Positions 1 to 40,354 of a stretch of 40,354 nucleotides of DNA are shown here, piece by piece. The notes under the pieces were generated by a model. It worked only from the letters and a program-made list of their open reading frames with translations. It did no database searches and was not told the DNA's origin. The position numbers and the translations under genes are program-made. Positions within the stretch are counted from its first letter, which is position 1, and each line of letters starts with the position of its first letter. This DNA comes from Lachnospiraceae bacterium (GTDB taxonomy: Bacteria > Bacillota > Clostridia > Lachnospirales > Lachnospiraceae). Location: contig JAFZNO010000074.1 in assembly GCA_017552985.1 (NCBI GenBank), forward strand, positions 1 through 40,354. The letters are read 5' to 3'.

Positions 1-563
1 GACAATATCGACTCGCTGCTTCCCTCTTTTTCTACAAGAGAAGCCATCAGTCGTGATTCATAACCCGTCTCGGTTTTGATCTGGGAATAGAAAATAACAA
101 GACCAATTCCAACGCGAAAATAAACACTTTTACCATAGCCCCAGCTTCCACCTGCTTTTCCACCCTCATTGTTTGTTTGTTCTTTTCCGGTATCAAAAAC
201 AAGCTTGAAAAAATTACCATGATCTTGTGGATCAATTTCACCGACTTTGGTTTTTCCCGTCAAACCAGATGTCTTAAAATCCCTTATTTCAAGATAATCA
301 GCAACTTCACTTGAGAATCTCTCGTTCAATATGCCTGTAATATTTTTCAATATTGCATTTAAGCGTGCTGGTTGAAATTGATTATAGTTAAAGTTTACAC
401 CAAAAAAAGATGTCGGCTCACTCAGGGAGGCGTCCGAACTATTTTGTATTGCTTCCCTGACCAAAAGATCAATTTCAGGAAGGTGATCATTCTGTAATGC
501 TTTAAGAGCACCACTGCCATATGAAGAATTAATTGTAGTACCTAAAATACAACTATCAAGCAT
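1..563 (-). CDS. GHKL (MutL/MORC-like) ATPase, N-terminal part; gene runs off the window
   Basis: This reading frame starts right after the stop of the Z1 gene, behind a GAGAGGA ribosome site, and stays open to the left edge (187 residues seen). Three GHKL (Hsp90/MutL-type) ATPase motifs are visible: an N-box EAIQNSSDA (residues 37-45) with the Mg-binding Asn41, a D-x-x-T-S-G-L-x-G motif (95-103) and a glycine-rich GGSWGYGK lid (138-145). MutL/MORC-type GHKL ATPases encoded next to Z1-domain proteins are known from restriction-modification-like clusters, so a role as the ATP-driven clamp of such a system is inferred. The C-terminus and any nuclease domain lie outside the window. Like the Z1 gene it is AT-rich. 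Confidence 0.8.
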   Translation of the reverse strand, partial: MLDSCILGTTINSSYGSGALKALQNDHLPEIDLLVREAIQNSSDASLSEPTSFFGVNFNYNQFQPARLNAILKNITGILNERFSSEVADYLEIRDFKTSGLTGKTKVGEIDPQDHGNFFKLVFDTGKEQTNNEGGKAGGSWGYGKSVYFRVGIGLVIFYSQIKTETGYESRLMASLVEKEGSSESIL

Positions 564-3347
564 TTATATTTCCTCTCTAATTTTGATTCGAAGTGACTTT
601 GCATGACTATCTCCAATACTGTCACCCGAGACAATAATACTAATGCCAATAATATCACATTCTGTGTTAAGTCGTTCTCTATGAACAGAATTAGCCCTTG
701 GCGTCCCCCCATCTTTTTTAACCCTATAGATTAACAAAAGCGGAGTGTTTTCCAGATTTAAGTTCGCACGTTCAGAAATAATATCTTTCCTTTCTTTACA
801 AACTCTCTTAAATAATTCTTTTTGCTCTTCGTTCATAGTTGCAACATTTGCATCACAAAGTGCATCTAATCCAGAACGTAAGGCTCCAATATCTACATAA
901 TCTTTTCCCGTTTTCCTTGTACGTTCTATCTGTCCTACTTTAATTTCTTCCGAAATAGTCCATGGATTATCGGTATTCTCTCCATCCACAACCGCCACAT
1001 TCCAATCCGTAAATTTACCATCAGCATTCATGGAATCTATCCACTGAGAAAAAAAAGGCAAATCCTTATACAATGAAGAATGCTTCGAAATAGCATACCT
1101 TGCCAAAAAGCTATTTTTTATATTTGAATAAGGAATACCATCCCACACCCATGCTTTAGCCGCATCAGAACGCCTTGGCTTTTTCTGTTTCATTAACATG
1201 GCTAAGTATTCTTCAGTAATTTGGATATTTCCCCAAAGCTGTTTCCCATCTTCAAAATCCGTTGTTTCGTAACTATCACCGCAGAAATCAAAGTCATCAT
1301 ATTCAGCCTGTTGACTCTTCTTTTTTGATGTTATTCGGAATTTGGCAATTTCGGGTATATTCCGGATTCTCGGACCAAATTTAGAGGGAGAAACGCCTTC
1401 TTTCATAAATCTTTCTACTTCCCTCTTAAGATCCATATCAATCTTTGTCAGTGCCTCAAACTTCTCAACCACAGAATCCGTCATCCATATTCTTTGCAAT
1501 AATTCATAGCCTCTTCTATAGCCAAACCATCTTGCCATTTGCATAAGCGTATCCGCCAGATTCGAGTTGCGCGCAAAGTATGTACAAACAAGACCATCTA
1601 TCGTCAACCCTCTTGACAAAGTGTTTCCACCAACAACAATAAATACTGGGGCTTTATTCATTTCTTTCATCTGTGCTTCCGTCGGATAAACTATTCGCAA
1701 ATATGTGCCTTCTTCTGCTTCTTTATTTGCTCGGCAATTATCTACACACAGATGAATTCCCTCACCATATTCAAGTTTTTTATCGTCCCCAAGCGTAATA
1801 TTCCTTATATCCGCAAGGAGATCCAAAATCTCTCCTTCCAACTCATCGAAACTAGGGTATTCCTCATTTATCTCTGACAAAAAACCGTAGTCTGGATTTG
1901 CATCCATTAAATCCTCTTTAGTAACACTATGAATCTCTATATCATATATGTTTTTGCATACAGAAAGGACTTCATCCACCTTTACAAGCCACCCATAAAC
2001 ACGCTCATAAATGACAAAATGGTAGGCCTGGATCGCCGCAGTATGTATCAACATACTGATTGATTTTTTCGTTCCTCTTTTCCTCTGAATTGCAGCTGCA
2101 CACAAAAACCATGCTAACGCTTTTTTGAAACTATCTGGCAAATCAAATTGTTGCTCTTTGTGAATTGCTTTCAGCTGATCTTCTTCTGAAGGAAGTATCC
2201 TTCGTATAATGGGAAGACCTGGACAATTCTCTTCATCATTACCGAAAATTACTTTAGCTCCAAAGTATTCATAAGCTTCTGGCAACGTACATATAAAATC
2301 CTTAGGATACAAAGATTCCCCTGGGCCTTCATTTAGTACGTTAGCATATGGCGTTGCCGTGTAACTAATATAATTCATTGATTGAAACTTCGTATTCCCT
2401 GGCGGAATAGATCCATCAGCCATTTTTCCATTAACCAAATTCACTATCATCTGATTAATGGCGCAACGCTCTTGTTCTTCATCTAAAGTTATTTCTGCTG
2501 TATTAATGCTTGCCTGGTCAGCTTCATCATCAATAACAACTATTCTTAACTTGTTTGTACGCTTCGGATCACTATAAAGCCAATTAATCAACCGTTCTAA
2601 TCTTGTTTTATTTTTTAAGCATACCGTTAAATAGCGATTAGCATAATTCTTTGTTCCAGTTAATGAATTAAGTTTTAGCTCATCTTCTAAAAACTTTTTG
2701 TCTTCCGCAGTAAAGTCAAGGACGCGCCAAAGTACACCTCCTTCACTATTTTTTAGATCCTCAATAAATCTATCTCTGGTTTGCTTTCTCAGGTTATCAA
2801 TAGTCCCGGATAAAACGATAAAAAAATTCCAATCATAATCGGCTGCCATACTTATCAGGCCTTCCATGTTTGCCGTTTTCCCAGATTGTACACTACCAGT
2901 TACCAGTCCCTTTACTACACCATAACTTCGAGTATCATCCAAAAGATGATTGAGTATCCAGTGACAACTCTTTTGCAGTTTTGTGATTGAATCCGCACTC
3001 ATTTTTGTATGCAAGTAACCTTTGTATTTCTCCCATGACGATGTATAACCCATAGGAATTGGAAAATGGTTTGATAGGCCTCCATTGTCAATAGCAACAA
3101 CATCTTCATTTTCCGCATTCCGCATTACAATCAAATTACCCTTATAGTAAGCAACAAATTCCAACCATATTGTCCTATTTAGTCTTAGCGGCCATGACTC
3201 TTCATCAATCAACATTTGCATAGTTTCGTCAAATTCAGAATCATTGACACACAATTTTTGGATTTCTTCCCATGAACAATGTGAATCAATTTTAGCTGCG
3301 ATCCATTCTTTACAAGGTTGAAAAGCACTATTTTCAAAATTAATCAT
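564..3347 (-). CDS. Z1-domain SF2-type ATPase of a restriction/defence system
   Basis: A 927-residue protein with the hallmarks of the Z1 family, a superfamily-2 helicase-like ATPase. Walker A is GSVQSGKT (151-158) and Walker B lies in IVVIDDEADQAS (269-280). A YISYTATPYAN motif III-like segment follows near residue 340, and an RGLTIDG...QMARWFGYRRGY motif VI-like segment lies past residue 600. Z1 proteins are known to occur with MutL-like ATPases, methylases and nucleases in R-M-type systems; DNA translocation or remodelling is the family-based inference. The start is supported by AAAGGAGAG just upstream. Its stop directly abuts the GHKL start, implying translational coupling. A 69-nt AT-rich gap separates it from the HNH gene. 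The gene is clearly more AT-rich than the two genes upstream, suggesting a different origin. Confidence 0.85.
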   Translation of the reverse strand: MINFENSAFQPCKEWIAAKIDSHCSWEEIQKLCVNDSEFDETMQMLIDEESWPLRLNRTIWLEFVAYYKGNLIVMRNAENEDVVAIDNGGLSNHFPIPMGYTSSWEKYKGYLHTKMSADSITKLQKSCHWILNHLLDDTRSYGVVKGLVTGSVQSGKTANMEGLISMAADYDWNFFIVLSGTIDNLRKQTRDRFIEDLKNSEGGVLWRVLDFTAEDKKFLEDELKLNSLTGTKNYANRYLTVCLKNKTRLERLINWLYSDPKRTNKLRIVVIDDEADQASINTAEITLDEEQERCAINQMIVNLVNGKMADGSIPPGNTKFQSMNYISYTATPYANVLNEGPGESLYPKDFICTLPEAYEYFGAKVIFGNDEENCPGLPIIRRILPSEEDQLKAIHKEQQFDLPDSFKKALAWFLCAAAIQRKRGTKKSISMLIHTAAIQAYHFVIYERVYGWLVKVDEVLSVCKNIYDIEIHSVTKEDLMDANPDYGFLSEINEEYPSFDELEGEILDLLADIRNITLGDDKKLEYGEGIHLCVDNCRANKEAEEGTYLRIVYPTEAQMKEMNKAPVFIVVGGNTLSRGLTIDGLVCTYFARNSNLADTLMQMARWFGYRRGYELLQRIWMTDSVVEKFEALTKIDMDLKREVERFMKEGVSPSKFGPRIRNIPEIAKFRITSKKKSQQAEYDDFDFCGDSYETTDFEDGKQLWGNIQITEEYLAMLMKQKKPRRSDAAKAWVWDGIPYSNIKNSFLARYAISKHSSLYKDLPFFSQWIDSMNADGKFTDWNVAVVDGENTDNPWTISEEIKVGQIERTRKTGKDYVDIGALRSGLDALCDANVATMNEEQKELFKRVCKERKDIISERANLNLENTPLLLIYRVKKDGGTPRANSVHRERLNTECDIIGISIIVSGDSIGDSHAKSLRIKIREEI

Positions 3348-3416
3348 GCCCGCTCTCCTTTACATGATTTAGTGTAGTTATCTTAACCAGATTTTAGTTT
3401 AGTAATATCGGCAAAG

Positions 3417-4595
3417 TTATCCCTTCCCCCACACCTCATACCCCTGTCTCTTCGCGGAGTCATACACCGGTCGCATGTTCTTCTGGAGTATGCGATAAAA
3501 CTGCTCCTTGGTATTGCCTCTTACGTACAGTTCCTGTCCAGCCCATATGGAATGCAGATTATCCCTGTAACATGCTTCAAACAATTTCCGGATGGCATCC
3601 TTCTCATGAATCATGCGATACAGGAGATATTGATTGTCCGCGAAGCGGATAAAGAATGGATCCCACTTCGGGAGGCGGTTGCTCTTGGAGGAATTGAGCG
3701 ACGAGTCCATTGGCATCAGGTTCCAGAGCTCGTCGTTCATGACGAAGGACCATGGAATGAAATGGTCGACGTCGTATTCCTTTGGTACCACGGGCTTGTC
3801 CGTAAAGACGTCGCGGACTTCGCTGAAGGTAAGTATCCCTTCCCAGAGCTTTCTGACGTGACCGAGCTTTCGCATCTTTTCATCCATCGGCATGAGCTTG
3901 TAGACTAGCCCGGGAACCTCAGGATTATTGTTCTGGAGCCACTTTACTTTTTCGTATTGGATCCAGCCGAGGATGGCGACCGCATTGCCCTGGATCATGG
4001 CGATCCATGGCGCTTGGAAGCGGATTTCCTTCTTCAGGTTGCTGCTTGTTCCAAGCGTATATGGCAAGAGCAATCTCTCACGGTTTATGATTTCAATGTC
4101 CTCGATCATTTTCGTTTTCTTTTCCCAGTCCACGGTAACGCCGACGTTGTCGAAGAATCCTGCCAGCGCGCGGTAGGGAACCATGTTGGTCAATTGGACC
4201 TTTGCACTTCTAAGAGTCGCATTATGCTCTTTTATGGCATTTTTGATCTCTACCTTAGATGCATTCGCCGGAAGGTTGCTAAGCTCCGTTAAGGTCAAAA
4301 TAGCGCGTTCCAGGCCATCTCTCACTTGCCCGTCGAGCTGCATGCCGCTTAGGTGAATATGAAACTCGCGCACGGAGTACCATGCATTGCAGATCATCTC
4401 ATCGATCACGGCATCGAAGGTTGTTTCGGTGACGCCCTCAAGGATCAGCTTCACGAGGGCCTCCAGCCAGTAGAATTTATAGCAATACGAGGGATCCTTC
4501 ATCATGCGCGCGAACCCTTCAAGGTCGAGCGTGTTATGGTACTCGCCGCTGATATTCAGTTGGTATTCCGTTTTTGAAGGATCGAATTCAGCCAT
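3417..4595 (-). CDS. HNH endonuclease family protein
   Basis: A 392-residue protein with a C-terminal HNH nuclease core: YDVDHFIPWSF (274-284, Asp277/His278), then N292-L-M-P and N301-S-S-K-S-N, the usual D-H...N...N-x-x-K arrangement. The N-terminal 250 residues are mostly helical with no motif I recognise and may provide target recognition. The start ATG has GAGGAAAA directly in front and lies inside the end of the methyltransferase gene (40-nt overlap), so the two are translationally coupled. Together with the Z1 and GHKL genes this suggests a nucleic-acid-targeting defence operon. The cleavage substrate is unknown. Codon use resembles the core genome, unlike the AT-rich Z1 gene downstream. 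Confidence 0.75.
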   Translation of the reverse strand: MAEFDPSKTEYQLNISGEYHNTLDLEGFARMMKDPSYCYKFYWLEALVKLILEGVTETTFDAVIDEMICNAWYSVREFHIHLSGMQLDGQVRDGLERAILTLTELSNLPANASKVEIKNAIKEHNATLRSAKVQLTNMVPYRALAGFFDNVGVTVDWEKKTKMIEDIEIINRERLLLPYTLGTSSNLKKEIRFQAPWIAMIQGNAVAILGWIQYEKVKWLQNNNPEVPGLVYKLMPMDEKMRKLGHVRKLWEGILTFSEVRDVFTDKPVVPKEYDVDHFIPWSFVMNDELWNLMPMDSSLNSSKSNRLPKWDPFFIRFADNQYLLYRMIHEKDAIRKLFEACYRDNLHSIWAGQELYVRGNTKEQFYRILQKNMRPVYDSAKRQGYEVWGKG

Positions 4596-5167
4596 TTTTC
4601 CTCACTCCTGCCTGGTCGCACGTCCGATGAAACCCATTGTTCCACGAGCCTGATACCGTCAAACTGCGCCATGAAATCTGCAAAGCTTTCTTCCGTAAAA
4701 TCGGTGAAATAGCGCTCTACGCGATACCCCTCAAACGTCCCGTACTTAAAGGACATATAGATATATCCGTCAGTCTTCGCGGCCCGGATCATTTTCCGAA
4801 GGACGTCCGCCAGTTCTTCCCTGCAAAGATGCAGGATGGATGCGCAGGCCCAGATGCCGTCATAGCTCTCCGTCTCATCCAGTTCTGAAAAGAGCATCCG
4901 TCTTACGGTAATGCCTGCCCCGCCAGCCACCTTGCAAAGTTCCTCGGATCCGTCCGTCGCAAGGACCTCATAGCCCTTTTCCGCAAAGTATTTGGCGTCC
5001 CTTCCCGCGCCGCAGCCAAAGTCCAAGATCTTCGCTCCTGCCGGGAGATGCGAAAGGAACCGGTCCTGCACCTCATGAAAATCCACGGACGCCGTCGACC
5101 GTGCGAAATCCTCCGCATGCGCATTATAATAATCAATTGTTTTTTGATTTGTCTCATGCCCGCTCAT
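4556..5167 (-). CDS. Class I SAM-dependent methyltransferase (small-molecule/TehB-like type)
   Basis: A 203-residue Rossmann methyltransferase. Motif I is AKILDFGCGAGRDAKYF (45-61), followed by the acidic residue at the end of strand 2 (Asp72). It has no DPPY/NPPY catalytic motif and no C5-cytosine PC motif, so a DNA base methylase cannot be claimed; it looks like the TehB/UbiE-type group. It is the first gene of the operon with HNH, Z1 and GHKL genes and has its own sigma-A promoter. Similar small methyltransferases next to HNH nucleases occur in other bacteria, but their role is not established. It might modify a metabolite or RNA, or simply be a passenger. Confidence 0.75.
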   Translation of the reverse strand: MSGHETNQKTIDYYNAHAEDFARSTASVDFHEVQDRFLSHLPAGAKILDFGCGAGRDAKYFAEKGYEVLATDGSEELCKVAGGAGITVRRMLFSELDETESYDGIWACASILHLCREELADVLRKMIRAAKTDGYIYMSFKYGTFEGYRVERYFTDFTEESFADFMAQFDGIRLVEQWVSSDVRPGRSEEKWLNSILQKRNTN

Positions 5168-5222
5168 AAATCGCCGCGCCCCTTAATTTTCCTACATTTT
5201 TATACACCAATCCCATGTTATT

Positions 5223-5251
5223 ATTATAATACTTCACATCACATTTTTCAA
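5223..5251 (-). promoter_or_regulatory. Sigma-A promoter of the methyltransferase-HNH-Z1-GHKL operon
   Basis: On the minus strand TTGAAA (5251-5246), a 17-nt spacer and a perfect TATAAT (5228-5223). Transcription would start near 5216, giving a leader of about 49 nt before the methyltransferase ATG. Read from sequence; not tested. Confidence 0.7.
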
Positions 5252-5313
5252 TCAATTATTACAAATTTCGCCAATATTTCAGAAAACTTTTACAATTTGT
5301 TCGCACATAAAAA

Positions 5314-5351
5314 AAGCCCCGCGGCATCAGGGGCCTGACACCACGGGGCTT
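5314..5351 (-). terminator. Rho-independent terminator after the secreted protein gene
   Basis: AAGCCCCG (5314-5321) pairs with CGGGGCTT (5344-5351); an inner TCAGG/CCTGA hairpin sits in the loop. On the minus strand the stem is followed by a run of T. It insulates the 5380-7338 gene from the defence operon. Confidence 0.8.
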
Positions 5352-5379
5352 CTCTTTGGTTAGCCTTTTAAGAGTTGCG

Positions 5380-7338
5380 TTACTGTCTTATAGGCTTTGC
5401 AAAGTCGTTAATAATATTTAATTTAACTTCTTTAGAATCTTTGTAAAAATCATGTCTGTTTCTATAAGGGTTGGATCCCTCAAAATATTCCTTACACTGC
5501 CTGTATAGATCCGGATGATTTGTTGACGTTAATGCTTTTAATTCCGTTGTATTAACGTCAGCATAATCTGCTGCATAATCCTTCTTCGCCTGAAGCCATT
5601 CTGCCGCAGAAGACATCGGGCCAGTTGCAGAACATACCTTGTCAATTATGTCCAAAGGTGCGACGTAAGGAATCAGTCCAATCAGAGTCTTTCTGCGATT
5701 TGCCGCAATCTCGTCAGGAGTAAGGAATCTTTCACCAACTAGCATCATATATTGCATTACGTTTGCATGGCACAGATTGCACTTACCCGTACGCACATAT
5801 ACGTAATACTGTTCTTGATAATACAAGGCTTCGCCGGTTACGGGATCGATTTCAACCTGCTTTTCCCCTTTAAATTTATCGTAATAGTAATTCCACTTTG
5901 TCACGTTATCAGAACAATATGAGGTCTTAAAATATCCACATCTGCTTCCGCTACTATCCTCACAAATGTGATAATGAATGCCCTTAAGGTCGCCAGAACC
6001 ATTAACGTAGGTATACACTTTCTCATTATGCGGCAAATCTTTTATCCAAGATTTGCAAGTATCACAATACTGCTGGTGAGTGGAAGCATCAATTTCTAAT
6101 ATAGCCCTGTCTTGAAACTTATGAGCCTGGGTGGCCTTAGCGACTTGTGTTTCCGTTTTTTTACACTTCTCGCATTTCCTGCTTTTGGTACCATCCACGC
6201 ATGGGTACGTTTGTTTCGTAACCCAATCTCCCCATTTATGACCTGTCTTCTCAATCGTGACTTTGGAGTTCGGCTTTTCTTTTTTACAAACACTGCACTG
6301 TTCAACAGTATAACCATTCTCCGTGCAGGTAGCTGCCTTAGTCACCTTAGTATACTTATGTCCAGTCGCCTCGCACTTCGTATATACTTTGAAATCGATT
6401 TGGCAAATCATCACGTCCGTACCGTCACAAGTCTTTACGTAAATATATGCAGAATATGATCCGACTGCCAAAGACTTCGTGGGGATGCTTCCGCTATATC
6501 CATTTCTGCTTAGCACCGTTTGGTGAATTCTGCCATTCTTGTAGTATTTCTCGCGCGCCCCCGACAAATCAGGGCGTTCACAAGCATTTAGCGTTCCCTG
6601 CAGTACAGACGCAGATGCGCCAGCTTTGGTAACCTTGTAATAATATGACGAGCTTCCCTGATCATGGATAATCCATCCACTTATGGGAATATTGAACGCG
6701 GCTTTTTCCTGAATCTTTTCAGGATAGCTAACCTTGCTGGGGGTAGAGAACTTATGGGTCTTACCCACGTTCGGATCAGGAGCGTCATTACAAGTAACGT
6801 AAGTATTCGTCTTAATGCTTTTCGTTACGTTCATGGTATACTCGGCAATCTTATATCCTTTGCCGTTGTCAGAGCGTACTGCTTCCACAACAACTCTCCA
6901 CTTTCCGACTGTCATCCAAGACGTATCAAAATTCTTTAATTGCCATCCGTTATTTTTAATTTTATAACCCATCTTCGAGATTAGATCAGACATTCCTGAG
7001 TTAGGCGGATAGCCGTAGTTGAACTTGGTAATCTTCTGGCTCTTCTGTAGTTGCTCATTATAATAAAAATGGATATTATAATCTTTCACTTCAACTGTCG
7101 AAAGATGCCAACCTTCGAAGGTGACCTTTTCACTTCTGTAAACGTTAAAGGTTCCCTGATCGTAAGGTATCTTAAGGTTTTCCGTTGGGAAAACGGCGTC
7201 ATTGGCCTGTGCCGGCTCTCCAATACACGTCATATACTTGTGAGCCGCTTTAGACGTAAAACCGCAAAGGCTGAAAAGTACACAAACCATCGCGGCAAAT
7301 AATACCCGTGAAGCACATCGCATCCTTATTTTTTTCAT
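5380..7338 (-). CDS. Secreted protein with CxxC/'GH-W' zinc-ribbon-like modules
   Basis: A 652-residue exported protein. An N-terminal signal peptide (basic MKKIRMR, hydrophobic core 11-26, likely cleavage after SKA-A near 31) is followed by two beta-rich stretches (about 45-175 and 195-320). A cysteine module region (321-432) comes next, with ATCTENGYTVEQCSVC, a GHKWG motif and CEKC and CDTC pairs. Such CxxC-GHxW modules recur in secreted proteins of gut Clostridia, where their role is not established; metal binding is possible. The C-terminal 200 residues hold more CxxC pairs (e.g. CNLC) and then a charged tail without a sorting signal. The start has a ribosome site TAGGAGAGGG. It is monocistronic, with a terminator at 5314-5351. 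The same module type occurs in the gene at 39732. Confidence 0.75.
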   Translation of the reverse strand: MKKIRMRCASRVLFAAMVCVLFSLCGFTSKAAHKYMTCIGEPAQANDAVFPTENLKIPYDQGTFNVYRSEKVTFEGWHLSTVEVKDYNIHFYYNEQLQKSQKITKFNYGYPPNSGMSDLISKMGYKIKNNGWQLKNFDTSWMTVGKWRVVVEAVRSDNGKGYKIAEYTMNVTKSIKTNTYVTCNDAPDPNVGKTHKFSTPSKVSYPEKIQEKAAFNIPISGWIIHDQGSSSYYYKVTKAGASASVLQGTLNACERPDLSGAREKYYKNGRIHQTVLSRNGYSGSIPTKSLAVGSYSAYIYVKTCDGTDVMICQIDFKVYTKCEATGHKYTKVTKAATCTENGYTVEQCSVCKKEKPNSKVTIEKTGHKWGDWVTKQTYPCVDGTKSRKCEKCKKTETQVAKATQAHKFQDRAILEIDASTHQQYCDTCKSWIKDLPHNEKVYTYVNGSGDLKGIHYHICEDSSGSRCGYFKTSYCSDNVTKWNYYYDKFKGEKQVEIDPVTGEALYYQEQYYVYVRTGKCNLCHANVMQYMMLVGERFLTPDEIAANRRKTLIGLIPYVAPLDIIDKVCSATGPMSSAAEWLQAKKDYAADYADVNTTELKALTSTNHPDLYRQCKEYFEGSNPYRNRHDFYKDSKEVKLNIINDFAKPIRQ

Positions 7339-7405
7339 TTATTTACCCTCTCCTAATAAATTTATGAAACTGCTCTACGTGTGTCCCAAAGCCCGCGCGC
7401 TTAGC

Positions 7406-7434
7406 TTGTAAAATAATAATATATTATTTTACAA
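7406..7434. repeat. Perfect 12-bp AT-rich palindrome, likely operator
   Basis: TTGTAAAATAAT (7406-7417) and ATTATTTTACAA (7423-7434) are exact inverted copies around a 5-nt centre. It lies in the 316-nt divergent gap between the secreted protein gene and the XRE-alarmone hydrolase gene, about 70 nt upstream of the secreted protein ATG. No T-run follows, so a terminator is unlikely; a dimeric repressor site is a reasonable reading. The rest of the gap (7440-7578) is AT-rich with no ORF that I can support. Confidence 0.5.
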
Positions 7435-7578
7435 AACATATAAAGACATGTTCTGCACACAATAAATCACTTATTATATGTGTTTATATACATTAAAACT
7501 GTATATTATGCATATTTTTTCAGAATCCCCTGGCGTGGTCACCTGCTCCGTGTATTCAAGTTTAACTTGAATTCTTTC

Positions 7579-7607
7579 TTGAAAAATAAACCCTTACTCG
7601 CTACAAT
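7579..7607 (+). promoter_or_regulatory. Sigma-A promoter of the XRE-alarmone hydrolase gene
   Basis: TTGAAA (7579-7584), 17-nt spacer, TACAAT (7602-7607). The predicted start near 7614 gives a leader of about 40 nt containing the AAGGAGGG ribosome site. Confidence 0.7.
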
Positions 7608-7654
7608 AAAGTTGTGACGTCCGTTATGATGAAATCGTAAGGAGGGAACGAAAG

Positions 7655-8470
7655 ATGAGCATTGGAACAAATATTAAGAGTCTCAGGGAAGAACGAAAGC
7701 TGACGCAGGAGCAGGTTGCCGAAGCGCTGGGGATCAGTTTCCAGGCGGTATCGTCCTGGGAGCGCGATGAGTATAAGCCGGATACGGAAAAGCTGATCCG
7801 ACTCGCCGAGGTTTTTGACGTGTCCGTGTCGGCCATCGTGGAGGAAAAGCAGAAAGCCTTCAAGACGAAGGAAACCATTTATAACTGGGAACACATGAAG
7901 GTTTACGTGAAGACGACGGCAAAGAATTTCCAGCTTCGCGACACATTGAAGGCCGTGGATTATGCCGTTGTGGCCCATGAGGGGCAAAAGCGGAAACGCT
8001 CCACCGTTCCGTATATCTATCACCCGTTGAACCTGGCGTGTCACGCGCTGTCTATGGACATCGTTGAGGATGACGTTATCGCGGCGTGTATGTTGCATGA
8101 CGTGGTGGAGGACTGCGGCCGGAAGCTCAGTGATCTTCCCGTCGGTGATGACACGAAGGAGCTGGTGCGTCTTCTCACCTGCGAGGAAACCACGGACAAG
8201 AACCGTGAGCAGGTCCTGAAGGCCTATTATGAGAATATTGCGAAGAACCCGAAGGCCGCCCTCATCAAGTGTCTGGACCGGTGCAACAATCTCACCACCA
8301 TGTCCTGGGGCCTGAGCCGTGAGAAGATCTATCGCATGATCCGCGAGACGGAAACCTACTTTCCCACCCTTCTGGGCGTAGTAAAAGCCACGCCCGAGTA
8401 TAACAGCGCGGCGTGGCTTCTAAAGTACCAGATGGAAAGCATGCTGGACATTTATAAAAGATTGATGTGA
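7655..8470 (+). CDS. XRE-family HTH protein fused to a SpoT/Mesh1-like HD (alarmone hydrolase) domain
   Basis: A 271-residue two-domain protein. Residues 1-65 are an XRE/Cro helix-turn-helix (LTQEQVAEALGISFQAVSSWER). Residues 95-245 match the (p)ppGpp hydrolase HD domain of SpoT and Mesh1: AHEGQKR (107-113), PYIYHPL (119-125), LHDVVED (147-153) and KCLDRCNNL (205-213), so the metal-binding His123, His148-Asp149 and Asp208 are all present. No synthetase or TGS domain is present, so it would be a small alarmone hydrolase joined to a DNA-binding domain. Coupling transcription control to (p)ppGpp, or to a related nucleotide, is inferred. The ATG is preceded by AAGGAGGG. The gene stands alone on the plus strand between divergent and convergent secreted-protein genes. 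Confidence 0.8.
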   Translation: MSIGTNIKSLREERKLTQEQVAEALGISFQAVSSWERDEYKPDTEKLIRLAEVFDVSVSAIVEEKQKAFKTKETIYNWEHMKVYVKTTAKNFQLRDTLKAVDYAVVAHEGQKRKRSTVPYIYHPLNLACHALSMDIVEDDVIAACMLHDVVEDCGRKLSDLPVGDDTKELVRLLTCEETTDKNREQVLKAYYENIAKNPKAALIKCLDRCNNLTTMSWGLSREKIYRMIRETETYFPTLLGVVKATPEYNSAAWLLKYQMESMLDIYKRLM

Positions 8471-8503
8471 TTCACTTTTGTCATTTTTAAGAGGATTTAT
8501 GCG

Positions 8504-9514
8504 TTAACGTACTTTTACGAGTGCTTCCGTTGTGGTCACGGAGTTTCCATTTCTATCCTTAATAACGCACCTTAATCTCATGCCGTTTGTGGTTGCATTT
8601 GCCTTAATTGCCATTTTGGTCGTGTTACAGCCACTAAAATTTGTTCCTTCCGTGCAATCTCTCCAAACATTGGAAGTGGTATTGCAATACTGCCACTGAT
8701 AGGTCAATTTGCCCTTGCCGATTGCAATGGCTTCAACGTAATTTGTCCATCCGGCAGGCGATATAATGGTGCTAACTGGCTGCCGTTTAACATAAATCTT
8801 GTCTTTTACAATTCTTACTTCCTTCGCATACTCCTTGTATATGTTTCCGGTCTTGCTCACTTTATACGTTTGATATATGGAATCATCCATTACCGTTGCG
8901 TCCTCAGGCGTTACCAATAATCCATCAATACATATGGCCTCAAAGAATAGCATTGCTTCGCTTTGGGCTTTAACATGCAAATTACTGTTGAATACGATCA
9001 ACGATTCAAAACAACGTGAATTGGAGTAACCAATGGTTTTTAAATCAGAACCACATATTCCCGTTCCCGCTTGTATGTTTATGTCTATGTCAATACTCGC
9101 AATGCCAAGCAAACTGTCTGTCACCATAATCGCTGCTCCATTGCTCGGTTTTCCGGTAAAATAGAGCTTTCCCTTGCCAGTGATTACCGTGGACCCTTTC
9201 AAAACAAGTCCGCTATTGTAGAACGACGTATCAGCCATAACGTTAATAGTTAACCCATTAACAGTACTTGTCACCGTGGTATTGTTGAAATTGTTGCCCA
9301 ATAAATACAAAGTTTTCGCATCTGCATTGTAAGACAGCTTGTTATTCCTGTAGGATCGGTCTCCACGAATCTGAAGATCACCTACCCAGATAAATTCAGC
9401 GTGTTGTGCGGCCTTAGCGTTTGTTTCCGGCACCAAAACCAACAGAATAAACACGAACGCCATCATATAACCCAGGATTTTTTTTAACAATTTCGTGGAC
9501 ACTACTCTTTGCAT
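8504..9514 (-). CDS. Secreted protein with C-terminal Ig-like domain
   Basis: A 336-residue exported protein. The signal peptide has a long hydrophobic core (LGYMMAFVFILLVLV, about 14-28), with likely cleavage after the NAKA-A stretch near 35. The middle region (40-200) is rich in Thr/Asn/Gly beta-strand repeats and may form a beta-helix or beta-sandwich. Residues about 260-336 (LTYQWQY...GMRLRCVIKDRNGN...TTEALVKV) match the bacterial Ig-like fold common in clostridial surface proteins. No LPXTG or lipobox was seen. The ribosome site is GGGAGGAG. The gene ends 33 nt from the convergent alarmone hydrolase gene. Function not recognised; adhesion or surface display is only a guess. Confidence 0.65.
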   Translation of the reverse strand: MQRVVSTKLLKKILGYMMAFVFILLVLVPETNAKAAQHAEFIWVGDLQIRGDRSYRNNKLSYNADAKTLYLLGNNFNNTTVTSTVNGLTINVMADTSFYNSGLVLKGSTVITGKGKLYFTGKPSNGAAIMVTDSLLGIASIDIDINIQAGTGICGSDLKTIGYSNSRCFESLIVFNSNLHVKAQSEAMLFFEAICIDGLLVTPEDATVMDDSIYQTYKVSKTGNIYKEYAKEVRIVKDKIYVKRQPVSTIISPAGWTNYVEAIAIGKGKLTYQWQYCNTTSNVWRDCTEGTNFSGCNTTKMAIKANATTNGMRLRCVIKDRNGNSVTTTEALVKVR

Positions 9515-9572
9515 GCTTTGTCTCCTCCCATAAATATATATACTTCAAATCATGTATAGTAAATCAAATTTT

Positions 9573-9610
9573 GCTTTTGTAGTCAACGCAACTTACCACT
9601 ACGCAAAAGC
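9573..9610. repeat. Imperfect inverted repeat over the putative promoter of the Ig-like gene
   Basis: GCTTTTGTAGT (9573-9583) faces ACTACGCAAAAGC (9598-9610), with a 2-nt bulge. It covers a minus-strand TTGACT (9586-9581), a possible -35 box; only a weak -10 lies 17-19 nt further on. A regulator site is possible. The gap 9515-9639 holds no ORF that I can support. Confidence 0.35.
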
Positions 9611-9639
9611 AACTTAAAATCATGCTAAGTTACCTAAAC

Positions 9640-9673
9640 AAAAAAGGAGAGATTGCCGATAAACAATCTCTCC
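9640..9673 (-). terminator. Terminator of the radical SAM/small-protein cluster
   Basis: GGAGAGATTG (9646-9655) and CAATCTCTCC (9664-9673) form a perfect 10-bp stem with an 8-nt loop; on the minus strand it is followed by TTTTTTG (9645-9639). It ends transcription after the 108-aa protein gene. Confidence 0.85.
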
Positions 9674-9736
9674 ACCTAAGTTATACTTCCCGAAGAAGAC
9701 AAACTGAAAAAACGCTCCTACCGATAAACCTCAAAC

Positions 9737-10063
9737 CTATTCCGGAGCCGTCTCACCGTCCAAAATAAATAATTCCATGGTTTCTTCCGTGGTTTCTTCC
9801 GTGGTTTCTTCCGTGGTTTCTTCCGTTGTATCCTGCCCGCTTTCGCTGGATTCAATGCTTTCAGGCTCCGTGGGAATCATCTGCACGTCGCCTTCTAACA
9901 CGAACTCACTCGTGGGCTGTGAAACCTCTTCACCCGGCGGAAGTGTAGAAATCATTCCGTCCACGCTGACTCCAGGGCAACCAGTCAGAAGGGTCGTCGT
10001 AAGCACTGCCATGCCAATGGCATACGCAGGTTTTTTCAAATTGCGCTTAGGCTCTATTTTCAT
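9737..10063 (-). CDS. Small lipoprotein/peptide with TTEE repeats, partner of a radical SAM enzyme
   Basis: A 108-residue protein. The N-terminus MKIEPKRNLKKPAYAIGMA matches that of the 72-aa protein at 11201. A hydrophobic segment then ends in LLTGC, a good lipobox (Cys29), so lipid anchoring on the outer membrane face is likely. The mature part is acidic, contains PPGEE and EPES stretches and carries four tandem TTEE units followed by MELFILDGETAPE. Its only cysteine is the lipobox residue, so a Cys-thioether product is excluded. The start has an AAGGAGG ribosome site and its own upstream promoter block. It lies 76 nt after the radical SAM gene, whose protein may modify it. Function not known; an rSAM/lipoprotein pairing has been noted for Bacteroidetes (from memory), but family membership cannot be tested here. 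Confidence 0.65.
   Translation of the reverse strand: MKIEPKRNLKKPAYAIGMAVLTTTLLTGCPGVSVDGMISTLPPGEEVSQPTSEFVLEGDVQMIPTEPESIESSESGQDTTEETTEETTEETTEETMELFILDGETAPE
9777..9824 (-). repeat. 12-bp in-frame tandem repeat (4 copies) encoding TTEE
   Basis: GTGGTTTCTTCC repeats four times on the plus strand (9777-9788 with one change, 9789-9800, 9801-9812, 9813-9824), followed by a decayed fifth unit. Because the unit is 12 bp, copy-number change keeps the frame and only lengthens or shortens the acidic Thr/Glu stretch. Confidence 0.9.
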
Positions 10064-10094
10064 GTTATTTACCTCCTTGTTCCTCTGTTACCCA

Positions 10095-10121
10095 TATAGA
10101 CGCAGTTTAATTCAAAAGGTT
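10095..10121 (-). promoter_or_regulatory. ECF-like promoter block of the 108-aa lipoprotein gene
   Basis: On the minus strand AAAACC (10123-10118) with the AAC core at 10121-10119, a 16-nt spacer and CGTCTATA (10102-10095). No sigma-A -35 lies at the right distance. The following leader (GTAACAGAG..ACAAGG) is shared with the 72-aa gene. The resemblance is to Bacillus ECF promoters (AAC...CGTC); assignment is inference. Confidence 0.45.
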
Positions 10122-10139
10122 TTAAAGAATGACGTAATT

Positions 10140-11204
10140 TTATAATCCCATGAAATCAATAAATCTTTGGTCTCCCATGGCGTACATCTCGTCGCCAAGC
10201 CGGTCCGCAAGGGAGATCACCATGCGTTCATACTCGCACTGGACGGGAGCGATCATGTCGGGAGAGCCAGTATTCAGGATGTTGGCACATCCGCAGGAAT
10301 TCGTGCATCTTGCGGATAGGTCGCAGTCCTTACAGGGCGATGGCGTAAAGCATCTCTTTGCCATCTCCAGGCGTCTCGTCTCGTCAATGCCCTCGTAAAC
10401 GCTTCCGAGGTACCACTCCGGCTTATCCAGGAAAGACGTGCAGGGATAGAGGTTTCCGTCCCATGAAACCGCAAGCTGCCGGATCCCCAGATGGCAGTAT
10501 TTGGACGGGTTGATGCCCTTGATGAGTTCGGAAATCTTGTTGTGAAGGGGCGCCACTTTGAATTTGTCGCCCTTTTGGTACAGTTCCATCATGTAATCAG
10601 CAATCTGATCGAACTGTCCGCGCAGCACTTCAAAGGTTTCATCAGTCCAGGTCACCTTATCACCGTATGCGGGATTGATGATCATCTGAGGAAAGCCCAG
10701 ATCATGAACGAGCTTTACGGATTCGAAGAGTTTTCCACAGGCTTCCGGGGAAGCAACGCACATGGCAACGGTATCACAGCCATGCTCCATAAGGAGGCGC
10801 GCCTTGTCGACCATAAGGTCAAATGTCGCTCCTCCTTCTTTTGTCCTTCTGCAGTCATCCTGCATCGTGCCGTCAAAGGAAAAGCCGATCTGCATGTTTG
10901 CCCGCTTGGCCATGGAAGCGAACTCTTCATCGATCAGCGTTCCGTTGGTCGTGATCTTGGATAGGAACGGAATCCCCGTCTGACGGGACCTTTCGTCCGC
11001 CAGCTCCAGTGCATAATAGATCAGGTCTTTCTTGAGGAGTGGTTCTCCGCCAAAGAAGCAAATGCCGGCATTTTTCCCTCTCGAAAAGGCCAGTTCCACC
11101 GCCTTTTCGACGGTCTCCCTTGACATGTCTTGCGCGTGCTTTTCCCGCGTACAATAAGAACATCTCAGATTACAATTTTCCGTAAGGTATAAAGTCAGAT
11201 TCAT
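10140..11204 (-). CDS. Radical SAM/SPASM peptide-modifying enzyme
   Basis: A 354-residue enzyme. The radical SAM cluster motif CNLRCSYC (Cys11, 15, 18) is followed by GGEP (52-55). A SPASM-type C-terminal domain carries Cys237, GNLYPC (Cys255), CKDCDLSARCTNSC (Cys291, 294, 300, 304) and Cys323, enough for two auxiliary Fe-S clusters. SPASM enzymes typically modify ribosomal peptides or act as sulfatase maturases; the lack of sulfatase genes and the two small flanking genes favour peptide modification. There is no separate or N-terminal RRE (PqqD-like) recognition domain, since the protein begins directly with the SAM domain. Its ATG overlaps the stop of the 72-aa gene (ATGA), so the two are translationally coupled. 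The chemistry and the substrate are unknown. Confidence 0.85.
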   Translation of the reverse strand: MNLTLYLTENCNLRCSYCTREKHAQDMSRETVEKAVELAFSRGKNAGICFFGGEPLLKKDLIYYALELADERSRQTGIPFLSKITTNGTLIDEEFASMAKRANMQIGFSFDGTMQDDCRRTKEGGATFDLMVDKARLLMEHGCDTVAMCVASPEACGKLFESVKLVHDLGFPQMIINPAYGDKVTWTDETFEVLRGQFDQIADYMMELYQKGDKFKVAPLHNKISELIKGINPSKYCHLGIRQLAVSWDGNLYPCTSFLDKPEWYLGSVYEGIDETRRLEMAKRCFTPSPCKDCDLSARCTNSCGCANILNTGSPDMIAPVQCEYERMVISLADRLGDEMYAMGDQRFIDFMGL

Positions 11205-11419
11205 GCGTTTTCTTCCGTTGTTTCCACTGCTTCCGCTGCTTCAAATGCCGGTTCTGCAGAAACTATTCCACCCGTGTGGAGCAATTCATCAACCTGTTCC
11301 ATGACTTCTTCCTTAATCTCATGGATTGCAAAGCCGCCTGCCGCAAGAGCCGCCGCAGCTAATGCCACGCCAATGAGGTATTTAGGTTTTTTCAAATTGT
11401 GCTTTGGGTCTATTTTCAT
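11201..11419 (-). CDS. Small leader-bearing protein/precursor peptide upstream of the radical SAM enzyme
   Basis: A 72-residue protein. Its N-terminus MKIDPKHNLKKPKYLIG matches the 108-aa partner nearly residue for residue, then runs into an Ala-rich hydrophobic stretch ending in LAAGG, where the partner has the lipobox LLTGC. The rest (FAIHEIKEEVMEQVDELL...AFEAAEAVETTEENA) is an acidic amphipathic helix ending in a TTEE motif. There is no cysteine. It could be a membrane-anchored peptide, or a precursor cleaved after the Gly-Gly. The stop overlaps the start of the radical SAM gene. The ribosome site is GGGGGAG. Substrate of the adjacent enzyme is an inference from coupling and shared leader. 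Confidence 0.65.
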   Translation of the reverse strand: MKIDPKHNLKKPKYLIGVALAAAALAAGGFAIHEIKEEVMEQVDELLHTGGIVSAEPAFEAAEAVETTEENA

Positions 11420-11450
11420 ATTGTTCTCCCCCTTGTATCTCTGTTACACG

Positions 11451-11488
11451 TATAGACGCAGTTTATCCCAAAAAAGTTCTCTTGTCAA
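11451..11488 (-). promoter_or_regulatory. Promoter block of the 72-aa protein/radical SAM genes
   Basis: Two readings overlap. A sigma-A type: TTGACA (11488-11483), 17 nt, TAAACT (11465-11460). An ECF type: GAAC core (AAC 11478-11476), 17 nt, CGTCTATA (11458-11451). Only the second half (TAAACTGCGTCTATA and the GTAACAGAG leader) is conserved at the 108-aa gene, where the TTGACA is missing, which favours the ECF-like reading. Confidence 0.5.
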
Positions 11489-11489
11489 T

Positions 11490-12812
11490 TTACTCGTGCA
11501 ACTTATATTCCTTGTCTTCATCTATGACGTCAAGCATGCACCTTGCCACGTCACGGTCGAACTGGGTGCCGGAATTCTTCTCGATCTCGAGTCGCACGGC
11601 CTCCTGGGAGAGGTAGCCGCGATAGCTCCGGTTCGAGGTCATGGCGTCATAGCTGTCAGCGACTGCAATGATCCTTGCAAAATAAGGGATTTCTTCCCCT
11701 GACTTTTTGTCAGGATAGCCCTTGCCGTCAAAGCGTTCGTGATGCCAGCGGGCGCCGGTTGACAGGTCGGGACGGCTCTTGATCTCCGACAGGATGTCAT
11801 AGCCAAGACCCGGGTGCTTTTTGATGACGGCGAATTCTTCATCCGTCAACCTAGTCTTGCTGTTGATGATGGAATTGGGAACGCCAATCTTTCCGATGTC
11901 ATGAAGAAGCGCCATGTAGTATACGCTCTCGCAATCCTTTGGCGACAGGCCAAGCTTTTCCGCCAGCATCCGGGAATACTTCGCCACGCGCACGGAATGG
12001 CCCTTCGTATATTCGTCCTTTGCATCGATGGTGTGCGCCAGGGCTTCCATGACTTCGACGGAGAGGGTCTTGACGGCATAGGTTGCCTGCATGTTTTTGA
12101 TGATGACGTAAAACGCCCAGATAAACAGGATGCCGATCACTATGGAAAATGCTGATCCCGTATAGATCACCGCGACGTTGGTTATGCTGTCGAATGACGA
12201 GGAAAATGCCGTGTACAAGATCAAAAAAAGCGAGGGCGTGAAAAGAAACGTTTTCCAGTCGATCTCCATTTCGTCCGTGGACAATTTGGCGAATTCCCGC
12301 ACGTCCAGCCGATAGAAATCCCACGACAGCAATAATGAAATCACGTTGGATACAATGTTAAACCCATAGTACGCATTTGCATCAATGGCGGCTAATCTTA
12401 AATCGCTGCGGAACTGAAAAACGAAAAACGTATTGAACATCAAAAAAAGAAATAAAAGCGGCGCTTTGGACTTTAAGCGAAACCATCTTCCCACAAAAAA
12501 AGTGCAAAGCAATATGAAAAGGAAAAACGTACCGGAGACCGTCATACTGAAGATGATCATTTTCACGGGACTAATCCCAGAGATCTGTCCAGCCACACGT
12601 ACCTTTTCCCATCCCAAAAGGTAATAACAGATGGTCCATGCGGTTGAAAAGGTGATCAAAGGAAACGTGATCAAGGTGATTAAAAAAAGCTTTACCTTGC
12701 TCGTCTTTTCCGTAGCAAAACATTTTTTGAGGGAGAAAAAAAACAAAACAAAGTACAGAATAAAAAATATGTCCGCAGTCAACTCATCTATTACTTTTAA
12801 TGTTTCTGTCAT
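11490..12812 (-). CDS. Membrane-anchored HD-GYP domain cyclic-di-GMP phosphodiesterase
   Basis: A 440-residue protein. About six to seven hydrophobic helices fill residues 10-240 (no PAS or CHASE motif seen), followed by a cytoplasmic HD-GYP domain (about 245-435). All key motifs are present: HSVRVAKYS (272-280), HDIGKIGVP (304-312), HP (333), HHERFDGKGYP (357-367) and the ADSYDAMTSNRSYR stretch (385-398). HD-GYP enzymes hydrolyse c-di-GMP to GMP or pGpG. It lies 27 nt after the 40-aa ORF, with an AAGGAG site, and appears to be last in an operon with two paralogous membrane proteins. The radical SAM cluster begins 70 nt downstream. The N-terminal membrane part may sense a signal, but nothing in the sequence names it. 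Confidence 0.85.
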   Translation of the reverse strand: MTETLKVIDELTADIFFILYFVLFFFSLKKCFATEKTSKVKLFLITLITFPLITFSTAWTICYYLLGWEKVRVAGQISGISPVKMIIFSMTVSGTFFLFILLCTFFVGRWFRLKSKAPLLFLFLMFNTFFVFQFRSDLRLAAIDANAYYGFNIVSNVISLLLSWDFYRLDVREFAKLSTDEMEIDWKTFLFTPSLFLILYTAFSSSFDSITNVAVIYTGSAFSIVIGILFIWAFYVIIKNMQATYAVKTLSVEVMEALAHTIDAKDEYTKGHSVRVAKYSRMLAEKLGLSPKDCESVYYMALLHDIGKIGVPNSIINSKTRLTDEEFAVIKKHPGLGYDILSEIKSRPDLSTGARWHHERFDGKGYPDKKSGEEIPYFARIIAVADSYDAMTSNRSYRGYLSQEAVRLEIEKNSGTQFDRDVARCMLDVIDEDKEYKLHE

Positions 12813-12838
12813 CGCTGCTCCTTCTCACGTTCCCAATC

Positions 12839-12961
12839 TTAAGAATCGTTTGCGCGCATGGATCTAAAAGTGGGTGCCAAGCTTTGATTTGTGATACGTA
12901 TCCACCAGGTAGGATTATTTCCTTTAGCCCAAAGATCGTTTTTCTCGTTATCGATATCCAT
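12839..12961 (-). CDS. Possible 40-aa protein between the membrane protein and HD-GYP genes
   Basis: A short frame of 40 codons (starts MDIDNEKNDLWAKGNN, contains PTWWIRITNQS) lies between the stop of the 162-aa membrane protein and the HD-GYP start. A GAAAGGA sequence sits nine bases before the ATG, and the frame fits the gap with 17-nt and 26-nt spacers. No membrane segment, signal or known motif was seen. It may be a small regulator or a chance frame; conservation in relatives would decide. Confidence 0.4.
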   Translation of the reverse strand: MDIDNEKNDLWAKGNNPTWWIRITNQSLAPTFRSMRANDS

Positions 12962-12978
12962 GGCTCGTCATCCTTTCT

Positions 12979-13467
12979 TTAGTAGCTCTTTACGCGGATG
13001 AACTTCCGAAGGATCAGCACCAGGATCGTCTGTACGTAAGGCACGTAAATGCCAATGACCAGCACGAACTCAAGCAGCAAAAACATGATTGCGTCAGACA
13101 AGGCAGTTGCCAATTCCACGTGTTTGCCTTCTTGTCTATTATCGAAAATAAACAAGAGGCCATAAGCAATCAGCAGAAAGACGCCAAACGCAGCGATGGG
13201 CATCACCACGTAAAAGACAATTTTCTGCCACGTTTTTTTCAGGCTATCACCAAACATCAATATCCGGAAGCTGATCTTACGCGTCAACAGCGTAAAAACG
13301 AAAGCAGCCACGGTCAACACGGCCGTAAAGAACAGCCGAAAGCTCCAATCTTCGCCGTGCATCCACACAAGCATGCCTATGCAAACAAAAGCCACAATGA
13401 TTTTCAGCGCAACGTCGTAGTGCTTTTTGTACTTGGGATACTTTTCCTTCATGTTGTTATCTTTCAT
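12979..13467 (-). CDS. Membrane protein of unknown function (paralog of the next gene upstream)
   Basis: A 162-residue protein with four hydrophobic helices (about 22-40, 42-62, 82-110, 130-155) and a basic N-terminal MKEKYPKYKKHYDVALK. It resembles the neighbouring 158-aa protein in start (K-YEKHYKIA versus KYKKHYDVA), in a loop before helix three (KTWQKIVFYVV versus KTWKKVLFYLA) and in the ending (QTILVLILRKF versus QSILVLIMRKW), so the two are tandem paralogs. The start has GAGGTAAAGACA just before it. I do not recognise the family. Position in the HD-GYP operon hints at a membrane partner but gives no function. Confidence 0.65.
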   Translation of the reverse strand: MKDNNMKEKYPKYKKHYDVALKIIVAFVCIGMLVWMHGEDWSFRLFFTAVLTVAAFVFTLLTRKISFRILMFGDSLKKTWQKIVFYVVMPIAAFGVFLLIAYGLLFIFDNRQEGKHVELATALSDAIMFLLLEFVLVIGIYVPYVQTILVLILRKFIRVKSY

Positions 13468-13514
13468 TGTCTTTACCTCCTCATAACGTAACGATTGGTT
13501 TAATGTTTTTTATC

Positions 13515-13991
13515 TCAGGCCTGGTTTTTGAGAAACCACTTTCTCATGATCAGGACAAGAATGGATTGCAGCCAGGGCAGGAACAACGCGATCGAGAGGA
13601 TGAGCCATATGTTGAAGTAGGTCCTTATGTCTCCGAGTCCCTCGGTGACCACGTAATAATTTCCTCCCCTCGCCCAGATCTCAAGCAATACCTTTATCGC
13701 AATAATGCAAAGGATAAATGCCGCCACCAGCGTCGCCAGATAAAACAGCACCTTTTTCCAGGTCTTCTCGCGTCCGTCCGCATAATCTATCATTTTCATG
13801 CTAAGGGATGACGTGGGATACGAAAGCAGCCACGTTACCACCGCGTAGCGCACCACCTCTCTCATTGCGAGAACCAAATCATCATACCACAAGACGAGCA
13901 TCGCAAGAATGGTCACGCCAACCGTAGCAATCCACCGCGCGATTTTGTAATGCTTTTCATATCGTTCGTTGACCCAGTATGTTTTTTCCAT
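13515..13991 (-). CDS. Membrane protein of unknown function (tandem paralog)
   Basis: A 158-residue protein starting MEKTYWVNERYEKHYK; this start is chosen because GAGGGGG lies seven bases upstream and the paralog aligns from here, whereas a longer in-frame version adds 54 residues without a ribosome site. It has four hydrophobic helices. The segment ARGGNYYVVTEGLGDIRTY lies between helices three and four, in the place of the paralog's KHVELATALSDAIMF. It is the first gene of the HD-GYP operon. A TATGAT box with no good -35 lies some 60 bases upstream. Function not recognised. Confidence 0.6.
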   Translation of the reverse strand: MEKTYWVNERYEKHYKIARWIATVGVTILAMLVLWYDDLVLAMREVVRYAVVTWLLSYPTSSLSMKMIDYADGREKTWKKVLFYLATLVAAFILCIIAIKVLLEIWARGGNYYVVTEGLGDIRTYFNIWLILSIALFLPWLQSILVLIMRKWFLKNQA

Positions 13992-14266
13992 CCGCCTGCC
14001 CCCTCTTGGCAAAGATCCTGTTTGATCCACATTACCTATCTTATATGTATCATAACATAAAAATACCATCAGTAAAAGAAGTTGTTTTAGCACGTTAGCG
14101 CAGTAAATCGTGCCAGACGTTTTTCCGCTTACCTGTTGGGCTTCATGCCGCACCAGGCAATTATGCCCAGGTTACCGGATTCCGCCTAGTCGAAATTGCC
14201 CAAAAAATGGGGGCGAGCCGTGCAAAAACTGTGGAAAACGATAATTGTATCGAATTTCCAAAAAAT
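13992..14266. other. Gene-poor gap before tRNA-Pro
   Basis: No coding frame with a ribosome site was seen. It contains a 7-bp inverted pair GGCAATT (14156-14162) and AATTGCC (14194-14200) and an AT-rich stretch (14035-14070) with -10-like boxes for the minus-strand membrane gene. Nothing else recognisable. Confidence 0.4.
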
Positions 14267-14279
14267 TTGAAAAAAGTGC

Positions 14280-14308
14280 TTGCTTTTTTCAATAGGGCAA
14301 GGTATAAT
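14280..14308 (+). promoter_or_regulatory. Promoter of tRNA-Pro
   Basis: TTGCTT (14280-14285), 17-nt spacer, perfect TATAAT (14303-14308). The start would lie about seven bases before the tRNA. A perfect 10-bp inverted repeat TTGAAAAAAG/CTTTTTTCAA (14267-14276 and 14283-14292) overlaps the -35. Confidence 0.8.
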
Positions 14309-14321
14309 GCTAATTGTGCTT

Positions 14322-14396
14322 CGGGGTGTGGCTCAGCTTGGTTAGAGCGCCGTCTTAGGGAGGCGGAGGTCGCGAGTTCGAATCCCGCCACTCCGA
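14322..14396 (+). tRNA. tRNA-Pro(AGG)
   Basis: The cloverleaf reads: acceptor CGGGGTG with CACTCCG (one G-T pair), D-stem GCTC/GAGC, anticodon stem CCGTC/GGCGG with loop TTAGGGA (anticodon AGG, G37), T-loop TTCGAAT and discriminator A. The 3' CCA is not encoded (ATTCA follows). The T-stem GCGAG/CCCGC holds one A-C mismatch. The anticodon reads CCU and, if A34 becomes inosine, also CCC and CCA. A34 is unusual in bacteria outside tRNA-Arg(ACG). Confidence 0.92.
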
Positions 14397-14408
14397 TTCA
14401 TCAGAAAT

Positions 14409-14439
14409 GACGTAACTTATTTGGTTACGTCGTTTTTTT
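14409..14439 (+). terminator. Terminator of tRNA-Pro
   Basis: GACGTAAC (14409-14416), loop TTATTTG, GTTACGTC (14424-14431), then GTTTTTTT. A clean Rho-independent terminator 12 nt after the tRNA. Confidence 0.9.
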
Positions 14440-14459
14440 ATGCCCTAAATCATAATAAC

Positions 14460-14497
14460 AAAAAAACTGCCTGAACGCAATCATTGCATTCAGGCAG
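14460..14497 (-). terminator. Terminator of pepD
   Basis: CTGCCTGAA (14467-14475) pairs with TTCAGGCAG (14489-14497), extended by GCAA/TTGC inside after one mismatch; the minus-strand T-run is at 14466-14461. Confidence 0.85.
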
Positions 14498-14519
14498 CAT
14501 CCCATTGGAATCCTTTATT

Positions 14520-16013
14520 TTACAGTCTCGCGAGCAATGCCACGAGGTACTCCCACATTCTCTTTACGGAGGAGATGCTCAGGGTTTCGTTGGTCGTGTG
14601 GATGTTCTTCATGTCCGGACCGATGGAAACGCAGTCGAGATCTGGAATCTTGCTCATGAACAGGCCGCACTCAAGGCCGGCGTGAATCGCAACAATCTGC
14701 GGATCCGCGTCATAGCACTCGCGATAGAGCTGTACCATCTCATCGCGGAGCGGGGAATCCACGCGATACTTCCAGCCGGGATACTCTCCCCTCACGCGGT
14801 ATTTCACGTTCGCCATCTTGCCAATGGCAAAGAGCTTGCGGATCAAGGCTTCCTTCGCGCTCTCAACGGAGCTGCGAACGGAAAAGCTTGCAAGCAGATA
14901 TGCATCATGCAGAACGATCTTCTGCTTCAGAACGCCAAAGTTCAAGGAAGTCTCCACAAGGCCTTCCACGTCAGCACTCATGGCCTGCACGCCATTGGGA
15001 AGGCTGCAAAGGAAGAGCGCAACCTTTCTGGTGTCCGTTGCAGTAAAGGCTTCCGTCTCCTTGTCCAGTTCCTCGGAGAAGGTCCAGGTCATCGTAAAGT
15101 CAGGATCCTTCGTGCAAAGCTCGTTGCTGATCTCACCCGTGATCTTGTTCAGGAGATTGTGGATGCCGTCCCTGCGGTAGGAAATCTGCTCTCCCTGGTC
15201 GTTCTTCTCCTCGGCGAACACGAATTTCGCCGTCGTCTCGCGGGCAATGGCATTGTCCGCCTCGCCGCCCTTTACCGCCACAAGCCGCACGGGATATACG
15301 CGGGTCAGTTCCTCCAAAATGCGTCCAAACAGCTGATTGGAATTGGCTCTCTCCTTGTCGATCTCCATGCCGGAATGACCGCCCTGAAGACCGGAAATCT
15401 TCAACTCGAGCATGCTGCCCTTGAAGCCTTCCGTCTTGCCGGTCAGCTCAAAATCAACCCGCGCGCCGCCTGCGCAGCCAACGGTGAAAATGCCTTCCTC
15501 CTCGGAATCAATGTTGATCATGCGCTTTCCCTTTAAGGGCGTGAGGTCGATGGCTCTCGCACCGTCCATTCCCACCTCTTCGTCCGCGGTGATCACAACC
15601 TCAAGACGCGGATGCGCAATGGTCTCAGAATCCAAAATTGCCAGCGCATATGCAACGGCAATACCGTCGTCGCCGCCAAGACTGGTTCCTGCCGCGGAGA
15701 TCTCGTCGTCATTTACGCGGAGCACCAAACCGTCCTTTTTCAAATCCAGGGGACACTCCGGGGTCTTTACGGCCACCATGTCCATGTGTCCCTGCAGGAT
15801 CACGGGGTTCTTTGCCTCATAACCGAGAGTGGCTTCCTTGATGATGATCACGTTGCCGATCTTGTCCTGATAGTGCTCCAGGCCGCGCTCCTCGGCGAAA
15901 TTCACCAGATAGTCGCTGATGCCCTTTACGTTGCCGGATCCCCTGGGAATCTGGCTGATCTCTTCAAAAAAGCGGAAAACCTCTTGCGGTGCCAAATTAG
16001 CCAATGCGCTCAT
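14520..16013 (-). CDS. pepD: Aminoacyl-histidine dipeptidase (PepD, M20 family)
   Basis: A 497-residue cytosolic zinc metallopeptidase that cleaves Xaa-His and other dipeptides. The M20 metal-binding motifs are clear: GHMDMVA (75-81), SLGGDDGIA (110-118, metal-bridging Asp) and ITADEEVGMDGA (catalytic Glu-Glu). A lid or dimerisation insertion is marked by SGLQGGHSGMEI. The length fits the PepD family (about 480-500). It is likely monocistronic: its own terminator lies downstream and a 14-bp repeat array fills the gap upstream. The start ATG lies about 10 nt after a weak AGGAGATTGAGAG site. Confidence 0.93.
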   Translation of the reverse strand: MSALANLAPQEVFRFFEEISQIPRGSGNVKGISDYLVNFAEERGLEHYQDKIGNVIIIKEATLGYEAKNPVILQGHMDMVAVKTPECPLDLKKDGLVLRVNDDEISAAGTSLGGDDGIAVAYALAILDSETIAHPRLEVVITADEEVGMDGARAIDLTPLKGKRMINIDSEEEGIFTVGCAGGARVDFELTGKTEGFKGSMLELKISGLQGGHSGMEIDKERANSNQLFGRILEELTRVYPVRLVAVKGGEADNAIARETTAKFVFAEEKNDQGEQISYRRDGIHNLLNKITGEISNELCTKDPDFTMTWTFSEELDKETEAFTATDTRKVALFLCSLPNGVQAMSADVEGLVETSLNFGVLKQKIVLHDAYLLASFSVRSSVESAKEALIRKLFAIGKMANVKYRVRGEYPGWKYRVDSPLRDEMVQLYRECYDADPQIVAIHAGLECGLFMSKIPDLDCVSIGPDMKNIHTTNETLSISSVKRMWEYLVALLARL

Positions 16014-16045
16014 GAATCTCTCAATCTCCTATTCTTCCAAATCCT

Positions 16046-16150
16046 GCTTTCAAGACCTAATTTACAATTCCTAGCTTCCAAAGCCTTGCTTCCAAGGCCT
16101 TGCTTCCAAGGCCTAATGCCGTGGTACCCAATTTCATGCTTCCAATCATC
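16046..16150. repeat. 14-bp direct repeat array between pepD and the ABC gene
   Basis: Three adjacent copies of GCTTCCAAGGCCTT (16074-16087 with one change, 16088-16101, 16102-16115) plus decayed copies at 16046 (GCTTTCAAGACCTA) and 16139 (GCTTCCAATCAT). The unit contains AAGGCCTT, a palindrome. No ORF is present. Too short and without spacers, so not CRISPR. Confidence 0.75.
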
Positions 16151-16191
16151 TGGCATTTGTCGGGCCACACTATTTCTCATCATTTATCATA

Positions 16192-17610
16192 TCACTTCTT
16201 ATCGCGTAAATCAAGGTGACTGGCGATCAGAAGCGTCCTGTTTCCCTTTCTTTTTTGGATGATCTCCCAGCATGTTCTGACGCGCTCCTCATCCAGTCCA
16301 GCAAAGGGTTCGTCCAGCAAAAGCAGACTCCCCTTCGCCGCCAGCGCCCTCGCCAGCGCCACGCGCCGTCTCTCGCCGCCGCTGAGCGTCCCGCAGGGCT
16401 TGTCCCAAAGTTCTTCCTCCAGCAGGTCCCGCAAGGCCTCGCGCGCCGCCGCTTCCGATCCCGTGACCATCTGCAGATTCCTCACGGCACTCTCCCCATT
16501 ACAGAGTCTGTCCTCCTGGAAAAGGTATCCAATGCCGCTCTCACGCCCCGCGCCGTCGATGCTGCCCTCATCATAGGCCTCTAAGCCCGCCAGAAGGCGA
16601 AATAAGGTGGTTTTCCCGGCTCCTGAGGGCCAAGTAAGCCATTCCGTCTCTCCGGGCTCTATGGCCATGGAAAGGCCCTTCAGCACCTCCTGCCCGTCAT
16701 AACTCTTGGAGAGGTTTGCCATGCGGATGGGGGACAAGGTGACGGAAGGCGATGACTCGCCGAGGTTCTTTGAGGCGGCGTAGTTCGCTGCTCCCGCAGG
16801 ATCTTTGGGCGCCCTGCATGACACCTTCACCTCGAACGCCTTCTTCACCAGGAATAATACCAGCTTCTCGAAGATGGCGCTCATCACGCAGACCACCACG
16901 GTCCACGCAAAGATTCCCGCCGTGTCCAGCGATATTTTGGAAAGATAAATCCGCTCGCCGATGGAATTGGACGGAAGACCGATCACTTCCGCCGCAACGC
17001 CGGATTTCCAAGCAAATCCCAGGGAGGTCTTGAGGCTTCCCATGAGGAACGGCTCCAGCGCCGGCCGATAGAGGTAAAAGAGCCTTGTGCGAAGGGGCAG
17101 GCGATAGACCTGCGCCATCTCCAGCATGTCCTTTCCAACGGACTTCAGGCCCTCCAGCGTGCTAAAGTAAACCGCCGTGAACACCATGAGAAAGCTGATG
17201 GCAATGGACAGGAAGGAGGATCCCCACCAGATGAGGAACAGCACGACAAAGCACACCACGGGCACGGTCTTCATAAGATAGATCAGCGGGTGCAAAAGCT
17301 CCTCCAAGAATGGAACCGCCTTGCTCAAGGCCGCCAATAATATTCCAAAAAGCATACCAAAGAAGAATCCCGCGCCGATGCGGACCAAGGTCATGCCCGC
17401 CACGCCCCAAAAGTCCGCTCTTCCGAAGTTCTCAAGAAGCGCCTTTGCCGTCTCCAGCGGCGTCGCAAACAGAATGGGGTTCCCTATCAGCATCCCCGCT
17501 AATTGCCACAAAAGAAGCCATACGAAAACGATGGCAACTTTTCGCAGAATCCTTCCGGACGTGATCTTACTTGTCGCATCCGTTTTCGCAGTTTCCCTTC
17601 GTTCCCGCAT
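16192..17610 (-). CDS. Fused ABC transporter permease-ATPase (SsuC/SsuB, NitT/TauT type)
   Basis: A 472-residue single polypeptide. The N-terminal permease domain (about 20-260, five to six helices, EAA-like loop EGLKSVGKDMLEMAQVYRLP near 153-172) is followed by a linker and an ABC ATPase domain (about 295-472). The ATPase has a Q-loop (Gln365), signature LSGGE (409-413), Walker B LLLLDEP and switch His465. Permease and ATPase of this importer family are normally separate genes. Walker A reads WPSGAGKTT where GPSGxGKST is expected: the first Gly is Trp (TGG for GGG). The start is chosen at the ATG with GGAGGAGCC in front; a longer frame has no ribosome site. It works with the lipoprotein encoded 132 nt upstream. 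Substrate unknown; sulfonate-, nitrate- or pyrimidine-like compounds are family possibilities. Confidence 0.8.
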   Translation of the reverse strand: MRERRETAKTDATSKITSGRILRKVAIVFVWLLLWQLAGMLIGNPILFATPLETAKALLENFGRADFWGVAGMTLVRIGAGFFFGMLFGILLAALSKAVPFLEELLHPLIYLMKTVPVVCFVVLFLIWWGSSFLSIAISFLMVFTAVYFSTLEGLKSVGKDMLEMAQVYRLPLRTRLFYLYRPALEPFLMGSLKTSLGFAWKSGVAAEVIGLPSNSIGERIYLSKISLDTAGIFAWTVVVCVMSAIFEKLVLFLVKKAFEVKVSCRAPKDPAGAANYAASKNLGESSPSVTLSPIRMANLSKSYDGQEVLKGLSMAIEPGETEWLTWPSGAGKTTLFRLLAGLEAYDEGSIDGAGRESGIGYLFQEDRLCNGESAVRNLQMVTGSEAAAREALRDLLEEELWDKPCGTLSGGERRRVALARALAAKGSLLLLDEPFAGLDEERVRTCWEIIQKRKGNRTLLIASHLDLRDKK

Positions 17611-17742
17611 GGCTCCTCCTTTCCGAGAATTGTCATATTTCCCATAATACCAAGCATTGCCATGTTTCTGACACGCCAATACTGTTTTCTCGCTAGTTTT
17701 ATTGACCGTCTTATGGATAGCAGAACGTATTAGCGTTCATAT

Positions 17743-18843
17743 TTACGGCAGATAATAAAAGTCCTCGCCCGGCAGCGCTCCGCCAACGGTGGTCTTGTCA
17801 AAATCATACAGGATCTCCAAATAGCTTTGAAGTGCCTGCTTCATTTCTTTTCCGGTAAGGCAGGTCACGTTGCAGTAAGGAATGGCCTTCTTTGCAATGG
17901 GCTCCTTGGCAACAATGCCAGCCTCCACGCAGTAGGTCGCGCCCGTATCGGGATCCGCATTGATCGCCGCTGCACTTGCCGCATGCTCCTCAAGAAAGGT
18001 CTTAATGGCTTCCGGATGCTCCTCCACAATTTCCTTTCTAACAACCGTAACGCCCGTCACAAGTCCGCTCGCGTCAGCGGTGCCCTGGGCCTTCTTCCAC
18101 TCATCATTCGCGGAAAAGACGATCTTAAGCTTGTCATTTTGCATGCTTGCCGCCGTCACAAAGGGCTGGGGCAAGAATCCAAGCGCGTCCTCCGTCTGGC
18201 TCAGAATGGCTGCTACCTCGGTTGCTTCGGACTTATACTCAAGCTTCACGTCGCCCTCCGCATATCCTGCCTGCTTTAGCAGATACTGGATCACGCAGTC
18301 AGGAGTCGTGCCTTTACCTGTGAGGTAAATTGTTCTTCCGTTTAGGTCTTCGATGCCCTTTACGGAGTCATCGCTGCTCACGAGATACAGCACGCCAAGC
18401 GTGTTCACGTTAACCACCACCACGTTGCCGTTCGTCTTCTGGCAAAGAATGGCTGCCACGTTGGCCGGAACCAGCGCCGCATCAAGCTTCCCCGACACCA
18501 TGAGGGGCAACAGCTCGTCCGCTCCCGTCGCCATCTGAAACTCATAATCATTCTTCGTCTTTCCGTTTTTCTGATCTTCCATCAGAAACAAAAGGCCCAT
18601 CGTGGTAGGTCCCTTTAAGGAGCCCACGCGAAGCGTTATGGGATCTTCCAGCTTCAAGATGGGCAGTACGTCCGCCTCCGTTTGCTCCGTCGGTGAGCTC
18701 GCCCTGTCCTTCGAAGAAGGCTTGTCGGCTGGATCACATGCCGTAAGACATCCCAGCAACGCGCACGTAAGCACTGCCATCCCAATTCTCTTTATAAGTT
18801 TGTTATTAGTTTTCCTTTTGTTGTGATTCTTCATTCTAAACAT
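17743..18843 (-). CDS. ABC importer substrate-binding lipoprotein (SsuA/THI5-like)
   Basis: A 366-residue lipoprotein. The signal peptide (basic KRKTNNKLIKR, hydrophobic core) ends in the lipobox LTAC (Cys36), then a Ser/Thr-rich linker and a periplasmic-binding fold. Fold features are LRVGSLKGPTTMGLLFLM (71-88), the NGRTIYLTGKGTTP loop (169-182) and GFLPQPFVTAA, typical of the SsuA/NMT1/THI5 group. It delivers substrate to the fused permease-ATPase encoded next. No TPP riboswitch or T-box was seen upstream (18844-18998), so the substrate cannot be inferred from control. AAGGA precedes the ATG by nine bases. Confidence 0.85.
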   Translation of the reverse strand: MFRMKNHNKRKTNNKLIKRIGMAVLTCALLGCLTACDPADKPSSKDRASSPTEQTEADVLPILKLEDPITLRVGSLKGPTTMGLLFLMEDQKNGKTKNDYEFQMATGADELLPLMVSGKLDAALVPANVAAILCQKTNGNVVVVNVNTLGVLYLVSSDDSVKGIEDLNGRTIYLTGKGTTPDCVIQYLLKQAGYAEGDVKLEYKSEATEVAAILSQTEDALGFLPQPFVTAASMQNDKLKIVFSANDEWKKAQGTADASGLVTGVTVVRKEIVEEHPEAIKTFLEEHAASAAAINADPDTGATYCVEAGIVAKEPIAKKAIPYCNVTCLTGKEMKQALQSYLEILYDFDKTTVGGALPGEDFYYLP

Positions 18844-18943
18844 GATATTGTCCTTCGATTCTTGTCAATTAATTGATTCATTCGTCATGACGTCACCAAT
18901 GCAACACAAACAAGCCTTCTTGCAGTCATCTCCAATAATTACC

Positions 18944-18973
18944 ATTATATTTTCCGCCATGCGGTTCATACTA
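18944..18973 (+). promoter_or_regulatory. Putative sigma-G-type promoter of the SASP gene
   Basis: CATACTA (18967-18973) matches the forespore sigma-G -10 consensus CATnnTA. The upstream hexamer ATTATA (18944-18949), 17 nt away, matches only the last half of the -35. This would leave a 65-70-nt leader. Weak but sensible for a spore gene. Confidence 0.35.
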
Positions 18974-19046
18974 TCATCAAGACGCGCGGGACAAATGATT
19001 GTCGCGACGTCTGAATATAGACAAACATCGTTTAGGAGGTGAAAAA

Positions 19047-19253
19047 ATGGCAAGTAATTCTAACAATTCCAACAGAATGGAAGTTCCTCAGGCCAAGGAG
19101 GCTATGGATCGTTTTAAGACTGAGGTTGCTTCCGAGCTTGGCGTAAACCTGAAGGAAGGTTACAATGGTGACCTGACCTCTCGTGAGGCCGGTTCTATCG
19201 GCGGTGAGATGGTTCGCCGTATGATCAAGAAGCAGGAAGAGCAGATGAAGTAA
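19047..19253 (+). CDS. Alpha/beta-type small acid-soluble spore protein (SASP)
   Basis: A 68-residue DNA-binding spore protein. The ATG follows TAGGAGGTGAAAAA, an ideal ribosome site; a longer frame with 16 extra residues lacks one. The family core is present: AMDRFKTEVASELGV, containing the GPR-protease cleavage region TEVASE, and then the DLTSREAGSIGGEMVRRMIKKQEEQ helix. Alpha/beta SASPs coat DNA in the forespore and give UV and heat resistance; they are degraded at germination. It is monocistronic with a strong terminator. It implies that this lineage forms, or recently formed, endospores. Confidence 0.92.
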   Translation: MASNSNNSNRMEVPQAKEAMDRFKTEVASELGVNLKEGYNGDLTSREAGSIGGEMVRRMIKKQEEQMK

Positions 19254-19291
19254 GCTCCGGCTACTAAATGCCCAACCTGTGAAAATAAAAG

Positions 19292-19326
19292 GACCTTCGG
19301 CAGGCTACCTGCCGGAGGTCTCTTTT
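19292..19326. terminator. Bidirectional terminator between SASP and transaldolase genes
   Basis: GACCTTCGGCAGG (19292-19304), loop CTA, CCTGCCGGAGGTC (19308-19320), then TCTTTTT on the plus strand; CTTTTATTTTC follows on the minus strand. One T-G pair in 13. Confidence 0.85.
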
Positions 19327-19371
19327 TCAGCATTTTAAACCCTGATATACGCAAAGCCCGTTCGCAAAATC

Positions 19372-19477
19372 GCTGCTACGCAGCTTTCCTTTTGCTCATG
19401 GATTTTGCTTCGCAAAATATATTCACGGAATCTTGGCCTTATGAAAGCAAGCTTTCAACGGCCCATCTTCCGTGAAT
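19372..19477. repeat. Cluster of three intergenic palindromes
   Basis: GCTGC/GCAGC (19372-19384, loop TAC), ATTTTGC/GCAAAAT (19402-19418, loop TTC) and a composite hairpin. The last has ATTCACGGAA (19421-19430) with TTCCGTGAAT (19468-19477), enclosing GGCC/GGCC and GAAAGC/GCTTTC (19443-19456). It follows the transaldolase gene and has no good T-run of its own. Similar clusters with short TTC loops occur around groEL, suggesting a repeated intergenic element. Confidence 0.6.
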
Positions 19478-19491
19478 TTGCTTTGCTCGGT

Positions 19492-20145
19492 TTATTCTCC
19501 AAAAACAGCCTTGTAGTCAGCCTGGAACTTCAGGATACCTGCATCGGTCAAAGGATGCTTGGTCATCTGCTCGATTACGGAGTAAGGAACGGTAGCGATG
19601 TCAGCGCCTGCAAGTGCACAGTCGGTAACGTGGATGGGGTTACGAACGCTTGCTGCGATGATCTCGGTCTCGATGCCTGCTACTGCGAAGATGTCAGCGA
19701 TCTCGCGGATCAGGTCAACGCCTCTGGTGCTGATGTCATCCAGACGGCCAAGGAAAGGAGATACGTAGGTAGCGCCTGCTCTTGCAGCCAGGAGAGCCTG
19801 GTTTGCGGAGAAGATCAGGGTTACGTTGGTCTTGATTCCCTCTGCGGTCAGAACCTTACAAGCCTTCAGGCCTTCAACGGTCATAGGGATCTTAACTACC
19901 ATGTTGGGATGGATTGCTGCGATCTCGCGGCCTTCCTTGATCATGCCTTCAGCATCTACGGTCGTAGCCTTAACTTCGCCGCTGATGGGTCCGTCAACGA
20001 TGGAAGCGATCTCCTTGATAACCTCAACGAAATCTCTGCCCTCTTTTGCGATCAGGGAAGGATTCGTGGTTACGCCACAGATTACGCCCATGTCATTAGC
20101 TTTCTTAATGTCCTCTACCTTTGCGGTATCAACGAAAAATTTCAT
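19492..20145 (-). CDS. fsa: Transaldolase / fructose-6-phosphate aldolase (TalC/Fsa family)
   Basis: A 217-residue class I aldolase of the short transaldolase family, a (beta/alpha)8 barrel. The Schiff-base lysine is in MVVKIPMT (about 84), after GVTTNPSLI (24-32). [32 protein letters not shown] (107-138) and [15 protein letters not shown] (156-170) are family signatures. It transfers dihydroxyacetone units in the pentose phosphate pathway, or cleaves fructose 6-phosphate; sequence alone does not separate the two. The ribosome site is AAAGGAGAAACC, and it has its own promoter (20229-20257) and probable monocistronic expression. Confidence 0.9.
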
Positions 20146-20228
20146 GTCGGTTTCTCCTTTTTTGATTTGTATTTTTTCGTGCAGGATTCGTACTTAACGT
20201 CACGTCAATCCTTTCACAATCTTATATT

Positions 20229-20257
20229 AGTATAGGACTCTGGCGCCAAAAAATCAA
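20229..20257 (-). promoter_or_regulatory. Sigma-A promoter of the transaldolase gene
   Basis: On the minus strand TTGATT (20257-20252), 17-nt spacer, TATACT (20234-20229). The predicted leader is about 75 nt. It lies just after the stop of the leucine-rich lipoprotein gene. Confidence 0.65.
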
Positions 20258-20263
20258 GCGAAA

Positions 20264-21943
20264 TTATTGATTTATGAAGCTTTCTATCTCTTTTACGGTT
20301 TCGTATTGATGGAGCAGATTATCATAGCCTTCGCAGAGAAGGTGATTCTCGAAACACTTTTGGAATGCAGGCTGTCTCTCCTTGAGGAATGCACGGACTG
20401 CTTCTTCTCCCTGTTCCTTGCGCAAAACACTACACTTTACCGACAAGTATGCCATGCCGTCAATCACCAGTTTGCCAAGGCTTTCGTTCTGGGTACCGAG
20501 TTCCATCCACTTTACGTCATTGTCGTTGCTCCTGCTTTTCCCTTCCAAGATCAGGAATCTCATGCCCTCTTTTCCGATCAAGCCGTCAATCCCCTTGATC
20601 TCCCCCGATGCATTCCTGACAAGAACGTACTGAAGGTTCTTGAGACCGGCGAGGGGCGAAACGTCCAGATCGCCTTCCTGCATCACGCCTCTGGCGCGAA
20701 AATACCGTAAATGCTCACAGGTCTTGAGATCCGCAATGATGCTCCCGGAAGGATCACCCCCGGCGGAGTAGAAAAATTTCGGTGCAACGCCTAGCTCCAG
20801 TGCTTCAAGGTTCCGCAGCCCCGAAAGCCATTTGCCATCCTCAACCTCATACGAATTCGCACATAGAAAATTTAGATTCTGCAGCTTAGCCTTTTTCAAA
20901 TGCCCGGAAAAATCCTCGGAGAAATTGATCATAAAAGTCAACTCCCGAAGGTCGCCAAGCTTTTCCACAAAGGAAGCATCGTTCACCTTGCTCATCACGA
21001 TCATCAGTTCCTTGAGCTGCGTCAGCTCACCGATCCCGCCAAAATCTCCGGTCGCCCCACAGACGTTTAGTCCATAGAAGGCCTTCAGGTCTTTGAGAGC
21101 ATCTAAATTTTTGATCTTGCACATGCCTTCCTCAGGGATCGGATCCTCCCCCGAATCAAGCTTGACAGAAGAAGAATAAATCGTGAGGGTTCTTAAATTT
21201 TCAAACTGCCTAAGTTCCGTCACGTCGACCGTCTCGCCGCCTTCGCAAAGCAAGAGCAGATCTTCCATGTCCTTTGGTGCTTTATCCAAATCGGTTAACG
21301 TGTAAAAAATGCATCTGTCATCATATGGATTAATAAACCTCACGCCAGGATCCGCTTCCCAGTAACAATTGATCTCCAACTCCTCGTTGGAACCGCGGAT
21401 CCAATCCCGAAGTTCCTCAGGAATCCCGTGATTCGCGCTAAATTCCTTTAGGAACGGAAGCCCGGCCACAATCTGTCCTAGTTCCTTTTCGGTGCATTCC
21501 CACTCATAGTAATACCGTTTCCTCACGGATCCATAATCAAGTCTGAGTCTTTCCAGATTCTTGCAGTTTGCAATGGCGTCCACGTTGACCAATTGATCAT
21601 AAACCGGATCATTATTGATCTCCAGCGTCGTAAGACCTGTTAAATACTTTAGGTCGGCGAGGTTAACGTAACTGCCGCGGTCGTAACGAAGCGACAAATG
21701 GTCATATACCAATCCGATTCCTTTTGTGCAATCGATCGTTAATTCATCGACGTTAGCAAGTTCCCTCGCGCTGATCGGGTCGTCAACGGATTTCTCAAGT
21801 GCGTCCCTCACGCATCTTTCCACCAGCGGATCCTGAAACCTGACGGTTTCCTCCCCGCAGCCCGCGCAAAGGCCTGCCATGCAGACTGACAGCAACAAGA
21901 TAACGGCGCACCGGTTCCCAATCCCAGAGCTTTTGCCTTTCAT
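20264..21943 (-). CDS. Leucine-rich-repeat lipoprotein
   Basis: A 559-residue exported lipoprotein. A signal peptide (CAVILLLSVCMAG) ends in the lipobox LCAGC (Cys29). The rest holds irregular leucine-rich repeats (LKYLTGLTTLEINND, IANCKNLERLRLDYG, LRQFENLRTLTIYSS, IGELTQLKELMIVMS, LSGLRNLEALELGVA, LAGLKNLQYVLVRNA), like other surface LRR proteins of Clostridia. It starts 21 nt after rseP and so may be the last gene of the rseP operon. A role in surface binding is a family guess; nothing links it firmly to the protease. Confidence 0.75.
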   Translation of the reverse strand: MKGKSSGIGNRCAVILLLSVCMAGLCAGCGEETVRFQDPLVERCVRDALEKSVDDPISARELANVDELTIDCTKGIGLVYDHLSLRYDRGSYVNLADLKYLTGLTTLEINNDPVYDQLVNVDAIANCKNLERLRLDYGSVRKRYYYEWECTEKELGQIVAGLPFLKEFSANHGIPEELRDWIRGSNEELEINCYWEADPGVRFINPYDDRCIFYTLTDLDKAPKDMEDLLLLCEGGETVDVTELRQFENLRTLTIYSSSVKLDSGEDPIPEEGMCKIKNLDALKDLKAFYGLNVCGATGDFGGIGELTQLKELMIVMSKVNDASFVEKLGDLRELTFMINFSEDFSGHLKKAKLQNLNFLCANSYEVEDGKWLSGLRNLEALELGVAPKFFYSAGGDPSGSIIADLKTCEHLRYFRARGVMQEGDLDVSPLAGLKNLQYVLVRNASGEIKGIDGLIGKEGMRFLILEGKSRSNDNDVKWMELGTQNESLGKLVIDGMAYLSVKCSVLRKEQGEEAVRAFLKERQPAFQKCFENHLLCEGYDNLLHQYETVKEIESFINQ

Positions 21944-21964
21944 CCGTCCCCCTCCAAACAGTCC

Positions 21965-23284
21965 TTACATTCCCACGATGTTCCTAATGTCATTAAACAT
22001 CACGACCACCATGAGGATCATGAAGAACACAAGTCCCACAAAATGCACCATGCCTTCTTTTTCCGGTGGCACGGGCTTGCCCCGGAATACTTCAACGATG
22101 AGGAACACGAGGCGCCCTCCGTCCAATGCCGGCAAGGGCAAAATGTTCATGATGCCGAGGCTGACGGAAATCAGCATGGTGAGGTTCATCATGTTGACCA
22201 AGACGTCCAGCCAATCCTCTTTCGTCTCCTCATAGATCTCGCCCACCATGTGCGCCATGCCAACGGGTCCGGCCACGTCCTTACTTCCCAGCTTGCCCTT
22301 TATAAGCATCAAAAGGCTCTTGTAGGTGTTCCTTATGCCCGCGCGCACCTCGTACCAACCATATTGCACGCACTGTAATCCTCTGACTTTCAAGAACGTG
22401 CTGCCACTTTTAAGACCAAAGTAATAGTTTCCCGTCTCTTCTTTAAACGTGGGTTTTACCAGCGTTTCACATTCCTTGCCGTCCCTTTCATAGATCACGG
22501 TCACTTCGCCGTTCTCACTGCTCTTGGCCTGATTGAATAACTCCTCAAACGAATAAACCTTCTGGCCGTTTGCCTTCAAGATCACGTCGCCCGCCTGGAT
22601 TCCGGCCTGCCATGCAGCGCTTCCCTCTTCCACTTCACTGATGCGTACGTTCGTGTTCACGATTCCGTACTCATAGGCGCCTGCCTGCTCATTAAACTTC
22701 GGCGTCATAACGGTATCATAACGCTTTCCGTCCCTCTCATAAGTCACAGTCACCGAACTGCCCTTGTTCATCTGCTTGAAAATCTGCAATTCGCTGAAAA
22801 GGTAGATGCGCTCTCCGTTTAGCTTTAAGATCTTGTCACCAGGCTGCAGTCCGGCTTCTTCCGCCGCGCTGCCATCCATGACCTGTCGCACCACCGTGTC
22901 ATGAACCTGGATCATGGGAACCATGATCACGGCCACAAGCATTGCAAGAATGAAGTTAAAGAAGGGACCGGCAACAACGGTTGCGATCCTCGCCCAAACG
23001 TTGGCGTTCGGGAACGCGCTGGGAGAATCCTTAGCGTCGCCCTCCCTCTCATTCAGACCATCCTCGCCCTCAAACATGCAGGCACCGCCGATGGGCAGAA
23101 GGCGTATGGAATAGATCGTGTCCTTCTTCCCCCAGGAGATGATCTTCGGACCCATGCCGATCATGAACTCCACCACGTGGATGCCGTTCATTCTTGCGAT
23201 GAGGAAATGCCCGAATTCATGAGACATCACCACGATGCCAAACACGATGATAAATAGCAGCAGCGTCATTACGTAATGCATCAT
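21965..23284 (-). CDS. rseP: Site-2 intramembrane zinc metalloprotease RseP/RasP
   Basis: A 439-residue membrane protease that cleaves anti-sigma factors or signal-peptide remnants within the membrane. The zinc motif HEFGH lies in the first helix (22-26), with the third ligand in the NILPLPALDGGRL motif near 380. Two PDZ domains follow the first helices (about 130-205 and 210-285), as in E. coli RseP; Bacillus RasP has one. It occupies its usual place after dxr (38-nt gap). An ECF-like sigma factor gene lies 7 kb away, but no anti-sigma gene is next to it, so a substrate cannot be named. Confidence 0.93.
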   Translation of the reverse strand: MMHYVMTLLLFIIVFGIVVMSHEFGHFLIARMNGIHVVEFMIGMGPKIISWGKKDTIYSIRLLPIGGACMFEGEDGLNEREGDAKDSPSAFPNANVWARIATVVAGPFFNFILAMLVAVIMVPMIQVHDTVVRQVMDGSAAEEAGLQPGDKILKLNGERIYLFSELQIFKQMNKGSSVTVTYERDGKRYDTVMTPKFNEQAGAYEYGIVNTNVRISEVEEGSAAWQAGIQAGDVILKANGQKVYSFEELFNQAKSSENGEVTVIYERDGKECETLVKPTFKEETGNYYFGLKSGSTFLKVRGLQCVQYGWYEVRAGIRNTYKSLLMLIKGKLGSKDVAGPVGMAHMVGEIYEETKEDWLDVLVNMMNLTMLISVSLGIMNILPLPALDGGRLVFLIVEVFRGKPVPPEKEGMVHFVGLVFFMILMVVVMFNDIRNIVGM

Positions 23285-23322
23285 AACAGCAATAGTTACT
23301 CCTTACTTCCAAAATTTGAAAT

Positions 23323-24474
23323 TCAAAATCCCTTTGCCGTGATCCAGTCATAGGCGAACTGCTCCGCCTCAAGGATCTCCCGGACGTCGGGATTCTTCAC
23401 AACCTTATGGGCCTCCATTGCCCCGCGGATCAGCTCCGGGATCTGGAGATATCCAATCTTCCTTGCAAGGAACAGTGCCACGGCCCTCTCGTTTGCGGCA
23501 TTAAACACCGTGGGAAGGCTGCCTCCCGTCCTCGCCGCCTGATAAGCCAGCGCAAGTCCCTCAAAGTTCTCGGGATCGGGCTTCTCGAAGGTGATGGAGC
23601 CAAGTTCAAAAAAGTCCACTCTCTTGCCCGCCATGGGACGGCGGTCAGGATAAAACAAAGCATACTGAATGGGGAGCTTCATGTCCGGCGTGCCAAGCTG
23701 TGCAATGATGGCGCCGTCCACGTACTGTACCATGGAATGAATGATGCTCTGGGGATGCACCACCACCTGGATCTGGTCCAGGTCTGCATCAAAGAGCCAT
23801 TTTGCCTCCATGACCTCCAGGCCCTTATTGACCATGGTGGACGAATCGATGGTGATCTTGTGACCCATGTTCCAGTTCGGATGCTTTAAGGCATCCTCCA
23901 CCTGGATCTTTGCCATTTGTTCCCGCGTCCATCCGCGGAACGGGCCGCCGGATGCCGTCAGCAGGATCTTTTCCAGCTTTTGCTTCGGTTCGCCGTTTAA
24001 GGACTGGAAGATGGCGCTGTGCTCACTGTCCACGGGAAGGATCTTCACGCCCTTTTCCTTTGCCAGCGGCATGATCACGTGACCAGCCGTCACCAGCGTT
24101 TCTTTATTTGCAAGTGCAATGTCCTTGCCCGCCTCGATCGCCGCGATGGTGGGGCGAATGCCGATCATGCCGACCACCGCGGTCACCACCACGTCTGAGG
24201 ACGGATCCGCCGCGATCTCCATTAAGCCGTCCATGCCACACAAAACCTTTACTTCCGGCAAATCGGCCAATTTCACCTTTAATTCCTTTGCCGCTTCCTC
24301 GGTCCACATGCACGCCAGTTTCGGCCGGAACTCGCGAACCTGTTCCTCCATCTTCGCAACGCTTGTTCCCGCTGCCAGTGCCACCACGGAAAGCTCATCC
24401 CCGTTCGCACGGACAACCTCCAGCGTCTGCGTTCCGATCGAACCAGTCGATCCCAGTACTGCAATCTTCTTCAC
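23323..24474 (-). CDS. dxr: 1-deoxy-D-xylulose-5-phosphate reductoisomerase
   Basis: A 383-residue cytosolic enzyme that converts DXP to MEP with NADPH, the committed step of isoprenoid synthesis. The N-terminal GSTGSIGTQTLEV (8-20) binds NADPH; KETLVTAGH, the VDSEHSAIFQ metal-binding Asp/Glu, ASGGPFRG and the HPNWNMGHKITIDSSTMVNKGLEVMEA stretch are all typical. The start codon is GTG (residues KKIAVLG follow), with AAGGGAG upstream. It sits between cdsA and rseP, as in most bacteria. Confidence 0.95.
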   Translation of the reverse strand: MKKIAVLGSTGSIGTQTLEVVRANGDELSVVALAAGTSVAKMEEQVREFRPKLACMWTEEAAKELKVKLADLPEVKVLCGMDGLMEIAADPSSDVVVTAVVGMIGIRPTIAAIEAGKDIALANKETLVTAGHVIMPLAKEKGVKILPVDSEHSAIFQSLNGEPKQKLEKILLTASGGPFRGWTREQMAKIQVEDALKHPNWNMGHKITIDSSTMVNKGLEVMEAKWLFDADLDQIQVVVHPQSIIHSMVQYVDGAIIAQLGTPDMKLPIQYALFYPDRRPMAGKRVDFFELGSITFEKPDPENFEGLALAYQAARTGGSLPTVFNAANERAVALFLARKIGYLQIPELIRGAMEAHKVVKNPDVREILEAEQFAYDWITAKGF

Positions 24475-24588
24475 GTAACTCTAAACTCCCTTCACAAGCT
24501 CCCCTGCAGGGTGCTTCTCGTCTAATCACGTTTTTCTCGCTTTTCCAGTCTGCATCTGCCTTAAGAGGATGGATGCAGCCCCGGGTTC

Positions 24589-25419
24589 TTACAGCAGGAA
24601 CGTCGCCAGGAAATACACAAGGGGCGCCGTTACGATCATGCTGTCAAAGCGGTCCATGATCCCGCCATGTCCGGGGATCAGTTTTCCGTAGTCCTTGATC
24701 CCAAAATTGCGCTTGATGGCAGAGGCCGCAAGGTCTCCCACCATGCTGCAGACGGCTCCAAAGCCGCAAATGATCGCGATGAGGGGCGCAACTTTCTTGT
24801 CCGGGAAGGTCGCTTCCACGAAAAAGTAGCCGTAAAGCGTGGCAATGATCACGGTGCCAACCACGCCTCCGATGCATCCCTCCAGGGACTTCTTCGGACT
24901 TAGGTTCGGGAAAATCTTTTTCTTTCCGATGAGCACGCCCACGACGTAGGCGCAGGTATCACATCCCCAGGCACTGATCAGGATCAGCCACACCAGATAC
25001 AAGCCCTGGGGCAACTCCCTGGTGAGGTAAGTGAACGCCAGCATGACCGGCGCGTATAAAAAGGCAAAAAACGCCGCAGATACCTGCGAGGCGTTATATT
25101 TCGGGAATGTCAGGACGTAAACCAGAAGTTCTGCCAGGAATGTGCCCATGATCACGGCGAGAAGCTCGCGATGACCAAAGAGATCCGTTCCAACAAAATA
25201 ACTCACGACGTAATATGCCGTGATTCCAAGATATCCAACGATTTCCAGCCCGTTAAAGCTCTTTCCCTCCCCGGATGCTCCCATCACCTTCGTCAGTTCG
25301 CGGTAAGCAATGAGGGAGATCAGGAACAGGACCGCCGCCAGGGGAATGCCCCCAAACGCCATGGTGGCTATGGCTATGGCCAAAAGCACCACGCCGCTAA
25401 TCAATCTTTTCCAAAACAT
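24589..25419 (-). CDS. cdsA: Phosphatidate cytidylyltransferase
   Basis: A 276-residue integral membrane enzyme that makes CDP-diacylglycerol from phosphatidate and CTP. About eight hydrophobic helices are present. The C-terminal family signature runs SAIKRNFGIKDYGKLIPGHGGIMDRFDS (about 236-263), and KKSLEGCIGG lies before it. It follows uppS by 34 nt. The 114-nt gap to dxr holds a palindrome CCCTGCAGGG and a 7-bp hairpin CTGCATC/GATGCAG. Confidence 0.95.
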   Translation of the reverse strand: MFWKRLISGVVLLAIAIATMAFGGIPLAAVLFLISLIAYRELTKVMGASGEGKSFNGLEIVGYLGITAYYVVSYFVGTDLFGHRELLAVIMGTFLAELLVYVLTFPKYNASQVSAAFFAFLYAPVMLAFTYLTRELPQGLYLVWLILISAWGCDTCAYVVGVLIGKKKIFPNLSPKKSLEGCIGGVVGTVIIATLYGYFFVEATFPDKKVAPLIAIICGFGAVCSMVGDLAASAIKRNFGIKDYGKLIPGHGGIMDRFDSMIVTAPLVYFLATFLL

Positions 25420-25453
25420 GTTTCTCCTCCGTTTCCGATCAGCCCGAAAGCCT

Positions 25454-26170
25454 TTACTGCTTCAGGCCGCCGTACTTGCGGTCTCTTTTATTATATGCCT
25501 CAATGGCCTTGATCAGTTCCTCCTTGGTGAAATCCGGCCATGCCACGGGAGTAAAATAAAACTCCGTGTAAGCCAGCTGCCAGAGAAGGAAATTGGAAAT
25601 TCTCTGTTCGTTGCAGGTGCGGATCAAGAGGTCGGGATCCGGAAGTCCCGCCGTATCCAAGGCGTCTCCCAGCAAACCTTCCGTCACGGCATCCGCCGCG
25701 AGTTCGCCCTTTTCCACCTTCGCCGCGAGCTTCTTTGCCGCGCGCACGATCTCGTCCCGTCCGCCGTAGTTGATGGCAACCTGGAAATGCAGGCCGTCAT
25801 TGTTCTTCGTGGCTTCCTCCAGCTCCGCAATGCGTTCCTGCAGGTCCGGATCCAGCCTCGTCTTGTCGCCGATGATGCGCACGCACATGCGGTTCTTCGC
25901 CGCCGTGGTGAGACAGGTCTTCATGTAGTTGCGAAGCAGCTTCATCAGGGCATCCACCTCGTCCTTGGGGCGGTTCCAGTTCTCCGTGGAAAATGCATAC
26001 ACGGTCAGGTACTGAATGCCCATCTTGTATGCTTCCTCGCAGATGACCTCCACGGTCTTTGCCCCCTGCACGTGTCCGTAATTGCGCGGCATTCCCTTTG
26101 CCTTTGCCCATCTGCCGTTACCGTCCAAAATGATGGCGACGTGCTGCGGTATCTTCAAGCTCTCGTCCAT
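25454..26170 (-). CDS. uppS: Undecaprenyl diphosphate synthase
   Basis: A 238-residue cis-prenyltransferase that makes the C55 lipid carrier for peptidoglycan. The signatures IILDGNGRWAK (14-24, catalytic Asp), GHVQGAKTV, YAFSTENWNRP and the DLLIRTCNEQRISNFLLWQLAYTEFYF segment are all intact. Normal length. Between frr and cdsA, the standard order. Confidence 0.95.
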   Translation of the reverse strand: MDESLKIPQHVAIILDGNGRWAKAKGMPRNYGHVQGAKTVEVICEEAYKMGIQYLTVYAFSTENWNRPKDEVDALMKLLRNYMKTCLTTAAKNRMCVRIIGDKTRLDPDLQERIAELEEATKNNDGLHFQVAINYGGRDEIVRAAKKLAAKVEKGELAADAVTEGLLGDALDTAGLPDPDLLIRTCNEQRISNFLLWQLAYTEFYFTPVAWPDFTKEELIKAIEAYNKRDRKYGGLKQ

Positions 26171-26197
26171 GTCTTAACCTCTCTCATCATATTACAA

Positions 26198-26230
26198 GGG
26201 GCGGTGCTTGGCTCAAGCCTCCTCCGCCCC
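26198..26230 (-). other. Hairpin in the frr-uppS gap
   Basis: GGGGCGG (26198-26204) pairs with CCGCCCC (26224-26230), and GCTT/AAGC stems lie inside. No T-run follows, so it is more likely an mRNA processing or stability element than a terminator. Confidence 0.4.
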
Positions 26231-26259
26231 CAATATTCAAACATTTGTACCGCCTTAGA

Positions 26260-26811
26260 TTATACGGTCATGATCTCCTTATTCTTTGCTTCCGTCACTA
26301 CGTCGATTTCCTTTACGTACTTGTCGGTCAGCTTCTGGAGCTCATCGCCAAGCTGTTTAACTTCGTCCTCGGAAACGTCTTCCTTCGTGAGCTTCTTGAA
26401 TGCATCATTGCCGTCACGGCGAATGTTACGGATGGCAACCTTTGCTTCCTCTGCCTTCTTGCGTACTTCCTTCGCAAGATCTTTTCTGCGCTCCTCCGTA
26501 AGCTCAGGGAACACAAGGCGGATCACGCTGCCGTCGTTGGAAGGATTGATGCCGATGTCGGAAGTCAAAATAGCCTTCTCAACAGCCTTCAGCATGGACT
26601 TGTCCCAGGGAGCGATCTGGATGATGCGTGCCTCGGGAACGGTTACGTTGCCCACCTGCTGGATGGGGGTAGGGGTCCCGTAGTAATCAACGCGAAGCTT
26701 GTCCAAAATGTGAGGGTTGGCACGGCCTGCGCGGATGCCCGCAAAATCTGCCTCCAAAAACTCGATCGCCTTCTTCATCTTATTCTCATACTGTACTAAT
26801 CTTTCGTCCAT
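26260..26811 (-). CDS. frr: Ribosome recycling factor
   Basis: A 183-residue factor that, with EF-G, splits post-termination ribosomes. The coiled-coil domain and hinge are recognisable (AGRANPHILDKLRVDYYGTPTPIQQVGNVTVPEARII, RRDGNDAFKKL). Length is normal (about 185). It follows pyrH by 50 nt. Confidence 0.96.
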   Translation of the reverse strand: MDERLVQYENKMKKAIEFLEADFAGIRAGRANPHILDKLRVDYYGTPTPIQQVGNVTVPEARIIQIAPWDKSMLKAVEKAILTSDIGINPSNDGSVIRLVFPELTEERRKDLAKEVRKKAEEAKVAIRNIRRDGNDAFKKLTKEDVSEDEVKQLGDELQKLTDKYVKEIDVVTEAKNKEIMTV

Positions 26812-26861
26812 GGTAATCCTCTCTTTCTGCCCCTAGGCACATACGTTATAGTTTTTGTCTA

Positions 26862-27554
26862 TCAAATGGTAACCTTTGTTCCGTTAAATTTGCCCGTCAT
26901 GGCGTTGACGATGCTGTTCTCTTCGTTCAGGTCGAATACCCACATCGGCATCTTATTGTCCCTTGCGAGAATGGACGCCGTCATGTCCACCACCTGAAGG
27001 TTCTTTGCGATCACTTCGTCGATGGTGATCTCGTCATACTTGATCGCGTCGGGATTCTTCTTGGGATCGTCGCTGTAGACGCCGTCAATGGACTTCGCCA
27101 GGAGAATGACGTCTGCCTCCATTTCCACTGCCCGGAGAACTACCCCGGTATCCGTTGAAAAATAAGGATGTCCGGTACCGCCCGCAAAGAATACCACCAT
27201 GTTCTTCTCGAAATATTTGTTTGCCCTGTCCTTGGAGAAGAGCTTCGTGAAGGATCCGCATTCAAAGGGCGTCAGCACGTTCGTCATCATTCCCACGCTG
27301 CGGAAGATCTCTGACACGTAGATGCAGTTCATGATCGTTGCAAGCATGCCGATCTGATCTGCCTTGGTGCGGTCGATGTTTTCGCTCGTCCTGCCTCTCC
27401 AAAAGTTTCCGCCGCCGGTGACAATGCCAACCTGGATGCCTTGATCCACAAGGGTTTTCACCTGCAATGCAACCTTTCTTACGGTCTCCTCGTCGAAACC
27501 AGTCTTCTTTTCTCCTGCCAGCGCCTCACCGCTGAGCTGTAGTAGTATGCGCAT
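26862..27554 (-). CDS. pyrH: UMP kinase
   Basis: A 230-residue amino-acid-kinase-fold enzyme that phosphorylates UMP in pyrimidine synthesis. It has GGGNFWRG, ADQIGMLATIMN, GTGHPYFSTDT and DGVYSDDPKKNPDA. The N-terminal motif reads LLQLSGEAL where LLKLSGEAL is usual: a Gln (codon CAG) replaces the phosphate-contacting lysine. Start MRILLQ with GAGGAGGAACGC upstream. In many genomes rpsB-tsf precede pyrH; here a bactofilin does. Confidence 0.93.
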   Translation of the reverse strand: MRILLQLSGEALAGEKKTGFDEETVRKVALQVKTLVDQGIQVGIVTGGGNFWRGRTSENIDRTKADQIGMLATIMNCIYVSEIFRSVGMMTNVLTPFECGSFTKLFSKDRANKYFEKNMVVFFAGGTGHPYFSTDTGVVLRAVEMEADVILLAKSIDGVYSDDPKKNPDAIKYDEITIDEVIAKNLQVVDMTASILARDNKMPMWVFDLNEENSIVNAMTGKFNGTKVTI

Positions 27555-27589
27555 GCGTTCCTCCTCATTCTTCTTATTTTTCGGTCCGT

Positions 27590-28693
27590 TTATACTTCCT
27601 GTTCTTCAAAGAACTTCGCTGCGCTCTGCTCTGCATAGCAAAGAACGCACATGCCCTCGATCCTTGCACCGTTGTTGATCTGGATGGATTTTGCCTTGAC
27701 GTTGCCAAGTACCACTGCCGTCGCGTCAATGATCACGGGTCCCTTTACGTCGATGGTTCCCTTGACTGCTCCTGCGATCACCGCGTCGGTGGCTTCCACG
27801 TTGCCGACCACCACGCTGCCAACGCCGATCTTTACTTCTCCGTCGCTGATCACGTCGCCGTTGATCTTTGCCGCATCCGCAAGAATGTCAGCTGCCTTGG
27901 AGTTGCCGGAGATCTTGCCGGTCACGTTGAGCTTGCCCTTCACCTGGACGTTGCCGTAAACCTCGCCGAATACGTCTGCCGAACCATTTGAGAGGATGTC
28001 ACCCTTAACTCTCATTCCCGCAGTGATCACTGCGGTCTCTTCCATCTCTTCCATGTTTGATAAATCTAAGATCCAACTCTTGTCAATTGCCTTGGTTTCC
28101 ATTTCCATTCCTCCGGATTGCTGATATTGCTTTTCGTCTGTGGGCTTTTCTGCCACAGGCTCTTTGGCCGCGCTAAATACGGGTGCTGCAACGGGCTTTT
28201 CTTCCGCGGACTTTTCAGTTGCGGGTTCGTTGGCCTCGCTTGCGGCAGGCGCTGCCTTGGGAGTTTCATCCGGCCATACGATCTTCGCCGGCTCCTTTTT
28301 CGGTTCCGGTTTTACCTCTTCCATGACCATGAAATCTGCCAGGGAGATCTGCATGCCTTCTTCTTTCTCAGGTTCCGCCGGAAGCTCCTTTTCGGGTTCT
28401 GCCGGAAGCTCCTTCTCAAGTTCCGTGAAGACCTCAGCTACGGATTCCTCCGCAATGGCGCCGGGAGCGATCTCCGTCTCCTTTTGTACTTGCGCTTCTT
28501 CCTCAGCGATCCTCGCCGCCTCCTCTTCCTGGATCTCGTCAATGTTATGAAGCATGGCTTCTAACTCTTCGAGTTCCTTCAGGGTAGCATCTTCTTCGGA
28601 AACCTCTTCCTTCGGTTCCTCTTTCGCGCCGTCGGGCAAAAGCTCATTGACGGCCTGATTCAGATCCTCCTTCAGATCAGAGAAAAAACCCAT
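27590..28693 (-). CDS. Bactofilin with long acidic N-terminal extension
   Basis: A 367-residue cytoskeletal-type protein. Residues about 220-350 are a bactofilin (polymer-forming) right-handed beta-helix: AGMRVKGDILSNGSADVFGEVYGNVQVKGKLNVTGKI and further GNV-x-ATDAVIAGAVKG-type rungs. The first 200 residues are acidic, Pro/Glu/Ala-rich and low in complexity, with ELPAEPEK repeats. Bactofilins form membrane-associated filaments guiding cell-wall or shape proteins; its partner here may be the deacetylase encoded 36 nt upstream. Mature length of the bactofilin core is normal; the extension is long. Confidence 0.85.
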   Translation of the reverse strand: MGFFSDLKEDLNQAVNELLPDGAKEEPKEEVSEEDATLKELEELEAMLHNIDEIQEEEAARIAEEEAQVQKETEIAPGAIAEESVAEVFTELEKELPAEPEKELPAEPEKEEGMQISLADFMVMEEVKPEPKKEPAKIVWPDETPKAAPAASEANEPATEKSAEEKPVAAPVFSAAKEPVAEKPTDEKQYQQSGGMEMETKAIDKSWILDLSNMEEMEETAVITAGMRVKGDILSNGSADVFGEVYGNVQVKGKLNVTGKISGNSKAADILADAAKINGDVISDGEVKIGVGSVVVGNVEATDAVIAGAVKGTIDVKGPVIIDATAVVLGNVKAKSIQINNGARIEGMCVLCYAEQSAAKFFEEQEV

Positions 28694-28729
28694 TTTCCTT
28701 ACCTCCCGTTATTCTGCATGCAGTGCTTT

Positions 28730-29743
28730 TCATTTCTGTCTTTGTGGATTCTCCCGCGGCTTCACGTGCTGGATCAGCTCCGTGTCCTCCGTGATCGGGA
28801 GAATTTCCACGTTGTCCATGGCAAGAAGCTTCTCGATCACCATGGGCAGGGCGTCCACCGTAGTCCGGCGGCTAGCCATGTCGTGAAATAGAATGACGGA
28901 CGTAGGTCTCGTTTCGATCCCTGCCGTCGCATTTCTAAGTATGGTCTCTGCCGAAAGGCTGACCTGCGCGGCGTCGCCCGACGATACGTTCCAGTCAAAG
29001 TATGCCGTATCGCTTTCCTTCAAATATTCAATAAATTCATGTACGTCCACGTTTGTAACGGTGTTTGAGCTCCCTCCGGGGAACCGGTAGAGATGGCTCT
29101 CAACGCCCGTCACTTGAAAAAGATAATCCCTGATTCTCTCAACGTCATTACCGAAGGCTTCCTTGGAAGCATAGATCTTGTCATACTCATGCGTGTAGGA
29201 ATGCATTCCCAGGGAATGTCCCTCCTCCACGATACGCTTCATGGCCTGTTGCGCTTCCTCGCTCTCCTTCCCCAAAACGAAGAAGGTTGCCTTCACGTCG
29301 TACTTCTTTAGTATGTCCAGTATTTCATTGGTATAGATGCTTGGACCGTCATCAAACGTAAGATACACTTTGTGACGGTTGTCCGCCTCGGGCTCCTCCG
29401 GGAGAAGAACCTGTTCCTCTTCCTTTGCCTCGGCGGCTTCCAACAGTTCAAGTCTTTTCTCCGTTTCGTCTTGAAGCTTTTGACGGTTAGAAAACTCTTC
29501 CTGCAGGATGCGACTTAGTTCCTCTAGCTTTTTTCCTTGTTCGTCAACGGTCTGCGTCAATACGTCCAAATGCCTGTTGGCATCCTTCCACTGCTGATGC
29601 ATGCCGAAAACAAACGCGAATAAAATGGCACAAGCCACCCATGGGACCAAGATTCCGATCACAATGCTTAGGATGATCATCTTTTTCAGCCGTTGGACGC
29701 GTTTTTGTCTCTCTGCAGACGTGGTCTGCTTTTCCTGAACCAT
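28730..29743 (-). CDS. Membrane-anchored polysaccharide deacetylase (NodB domain)
   Basis: A 337-residue protein. An N-terminal transmembrane helix (about 21-45) and a coiled coil (about 55-110) lead to an extracytoplasmic NodB domain (about 125-320). Its motifs are TFDDGP, the metal-binding HSYTH, YRFPGG, FDWNVSSGD and ILFHD, all intact. It should remove N-acetyl groups from peptidoglycan or another glycan. The start MVQEKQ is chosen because GAGGA lies eight bases before it; a start five codons earlier has no ribosome site. The bactofilin gene follows by 36 nt. Confidence 0.9.
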   Translation of the reverse strand: MVQEKQTTSAERQKRVQRLKKMIILSIVIGILVPWVACAILFAFVFGMHQQWKDANRHLDVLTQTVDEQGKKLEELSRILQEEFSNRQKLQDETEKRLELLEAAEAKEEEQVLLPEEPEADNRHKVYLTFDDGPSIYTNEILDILKKYDVKATFFVLGKESEEAQQAMKRIVEEGHSLGMHSYTHEYDKIYASKEAFGNDVERIRDYLFQVTGVESHLYRFPGGSSNTVTNVDVHEFIEYLKESDTAYFDWNVSSGDAAQVSLSAETILRNATAGIETRPTSVILFHDMASRRTTVDALPMVIEKLLAMDNVEILPITEDTELIQHVKPRENPQRQK

Positions 29744-29776
29744 AACGCAAATCCTCATATCTTGGCATCAAAATGC

Positions 29777-29818
29777 GGGTTTTGTCCCAAAACCCATAAT
29801 CTCACAAATGATAGTATA
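29777..29818 (-). promoter_or_regulatory. Putative promoter and operator of the deacetylase gene
   Basis: TATACT (29818-29813) is a good -10, but no -35 is visible at 17 nt. GGGTTTT/AAAACCC (29777-29783 and 29789-29795) forms a 7-bp palindrome just downstream of the predicted start, a possible operator or leader hairpin. Confidence 0.4.
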
Positions 29819-29858
29819 GCATATTCCTCTTTTTTGGGAAAGAGAAAAAAGAAAAAAT

Positions 29859-30071
29859 TTATAATCTCCGCTCCGGATATCTTCCACGGATCCGTCTTTG
29901 AAAATAGCGGTCCGGAAAATCTGCATTTTTAAGCTCGTACCAAACGTCCTCAGCCACGTCGTAAAACTGACTGACCTGTCCCGTACGAGTAAATTCCAGT
30001 TCCAAAATCGCACACAGTGCATCGTATCCTGCCGACGCGATCACTCTTTCCCCAAACGTAATCCGATTCAT
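29859..30071 (-). CDS. KTSC-domain small protein
   Basis: A 70-residue protein starting MNRITFGERVIASAGYDALCAILELEF; GGGGGAG lies a few bases before this ATG, while the 31-residue upstream extension is a Lys/Arg-rich purine tract without a ribosome site. The segments ASAGYD, LELEF, FYDVAEDVWYEL and YFQRRIRGRY match the KTSC domain (named for a KTSC motif; fused elsewhere to RNA-related proteins). The domain function is not established. It sits between the sigma factor and deacetylase genes. Confidence 0.65.
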   Translation of the reverse strand: MNRITFGERVIASAGYDALCAILELEFTRTGQVSQFYDVAEDVWYELKNADFPDRYFQRRIRGRYPERRL

Positions 30072-30143
30072 GCGGCTCCCCCTTTTCTTCTTTCCCCTGT
30101 GTCTCCCTTTCTTTTTTCCCTTTGTCTCCCTTTCGCTCCCCTT

Positions 30144-30198
30144 GTCACGATTGCTTGACGCCATGATTCCCTCACGTCAAGTTCTTTTACGCCGTGAC
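30144..30198. repeat. Nested inverted repeats upstream of the KTSC gene
   Basis: GTCACG (30144-30149) pairs with CGTGAC (30193-30198), and CTTGACG (30154-30160) with CGTCAAG (30175-30181). Two nested palindromes in the non-coding stretch before the small protein gene; a leader structure or operator. Confidence 0.45.
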
Positions 30199-30306
30199 TT
30201 TCTCACCATATGATCTCCTCACTTTTCCATTCCGCACGTTTTTAAATGATTCATTTGTTATTATATGGCGCATAATATTCAAAATACAACAAAATCGTTT
30301 TATGCT

Positions 30307-30837
30307 CTATTGTATCCCATGTTGTGCCATGTTTTTTCTCAGCTTCTCCAGCGCCTTTTTGAAATGCCTGCGAAGGCTTTCCTTTGGCATTTTCTCCCTT
30401 CGCGCCGTCTCCGCAAGACTCAGCCCTTCCATGCAGATCGCCTTTACGATCCTGTGTTCCCTCGCATCCAGATATTGTTCAAAGAGCACGCGCCACTCTG
30501 TCAAACTCTGTGTATTCATCCAATCCTCCTTGCCGCCAAAGCGTTCCCATTCCTTCTCTTCCAAGCAGATCTCGAAGTTCACGCATCCCCGTCTGTTCTC
30601 CAGGATCTTAAACTTTGTTGCGTTAAACAGCCATCCTGCGGGATTCTCGCATTCCCGCAGCAGCTCCCTCTTTTTCCAGGCTAGGTAAAACACTTCCTGA
30701 AGTACGTCCTCCACGTCCTCCTCCCGGATTCTGCCGCGGAGGTATTTTCTAAGGTTCTGCGCATGCTTTTCGTATAGGTGTTCAAATTCCTTCTGGTTCA
30801 CTTTTTTCTCCCCCCCGTCCTTCCAGTTTTCTGTCAT
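30307..30837 (-). CDS. ECF-like sigma-70 family sigma factor
   Basis: A 176-residue protein. Region 2 is at about 20-85 (HLYEKHAQNLRKYLRGRI...VEDVLQEVFYLAW) and region 4 at about 115-172 (YLDAREHRIVKAICMEGLSLAETARREKMPKESLRRHFKKALEKLRK, a helix-turn-helix for the -35). No region 3 and no anti-sigma gene was seen beside it. A GGAG lies about 10 nt before the ATG; a GTG 12 codons later with GGGGAG is an alternative start. Upstream lies CGTCTA (30924-30919), an ECF-like -10, suggesting self-control, but the -35 is weak. Its targets are unknown; the small-protein promoters at 10095 and 11451 are candidates. Confidence 0.75.
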   Translation of the reverse strand: MTENWKDGGEKKVNQKEFEHLYEKHAQNLRKYLRGRIREEDVEDVLQEVFYLAWKKRELLRECENPAGWLFNATKFKILENRRGCVNFEICLEEKEWERFGGKEDWMNTQSLTEWRVLFEQYLDAREHRIVKAICMEGLSLAETARREKMPKESLRRHFKKALEKLRKNMAQHGIQ

Positions 30838-30934
30838 AACGGCATTTCTCCGCTATGCTTATTCCCTTCGTCCGGGCGGGATGGCATTTTTAGGATTCTA
30901 ACGTAAAAAAACACTATGTAGACGGAATTGATAC

Positions 30935-30963
30935 AAAAAAACCTTGCCAACGAATGGCAAGGT
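30935..30963 (-). terminator. Terminator upstream of the sigma factor gene
   Basis: ACCTTGCC (30941-30948), loop AACGAAT, GGCAAGGT (30956-30963), and on the minus strand TTTTTTT. It serves as a second terminator after groEL. Confidence 0.75.
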
Positions 30964-30997
30964 ATATTGGTATATTCGCAAAAGCCACGGTATTCGT

Positions 30998-31045
30998 AAA
31001 AATCGCACCTTCGGTGCTTTTCGCTCTGCTTCGCAGAGCATTTTT
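30998..31045. repeat. Palindrome cluster after groEL
   Basis: Outer arms AAAAAT (30998-31003) and ATTTTT (31040-31045) enclose two hairpins: GCACC/GGTGC (31005-31017) and GCTCTGC/GCAGAGC (31023-31039), both with TTC loops. Similar in style to the clusters at 19372 and 32783. Confidence 0.55.
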
Positions 31046-31072
31046 ACTCATGACGCCTCCAGAAAAACAAAT

Positions 31073-31097
31073 GAGCCCCCTCGTAACGAGGGGGCTC
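31073..31097 (-). terminator. groEL terminator
   Basis: GAGCCCCCTCG (31073-31083), loop TAA, CGAGGGGGCTC (31087-31097), 11 perfect pairs, then CATTTGTTTTT on the minus strand. Outer arms GACGCCTC/GAGGCGTC (31052-31059 and 31114-31121) reach the groEL stop codon. Confidence 0.85.
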
Positions 31098-31119
31098 GCT
31101 TGTTTTTCTTTGAGAGGCG

Positions 31120-32748
<1,629 letters not shown>

Positions 32749-32782
32749 CTACCTCCAATTAATTTTCATTCATATACTTTGC

Positions 32783-32917
32783 GTAGTGCCCACTCATAAA
32801 TTTTCGCTTCGCTCAAATTTATTTCGTGGAGGACATTCGTCCTATCAAAACATGGCCGCTTAGATTGCTCCGTGAGCAAGCTCCCTCGCAATCTCATCGT
32901 CCATGTTTTGGCACTAC
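32783..32917. repeat. Structured intergenic element between groES and groEL
   Basis: A 135-nt stretch of nested palindromes. Outer arms are GTAGTGCC (32783-32790) and GGCACTAC (32910-32917, including the groES stop). Inside are ATAAATTT/AAATTTAT (32796-32803, 32815-32822), AGGAC/GTCCT (32830-32843) and CAAAACATGG/CCATGTTTTG (32846-32855, 32901-32910). The innermost arms are AGATTGC/GCAATCT (32862-32868, 32888-32894) and GCTC/GAGC (32867-32877). No coding frame and no terminator. It looks like a mobile or repeated palindromic element placed inside the operon; copies elsewhere would prove this. Confidence 0.6.
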
Positions 32918-33198
32918 TCAATGATAGCCAGGATCTCGCTCTGCTTTACGATCAGATACTCTTCCTCATCCAGCTTTACTTCCGTTCCGGAATACTTCGA
33001 AAAGATTACCTTATCGCCAACCTTTACCTGCATGGCGATCTCCTTCCCGTCTACCATTCCGCCGGGGCCAACTGCGATCACCTCTGCCTGCTGAGGTCTC
33101 TCCTTCTCCTTGCCTGCCAGAATGATGCCGGACTTCGTGGTCTCCTCGGCAACCATCTGCTTTAATACGACTCTGTCGCCCAAAGGTACTAATCTCAT
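32914..33198 (-). CDS. groES: Co-chaperonin GroES
   Basis: A 94-residue 10-kDa chaperonin. MRLVPLGDRVVLKQM starts it; a mobile-loop segment (EETTKSGIILAG) and the GPGGMVDGKE stretch are standard. The start follows an AAGGAGGCAGAAAG site. First gene of the groES-groEL operon, behind CIRCE. Confidence 0.96.
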   Translation of the reverse strand: MRLVPLGDRVVLKQMVAEETTKSGIILAGKEKERPQQAEVIAVGPGGMVDGKEIAMQVKVGDKVIFSKYSGTEVKLDEEEYLIVKQSEILAIIE

Positions 33199-33270
33199 AA
33201 CTTTCTGCCTCCTTGCTTTCTTCTCTTCGCCCGCTTATGCAAGCGGTTTCCAGCTTTCGTTTTTTGGTTG

Positions 33271-33297
33271 TTAGCACTCTTTTTGTCTGAGTGCTAA
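33271..33297 (-). promoter_or_regulatory. CIRCE operator (HrcA binding site)
   Basis: TTAGCACTC (33271-33279), nine bases, GAGTGCTAA (33289-33297): a perfect CIRCE, lying just downstream of the -10 of the groES promoter. HrcA would repress the operon and release it on heat shock. Confidence 0.97.
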
Positions 33298-33309
33298 TCA
33301 CTATTCCAT

Positions 33310-33338
33310 ATAATAAATTTATATGCCTTCGTTTGCAA
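33310..33338 (-). promoter_or_regulatory. Sigma-A promoter of groES-groEL
   Basis: On the minus strand TTGCAA (33338-33333), 17-nt spacer, TATTAT (33315-33310); the CIRCE operator begins 12 nt downstream. The rest of the gap to 33453 holds no gene. Confidence 0.7.
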
Positions 33339-33453
33339 ACCAATTCACGGAAGCCAGGATATATTTTCCTTGTTTTATCTCTTTATTTCTCGTTTTTTCT
33401 CTCATTTTCATATTGCGACGCGTTTTGAAAGATTTAATAATTCTTTTAGAATC

Positions 33454-33483
33454 AAAAAATCGCATGGCCATTGGCCATGCGAT
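33454..33483 (-). terminator. Terminator of the DUF1905/C39-like gene
   Basis: ATCGCATGGCCA (33459-33470) and TGGCCATGCGAT (33472-33483) form a near-perfect palindrome, and on the minus strand TTTTTTG follows. Confidence 0.75.
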
Positions 33484-33515
33484 CGTATTTTTTCCATCAG
33501 CGCTCTTTATCAGCA

Positions 33516-34184
33516 CTAGCACTTGATCTCCAGGAATCCCAGGAGCTTGCTCATGTCGTACTCCTGAAGGAGTCCGAGGTTGGAATCATAGAAGAGTCCG
33601 TCGTAGTGGATCAGATAGTGGCAGTAGCGTCCCATTCTCTCCATCATGATGCAACATTTCGGAAGCACCACGTCACGGCCCTCCGTATAGTTGATGACGT
33701 CGGTATGATCAATGCCATAATAATTCAGTGCGGAGATCATGCGGCCCATGGTTGCCTGCCACTCGCGGCAGTCCATGATGGTGATGACCTCGGCGATGGT
33801 ACGGCCGGCAAGCATTGCCACGCAGGCCTGTCCACAAAGGCCGTCCTCCGGCTGCTTGATCACTTCCATGCTGTCGATCTTGCGCACGGGATTTTCAAAA
33901 CTGTAGGGGCTATTCTGATCCATGCGGATAAGAGAGCCCGTGATGTGGAGCAGGATCTGATGAGGAACACCTATCTCGATTCCCGATACGTCCTCGTCGT
34001 CCAACTGGATCACGTAGATGCCTTTATCCTTCGGCGTCAATTCGCACGCGATGATGCGATTATCCAAAACGATGTCCGCCTGGATCACGTCGCGAAGCTT
34101 ACAGACTTCCCAAACGTTAAACGGAATATTGATGAAAAATCCGCCGTCATTTCTCTCTAATTTTGCTTCAAAAAAATACCTCAT
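33516..34184 (-). CDS. DUF1905-like beta domain plus C39-like cysteine peptidase fold
   Basis: A 222-residue cytosolic protein (no signal or helix). Residues 1-85 (FEAKLERNDGGFFINIPFNVWEV, VVLDNRIIACELTPKDKGIYVIQL type pattern) look like the DUF1905/AbrB-like barrel. Residues about 105-222 resemble a papain-like C39 peptidase: Gln111 followed six residues later by Cys117-Gly (QPEDGLCGQACVAML), then CHYLIHYDG (His189 or His193) and FYDSN (Asp200). All three expected catalytic residues are present. The combination is uncommon to my knowledge. A substrate is unknown; it lacks an ABC partner, so it is not a bacteriocin exporter protease. Confidence 0.6.
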   Translation of the reverse strand: MRYFFEAKLERNDGGFFINIPFNVWEVCKLRDVIQADIVLDNRIIACELTPKDKGIYVIQLDDEDVSGIEIGVPHQILLHITGSLIRMDQNSPYSFENPVRKIDSMEVIKQPEDGLCGQACVAMLAGRTIAEVITIMDCREWQATMGRMISALNYYGIDHTDVINYTEGRDVVLPKCCIMMERMGRYCHYLIHYDGLFYDSNLGLLQEYDMSKLLGFLEIKC

Positions 34185-34353
34185 GTCATGCCCTCTCCCA
34201 ATACCTTAAATCCGGAAAAACTAGTTCCATTTACTTGAGCGTAACACAATTCTTTTTCCTTGAAAACAGTTTTTAGACAAGTACTTCAAAAAAAACATAC
34301 CGTCAAAAAAATATCAATCTTACGCGCGGCCTTAGGCAGTATTCCAAGATTTC

Positions 34354-35208
34354 CTACAGATTTTCCAGCTTCCTTGCCTGCGTCGGCGTGATGCCAAAAC
34401 GCTTCTTGAAAAGCTTGCTGAAATGATAGGCATCGTCATAGCCCACCATGGCGGCTGCCTCCTGCACGCTCAGTGCCTTCCCCTGTTCCAGCAGTTCCTT
34501 CGCCTTCTCCAGGCGGATCTTGATCAAATGCTGGATCGGCGCGTCCCCCGTCTCGCTCTTAAAGATCTTTGATACGTAGAAGGGACTAAGGTACATGTTA
34601 TCCGCGATCTGATCCAGGGAAATTTTCTCACTGTAATGATCCTCAAAGTAGGTCAGGATCTTCTCCACCACGTACTTCTTGTTGGTGGATTCAAACACGT
34701 ATCCGTCCGCCGGCTTCTCCGGCTCGCACTGCTCACGCATCACGAGGATCAGCATCTGCATCAGATAAGATTTCAGCATAAAATATCTGCCCTGTCTTCT
34801 CGCAGCCTTCTCCGCTTCCATGGAGGAGCAGATCTTAAAGATCCTCTGCCGGAGTTCTCCCTTGGTGTGGATCACGTATCCTCCGCCCGGCACGGGCACG
34901 TGGTTAGGGCAAAAGCCCGGAAACTGCACGTCCGTAAAGCCCACAAAAAATTCCGTGGTCGGCGTCTCCACCTGCTTTAGGAAGAGCGCCTGGTGGCGGA
35001 TGCCGGGATTAAAGATCATGAGATCGCCCTCGGCTATGTCAAAGATCTCTCCCTCGATGTGATATTTTCCTTCTCCTGACAAAACGAAGGCCATCTCCAA
35101 ATGATTATGGCAATGATAGATCGCCTCGTCCTCATGTCTCGTTCCCTTCCAGATGTAAAGGAACGTGGGATTGATCTCCTCGATTACAATGTCTTTCTCT
35201 TCACCCAT
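34354..35208 (-). CDS. AraC-family transcriptional regulator with N-terminal cupin
   Basis: A 284-residue regulator. A cupin-type sensor domain (HCHNHLEMAFVLSGEGKYHIEGE near 32-54) is followed by two AraC helix-turn-helices in the last 100 residues (SLDQIADNMYLSPFYVSKIFKSETGDAP and SVQEAAAMVGYDDAYHFSKLFKKRFGITP). Such proteins sense small sugars or other ligands. It follows mgtE by 49 nt on the same strand but no ligand or target is evident; the 169-nt gap to the next gene shows no terminator. Confidence 0.88.
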   Translation of the reverse strand: MGEEKDIVIEEINPTFLYIWKGTRHEDEAIYHCHNHLEMAFVLSGEGKYHIEGEIFDIAEGDLMIFNPGIRHQALFLKQVETPTTEFFVGFTDVQFPGFCPNHVPVPGGGYVIHTKGELRQRIFKICSSMEAEKAARRQGRYFMLKSYLMQMLILVMREQCEPEKPADGYVFESTNKKYVVEKILTYFEDHYSEKISLDQIADNMYLSPFYVSKIFKSETGDAPIQHLIKIRLEKAKELLEQGKALSVQEAAAMVGYDDAYHFSKLFKKRFGITPTQARKLENL

Positions 35209-35257
35209 ATTAAATCCTCATCCGTGCCCTGCAGGCAAAAATGCCGCGTGCAGTTTG

Positions 35258-36610
35258 TCACAGTTTAAGTATCATTGTCGCAATTCTAAAATATACCAGC
35301 AAAGACAGCGCATCCACGATGGTAGTAATGAAGGGGCTTGCCATCACGGCCGGGTCAAAGCCAAGACGCTTAGCACCAACAGGCAGAACGCATCCGATAA
35401 ACATGGCCATGAGCACTGCAGCCACCAGGGTCAGGCATACCGTAAGGGCAACGTCCGGGGCAACCTGATCCAAAACCATAAGCTTGACAAAATTTGCCGC
35501 AGCAAGGGTCAATCCGCAGAATACCGCCACGCGGACCTCTTTCCAGATAACTCTCGGCACGTCACCGTATTCAATCTCACCGAGGGACAATCCACGGATC
35601 ACGGTCACGCTGGCCTGTCCGCCCGCATTTCCTCCCGTGTCCATCAACATGGGAATGTAGGCAACCAAAATGGCGCAGACGCTGAGTGCATCCTCGAAGG
35701 ATGATATGATGGCACCGGTAAACGTGGCGCTGATCATCAAGAGAAGCAGCCATGGGATTCTCTTCTTGTATGTCTCCCAGACGCTGGTCCTCATGTACGG
35801 CTTGTCGCTCGGCACGATTGCAGCCATCTTTTCCATATCCTCCGTGGCCTCTTCTTCCATGATGTCCACGATATCATCGACGGTGATAATGCCGACGAGC
35901 CGGTTCTCATTGTCCACGACGGGCATGGTCGTAAAGTCGTATTTTTTGAATTGGTTTGCTACTTCTTCCTGGTCCATCATGGTATTGAGGGCGATGACGT
36001 TCTCATGCATGATGTCGCCGATGATCTCAAAGTCATCAGAAAGAAGCAGGTATCTCAAGGCTACGGTGCCCTTTAGGTGTCTTCCGGCATCCAACACGTA
36101 ACAGACGTTGATGGTCTCGGAATCCACTCCGACCTTACGGATCCTCTCGATGGACTCTGCCACGGTCAGGTTTTCCTTCAGGTCCACGTACTCCACCGTC
36201 ATGATGCTGCCGGCGGAATCCTCCGGATAACGCAACAGGTGATTGATGTCCCTTCGGGTCTCCGGGCTGGCATTTGCCAAGAGCTTTTTTACGATATTTG
36301 CGGGCATTTCCTCCATCAGGTCCGCAGCATCATCGGCCATCAGGTTATCGATGATGTTCGCCGCTTCCTTTTCTGACATGGAGGTAATGATCTTCTGCTG
36401 GATGTCAACGTCCAGATAGGAGAACACGTCCGCCGCAAGGTCCTTGGGAAGGATCCGGAAAACCTTCAGCATGTTTTCCTCTTCCTCGAGTCCTTCCATC
36501 CACGCGGCGATGTCCGCGTCGTTCATTTCAGCCAAATGTTGTCTGAGCTTGGTATACTGCTTGGACTCCAGCAGTTCCATGAGCTCTTGAAATTCATTCA
36601 TCTCTTCCAT
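35258..36610 (-). CDS. mgtE: Magnesium transporter MgtE
   Basis: A 450-residue Mg2+ channel: N-terminal superhelical domain (about 10-125, with LPKDLAADVFSYLD), two CBS domains (about 130-250; VVDNENRLVGIITVDDIVDIM) and five membrane helices (about 275-450; AYIPMLMDTGGNAGGQASVTVIRGLSLGEI is the pore signature). The MEEMNEF start is chosen: AAGGAGGAGAGAGCC ends right at it, and an earlier ATG eight codons up lacks a site. Its own promoter and a long structured leader (36611-36799) suggest RNA-level control. Confidence 0.95.
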   Translation of the reverse strand: MEEMNEFQELMELLESKQYTKLRQHLAEMNDADIAAWMEGLEEEENMLKVFRILPKDLAADVFSYLDVDIQQKIITSMSEKEAANIIDNLMADDAADLMEEMPANIVKKLLANASPETRRDINHLLRYPEDSAGSIMTVEYVDLKENLTVAESIERIRKVGVDSETINVCYVLDAGRHLKGTVALRYLLLSDDFEIIGDIMHENVIALNTMMDQEEVANQFKKYDFTTMPVVDNENRLVGIITVDDIVDIMEEEATEDMEKMAAIVPSDKPYMRTSVWETYKKRIPWLLLLMISATFTGAIISSFEDALSVCAILVAYIPMLMDTGGNAGGQASVTVIRGLSLGEIEYGDVPRVIWKEVRVAVFCGLTLAAANFVKLMVLDQVAPDVALTVCLTLVAAVLMAMFIGCVLPVGAKRLGFDPAVMASPFITTIVDALSLLVYFRIATMILKL

Positions 36611-36799
36611 GGCTCTCTCCTCCTTATGAGGCAACGCATCAAAGCCTCACCCTGGAAGAGCCGCGGTTATGGTCTCTGAAAGGGCGTGGCGACGTGCGCT
36701 GCCGTGATTTTTATGAAGTTCGTACTTCGGGGAACGGAATCCGTACTTCGACTATCTCCTGATACGTTCACCACCGCCCTTTCCTTTGAATTCTCAAAC
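36611..36799 (-). ncRNA. Structured mgtE leader, candidate cis-regulatory RNA
   Basis: The leader from the promoter to the mgtE ATG is about 185 nt and folds well by eye. A long stem pairs 36783-36764 (GGAAAGGGCG... side) with 36695-36678 (ACGTCGCCACGCCCTTTC), about 18 pairs with two single-base bulges. An inner stem pairs GAAGT (36749-36745) with ACTTC (36719-36715), and CGAAGTACG occurs twice. A second structure pairs GGCTCT (36662-36657) with AGAGCC (36616-36611) just before the ATG and encloses TGAGGC/GCCTCA, so the AAGGAGG ribosome site lies inside it. I see no M-box sequence beyond a short GGTGAGGC. Confidence 0.55.
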
Positions 36800-36828
36800 A
36801 TTTTAATCTTATTTCAAATAAACGTCAA
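36800..36828 (-). promoter_or_regulatory. Sigma-A promoter of mgtE
   Basis: On the minus strand TTGACG (36828-36823), 17-nt spacer, TAAAAT (36805-36800), just after the NHL gene stop. Predicted start near 36793, the beginning of the structured leader. Confidence 0.75.
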
Positions 36829-36833
36829 CGAAC

Positions 36834-37877
36834 TTATTTCTTTACGTAAGGCATGGTGAATACAACGCCTGCAAAGTCGTGGACAACCACCAGTCCGCCC
36901 TTGTAAGGTGCCAGGGAAACGGGTGCAACGGGCCAAGTGCTGTCATCCGCACAGTGTAAAAGCGTCTTTACTTCGCCGTCCTTGATCACGCGGATTGCGG
37001 AATTTCCCGTGTCAGCCACGTAAACGCATCCGTCCTCGCCAACGGTCACGCCCTGAGGATTCTGGAAGCAGCTCTCCTCCGCCGTACCGTCCTTAAAGCC
37101 TTCCCTGCTGCCGGCAAACACTCTGATCAGTCCGTTTTCAATGACGCAGATTCTGTGATTTCCGGTATCTGCCACGTACAGAGAGCCATTTGACCAACAT
37201 ACGCCGCAAGGTGCGTTGAATCCGTCAGCCAGCGGCGTCAGGATGCCCTTGGTATCCATCTTGTATACCATGTCCGCACCTGCATCCGCGATGTAGAGGT
37301 TTCCCTCGTCGTCAGACGCAAGGCCCATGGGATTTACAAGCGTTCTCTCGCTGTTCTTGTAAGCAGCGGTGCGAACCCGTTCCCCGTCAAAATAACGGAT
37401 CACGCGGTTTGTGCTGTCGCAGACTGCCCAGCCGTTCAGATATCTTGCGATGCCCCAAGGCTTCTCAAAGCGGGCGTCCTCCAGCGTCGCGTCATGATAT
37501 CCGCCAAGAGGCTCGCCAAACTCATCCTCCGGTCCGGTTTTTCCTGCGAGCAAGGTAGCCTTTCCGTCCTTGATCTCCCAAATGACTTTACTGTATTCAT
37601 CCGTAACCAGAAGCGTATCTTCATCCATCACTGCAACGCCTGCAAGCGATCCCTGCACGCCCGTCAAAAGCTCCACCTTCTTGCGCACGTTCTTGTCCTC
37701 GTCAGGCTTTTGCGCTGCGGGCACGGTCACCGTCTTTTGCTCCGGCACCGTTCTGTTTTTCTTGCCGCCCCATACGATTCCGCCAGTTATTAAAAGAATG
37801 AGCGCAAGCACGCCGCCTGCGACGCCGTATACGATTCTCTTATCCACTTGTTCCAGTTTTTCCCAGTCGATTTTCAT
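36834..37877 (-). CDS. Membrane-anchored NHL-repeat beta-propeller protein
   Basis: A 347-residue protein with an N-terminal transmembrane helix (about 18-37, VYGVAGGVLALILLITGGIVWG) and an extracytoplasmic beta-propeller. NHL-type repeats appear as GIARYLNGWAVCDSTNRVIRYFDG, GLASDDEGNLYIADAGADMVYKMD, GVCWSNGSLYVADTGNHRICVIENG and GVTVGEDGCVYVADTGNSAIRVIKDG. Such propellers bind proteins or ligands. The gene begins one base after the adenylate cyclase stop, so the two are co-translated; a partner role in that signalling system is inferred. Confidence 0.85.
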   Translation of the reverse strand: MKIDWEKLEQVDKRIVYGVAGGVLALILLITGGIVWGGKKNRTVPEQKTVTVPAAQKPDEDKNVRKKVELLTGVQGSLAGVAVMDEDTLLVTDEYSKVIWEIKDGKATLLAGKTGPEDEFGEPLGGYHDATLEDARFEKPWGIARYLNGWAVCDSTNRVIRYFDGERVRTAAYKNSERTLVNPMGLASDDEGNLYIADAGADMVYKMDTKGILTPLADGFNAPCGVCWSNGSLYVADTGNHRICVIENGLIRVFAGSREGFKDGTAEESCFQNPQGVTVGEDGCVYVADTGNSAIRVIKDGEVKTLLHCADDSTWPVAPVSLAPYKGGLVVVHDFAGVVFTMPYVKK

Positions 37878-37878
37878 G

Positions 37879-39714
37879 TCAGTTACCTTCCTTTATCCCG
37901 TCTAGGGTGAATATTTCAAAGCCGTCTGCCTTACCTTTTAGTTTGATGCTCGTTCCAAGAGAGGTTGCCAGGATCCTGTCGCCCAGCGCGTCCACCACGG
38001 CGCGGCTTATATAAACGCATCCGCCCGGGGCATTTGCCTCAAGTCTTGCCGCCGTGTTGACCGTGTCGCCGATGGCCGTATAGTCCATGCGCATCTGTGC
38101 GCCTATGTTGCCGACGACGGCCTTACCACAGTGCACGCCCACGCCAAATGCAACCGTTCTTCCATATTTCTCCTGAAGCTGTTTTGCCAGCTCCTCAGAG
38201 CCCTTTACCATGTCCAGTGCTGCCTTGCAGGCATTCATCACGTAATCATCCTGCTTTAACGGTGCGTTCCAGATTGCCATGGTACAGTCTCCCACGAACT
38301 TATCCAGCGTTCCGTGATTGTCCATGACGCATTTCGTCGTAAGTGACAGATACTGATTTAAGATTTCCACGACCTCCGTTGCCGGAAGCGCTTCGCTCAT
38401 CGTCGTAAATCCGCGGATGTCAACAAACAGCGCCGCGATGTCCGTTAGCTTTCCGCCCAGTCCCAGGGAATCCGTTCCTTCCCGGAACAATTCATTGATG
38501 ACCGAGGGGTCAACGTAACGCTTGAAGGTGCTTGTCACCTTATGCTTTGCCAATGCAGCCTGAATGTAGTTGATCGCAACGAATGAAATGAACAATGCCG
38601 TAATGCTAAACGGTATCCAAAGCGGATGTAACAGGATGCCATTTTCACCTAAGATCTTGCACAACAAGAGCCATCCACCCGTAATCCCGATCCACCAGAC
38701 CAGCGTCCACCGCACTTTCCTCTTCCAAAGGAACCATACGGAAGCACCGGAGAGAATAAATACCAAGACTAATTGCCATCCGTCAGGGCTGGCTTTCTGG
38801 TATCTGCCGTCCAGCAGGGACTGGATCACGTTACCTTGTACCTCAATGCCATACATGGTGCTCGCATGATCAATGGAAGTAATATAATTATCTGCCAACC
38901 CTGCTGCAAATGGTCCTATTAATACGATTTTATCCTCAAATGCAGAACCAACCTCCCCTTCGTCGTCGTAATACACCTTGGCAACGTTATAAGAATGGTC
39001 AAAATGTTCATGCTTTACCGAATAAGGTATGCGGAAAAAACCATTTAACTTTCCTGCGGGAGGTTGCTTTCCCGGGGTAATTCCCAAGGCTTCGCAATAT
39101 CGTTTATAAATCACCCATCCAAAAAGTTCCACTCGTTCGTCTTTGTTGGGTTCAATCCACAATTTTCCTTGCCTTAGGATTCCGTCTTTATCCAACATGG
39201 CATTGACGTGTCCTTGGTACGTCACGTCTCGGTATGCCTTAAATACTTTATCAAAGCCGGTGATGCCATATTTCTCGACGTAAAAATTATCCCCGTCAAC
39301 CACCATTTGATCCGTAAAGTCTGCAGCTTCTGCCGTCACAACGTTTCCAAATTCCTTCGCCGCCTGTACCAGCGCGTCGTCCGCCTCTGGATCTGACTCC
39401 CCGCTAAAGATAACGTCGATGCCGATCACCGCCGGTCTGGAATCCGGATTTTTATTCAGATTCCTGATTACCGTGGCAATCACTTCCCTGCTCCATGGCC
39501 AGGGTCCTATCGCATCCAGCGACTCTTGATCGATGCCCACGACCCGGATAATGCCGTCGTGGGCTCTTTCCGTACAATACATGGAATCCGACAATGCCAT
39601 GTCAACGTAGTACAAAATGCCCGACCCCGCTATTCCGGTAAAGATCGCCGCGACCAGGAGGGAAACGATGAGTTTTTTCCAAAAGGAAGCCTTTCCTAGT
39701 CCTCTTGTATTCAA
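37879..39714 (-). CDS. CHASE2-domain class III adenylate/guanylate cyclase
   Basis: A 611-residue membrane protein. The first helix (14-35) leads into an extracytoplasmic CHASE2 sensor domain (about 40-320; GPWPWSREVIATVIRNL, GIDVIFSGESDPEADDALV, FEDKIVLIGPFAAGLADNY). Three helices follow (about 325-400), then a class III cyclase catalytic domain (about 430-600): LFVDIRGFTTMSE and DKFVGDCTMAIWN hold the metal-binding Asp residues, and DYTAIGDTVNTAARLEA is the second half-site. It would make cAMP (or cGMP). It is in an operon with the NHL protein (1 nt apart) and the CxxC protein (17 nt upstream). Confidence 0.93.
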   Translation of the reverse strand: MNTRGLGKASFWKKLIVSLLVAAIFTGIAGSGILYYVDMALSDSMYCTERAHDGIIRVVGIDQESLDAIGPWPWSREVIATVIRNLNKNPDSRPAVIGIDVIFSGESDPEADDALVQAAKEFGNVVTAEAADFTDQMVVDGDNFYVEKYGITGFDKVFKAYRDVTYQGHVNAMLDKDGILRQGKLWIEPNKDERVELFGWVIYKRYCEALGITPGKQPPAGKLNGFFRIPYSVKHEHFDHSYNVAKVYYDDEGEVGSAFEDKIVLIGPFAAGLADNYITSIDHASTMYGIEVQGNVIQSLLDGRYQKASPDGWQLVLVFILSGASVWFLWKRKVRWTLVWWIGITGGWLLLCKILGENGILLHPLWIPFSITALFISFVAINYIQAALAKHKVTSTFKRYVDPSVINELFREGTDSLGLGGKLTDIAALFVDIRGFTTMSEALPATEVVEILNQYLSLTTKCVMDNHGTLDKFVGDCTMAIWNAPLKQDDYVMNACKAALDMVKGSEELAKQLQEKYGRTVAFGVGVHCGKAVVGNIGAQMRMDYTAIGDTVNTAARLEANAPGGCVYISRAVVDALGDRILATSLGTSIKLKGKADGFEIFTLDGIKEGN

Positions 39715-39731
39715 GCCGCCACCCCCTGTTA

Positions 39732-40354
39732 CTATTCGTTATATCCACATACCGTACATACGCCATTTACGAAATGATGATCTCCCGTCGGAGGTAAGCT
39801 TCTGGCCCATTCCAGCGTATCACCACACCTTGAACAGTATCTGCGGGCGCGATATCCCATGTCGCCACAGGTAGGCTCTGAATCCGACCCGTCAATTACC
39901 TCTATGTGTCCTAATGCAGGAAGTATGTCTCTTCCCAAATTCGTACCGCATACGGAACAAATATAATCCTGATAACCATCTTCCGTACACGTCGGATCCT
40001 TGTGATATATATAGTTTCCTGAATTGCTCGGTGCCACCCTGGTATGGTCCTTCTTCGCTATTACCGTCGTTTTCACCAGTCCGCACACGGAACACTTCTG
40101 GTCATCCCAGCCTTCTGCCGTACACGTTGCGTCCTGATGCGCCGGGCGATCGCCGCCGTTGCCGCTAACCATGTTGTGCTGCGCGGGGATCGTCTGCTGT
40201 GCCACCGTCGTTGCTCCGCACCTCGTGCATCTCTTTCCGTCCGTCAGGCCGGCCTTCAGCTCGGTTTGCGTGTGAACCGCCGCGTAGCCGCTCACCACCA
40301 CCTCGGAGTGTCCCAGCGCCGGCGTTCCGCCGCATCCGTCAAGGATCGTTCCGC
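39732..40354 (-). CDS. C-terminal part of a CxxC/'GH' repeat secreted protein (5' end off the window)
   Basis: The frame is open at the right edge; 206 residues are seen. Four to five modules are visible: CGGTPALGHSEVVV..., KRCTRCGAT...AQHNMVSG, CTAEGWDDQKCSVCG, CTEDGYQDYICSVCG...ALGHIEV and YCSRCGDTLEWARS...GDHHFVNGVCTVCGYNE. They share a TC-x-E-x-G-Y-x-x-x-x-C-x-x-C-G core with the gene at 5380. Metal or disulfide cross-linking is possible. The last module ends at a tail-less stop, with no sorting signal. It precedes the CHASE2-cyclase gene by 17 nt, so it likely belongs to the same operon. Confidence 0.75.
   Translation of the reverse strand, partial: GTILDGCGGTPALGHSEVVVSGYAAVHTQTELKAGLTDGKRCTRCGATTVAQQTIPAQHNMVSGNGGDRPAHQDATCTAEGWDDQKCSVCGLVKTTVIAKKDHTRVAPSNSGNYIYHKDPTCTEDGYQDYICSVCGTNLGRDILPALGHIEVIDGSDSEPTCGDMGYRARRYCSRCGDTLEWARSLPPTGDHHFVNGVCTVCGYNE

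Follow-up and report, generated by a model that had tools for sequence, protein, structure and literature searches.

The window, meaning the whole 40,354-nt stretch of a Lachnospiraceae contig that was analysed, contains three confirmed open reading frames on its minus strand, arranged as a compact operon in the order P0003, P0002, P0001 (Table 1). The P0003 and P0002 genes overlap by 4 nt, and a gap of 76 nt separates P0002 from P0001. A promoter-like site and an intrinsic terminator, both of them consensus matches, enclose all three genes. Each of the two small genes is preceded by a copy of an upstream element, the pattern of which has two sites in the whole genome, those of P0003 and P0001 only. 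Rfam models at gathering scores detected a tRNA in the window and nothing else, a scan for viral contigs gave no match, and a plasmid search returned 158 records, with all of the 20 listed below 30% identity.

Table 1. Features of the operon and its flanks, in window coordinates.
Feature	Position	Strand	Basis
Sigma-70-like promoter: TTGACA, 17 nt, TAAACT	11460..11488	-	consensus match only
Upstream element of P0003, 38/46 nt identical with that of P0001	11428..11473	-	sequence comparison
P0003, 72-aa precursor without lipobox (TAGIV-like subtype)	11201..11419	-	ORF and leader profile
P0003 recognition leader, residues 1-17	11369..11419	-	leader profile
P0003 lone candidate core, LHTGGIVSA	11255..11281	-	matrix score, marginal alone
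P0002, radical SAM/SPASM enzyme, 354 aa	10140..11204	-	ORF, domain profiles, alignments, fold
Upstream element of P0001, paralogous with that of P0003	10072..10117	-	sequence comparison
P0001, 108-aa lipoprotein precursor	9737..10063	-	ORF and leader profile
P0001 recognition leader, residues 1-17	10013..10063	-	leader profile
P0001 lipobox, LLTGC (C29)	9977..9991	-	sequence; pattern count in relatives
P0001 core 1, FVLEGDVQM	9878..9904	-	held-out score 10.2
P0001 TTEE x4 spacer, residues 79-94	9782..9829	-	12-bp DNA tandem repeat at 9773-9826
P0001 core 2, FILDGETAP	9743..9769	-	held-out score 6.2
Intrinsic terminator, 12-pair stem then TTTTTT	9646..9673	-	pattern match

P0002 is a radical SAM/SPASM enzyme: it matches PF04055 and PF13186 above gathering scores and has the CxxxCxxC motif (C11, C15, C18) together with the full set of seven canonical SPASM cysteines (C237, C255, C291, C294, C300, C304, C323) that an earlier, sequence-only reading of the window had recognized, as well as an eighth cysteine in the SPASM region, C306, adjoining the last AuxI ligand. 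The same reading could assign the system to no class that it could name, and P0002 falls under the cut-off of every one of the best 25 NCBIfam models; its seven PHROGs matches are mostly to general radical SAM families. The best NCBIfam match is PapB (NF047865; 195.8 bits, cut-off 340), which like P0002 combines radical SAM and SPASM domains with two sets of auxiliary-cluster cysteines. A PapB search of 398 genomes of the phylum found matches below the cut-off in 300 and none over it. The nearest solved fold is that of the SCIFF maturase CteB (TIGR03974; PDB 5wgg and 5why; TM 0.81-0.83, about 23% identity), of which the first ~98 residues have no counterpart in P0002, residue 3 of P0002 aligning with residue 99 of CteB. 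ChlB (PDB 9gm3 and 9gmc; TM 0.75-0.77) is a SPASM RiPP enzyme about as long as P0002 and, according to the entry titles, was solved with its precursor leader, but it is only 17-18% identical to P0002; no ChlB paper was found in the literature searched. The anaerobic sulfatase maturase anSME is also among the nearest structures (TM 0.80), and the larger precursors described below carry globular domains, as might be expected if P0002 matured a single residue of the lipoprotein in the manner of a formylglycine-type or protein-cofactor maturase. This is very improbable, however, for P0002 scores 94.9 bits with the sulfatase maturase model, whose cut-off is 349, and several precursors are short and consist of repeats only.

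The family was enlarged to 101 enzymes, with gut and rumen Clostridia as the source of many; all are distinct in sequence, and some are nearly identical (e.g. L055-L058). Leader-bearing proteins adjoin 91 of them, 56 recognized by profile and 35 by eye. Contig ends cut four further loci (L067, L086, L095, L100), and six enzymes have no recognizable precursor (L042, L053, L054, L089, L106, L109), the sister enzyme L054 having Cys-rich peptides in its place. When 18 loci were clustered, the enzyme was found in all 18 and the lipoprotein in 14 by BLAST and three by reading; the next-largest neighbour cluster, ABC-type ATPases, occurred in 6 of the 18 at scattered positions. The absence of an RRE, transporter or protease gene, previously remarked for the window, extends to these 18 loci, in which none is common beside the enzyme. 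A linked precursor with a conserved leader and a variable core, as in RiPP systems, was thus found. Three loci belong to the Ruminococcaceae bacteria AB4001, YRB3002 and YAD3003, whose records carry no MAG label and which are presumably isolates.

The N-terminus common to P0001 and P0003, MKI[DE]PK[HR]NLKKP.Y.IG, is a tag that precedes the Sec or lipoprotein signal. A leader profile detected 78 proteins at E < 0.1 in the 101 loci (60 of them not in the model), all on the strand of the enzyme, 52 within 60 nt of it and the farthest at 2349 nt. Across 397 family genomes the profile gave three matches below 1e-10, all of them part of the leader model: both window leaders and that of a neighbour of the G340 enzyme. 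Divergent leaders in other genomes that have the enzyme (e.g. G460 and G501) escape the profile, so the confinement of the leader to the neighbourhood of the enzyme applies to the close group alone; the shared leader itself is real and conserved. The first reading had named an ordinary signal peptide as the finding that would undo it, in which case P0001 and P0003 would be lipoproteins of the common kind that lie next to a radical SAM gene unrelated to them. Both proteins do have a typical hydrophobic segment, and weak leader matches occur in 42 more of the 397 genomes, but none of these is better than 8.8e-5, and of the 49 listed, 25 start no earlier than model position 13, within the hydrophobic part, whereas the most conserved part of the leader precedes that segment. 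The association of the genes is seen in many loci, and full strong leader matches occur only beside the enzyme in the 397 genomes. This control rules out an ordinary signal peptide as the explanation of the shared start, and a fortuitous pairing of the genes is scarcely credible.

Neither precursor matched any Pfam, NCBIfam or PHROGs model above cut-off, PHROGs giving zero matches. P0001 has the signal and lipobox cysteine of a lipoprotein signal peptidase (Lsp) substrate, its single cysteine being C29, whereas P0003 has no cysteine and no lipobox. The alignment of a Gly-Gly in P0003 with the lipobox of P0001, as first proposed, is correct, but the Gly-Gly is better read as a lipobox that has been lost than as the cleavage site of a double-glycine protease, because of the 74 related precursors in the close group, 73 have a lipobox-like cysteine there (counted by a loose pattern alone). 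The same count makes a membrane-displayed product likely, as had been suggested. Both window proteins are Cys-free after the signal, as previously stated, but this is not general: cysteines follow the lipobox in 49 of the 74 precursors and are lacking in the other 25, the window proteins among them. The acidic TTEE tract that was thought to end the small proteins and to be a possible target is present in P0001, but it is not terminal, since MELFILDGETAPE comes after it. TTEE was found in 7 of the 74 precursors, and TTE triplets, although above the shuffled expectation (39 versus 16), in 22. This rarity, together with the 12-bp tandem repeat that encodes the tract in the window, rules out TTEE as the core, and it is probably not a modification target. 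What recurs instead, in the group of the window and several other clades and usually in multiple copies, is an [L/Y]xG[D/E] element.

In the group of the window this element takes the form V-x-[L/Y]-x-G-[D/E/G]-V-x-V. The 74 precursors contain 277 core sites versus 13 in shuffled sequences, scored with a matrix trained on the same sequences. When neither the window nor L118 served for training, 11 precursors of clades without a training member had 37 sites, versus 2.3 shuffled (maximum 7 of 200), and four kin of L118 had 20 versus 1.1. The summed score of the two P0001 cores exceeded all 5000 shuffles, and their number was equalled or beaten in 26 of 5000 (37 in a repeat run); the lone core of P0003 is marginal, 409 of 5000 shuffles being as good (428 in a second run). 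A family-wide core is ruled out by 27 leader-bearing precursors of HxGG or globular type, in which 12 sites versus 8.4 shuffled (maximum 17) are none beyond chance, and therefore this type of enzyme has at least two kinds of substrate. One protein of another clade, L110, unites LxG cores with the C-terminal domain of the distant branch. A fold search with a model of a distant-branch lipoprotein (pLDDT 78) gave no match at E <= 0.001.

The residues around the core glycine are hydrophobic at positions -4, -2, +2 and +4, an alternation such as common beta strands and turns have, and the element could be an unmodified structural repeat. No reactive side chain is the same in all 277 sites, position +1 being acidic in 170 of them. 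The gene pairing and the leader could then be real while the xLxG repeats are structural or ligand-binding parts of a surface protein and the enzyme modifies something else, for example the leader or a residue in a domain; the 27 precursors with a leader and no LxG enrichment fit such an arrangement. It is nevertheless unlikely, because short precursors that otherwise have little in common, in the group of the window and in several other clades, repeatedly show this element after the signal, mostly in more than one copy, as with the repeat cores of some radical SAM RiPPs. Modification of the lipobox cysteine is likewise disfavoured, since the distant precursors L035, L039 and L045 have the leader without that cysteine.

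A ranthipeptide or sactipeptide system, in which a PapB-like or CteB-like thioether is formed and cysteine was lost from the window copy, would agree with the best profile match, the nearest structure (CteB, TM 0.83), the Cys-rich peptides beside L054 and the presence of some cysteine in most of the related precursors. Against this, P0002 scores below the PapB cut-off, the window cores are Cys-free (SCIFF and sactisynthase substrates, to judge by the family name, are Cys-rich), and 25 of the 74 precursors have no cysteine after the lipobox; of these 25, 24 retain a loose [LYIT]xG motif. C306 is present in 83 of the 101 family enzymes versus none of 38 rows of other SPASM relatives, rows in which L010 equals L182, L011 and L012 appear to be one gene and the alignment of L013 is poor, and for which 30 loci came from the PapB search; CteB has alanine at this position. 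PapB is described as an enzyme of about 55 kDa that acts on repeat cores under the guidance of a leader (PMC10470005, PMC9413430), that has AC1 ligands C352, C370 and C421, and that forms no cross-link without AC1 (PMC10470005). Alignment suggests that P0002 retains equivalents of these ligands (C237, C255, C304) and adds C306 as a candidate fourth, whereas one clade of 14 enzymes with another substrate type lacks all four. L062, L096 and L105 were omitted from the tree as incomplete, and those of its comparison rows that are called SCIFF bear a label of our own. Arg372 of PapB (PMC9413430) maps by spacing to Ser257 of P0002, and C306 may close the site at which PapB binds the substrate thiol. 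P0002 is also shorter than PapB, and its precursors, in contrast to those of PapB, combine a Sec or lipoprotein signal with Cys-free cores. The distribution of C306 argues against the usual thioether chemistry, which is improbable for this system, as the first reading had concluded from cysteine content. Cysteine could still have a role in some of the members that possess it, given their number and the 16 post-lipobox cysteines that stand five residues after a core glycine.

Epimerases of the Cys-dependent kind use a cysteine hydrogen donor. Such an activity is disfavoured for P0002, because the family has no near-invariant cysteine beyond the cluster candidates (C49 is found in 65 and C118 in 58 of the 101 enzymes). 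If the core is the target, the favoured chemistry, at somewhat less than even chances, is an oxidative carbon-centred change at the invariant glycine and the leucine or tyrosine two residues earlier, for example a short cross-link or a desaturation; epimerization comes next and would be rather unlikely.

Several known systems resemble parts of this one. TIGR04133 (rSAM_w_lipo) and TIGR04134 (lipo_with_rSAM), by their short names, form a pair of the same general kind, a lipoprotein and its radical SAM enzyme. In the genome of the window, the locus of P0002 is not among the matches to TIGR04133 (E 1e-3), and TIGR04134 has no match, a weak result because its control gave no signal anywhere. Bufferins have Sec-exported precursors, and about 16% of Buf2 are predicted lipoproteins (PMC12452194), but they differ in depending on an iron-dependent MNIO enzyme with a partner protein and in having Cys cores that bind copper. 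In the poly-cyclopropylglycine system TvgA/TvgB a radical SAM enzyme acts on short Gly-containing TVGG repeats; the motif is different, and the five-gene cluster includes dioxygenase and peptidase/transporter genes (PMC9062424). A literature search, with most subscription journals and bioRxiv outside its scope, found no earlier description of the present system, which is weak evidence of absence.

On the preferred reading, P0003 and P0001 would be made with the N-terminal tag MKIxPKxNLKKPxYxIG ahead of a Sec signal, which in P0001 ends in a lipobox. P0002 would bind the tag directly, without an RRE, before export, and its 5'-deoxyadenosyl radical would modify the V-x-[L/Y]-x-G-[D/E/G] repeats without a Cys thiol. 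After Sec export, Lsp would cut before the lipobox cysteine and so take off the tag along with the signal, and the modified repeat would be displayed on the surface by its lipid anchor. Cleavage by Lsp and display are suggested by the lipobox and by the lack of any other neighbour gene in common. The enzyme would have to work ahead of Sec export, and no partner with a protective role was seen, which counts against the mechanism. A Cys-independent radical SAM RiPP family, with products that stay on the cell surface and leaders that are removed by the lipoprotein signal peptidase, is the probable interpretation. The fuller proposition is tentative and falls just short of an even chance: that gut and rumen Clostridia have a radical SAM system with Cys-independent chemistry on the xLxG[D/E] repeats of Sec-exported surface lipoproteins, that the lipoprotein signal peptidase is its sole leader peptidase, and that one clade, with a different substrate type, works without auxiliary cluster I.

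This looks like an undescribed chemical modification of surface-displayed proteins. If so, these bacteria have surface repeat proteins that are chemically modified and have been overlooked by annotation, which misses the window precursors because no Pfam, NCBIfam or PHROGs model recognizes them above cut-off. One clade lacks four SPASM cysteines that its relatives have, which offers a natural case for testing the role of auxiliary cluster I in SPASM enzymes. As AB4001, YRB3002 and YAD3003 are presumably isolates, the product could be sought in them directly. A layout of tag, export signal and core that needs one dedicated gene besides the precursor would be easy to move, and could be used for displaying modified peptides.

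The radical SAM/SPASM enzyme P0002 and the two small leader-bearing precursors that flank it, P0003 and the lipoprotein P0001, are encoded in what looks like a self-contained operon, because a promoter-like consensus match precedes P0003 and a strong intrinsic terminator pattern lies 3' of P0001. Each precursor gene is preceded by a copy of a 46-nt sequence that a pattern search of the window genome located at these two sites only, and which may reflect either common regulation or a past gene duplication. P0001 and P0003 themselves look like duplicates that kept the leader and upstream region while the remainder diverged. Two proteins with signal-like starts, neither assigned to a kind, are encoded downstream of the operon.

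Features of the operon and of related loci
Feature	Coordinates	Strand	Remark
P0003, 72 aa	11201-11419	minus	ORF
P0002, 354 aa	10140-11204	minus	ORF; 4-nt overlap with P0003
P0001, 108 aa	9737-10063	minus	ORF
Upstream element of P0003, 46 nt	11428-11473	minus	38/46 nt identical to that of P0001
Upstream element of P0001, 46 nt	10072-10117	minus	
Downstream protein	5380-7338	as operon	signal-like start
Downstream protein	8504-9514	as operon	signal-like start
Amine-oxidase-like precursor	L039:48-1136		
Amine-oxidase-like precursor	L034:5035-6510		
Amine-oxidase-like precursor	L035:9072-10256		
Amine-oxidase-like precursor	L040:3065-5475		
Amine-oxidase-like precursor	L045:2414-3592		
Sister enzyme with Cys-rich peptides	L054:2-3236		
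Another radical SAM gene, window genome (L013)	G000:C94:4277-5278		

P0002 matches the Pfam models Radical_SAM and SPASM; its top NCBIfam model, PapB, gives 195.8 bits, well below the 340 required, and the best 25 of 89 matching models all fell short of their cut-offs. The AlphaFold model is confident (pLDDT 93.9), with CteB as the nearest fold (TM 0.81-0.83), followed by anSME and ChlB. The first ~98 residues of CteB have no counterpart in P0002, and therefore no fused RRE is evident. At E <= 1e-40, 17 of 392 genomes in the order contained relatives, as did 8 of 397 genomes in the family at E <= 1e-60; no family member was seen in 36 genomes of the same genus. With a further 80 loci from a scan of named genomes, the best 80 of 548 relatives, 101 distinct enzymes were left once four duplicates were dropped. 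In the tree, the window enzyme forms a long branch (0.85) within a supported group of 37 (99/93), the named members of which are labelled Oscillospiraceae, Lachnospiraceae, Clostridiales or uncultured Clostridia. Three members of a distant clade of 14 enzymes match contigs labelled Defluviitaleaceae, and one comes from a contig labelled Treponema. Family members L130 and L132 are on contigs labelled Treponema and Bacteroidota, through either horizontal transfer or mis-binning of metagenome-assembled contigs.

Eight cysteines of P0002 (C237, C255, C291, C294, C300, C304, C306 and C323) are all present in 83 of the 101 enzymes. The 14 distant enzymes, a single clade (100/100), lack C237, C255, C304 and C306 together and keep the other four, and their sister pair (L110/L114) has all eight. 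The four are also absent from the distant outlier L053, C306 alone is absent from L054, and two sequences (L062 and L096) are truncated. C306 was not found in any of 38 compared rows of other SPASM relatives (at most 36 distinct, one poorly aligned); a same-genus match without it (L006) falls among these rows in the tree. PapB ligates AC1 through three cysteines (C352, C370 and C421) and AC2 through C408, C411, C417 and C440, and AC1 removal abolishes its cross-linking (PMC10470005). By spacing, these sets map to C237, C255 and C304 and to C291, C294, C300 and C323 of P0002, respectively, so the four jointly missing cysteines are the AuxI set plus C306. C306 may thus be a fourth AuxI ligand, closing the site that PapB uses for the substrate thiol. 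The clade without the four cysteines does not prove AuxI dispensable for the chemistry of the window enzyme, because its substrates are of another kind.

BLAST clustering of 18 neighbourhoods recovered the enzyme in all 18 and leader-bearing lipoproteins in 14, to which reading added leader-bearing partners for the window, L030 and L031; L042 had none by either approach. A third cluster, ABC-type ATPases, occurred at scattered positions in six of the 18. A profile (A3) built from 18 leaders and run against 7726 ORFs matched 78 proteins (60 outside the model) at 56 of 101 loci (E < 0.1), with one protein at 41 loci, two at 10, three at four and five at one. All 78 are on the strand of the enzyme, 52 of them within 60 nt and the farthest at 2349 nt. 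Among 397 family genomes, matches below 1e-10 comprised only the two window proteins and one of genome G340, all three of which belonged to the model; weak matches occurred in 42 more genomes (best 8.8e-5), and 25 of the 49 listed start within the hydrophobic part, from model position 13 onwards. Confinement of the leader to the neighbourhood of the enzyme thus holds for the close group of 74 precursors, a restriction made because A3 misses the divergent leaders in other genomes that encode the enzyme (for example G460 and G501). Divergent leaders, mostly Y-x-x-P-x-[Y/I/L]-P, were recognized by eye at 35 further loci. The association of leader and SPASM enzyme proposed in the sequence-only reading therefore extends to 91 of 101 loci. 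Four of the remaining ten (L067, L086, L095 and L100) are cut by contig ends, five (L042, L053, L089, L106 and L109) have no recognizable precursor beside the enzyme, and L054 has Cys-rich peptides instead.

After the signal, close-group precursors carry a core element, V-x-[L/Y]-x-G-[D/E/G]-[V/A/I]-x-[V/I]. A core matrix trained on the same set found 277 sites in 72 of the 74 precursors versus 13 in shuffled sequences (maximum 22, 50 shuffles), and [L/Y/I]xG[D/E/G] occurs 205 times versus 28 (sd 5), in 64 precursors. When the window and L118 were held out (71 training sequences), 11 precursors of clades without a training member had 37 sites versus 2.3 (maximum 7, 200 shuffles), each with at least one; four kin of L118 had 20 versus 1.1, and two L133 precursors three versus 0.1. 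P0001, outside training, has two sites, with a summed score reached by none of 5000 shuffles and a site number equalled in 26 (37 in a repeat test). The single site of P0003, LHTGGIVSA, is marginal: 409 of 5000 shuffles did as well (428 in a repeat). P0003 is similar to a second subtype of precursors, whose members have a TAGIV-like motif close to the C-terminus and often lie directly before the enzyme (e.g. L065, L068, L076, L077 and L078). By contrast, 27 leader-bearing precursors of HxGG or globular type had 12 sites versus 8.4 (maximum 17), which rules out a core common to the whole enzyme family. All these precursor groups had been defined by reading ahead of counting. Because held-out counts differ between precursor types, the LxG core is assigned to the group of the window and to several further clades. 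The TTEE tract, earlier put forward as a possible target, fares poorly: it occurs in seven of 74 precursors, is a 12-bp DNA tandem repeat in the window, and is read as a spacer, although the looser TTE exceeds shuffled expectation (39 versus 16, in 22 precursors). Ruminococcus-type precursors (L093, L094, L097, L101, L102, L105 and L107) have a second, C-terminal domain after the LxG repeats (FYDG...DWG...FVDIS-like).

The substrates appear compatible in part with a Cys-independent reaction. Cysteine is absent after the signal in 25 of 74 precursors, 24 of which keep a loose [LYIT]xG; the fit is partial because the other 49 have cysteine, 16 such residues being exactly five past a core Gly (three, one, three and one at offsets 4, 6, 7 and 8). 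At L054, a sister radical SAM enzyme adjoins a protein reading as a subtilisin-like protease and a set of four Cys-rich short peptides (MKKPEKEYEVEYP...). This cluster is probably of ranthipeptide type, and its leader related.

For all distant-clade enzymes but L042 (13 of 14), the partner is a larger lipoprotein or secreted protein that bears the leader and carries HxGG...(F/Y)..TE motifs and a further domain, for which no Pfam, NCBIfam or PDB match was obtained in the cases tested. L110 bridges both precursor kinds: one precursor has the cores YLDGDV, MLEGEP and PLAGAP ahead of a C-terminal domain, and the adjacent precursor has an HGEGTG form and a similar C-terminal end. Lipoproteins at several distant-branch loci (L033, L038, L043 and others) share a ~150-aa domain (HxGG...YVVHLTEQEA...), modelled with moderate confidence (pLDDT 78) and matching no Pfam or NCBIfam model and no PDB fold where tested. 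Five distant-branch precursors were read as having a copper amine oxidase N-terminal-like domain, a reading backed by a Pfam match in a single case, a protein also present in L022. In L035, L039 and L045 the leader is kept and the lipobox Cys is absent.

A search of the open literature found no description of the P0002 family. RiPP precursors with Sec signals are called rare in one account (PMC12452194), which also describes Sec signals in bufferins and predicts ~16% of Buf2 to be lipoproteins. A pairing of radical SAM enzyme and lipoprotein is also defined in NCBIfam (TIGR04133/TIGR04134), without a match to P0002. In the window genome, a different radical SAM gene (L013) reaches 288 bits against the TIGR04133 model rSAM_w_lipo, whose cut-off is 425. 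The family therefore has precedents in bufferins and the NCBIfam pair, and is not wholly unprecedented.

Beyond gene linkage, we infer the following route. The leader tag would be bound by the radical SAM enzyme before any export, the repeats would then undergo radical modification, and Sec would export the modified precursor. P0003, having no lipobox, would either depend on a different peptidase for its release or remain anchored in the membrane. In P0001, Lsp would cut before the lipobox Cys and remove tag and signal at once, which would explain the lack of a common transporter, protease or RRE gene across loci, and the end product would be a lipid-anchored modified repeat.
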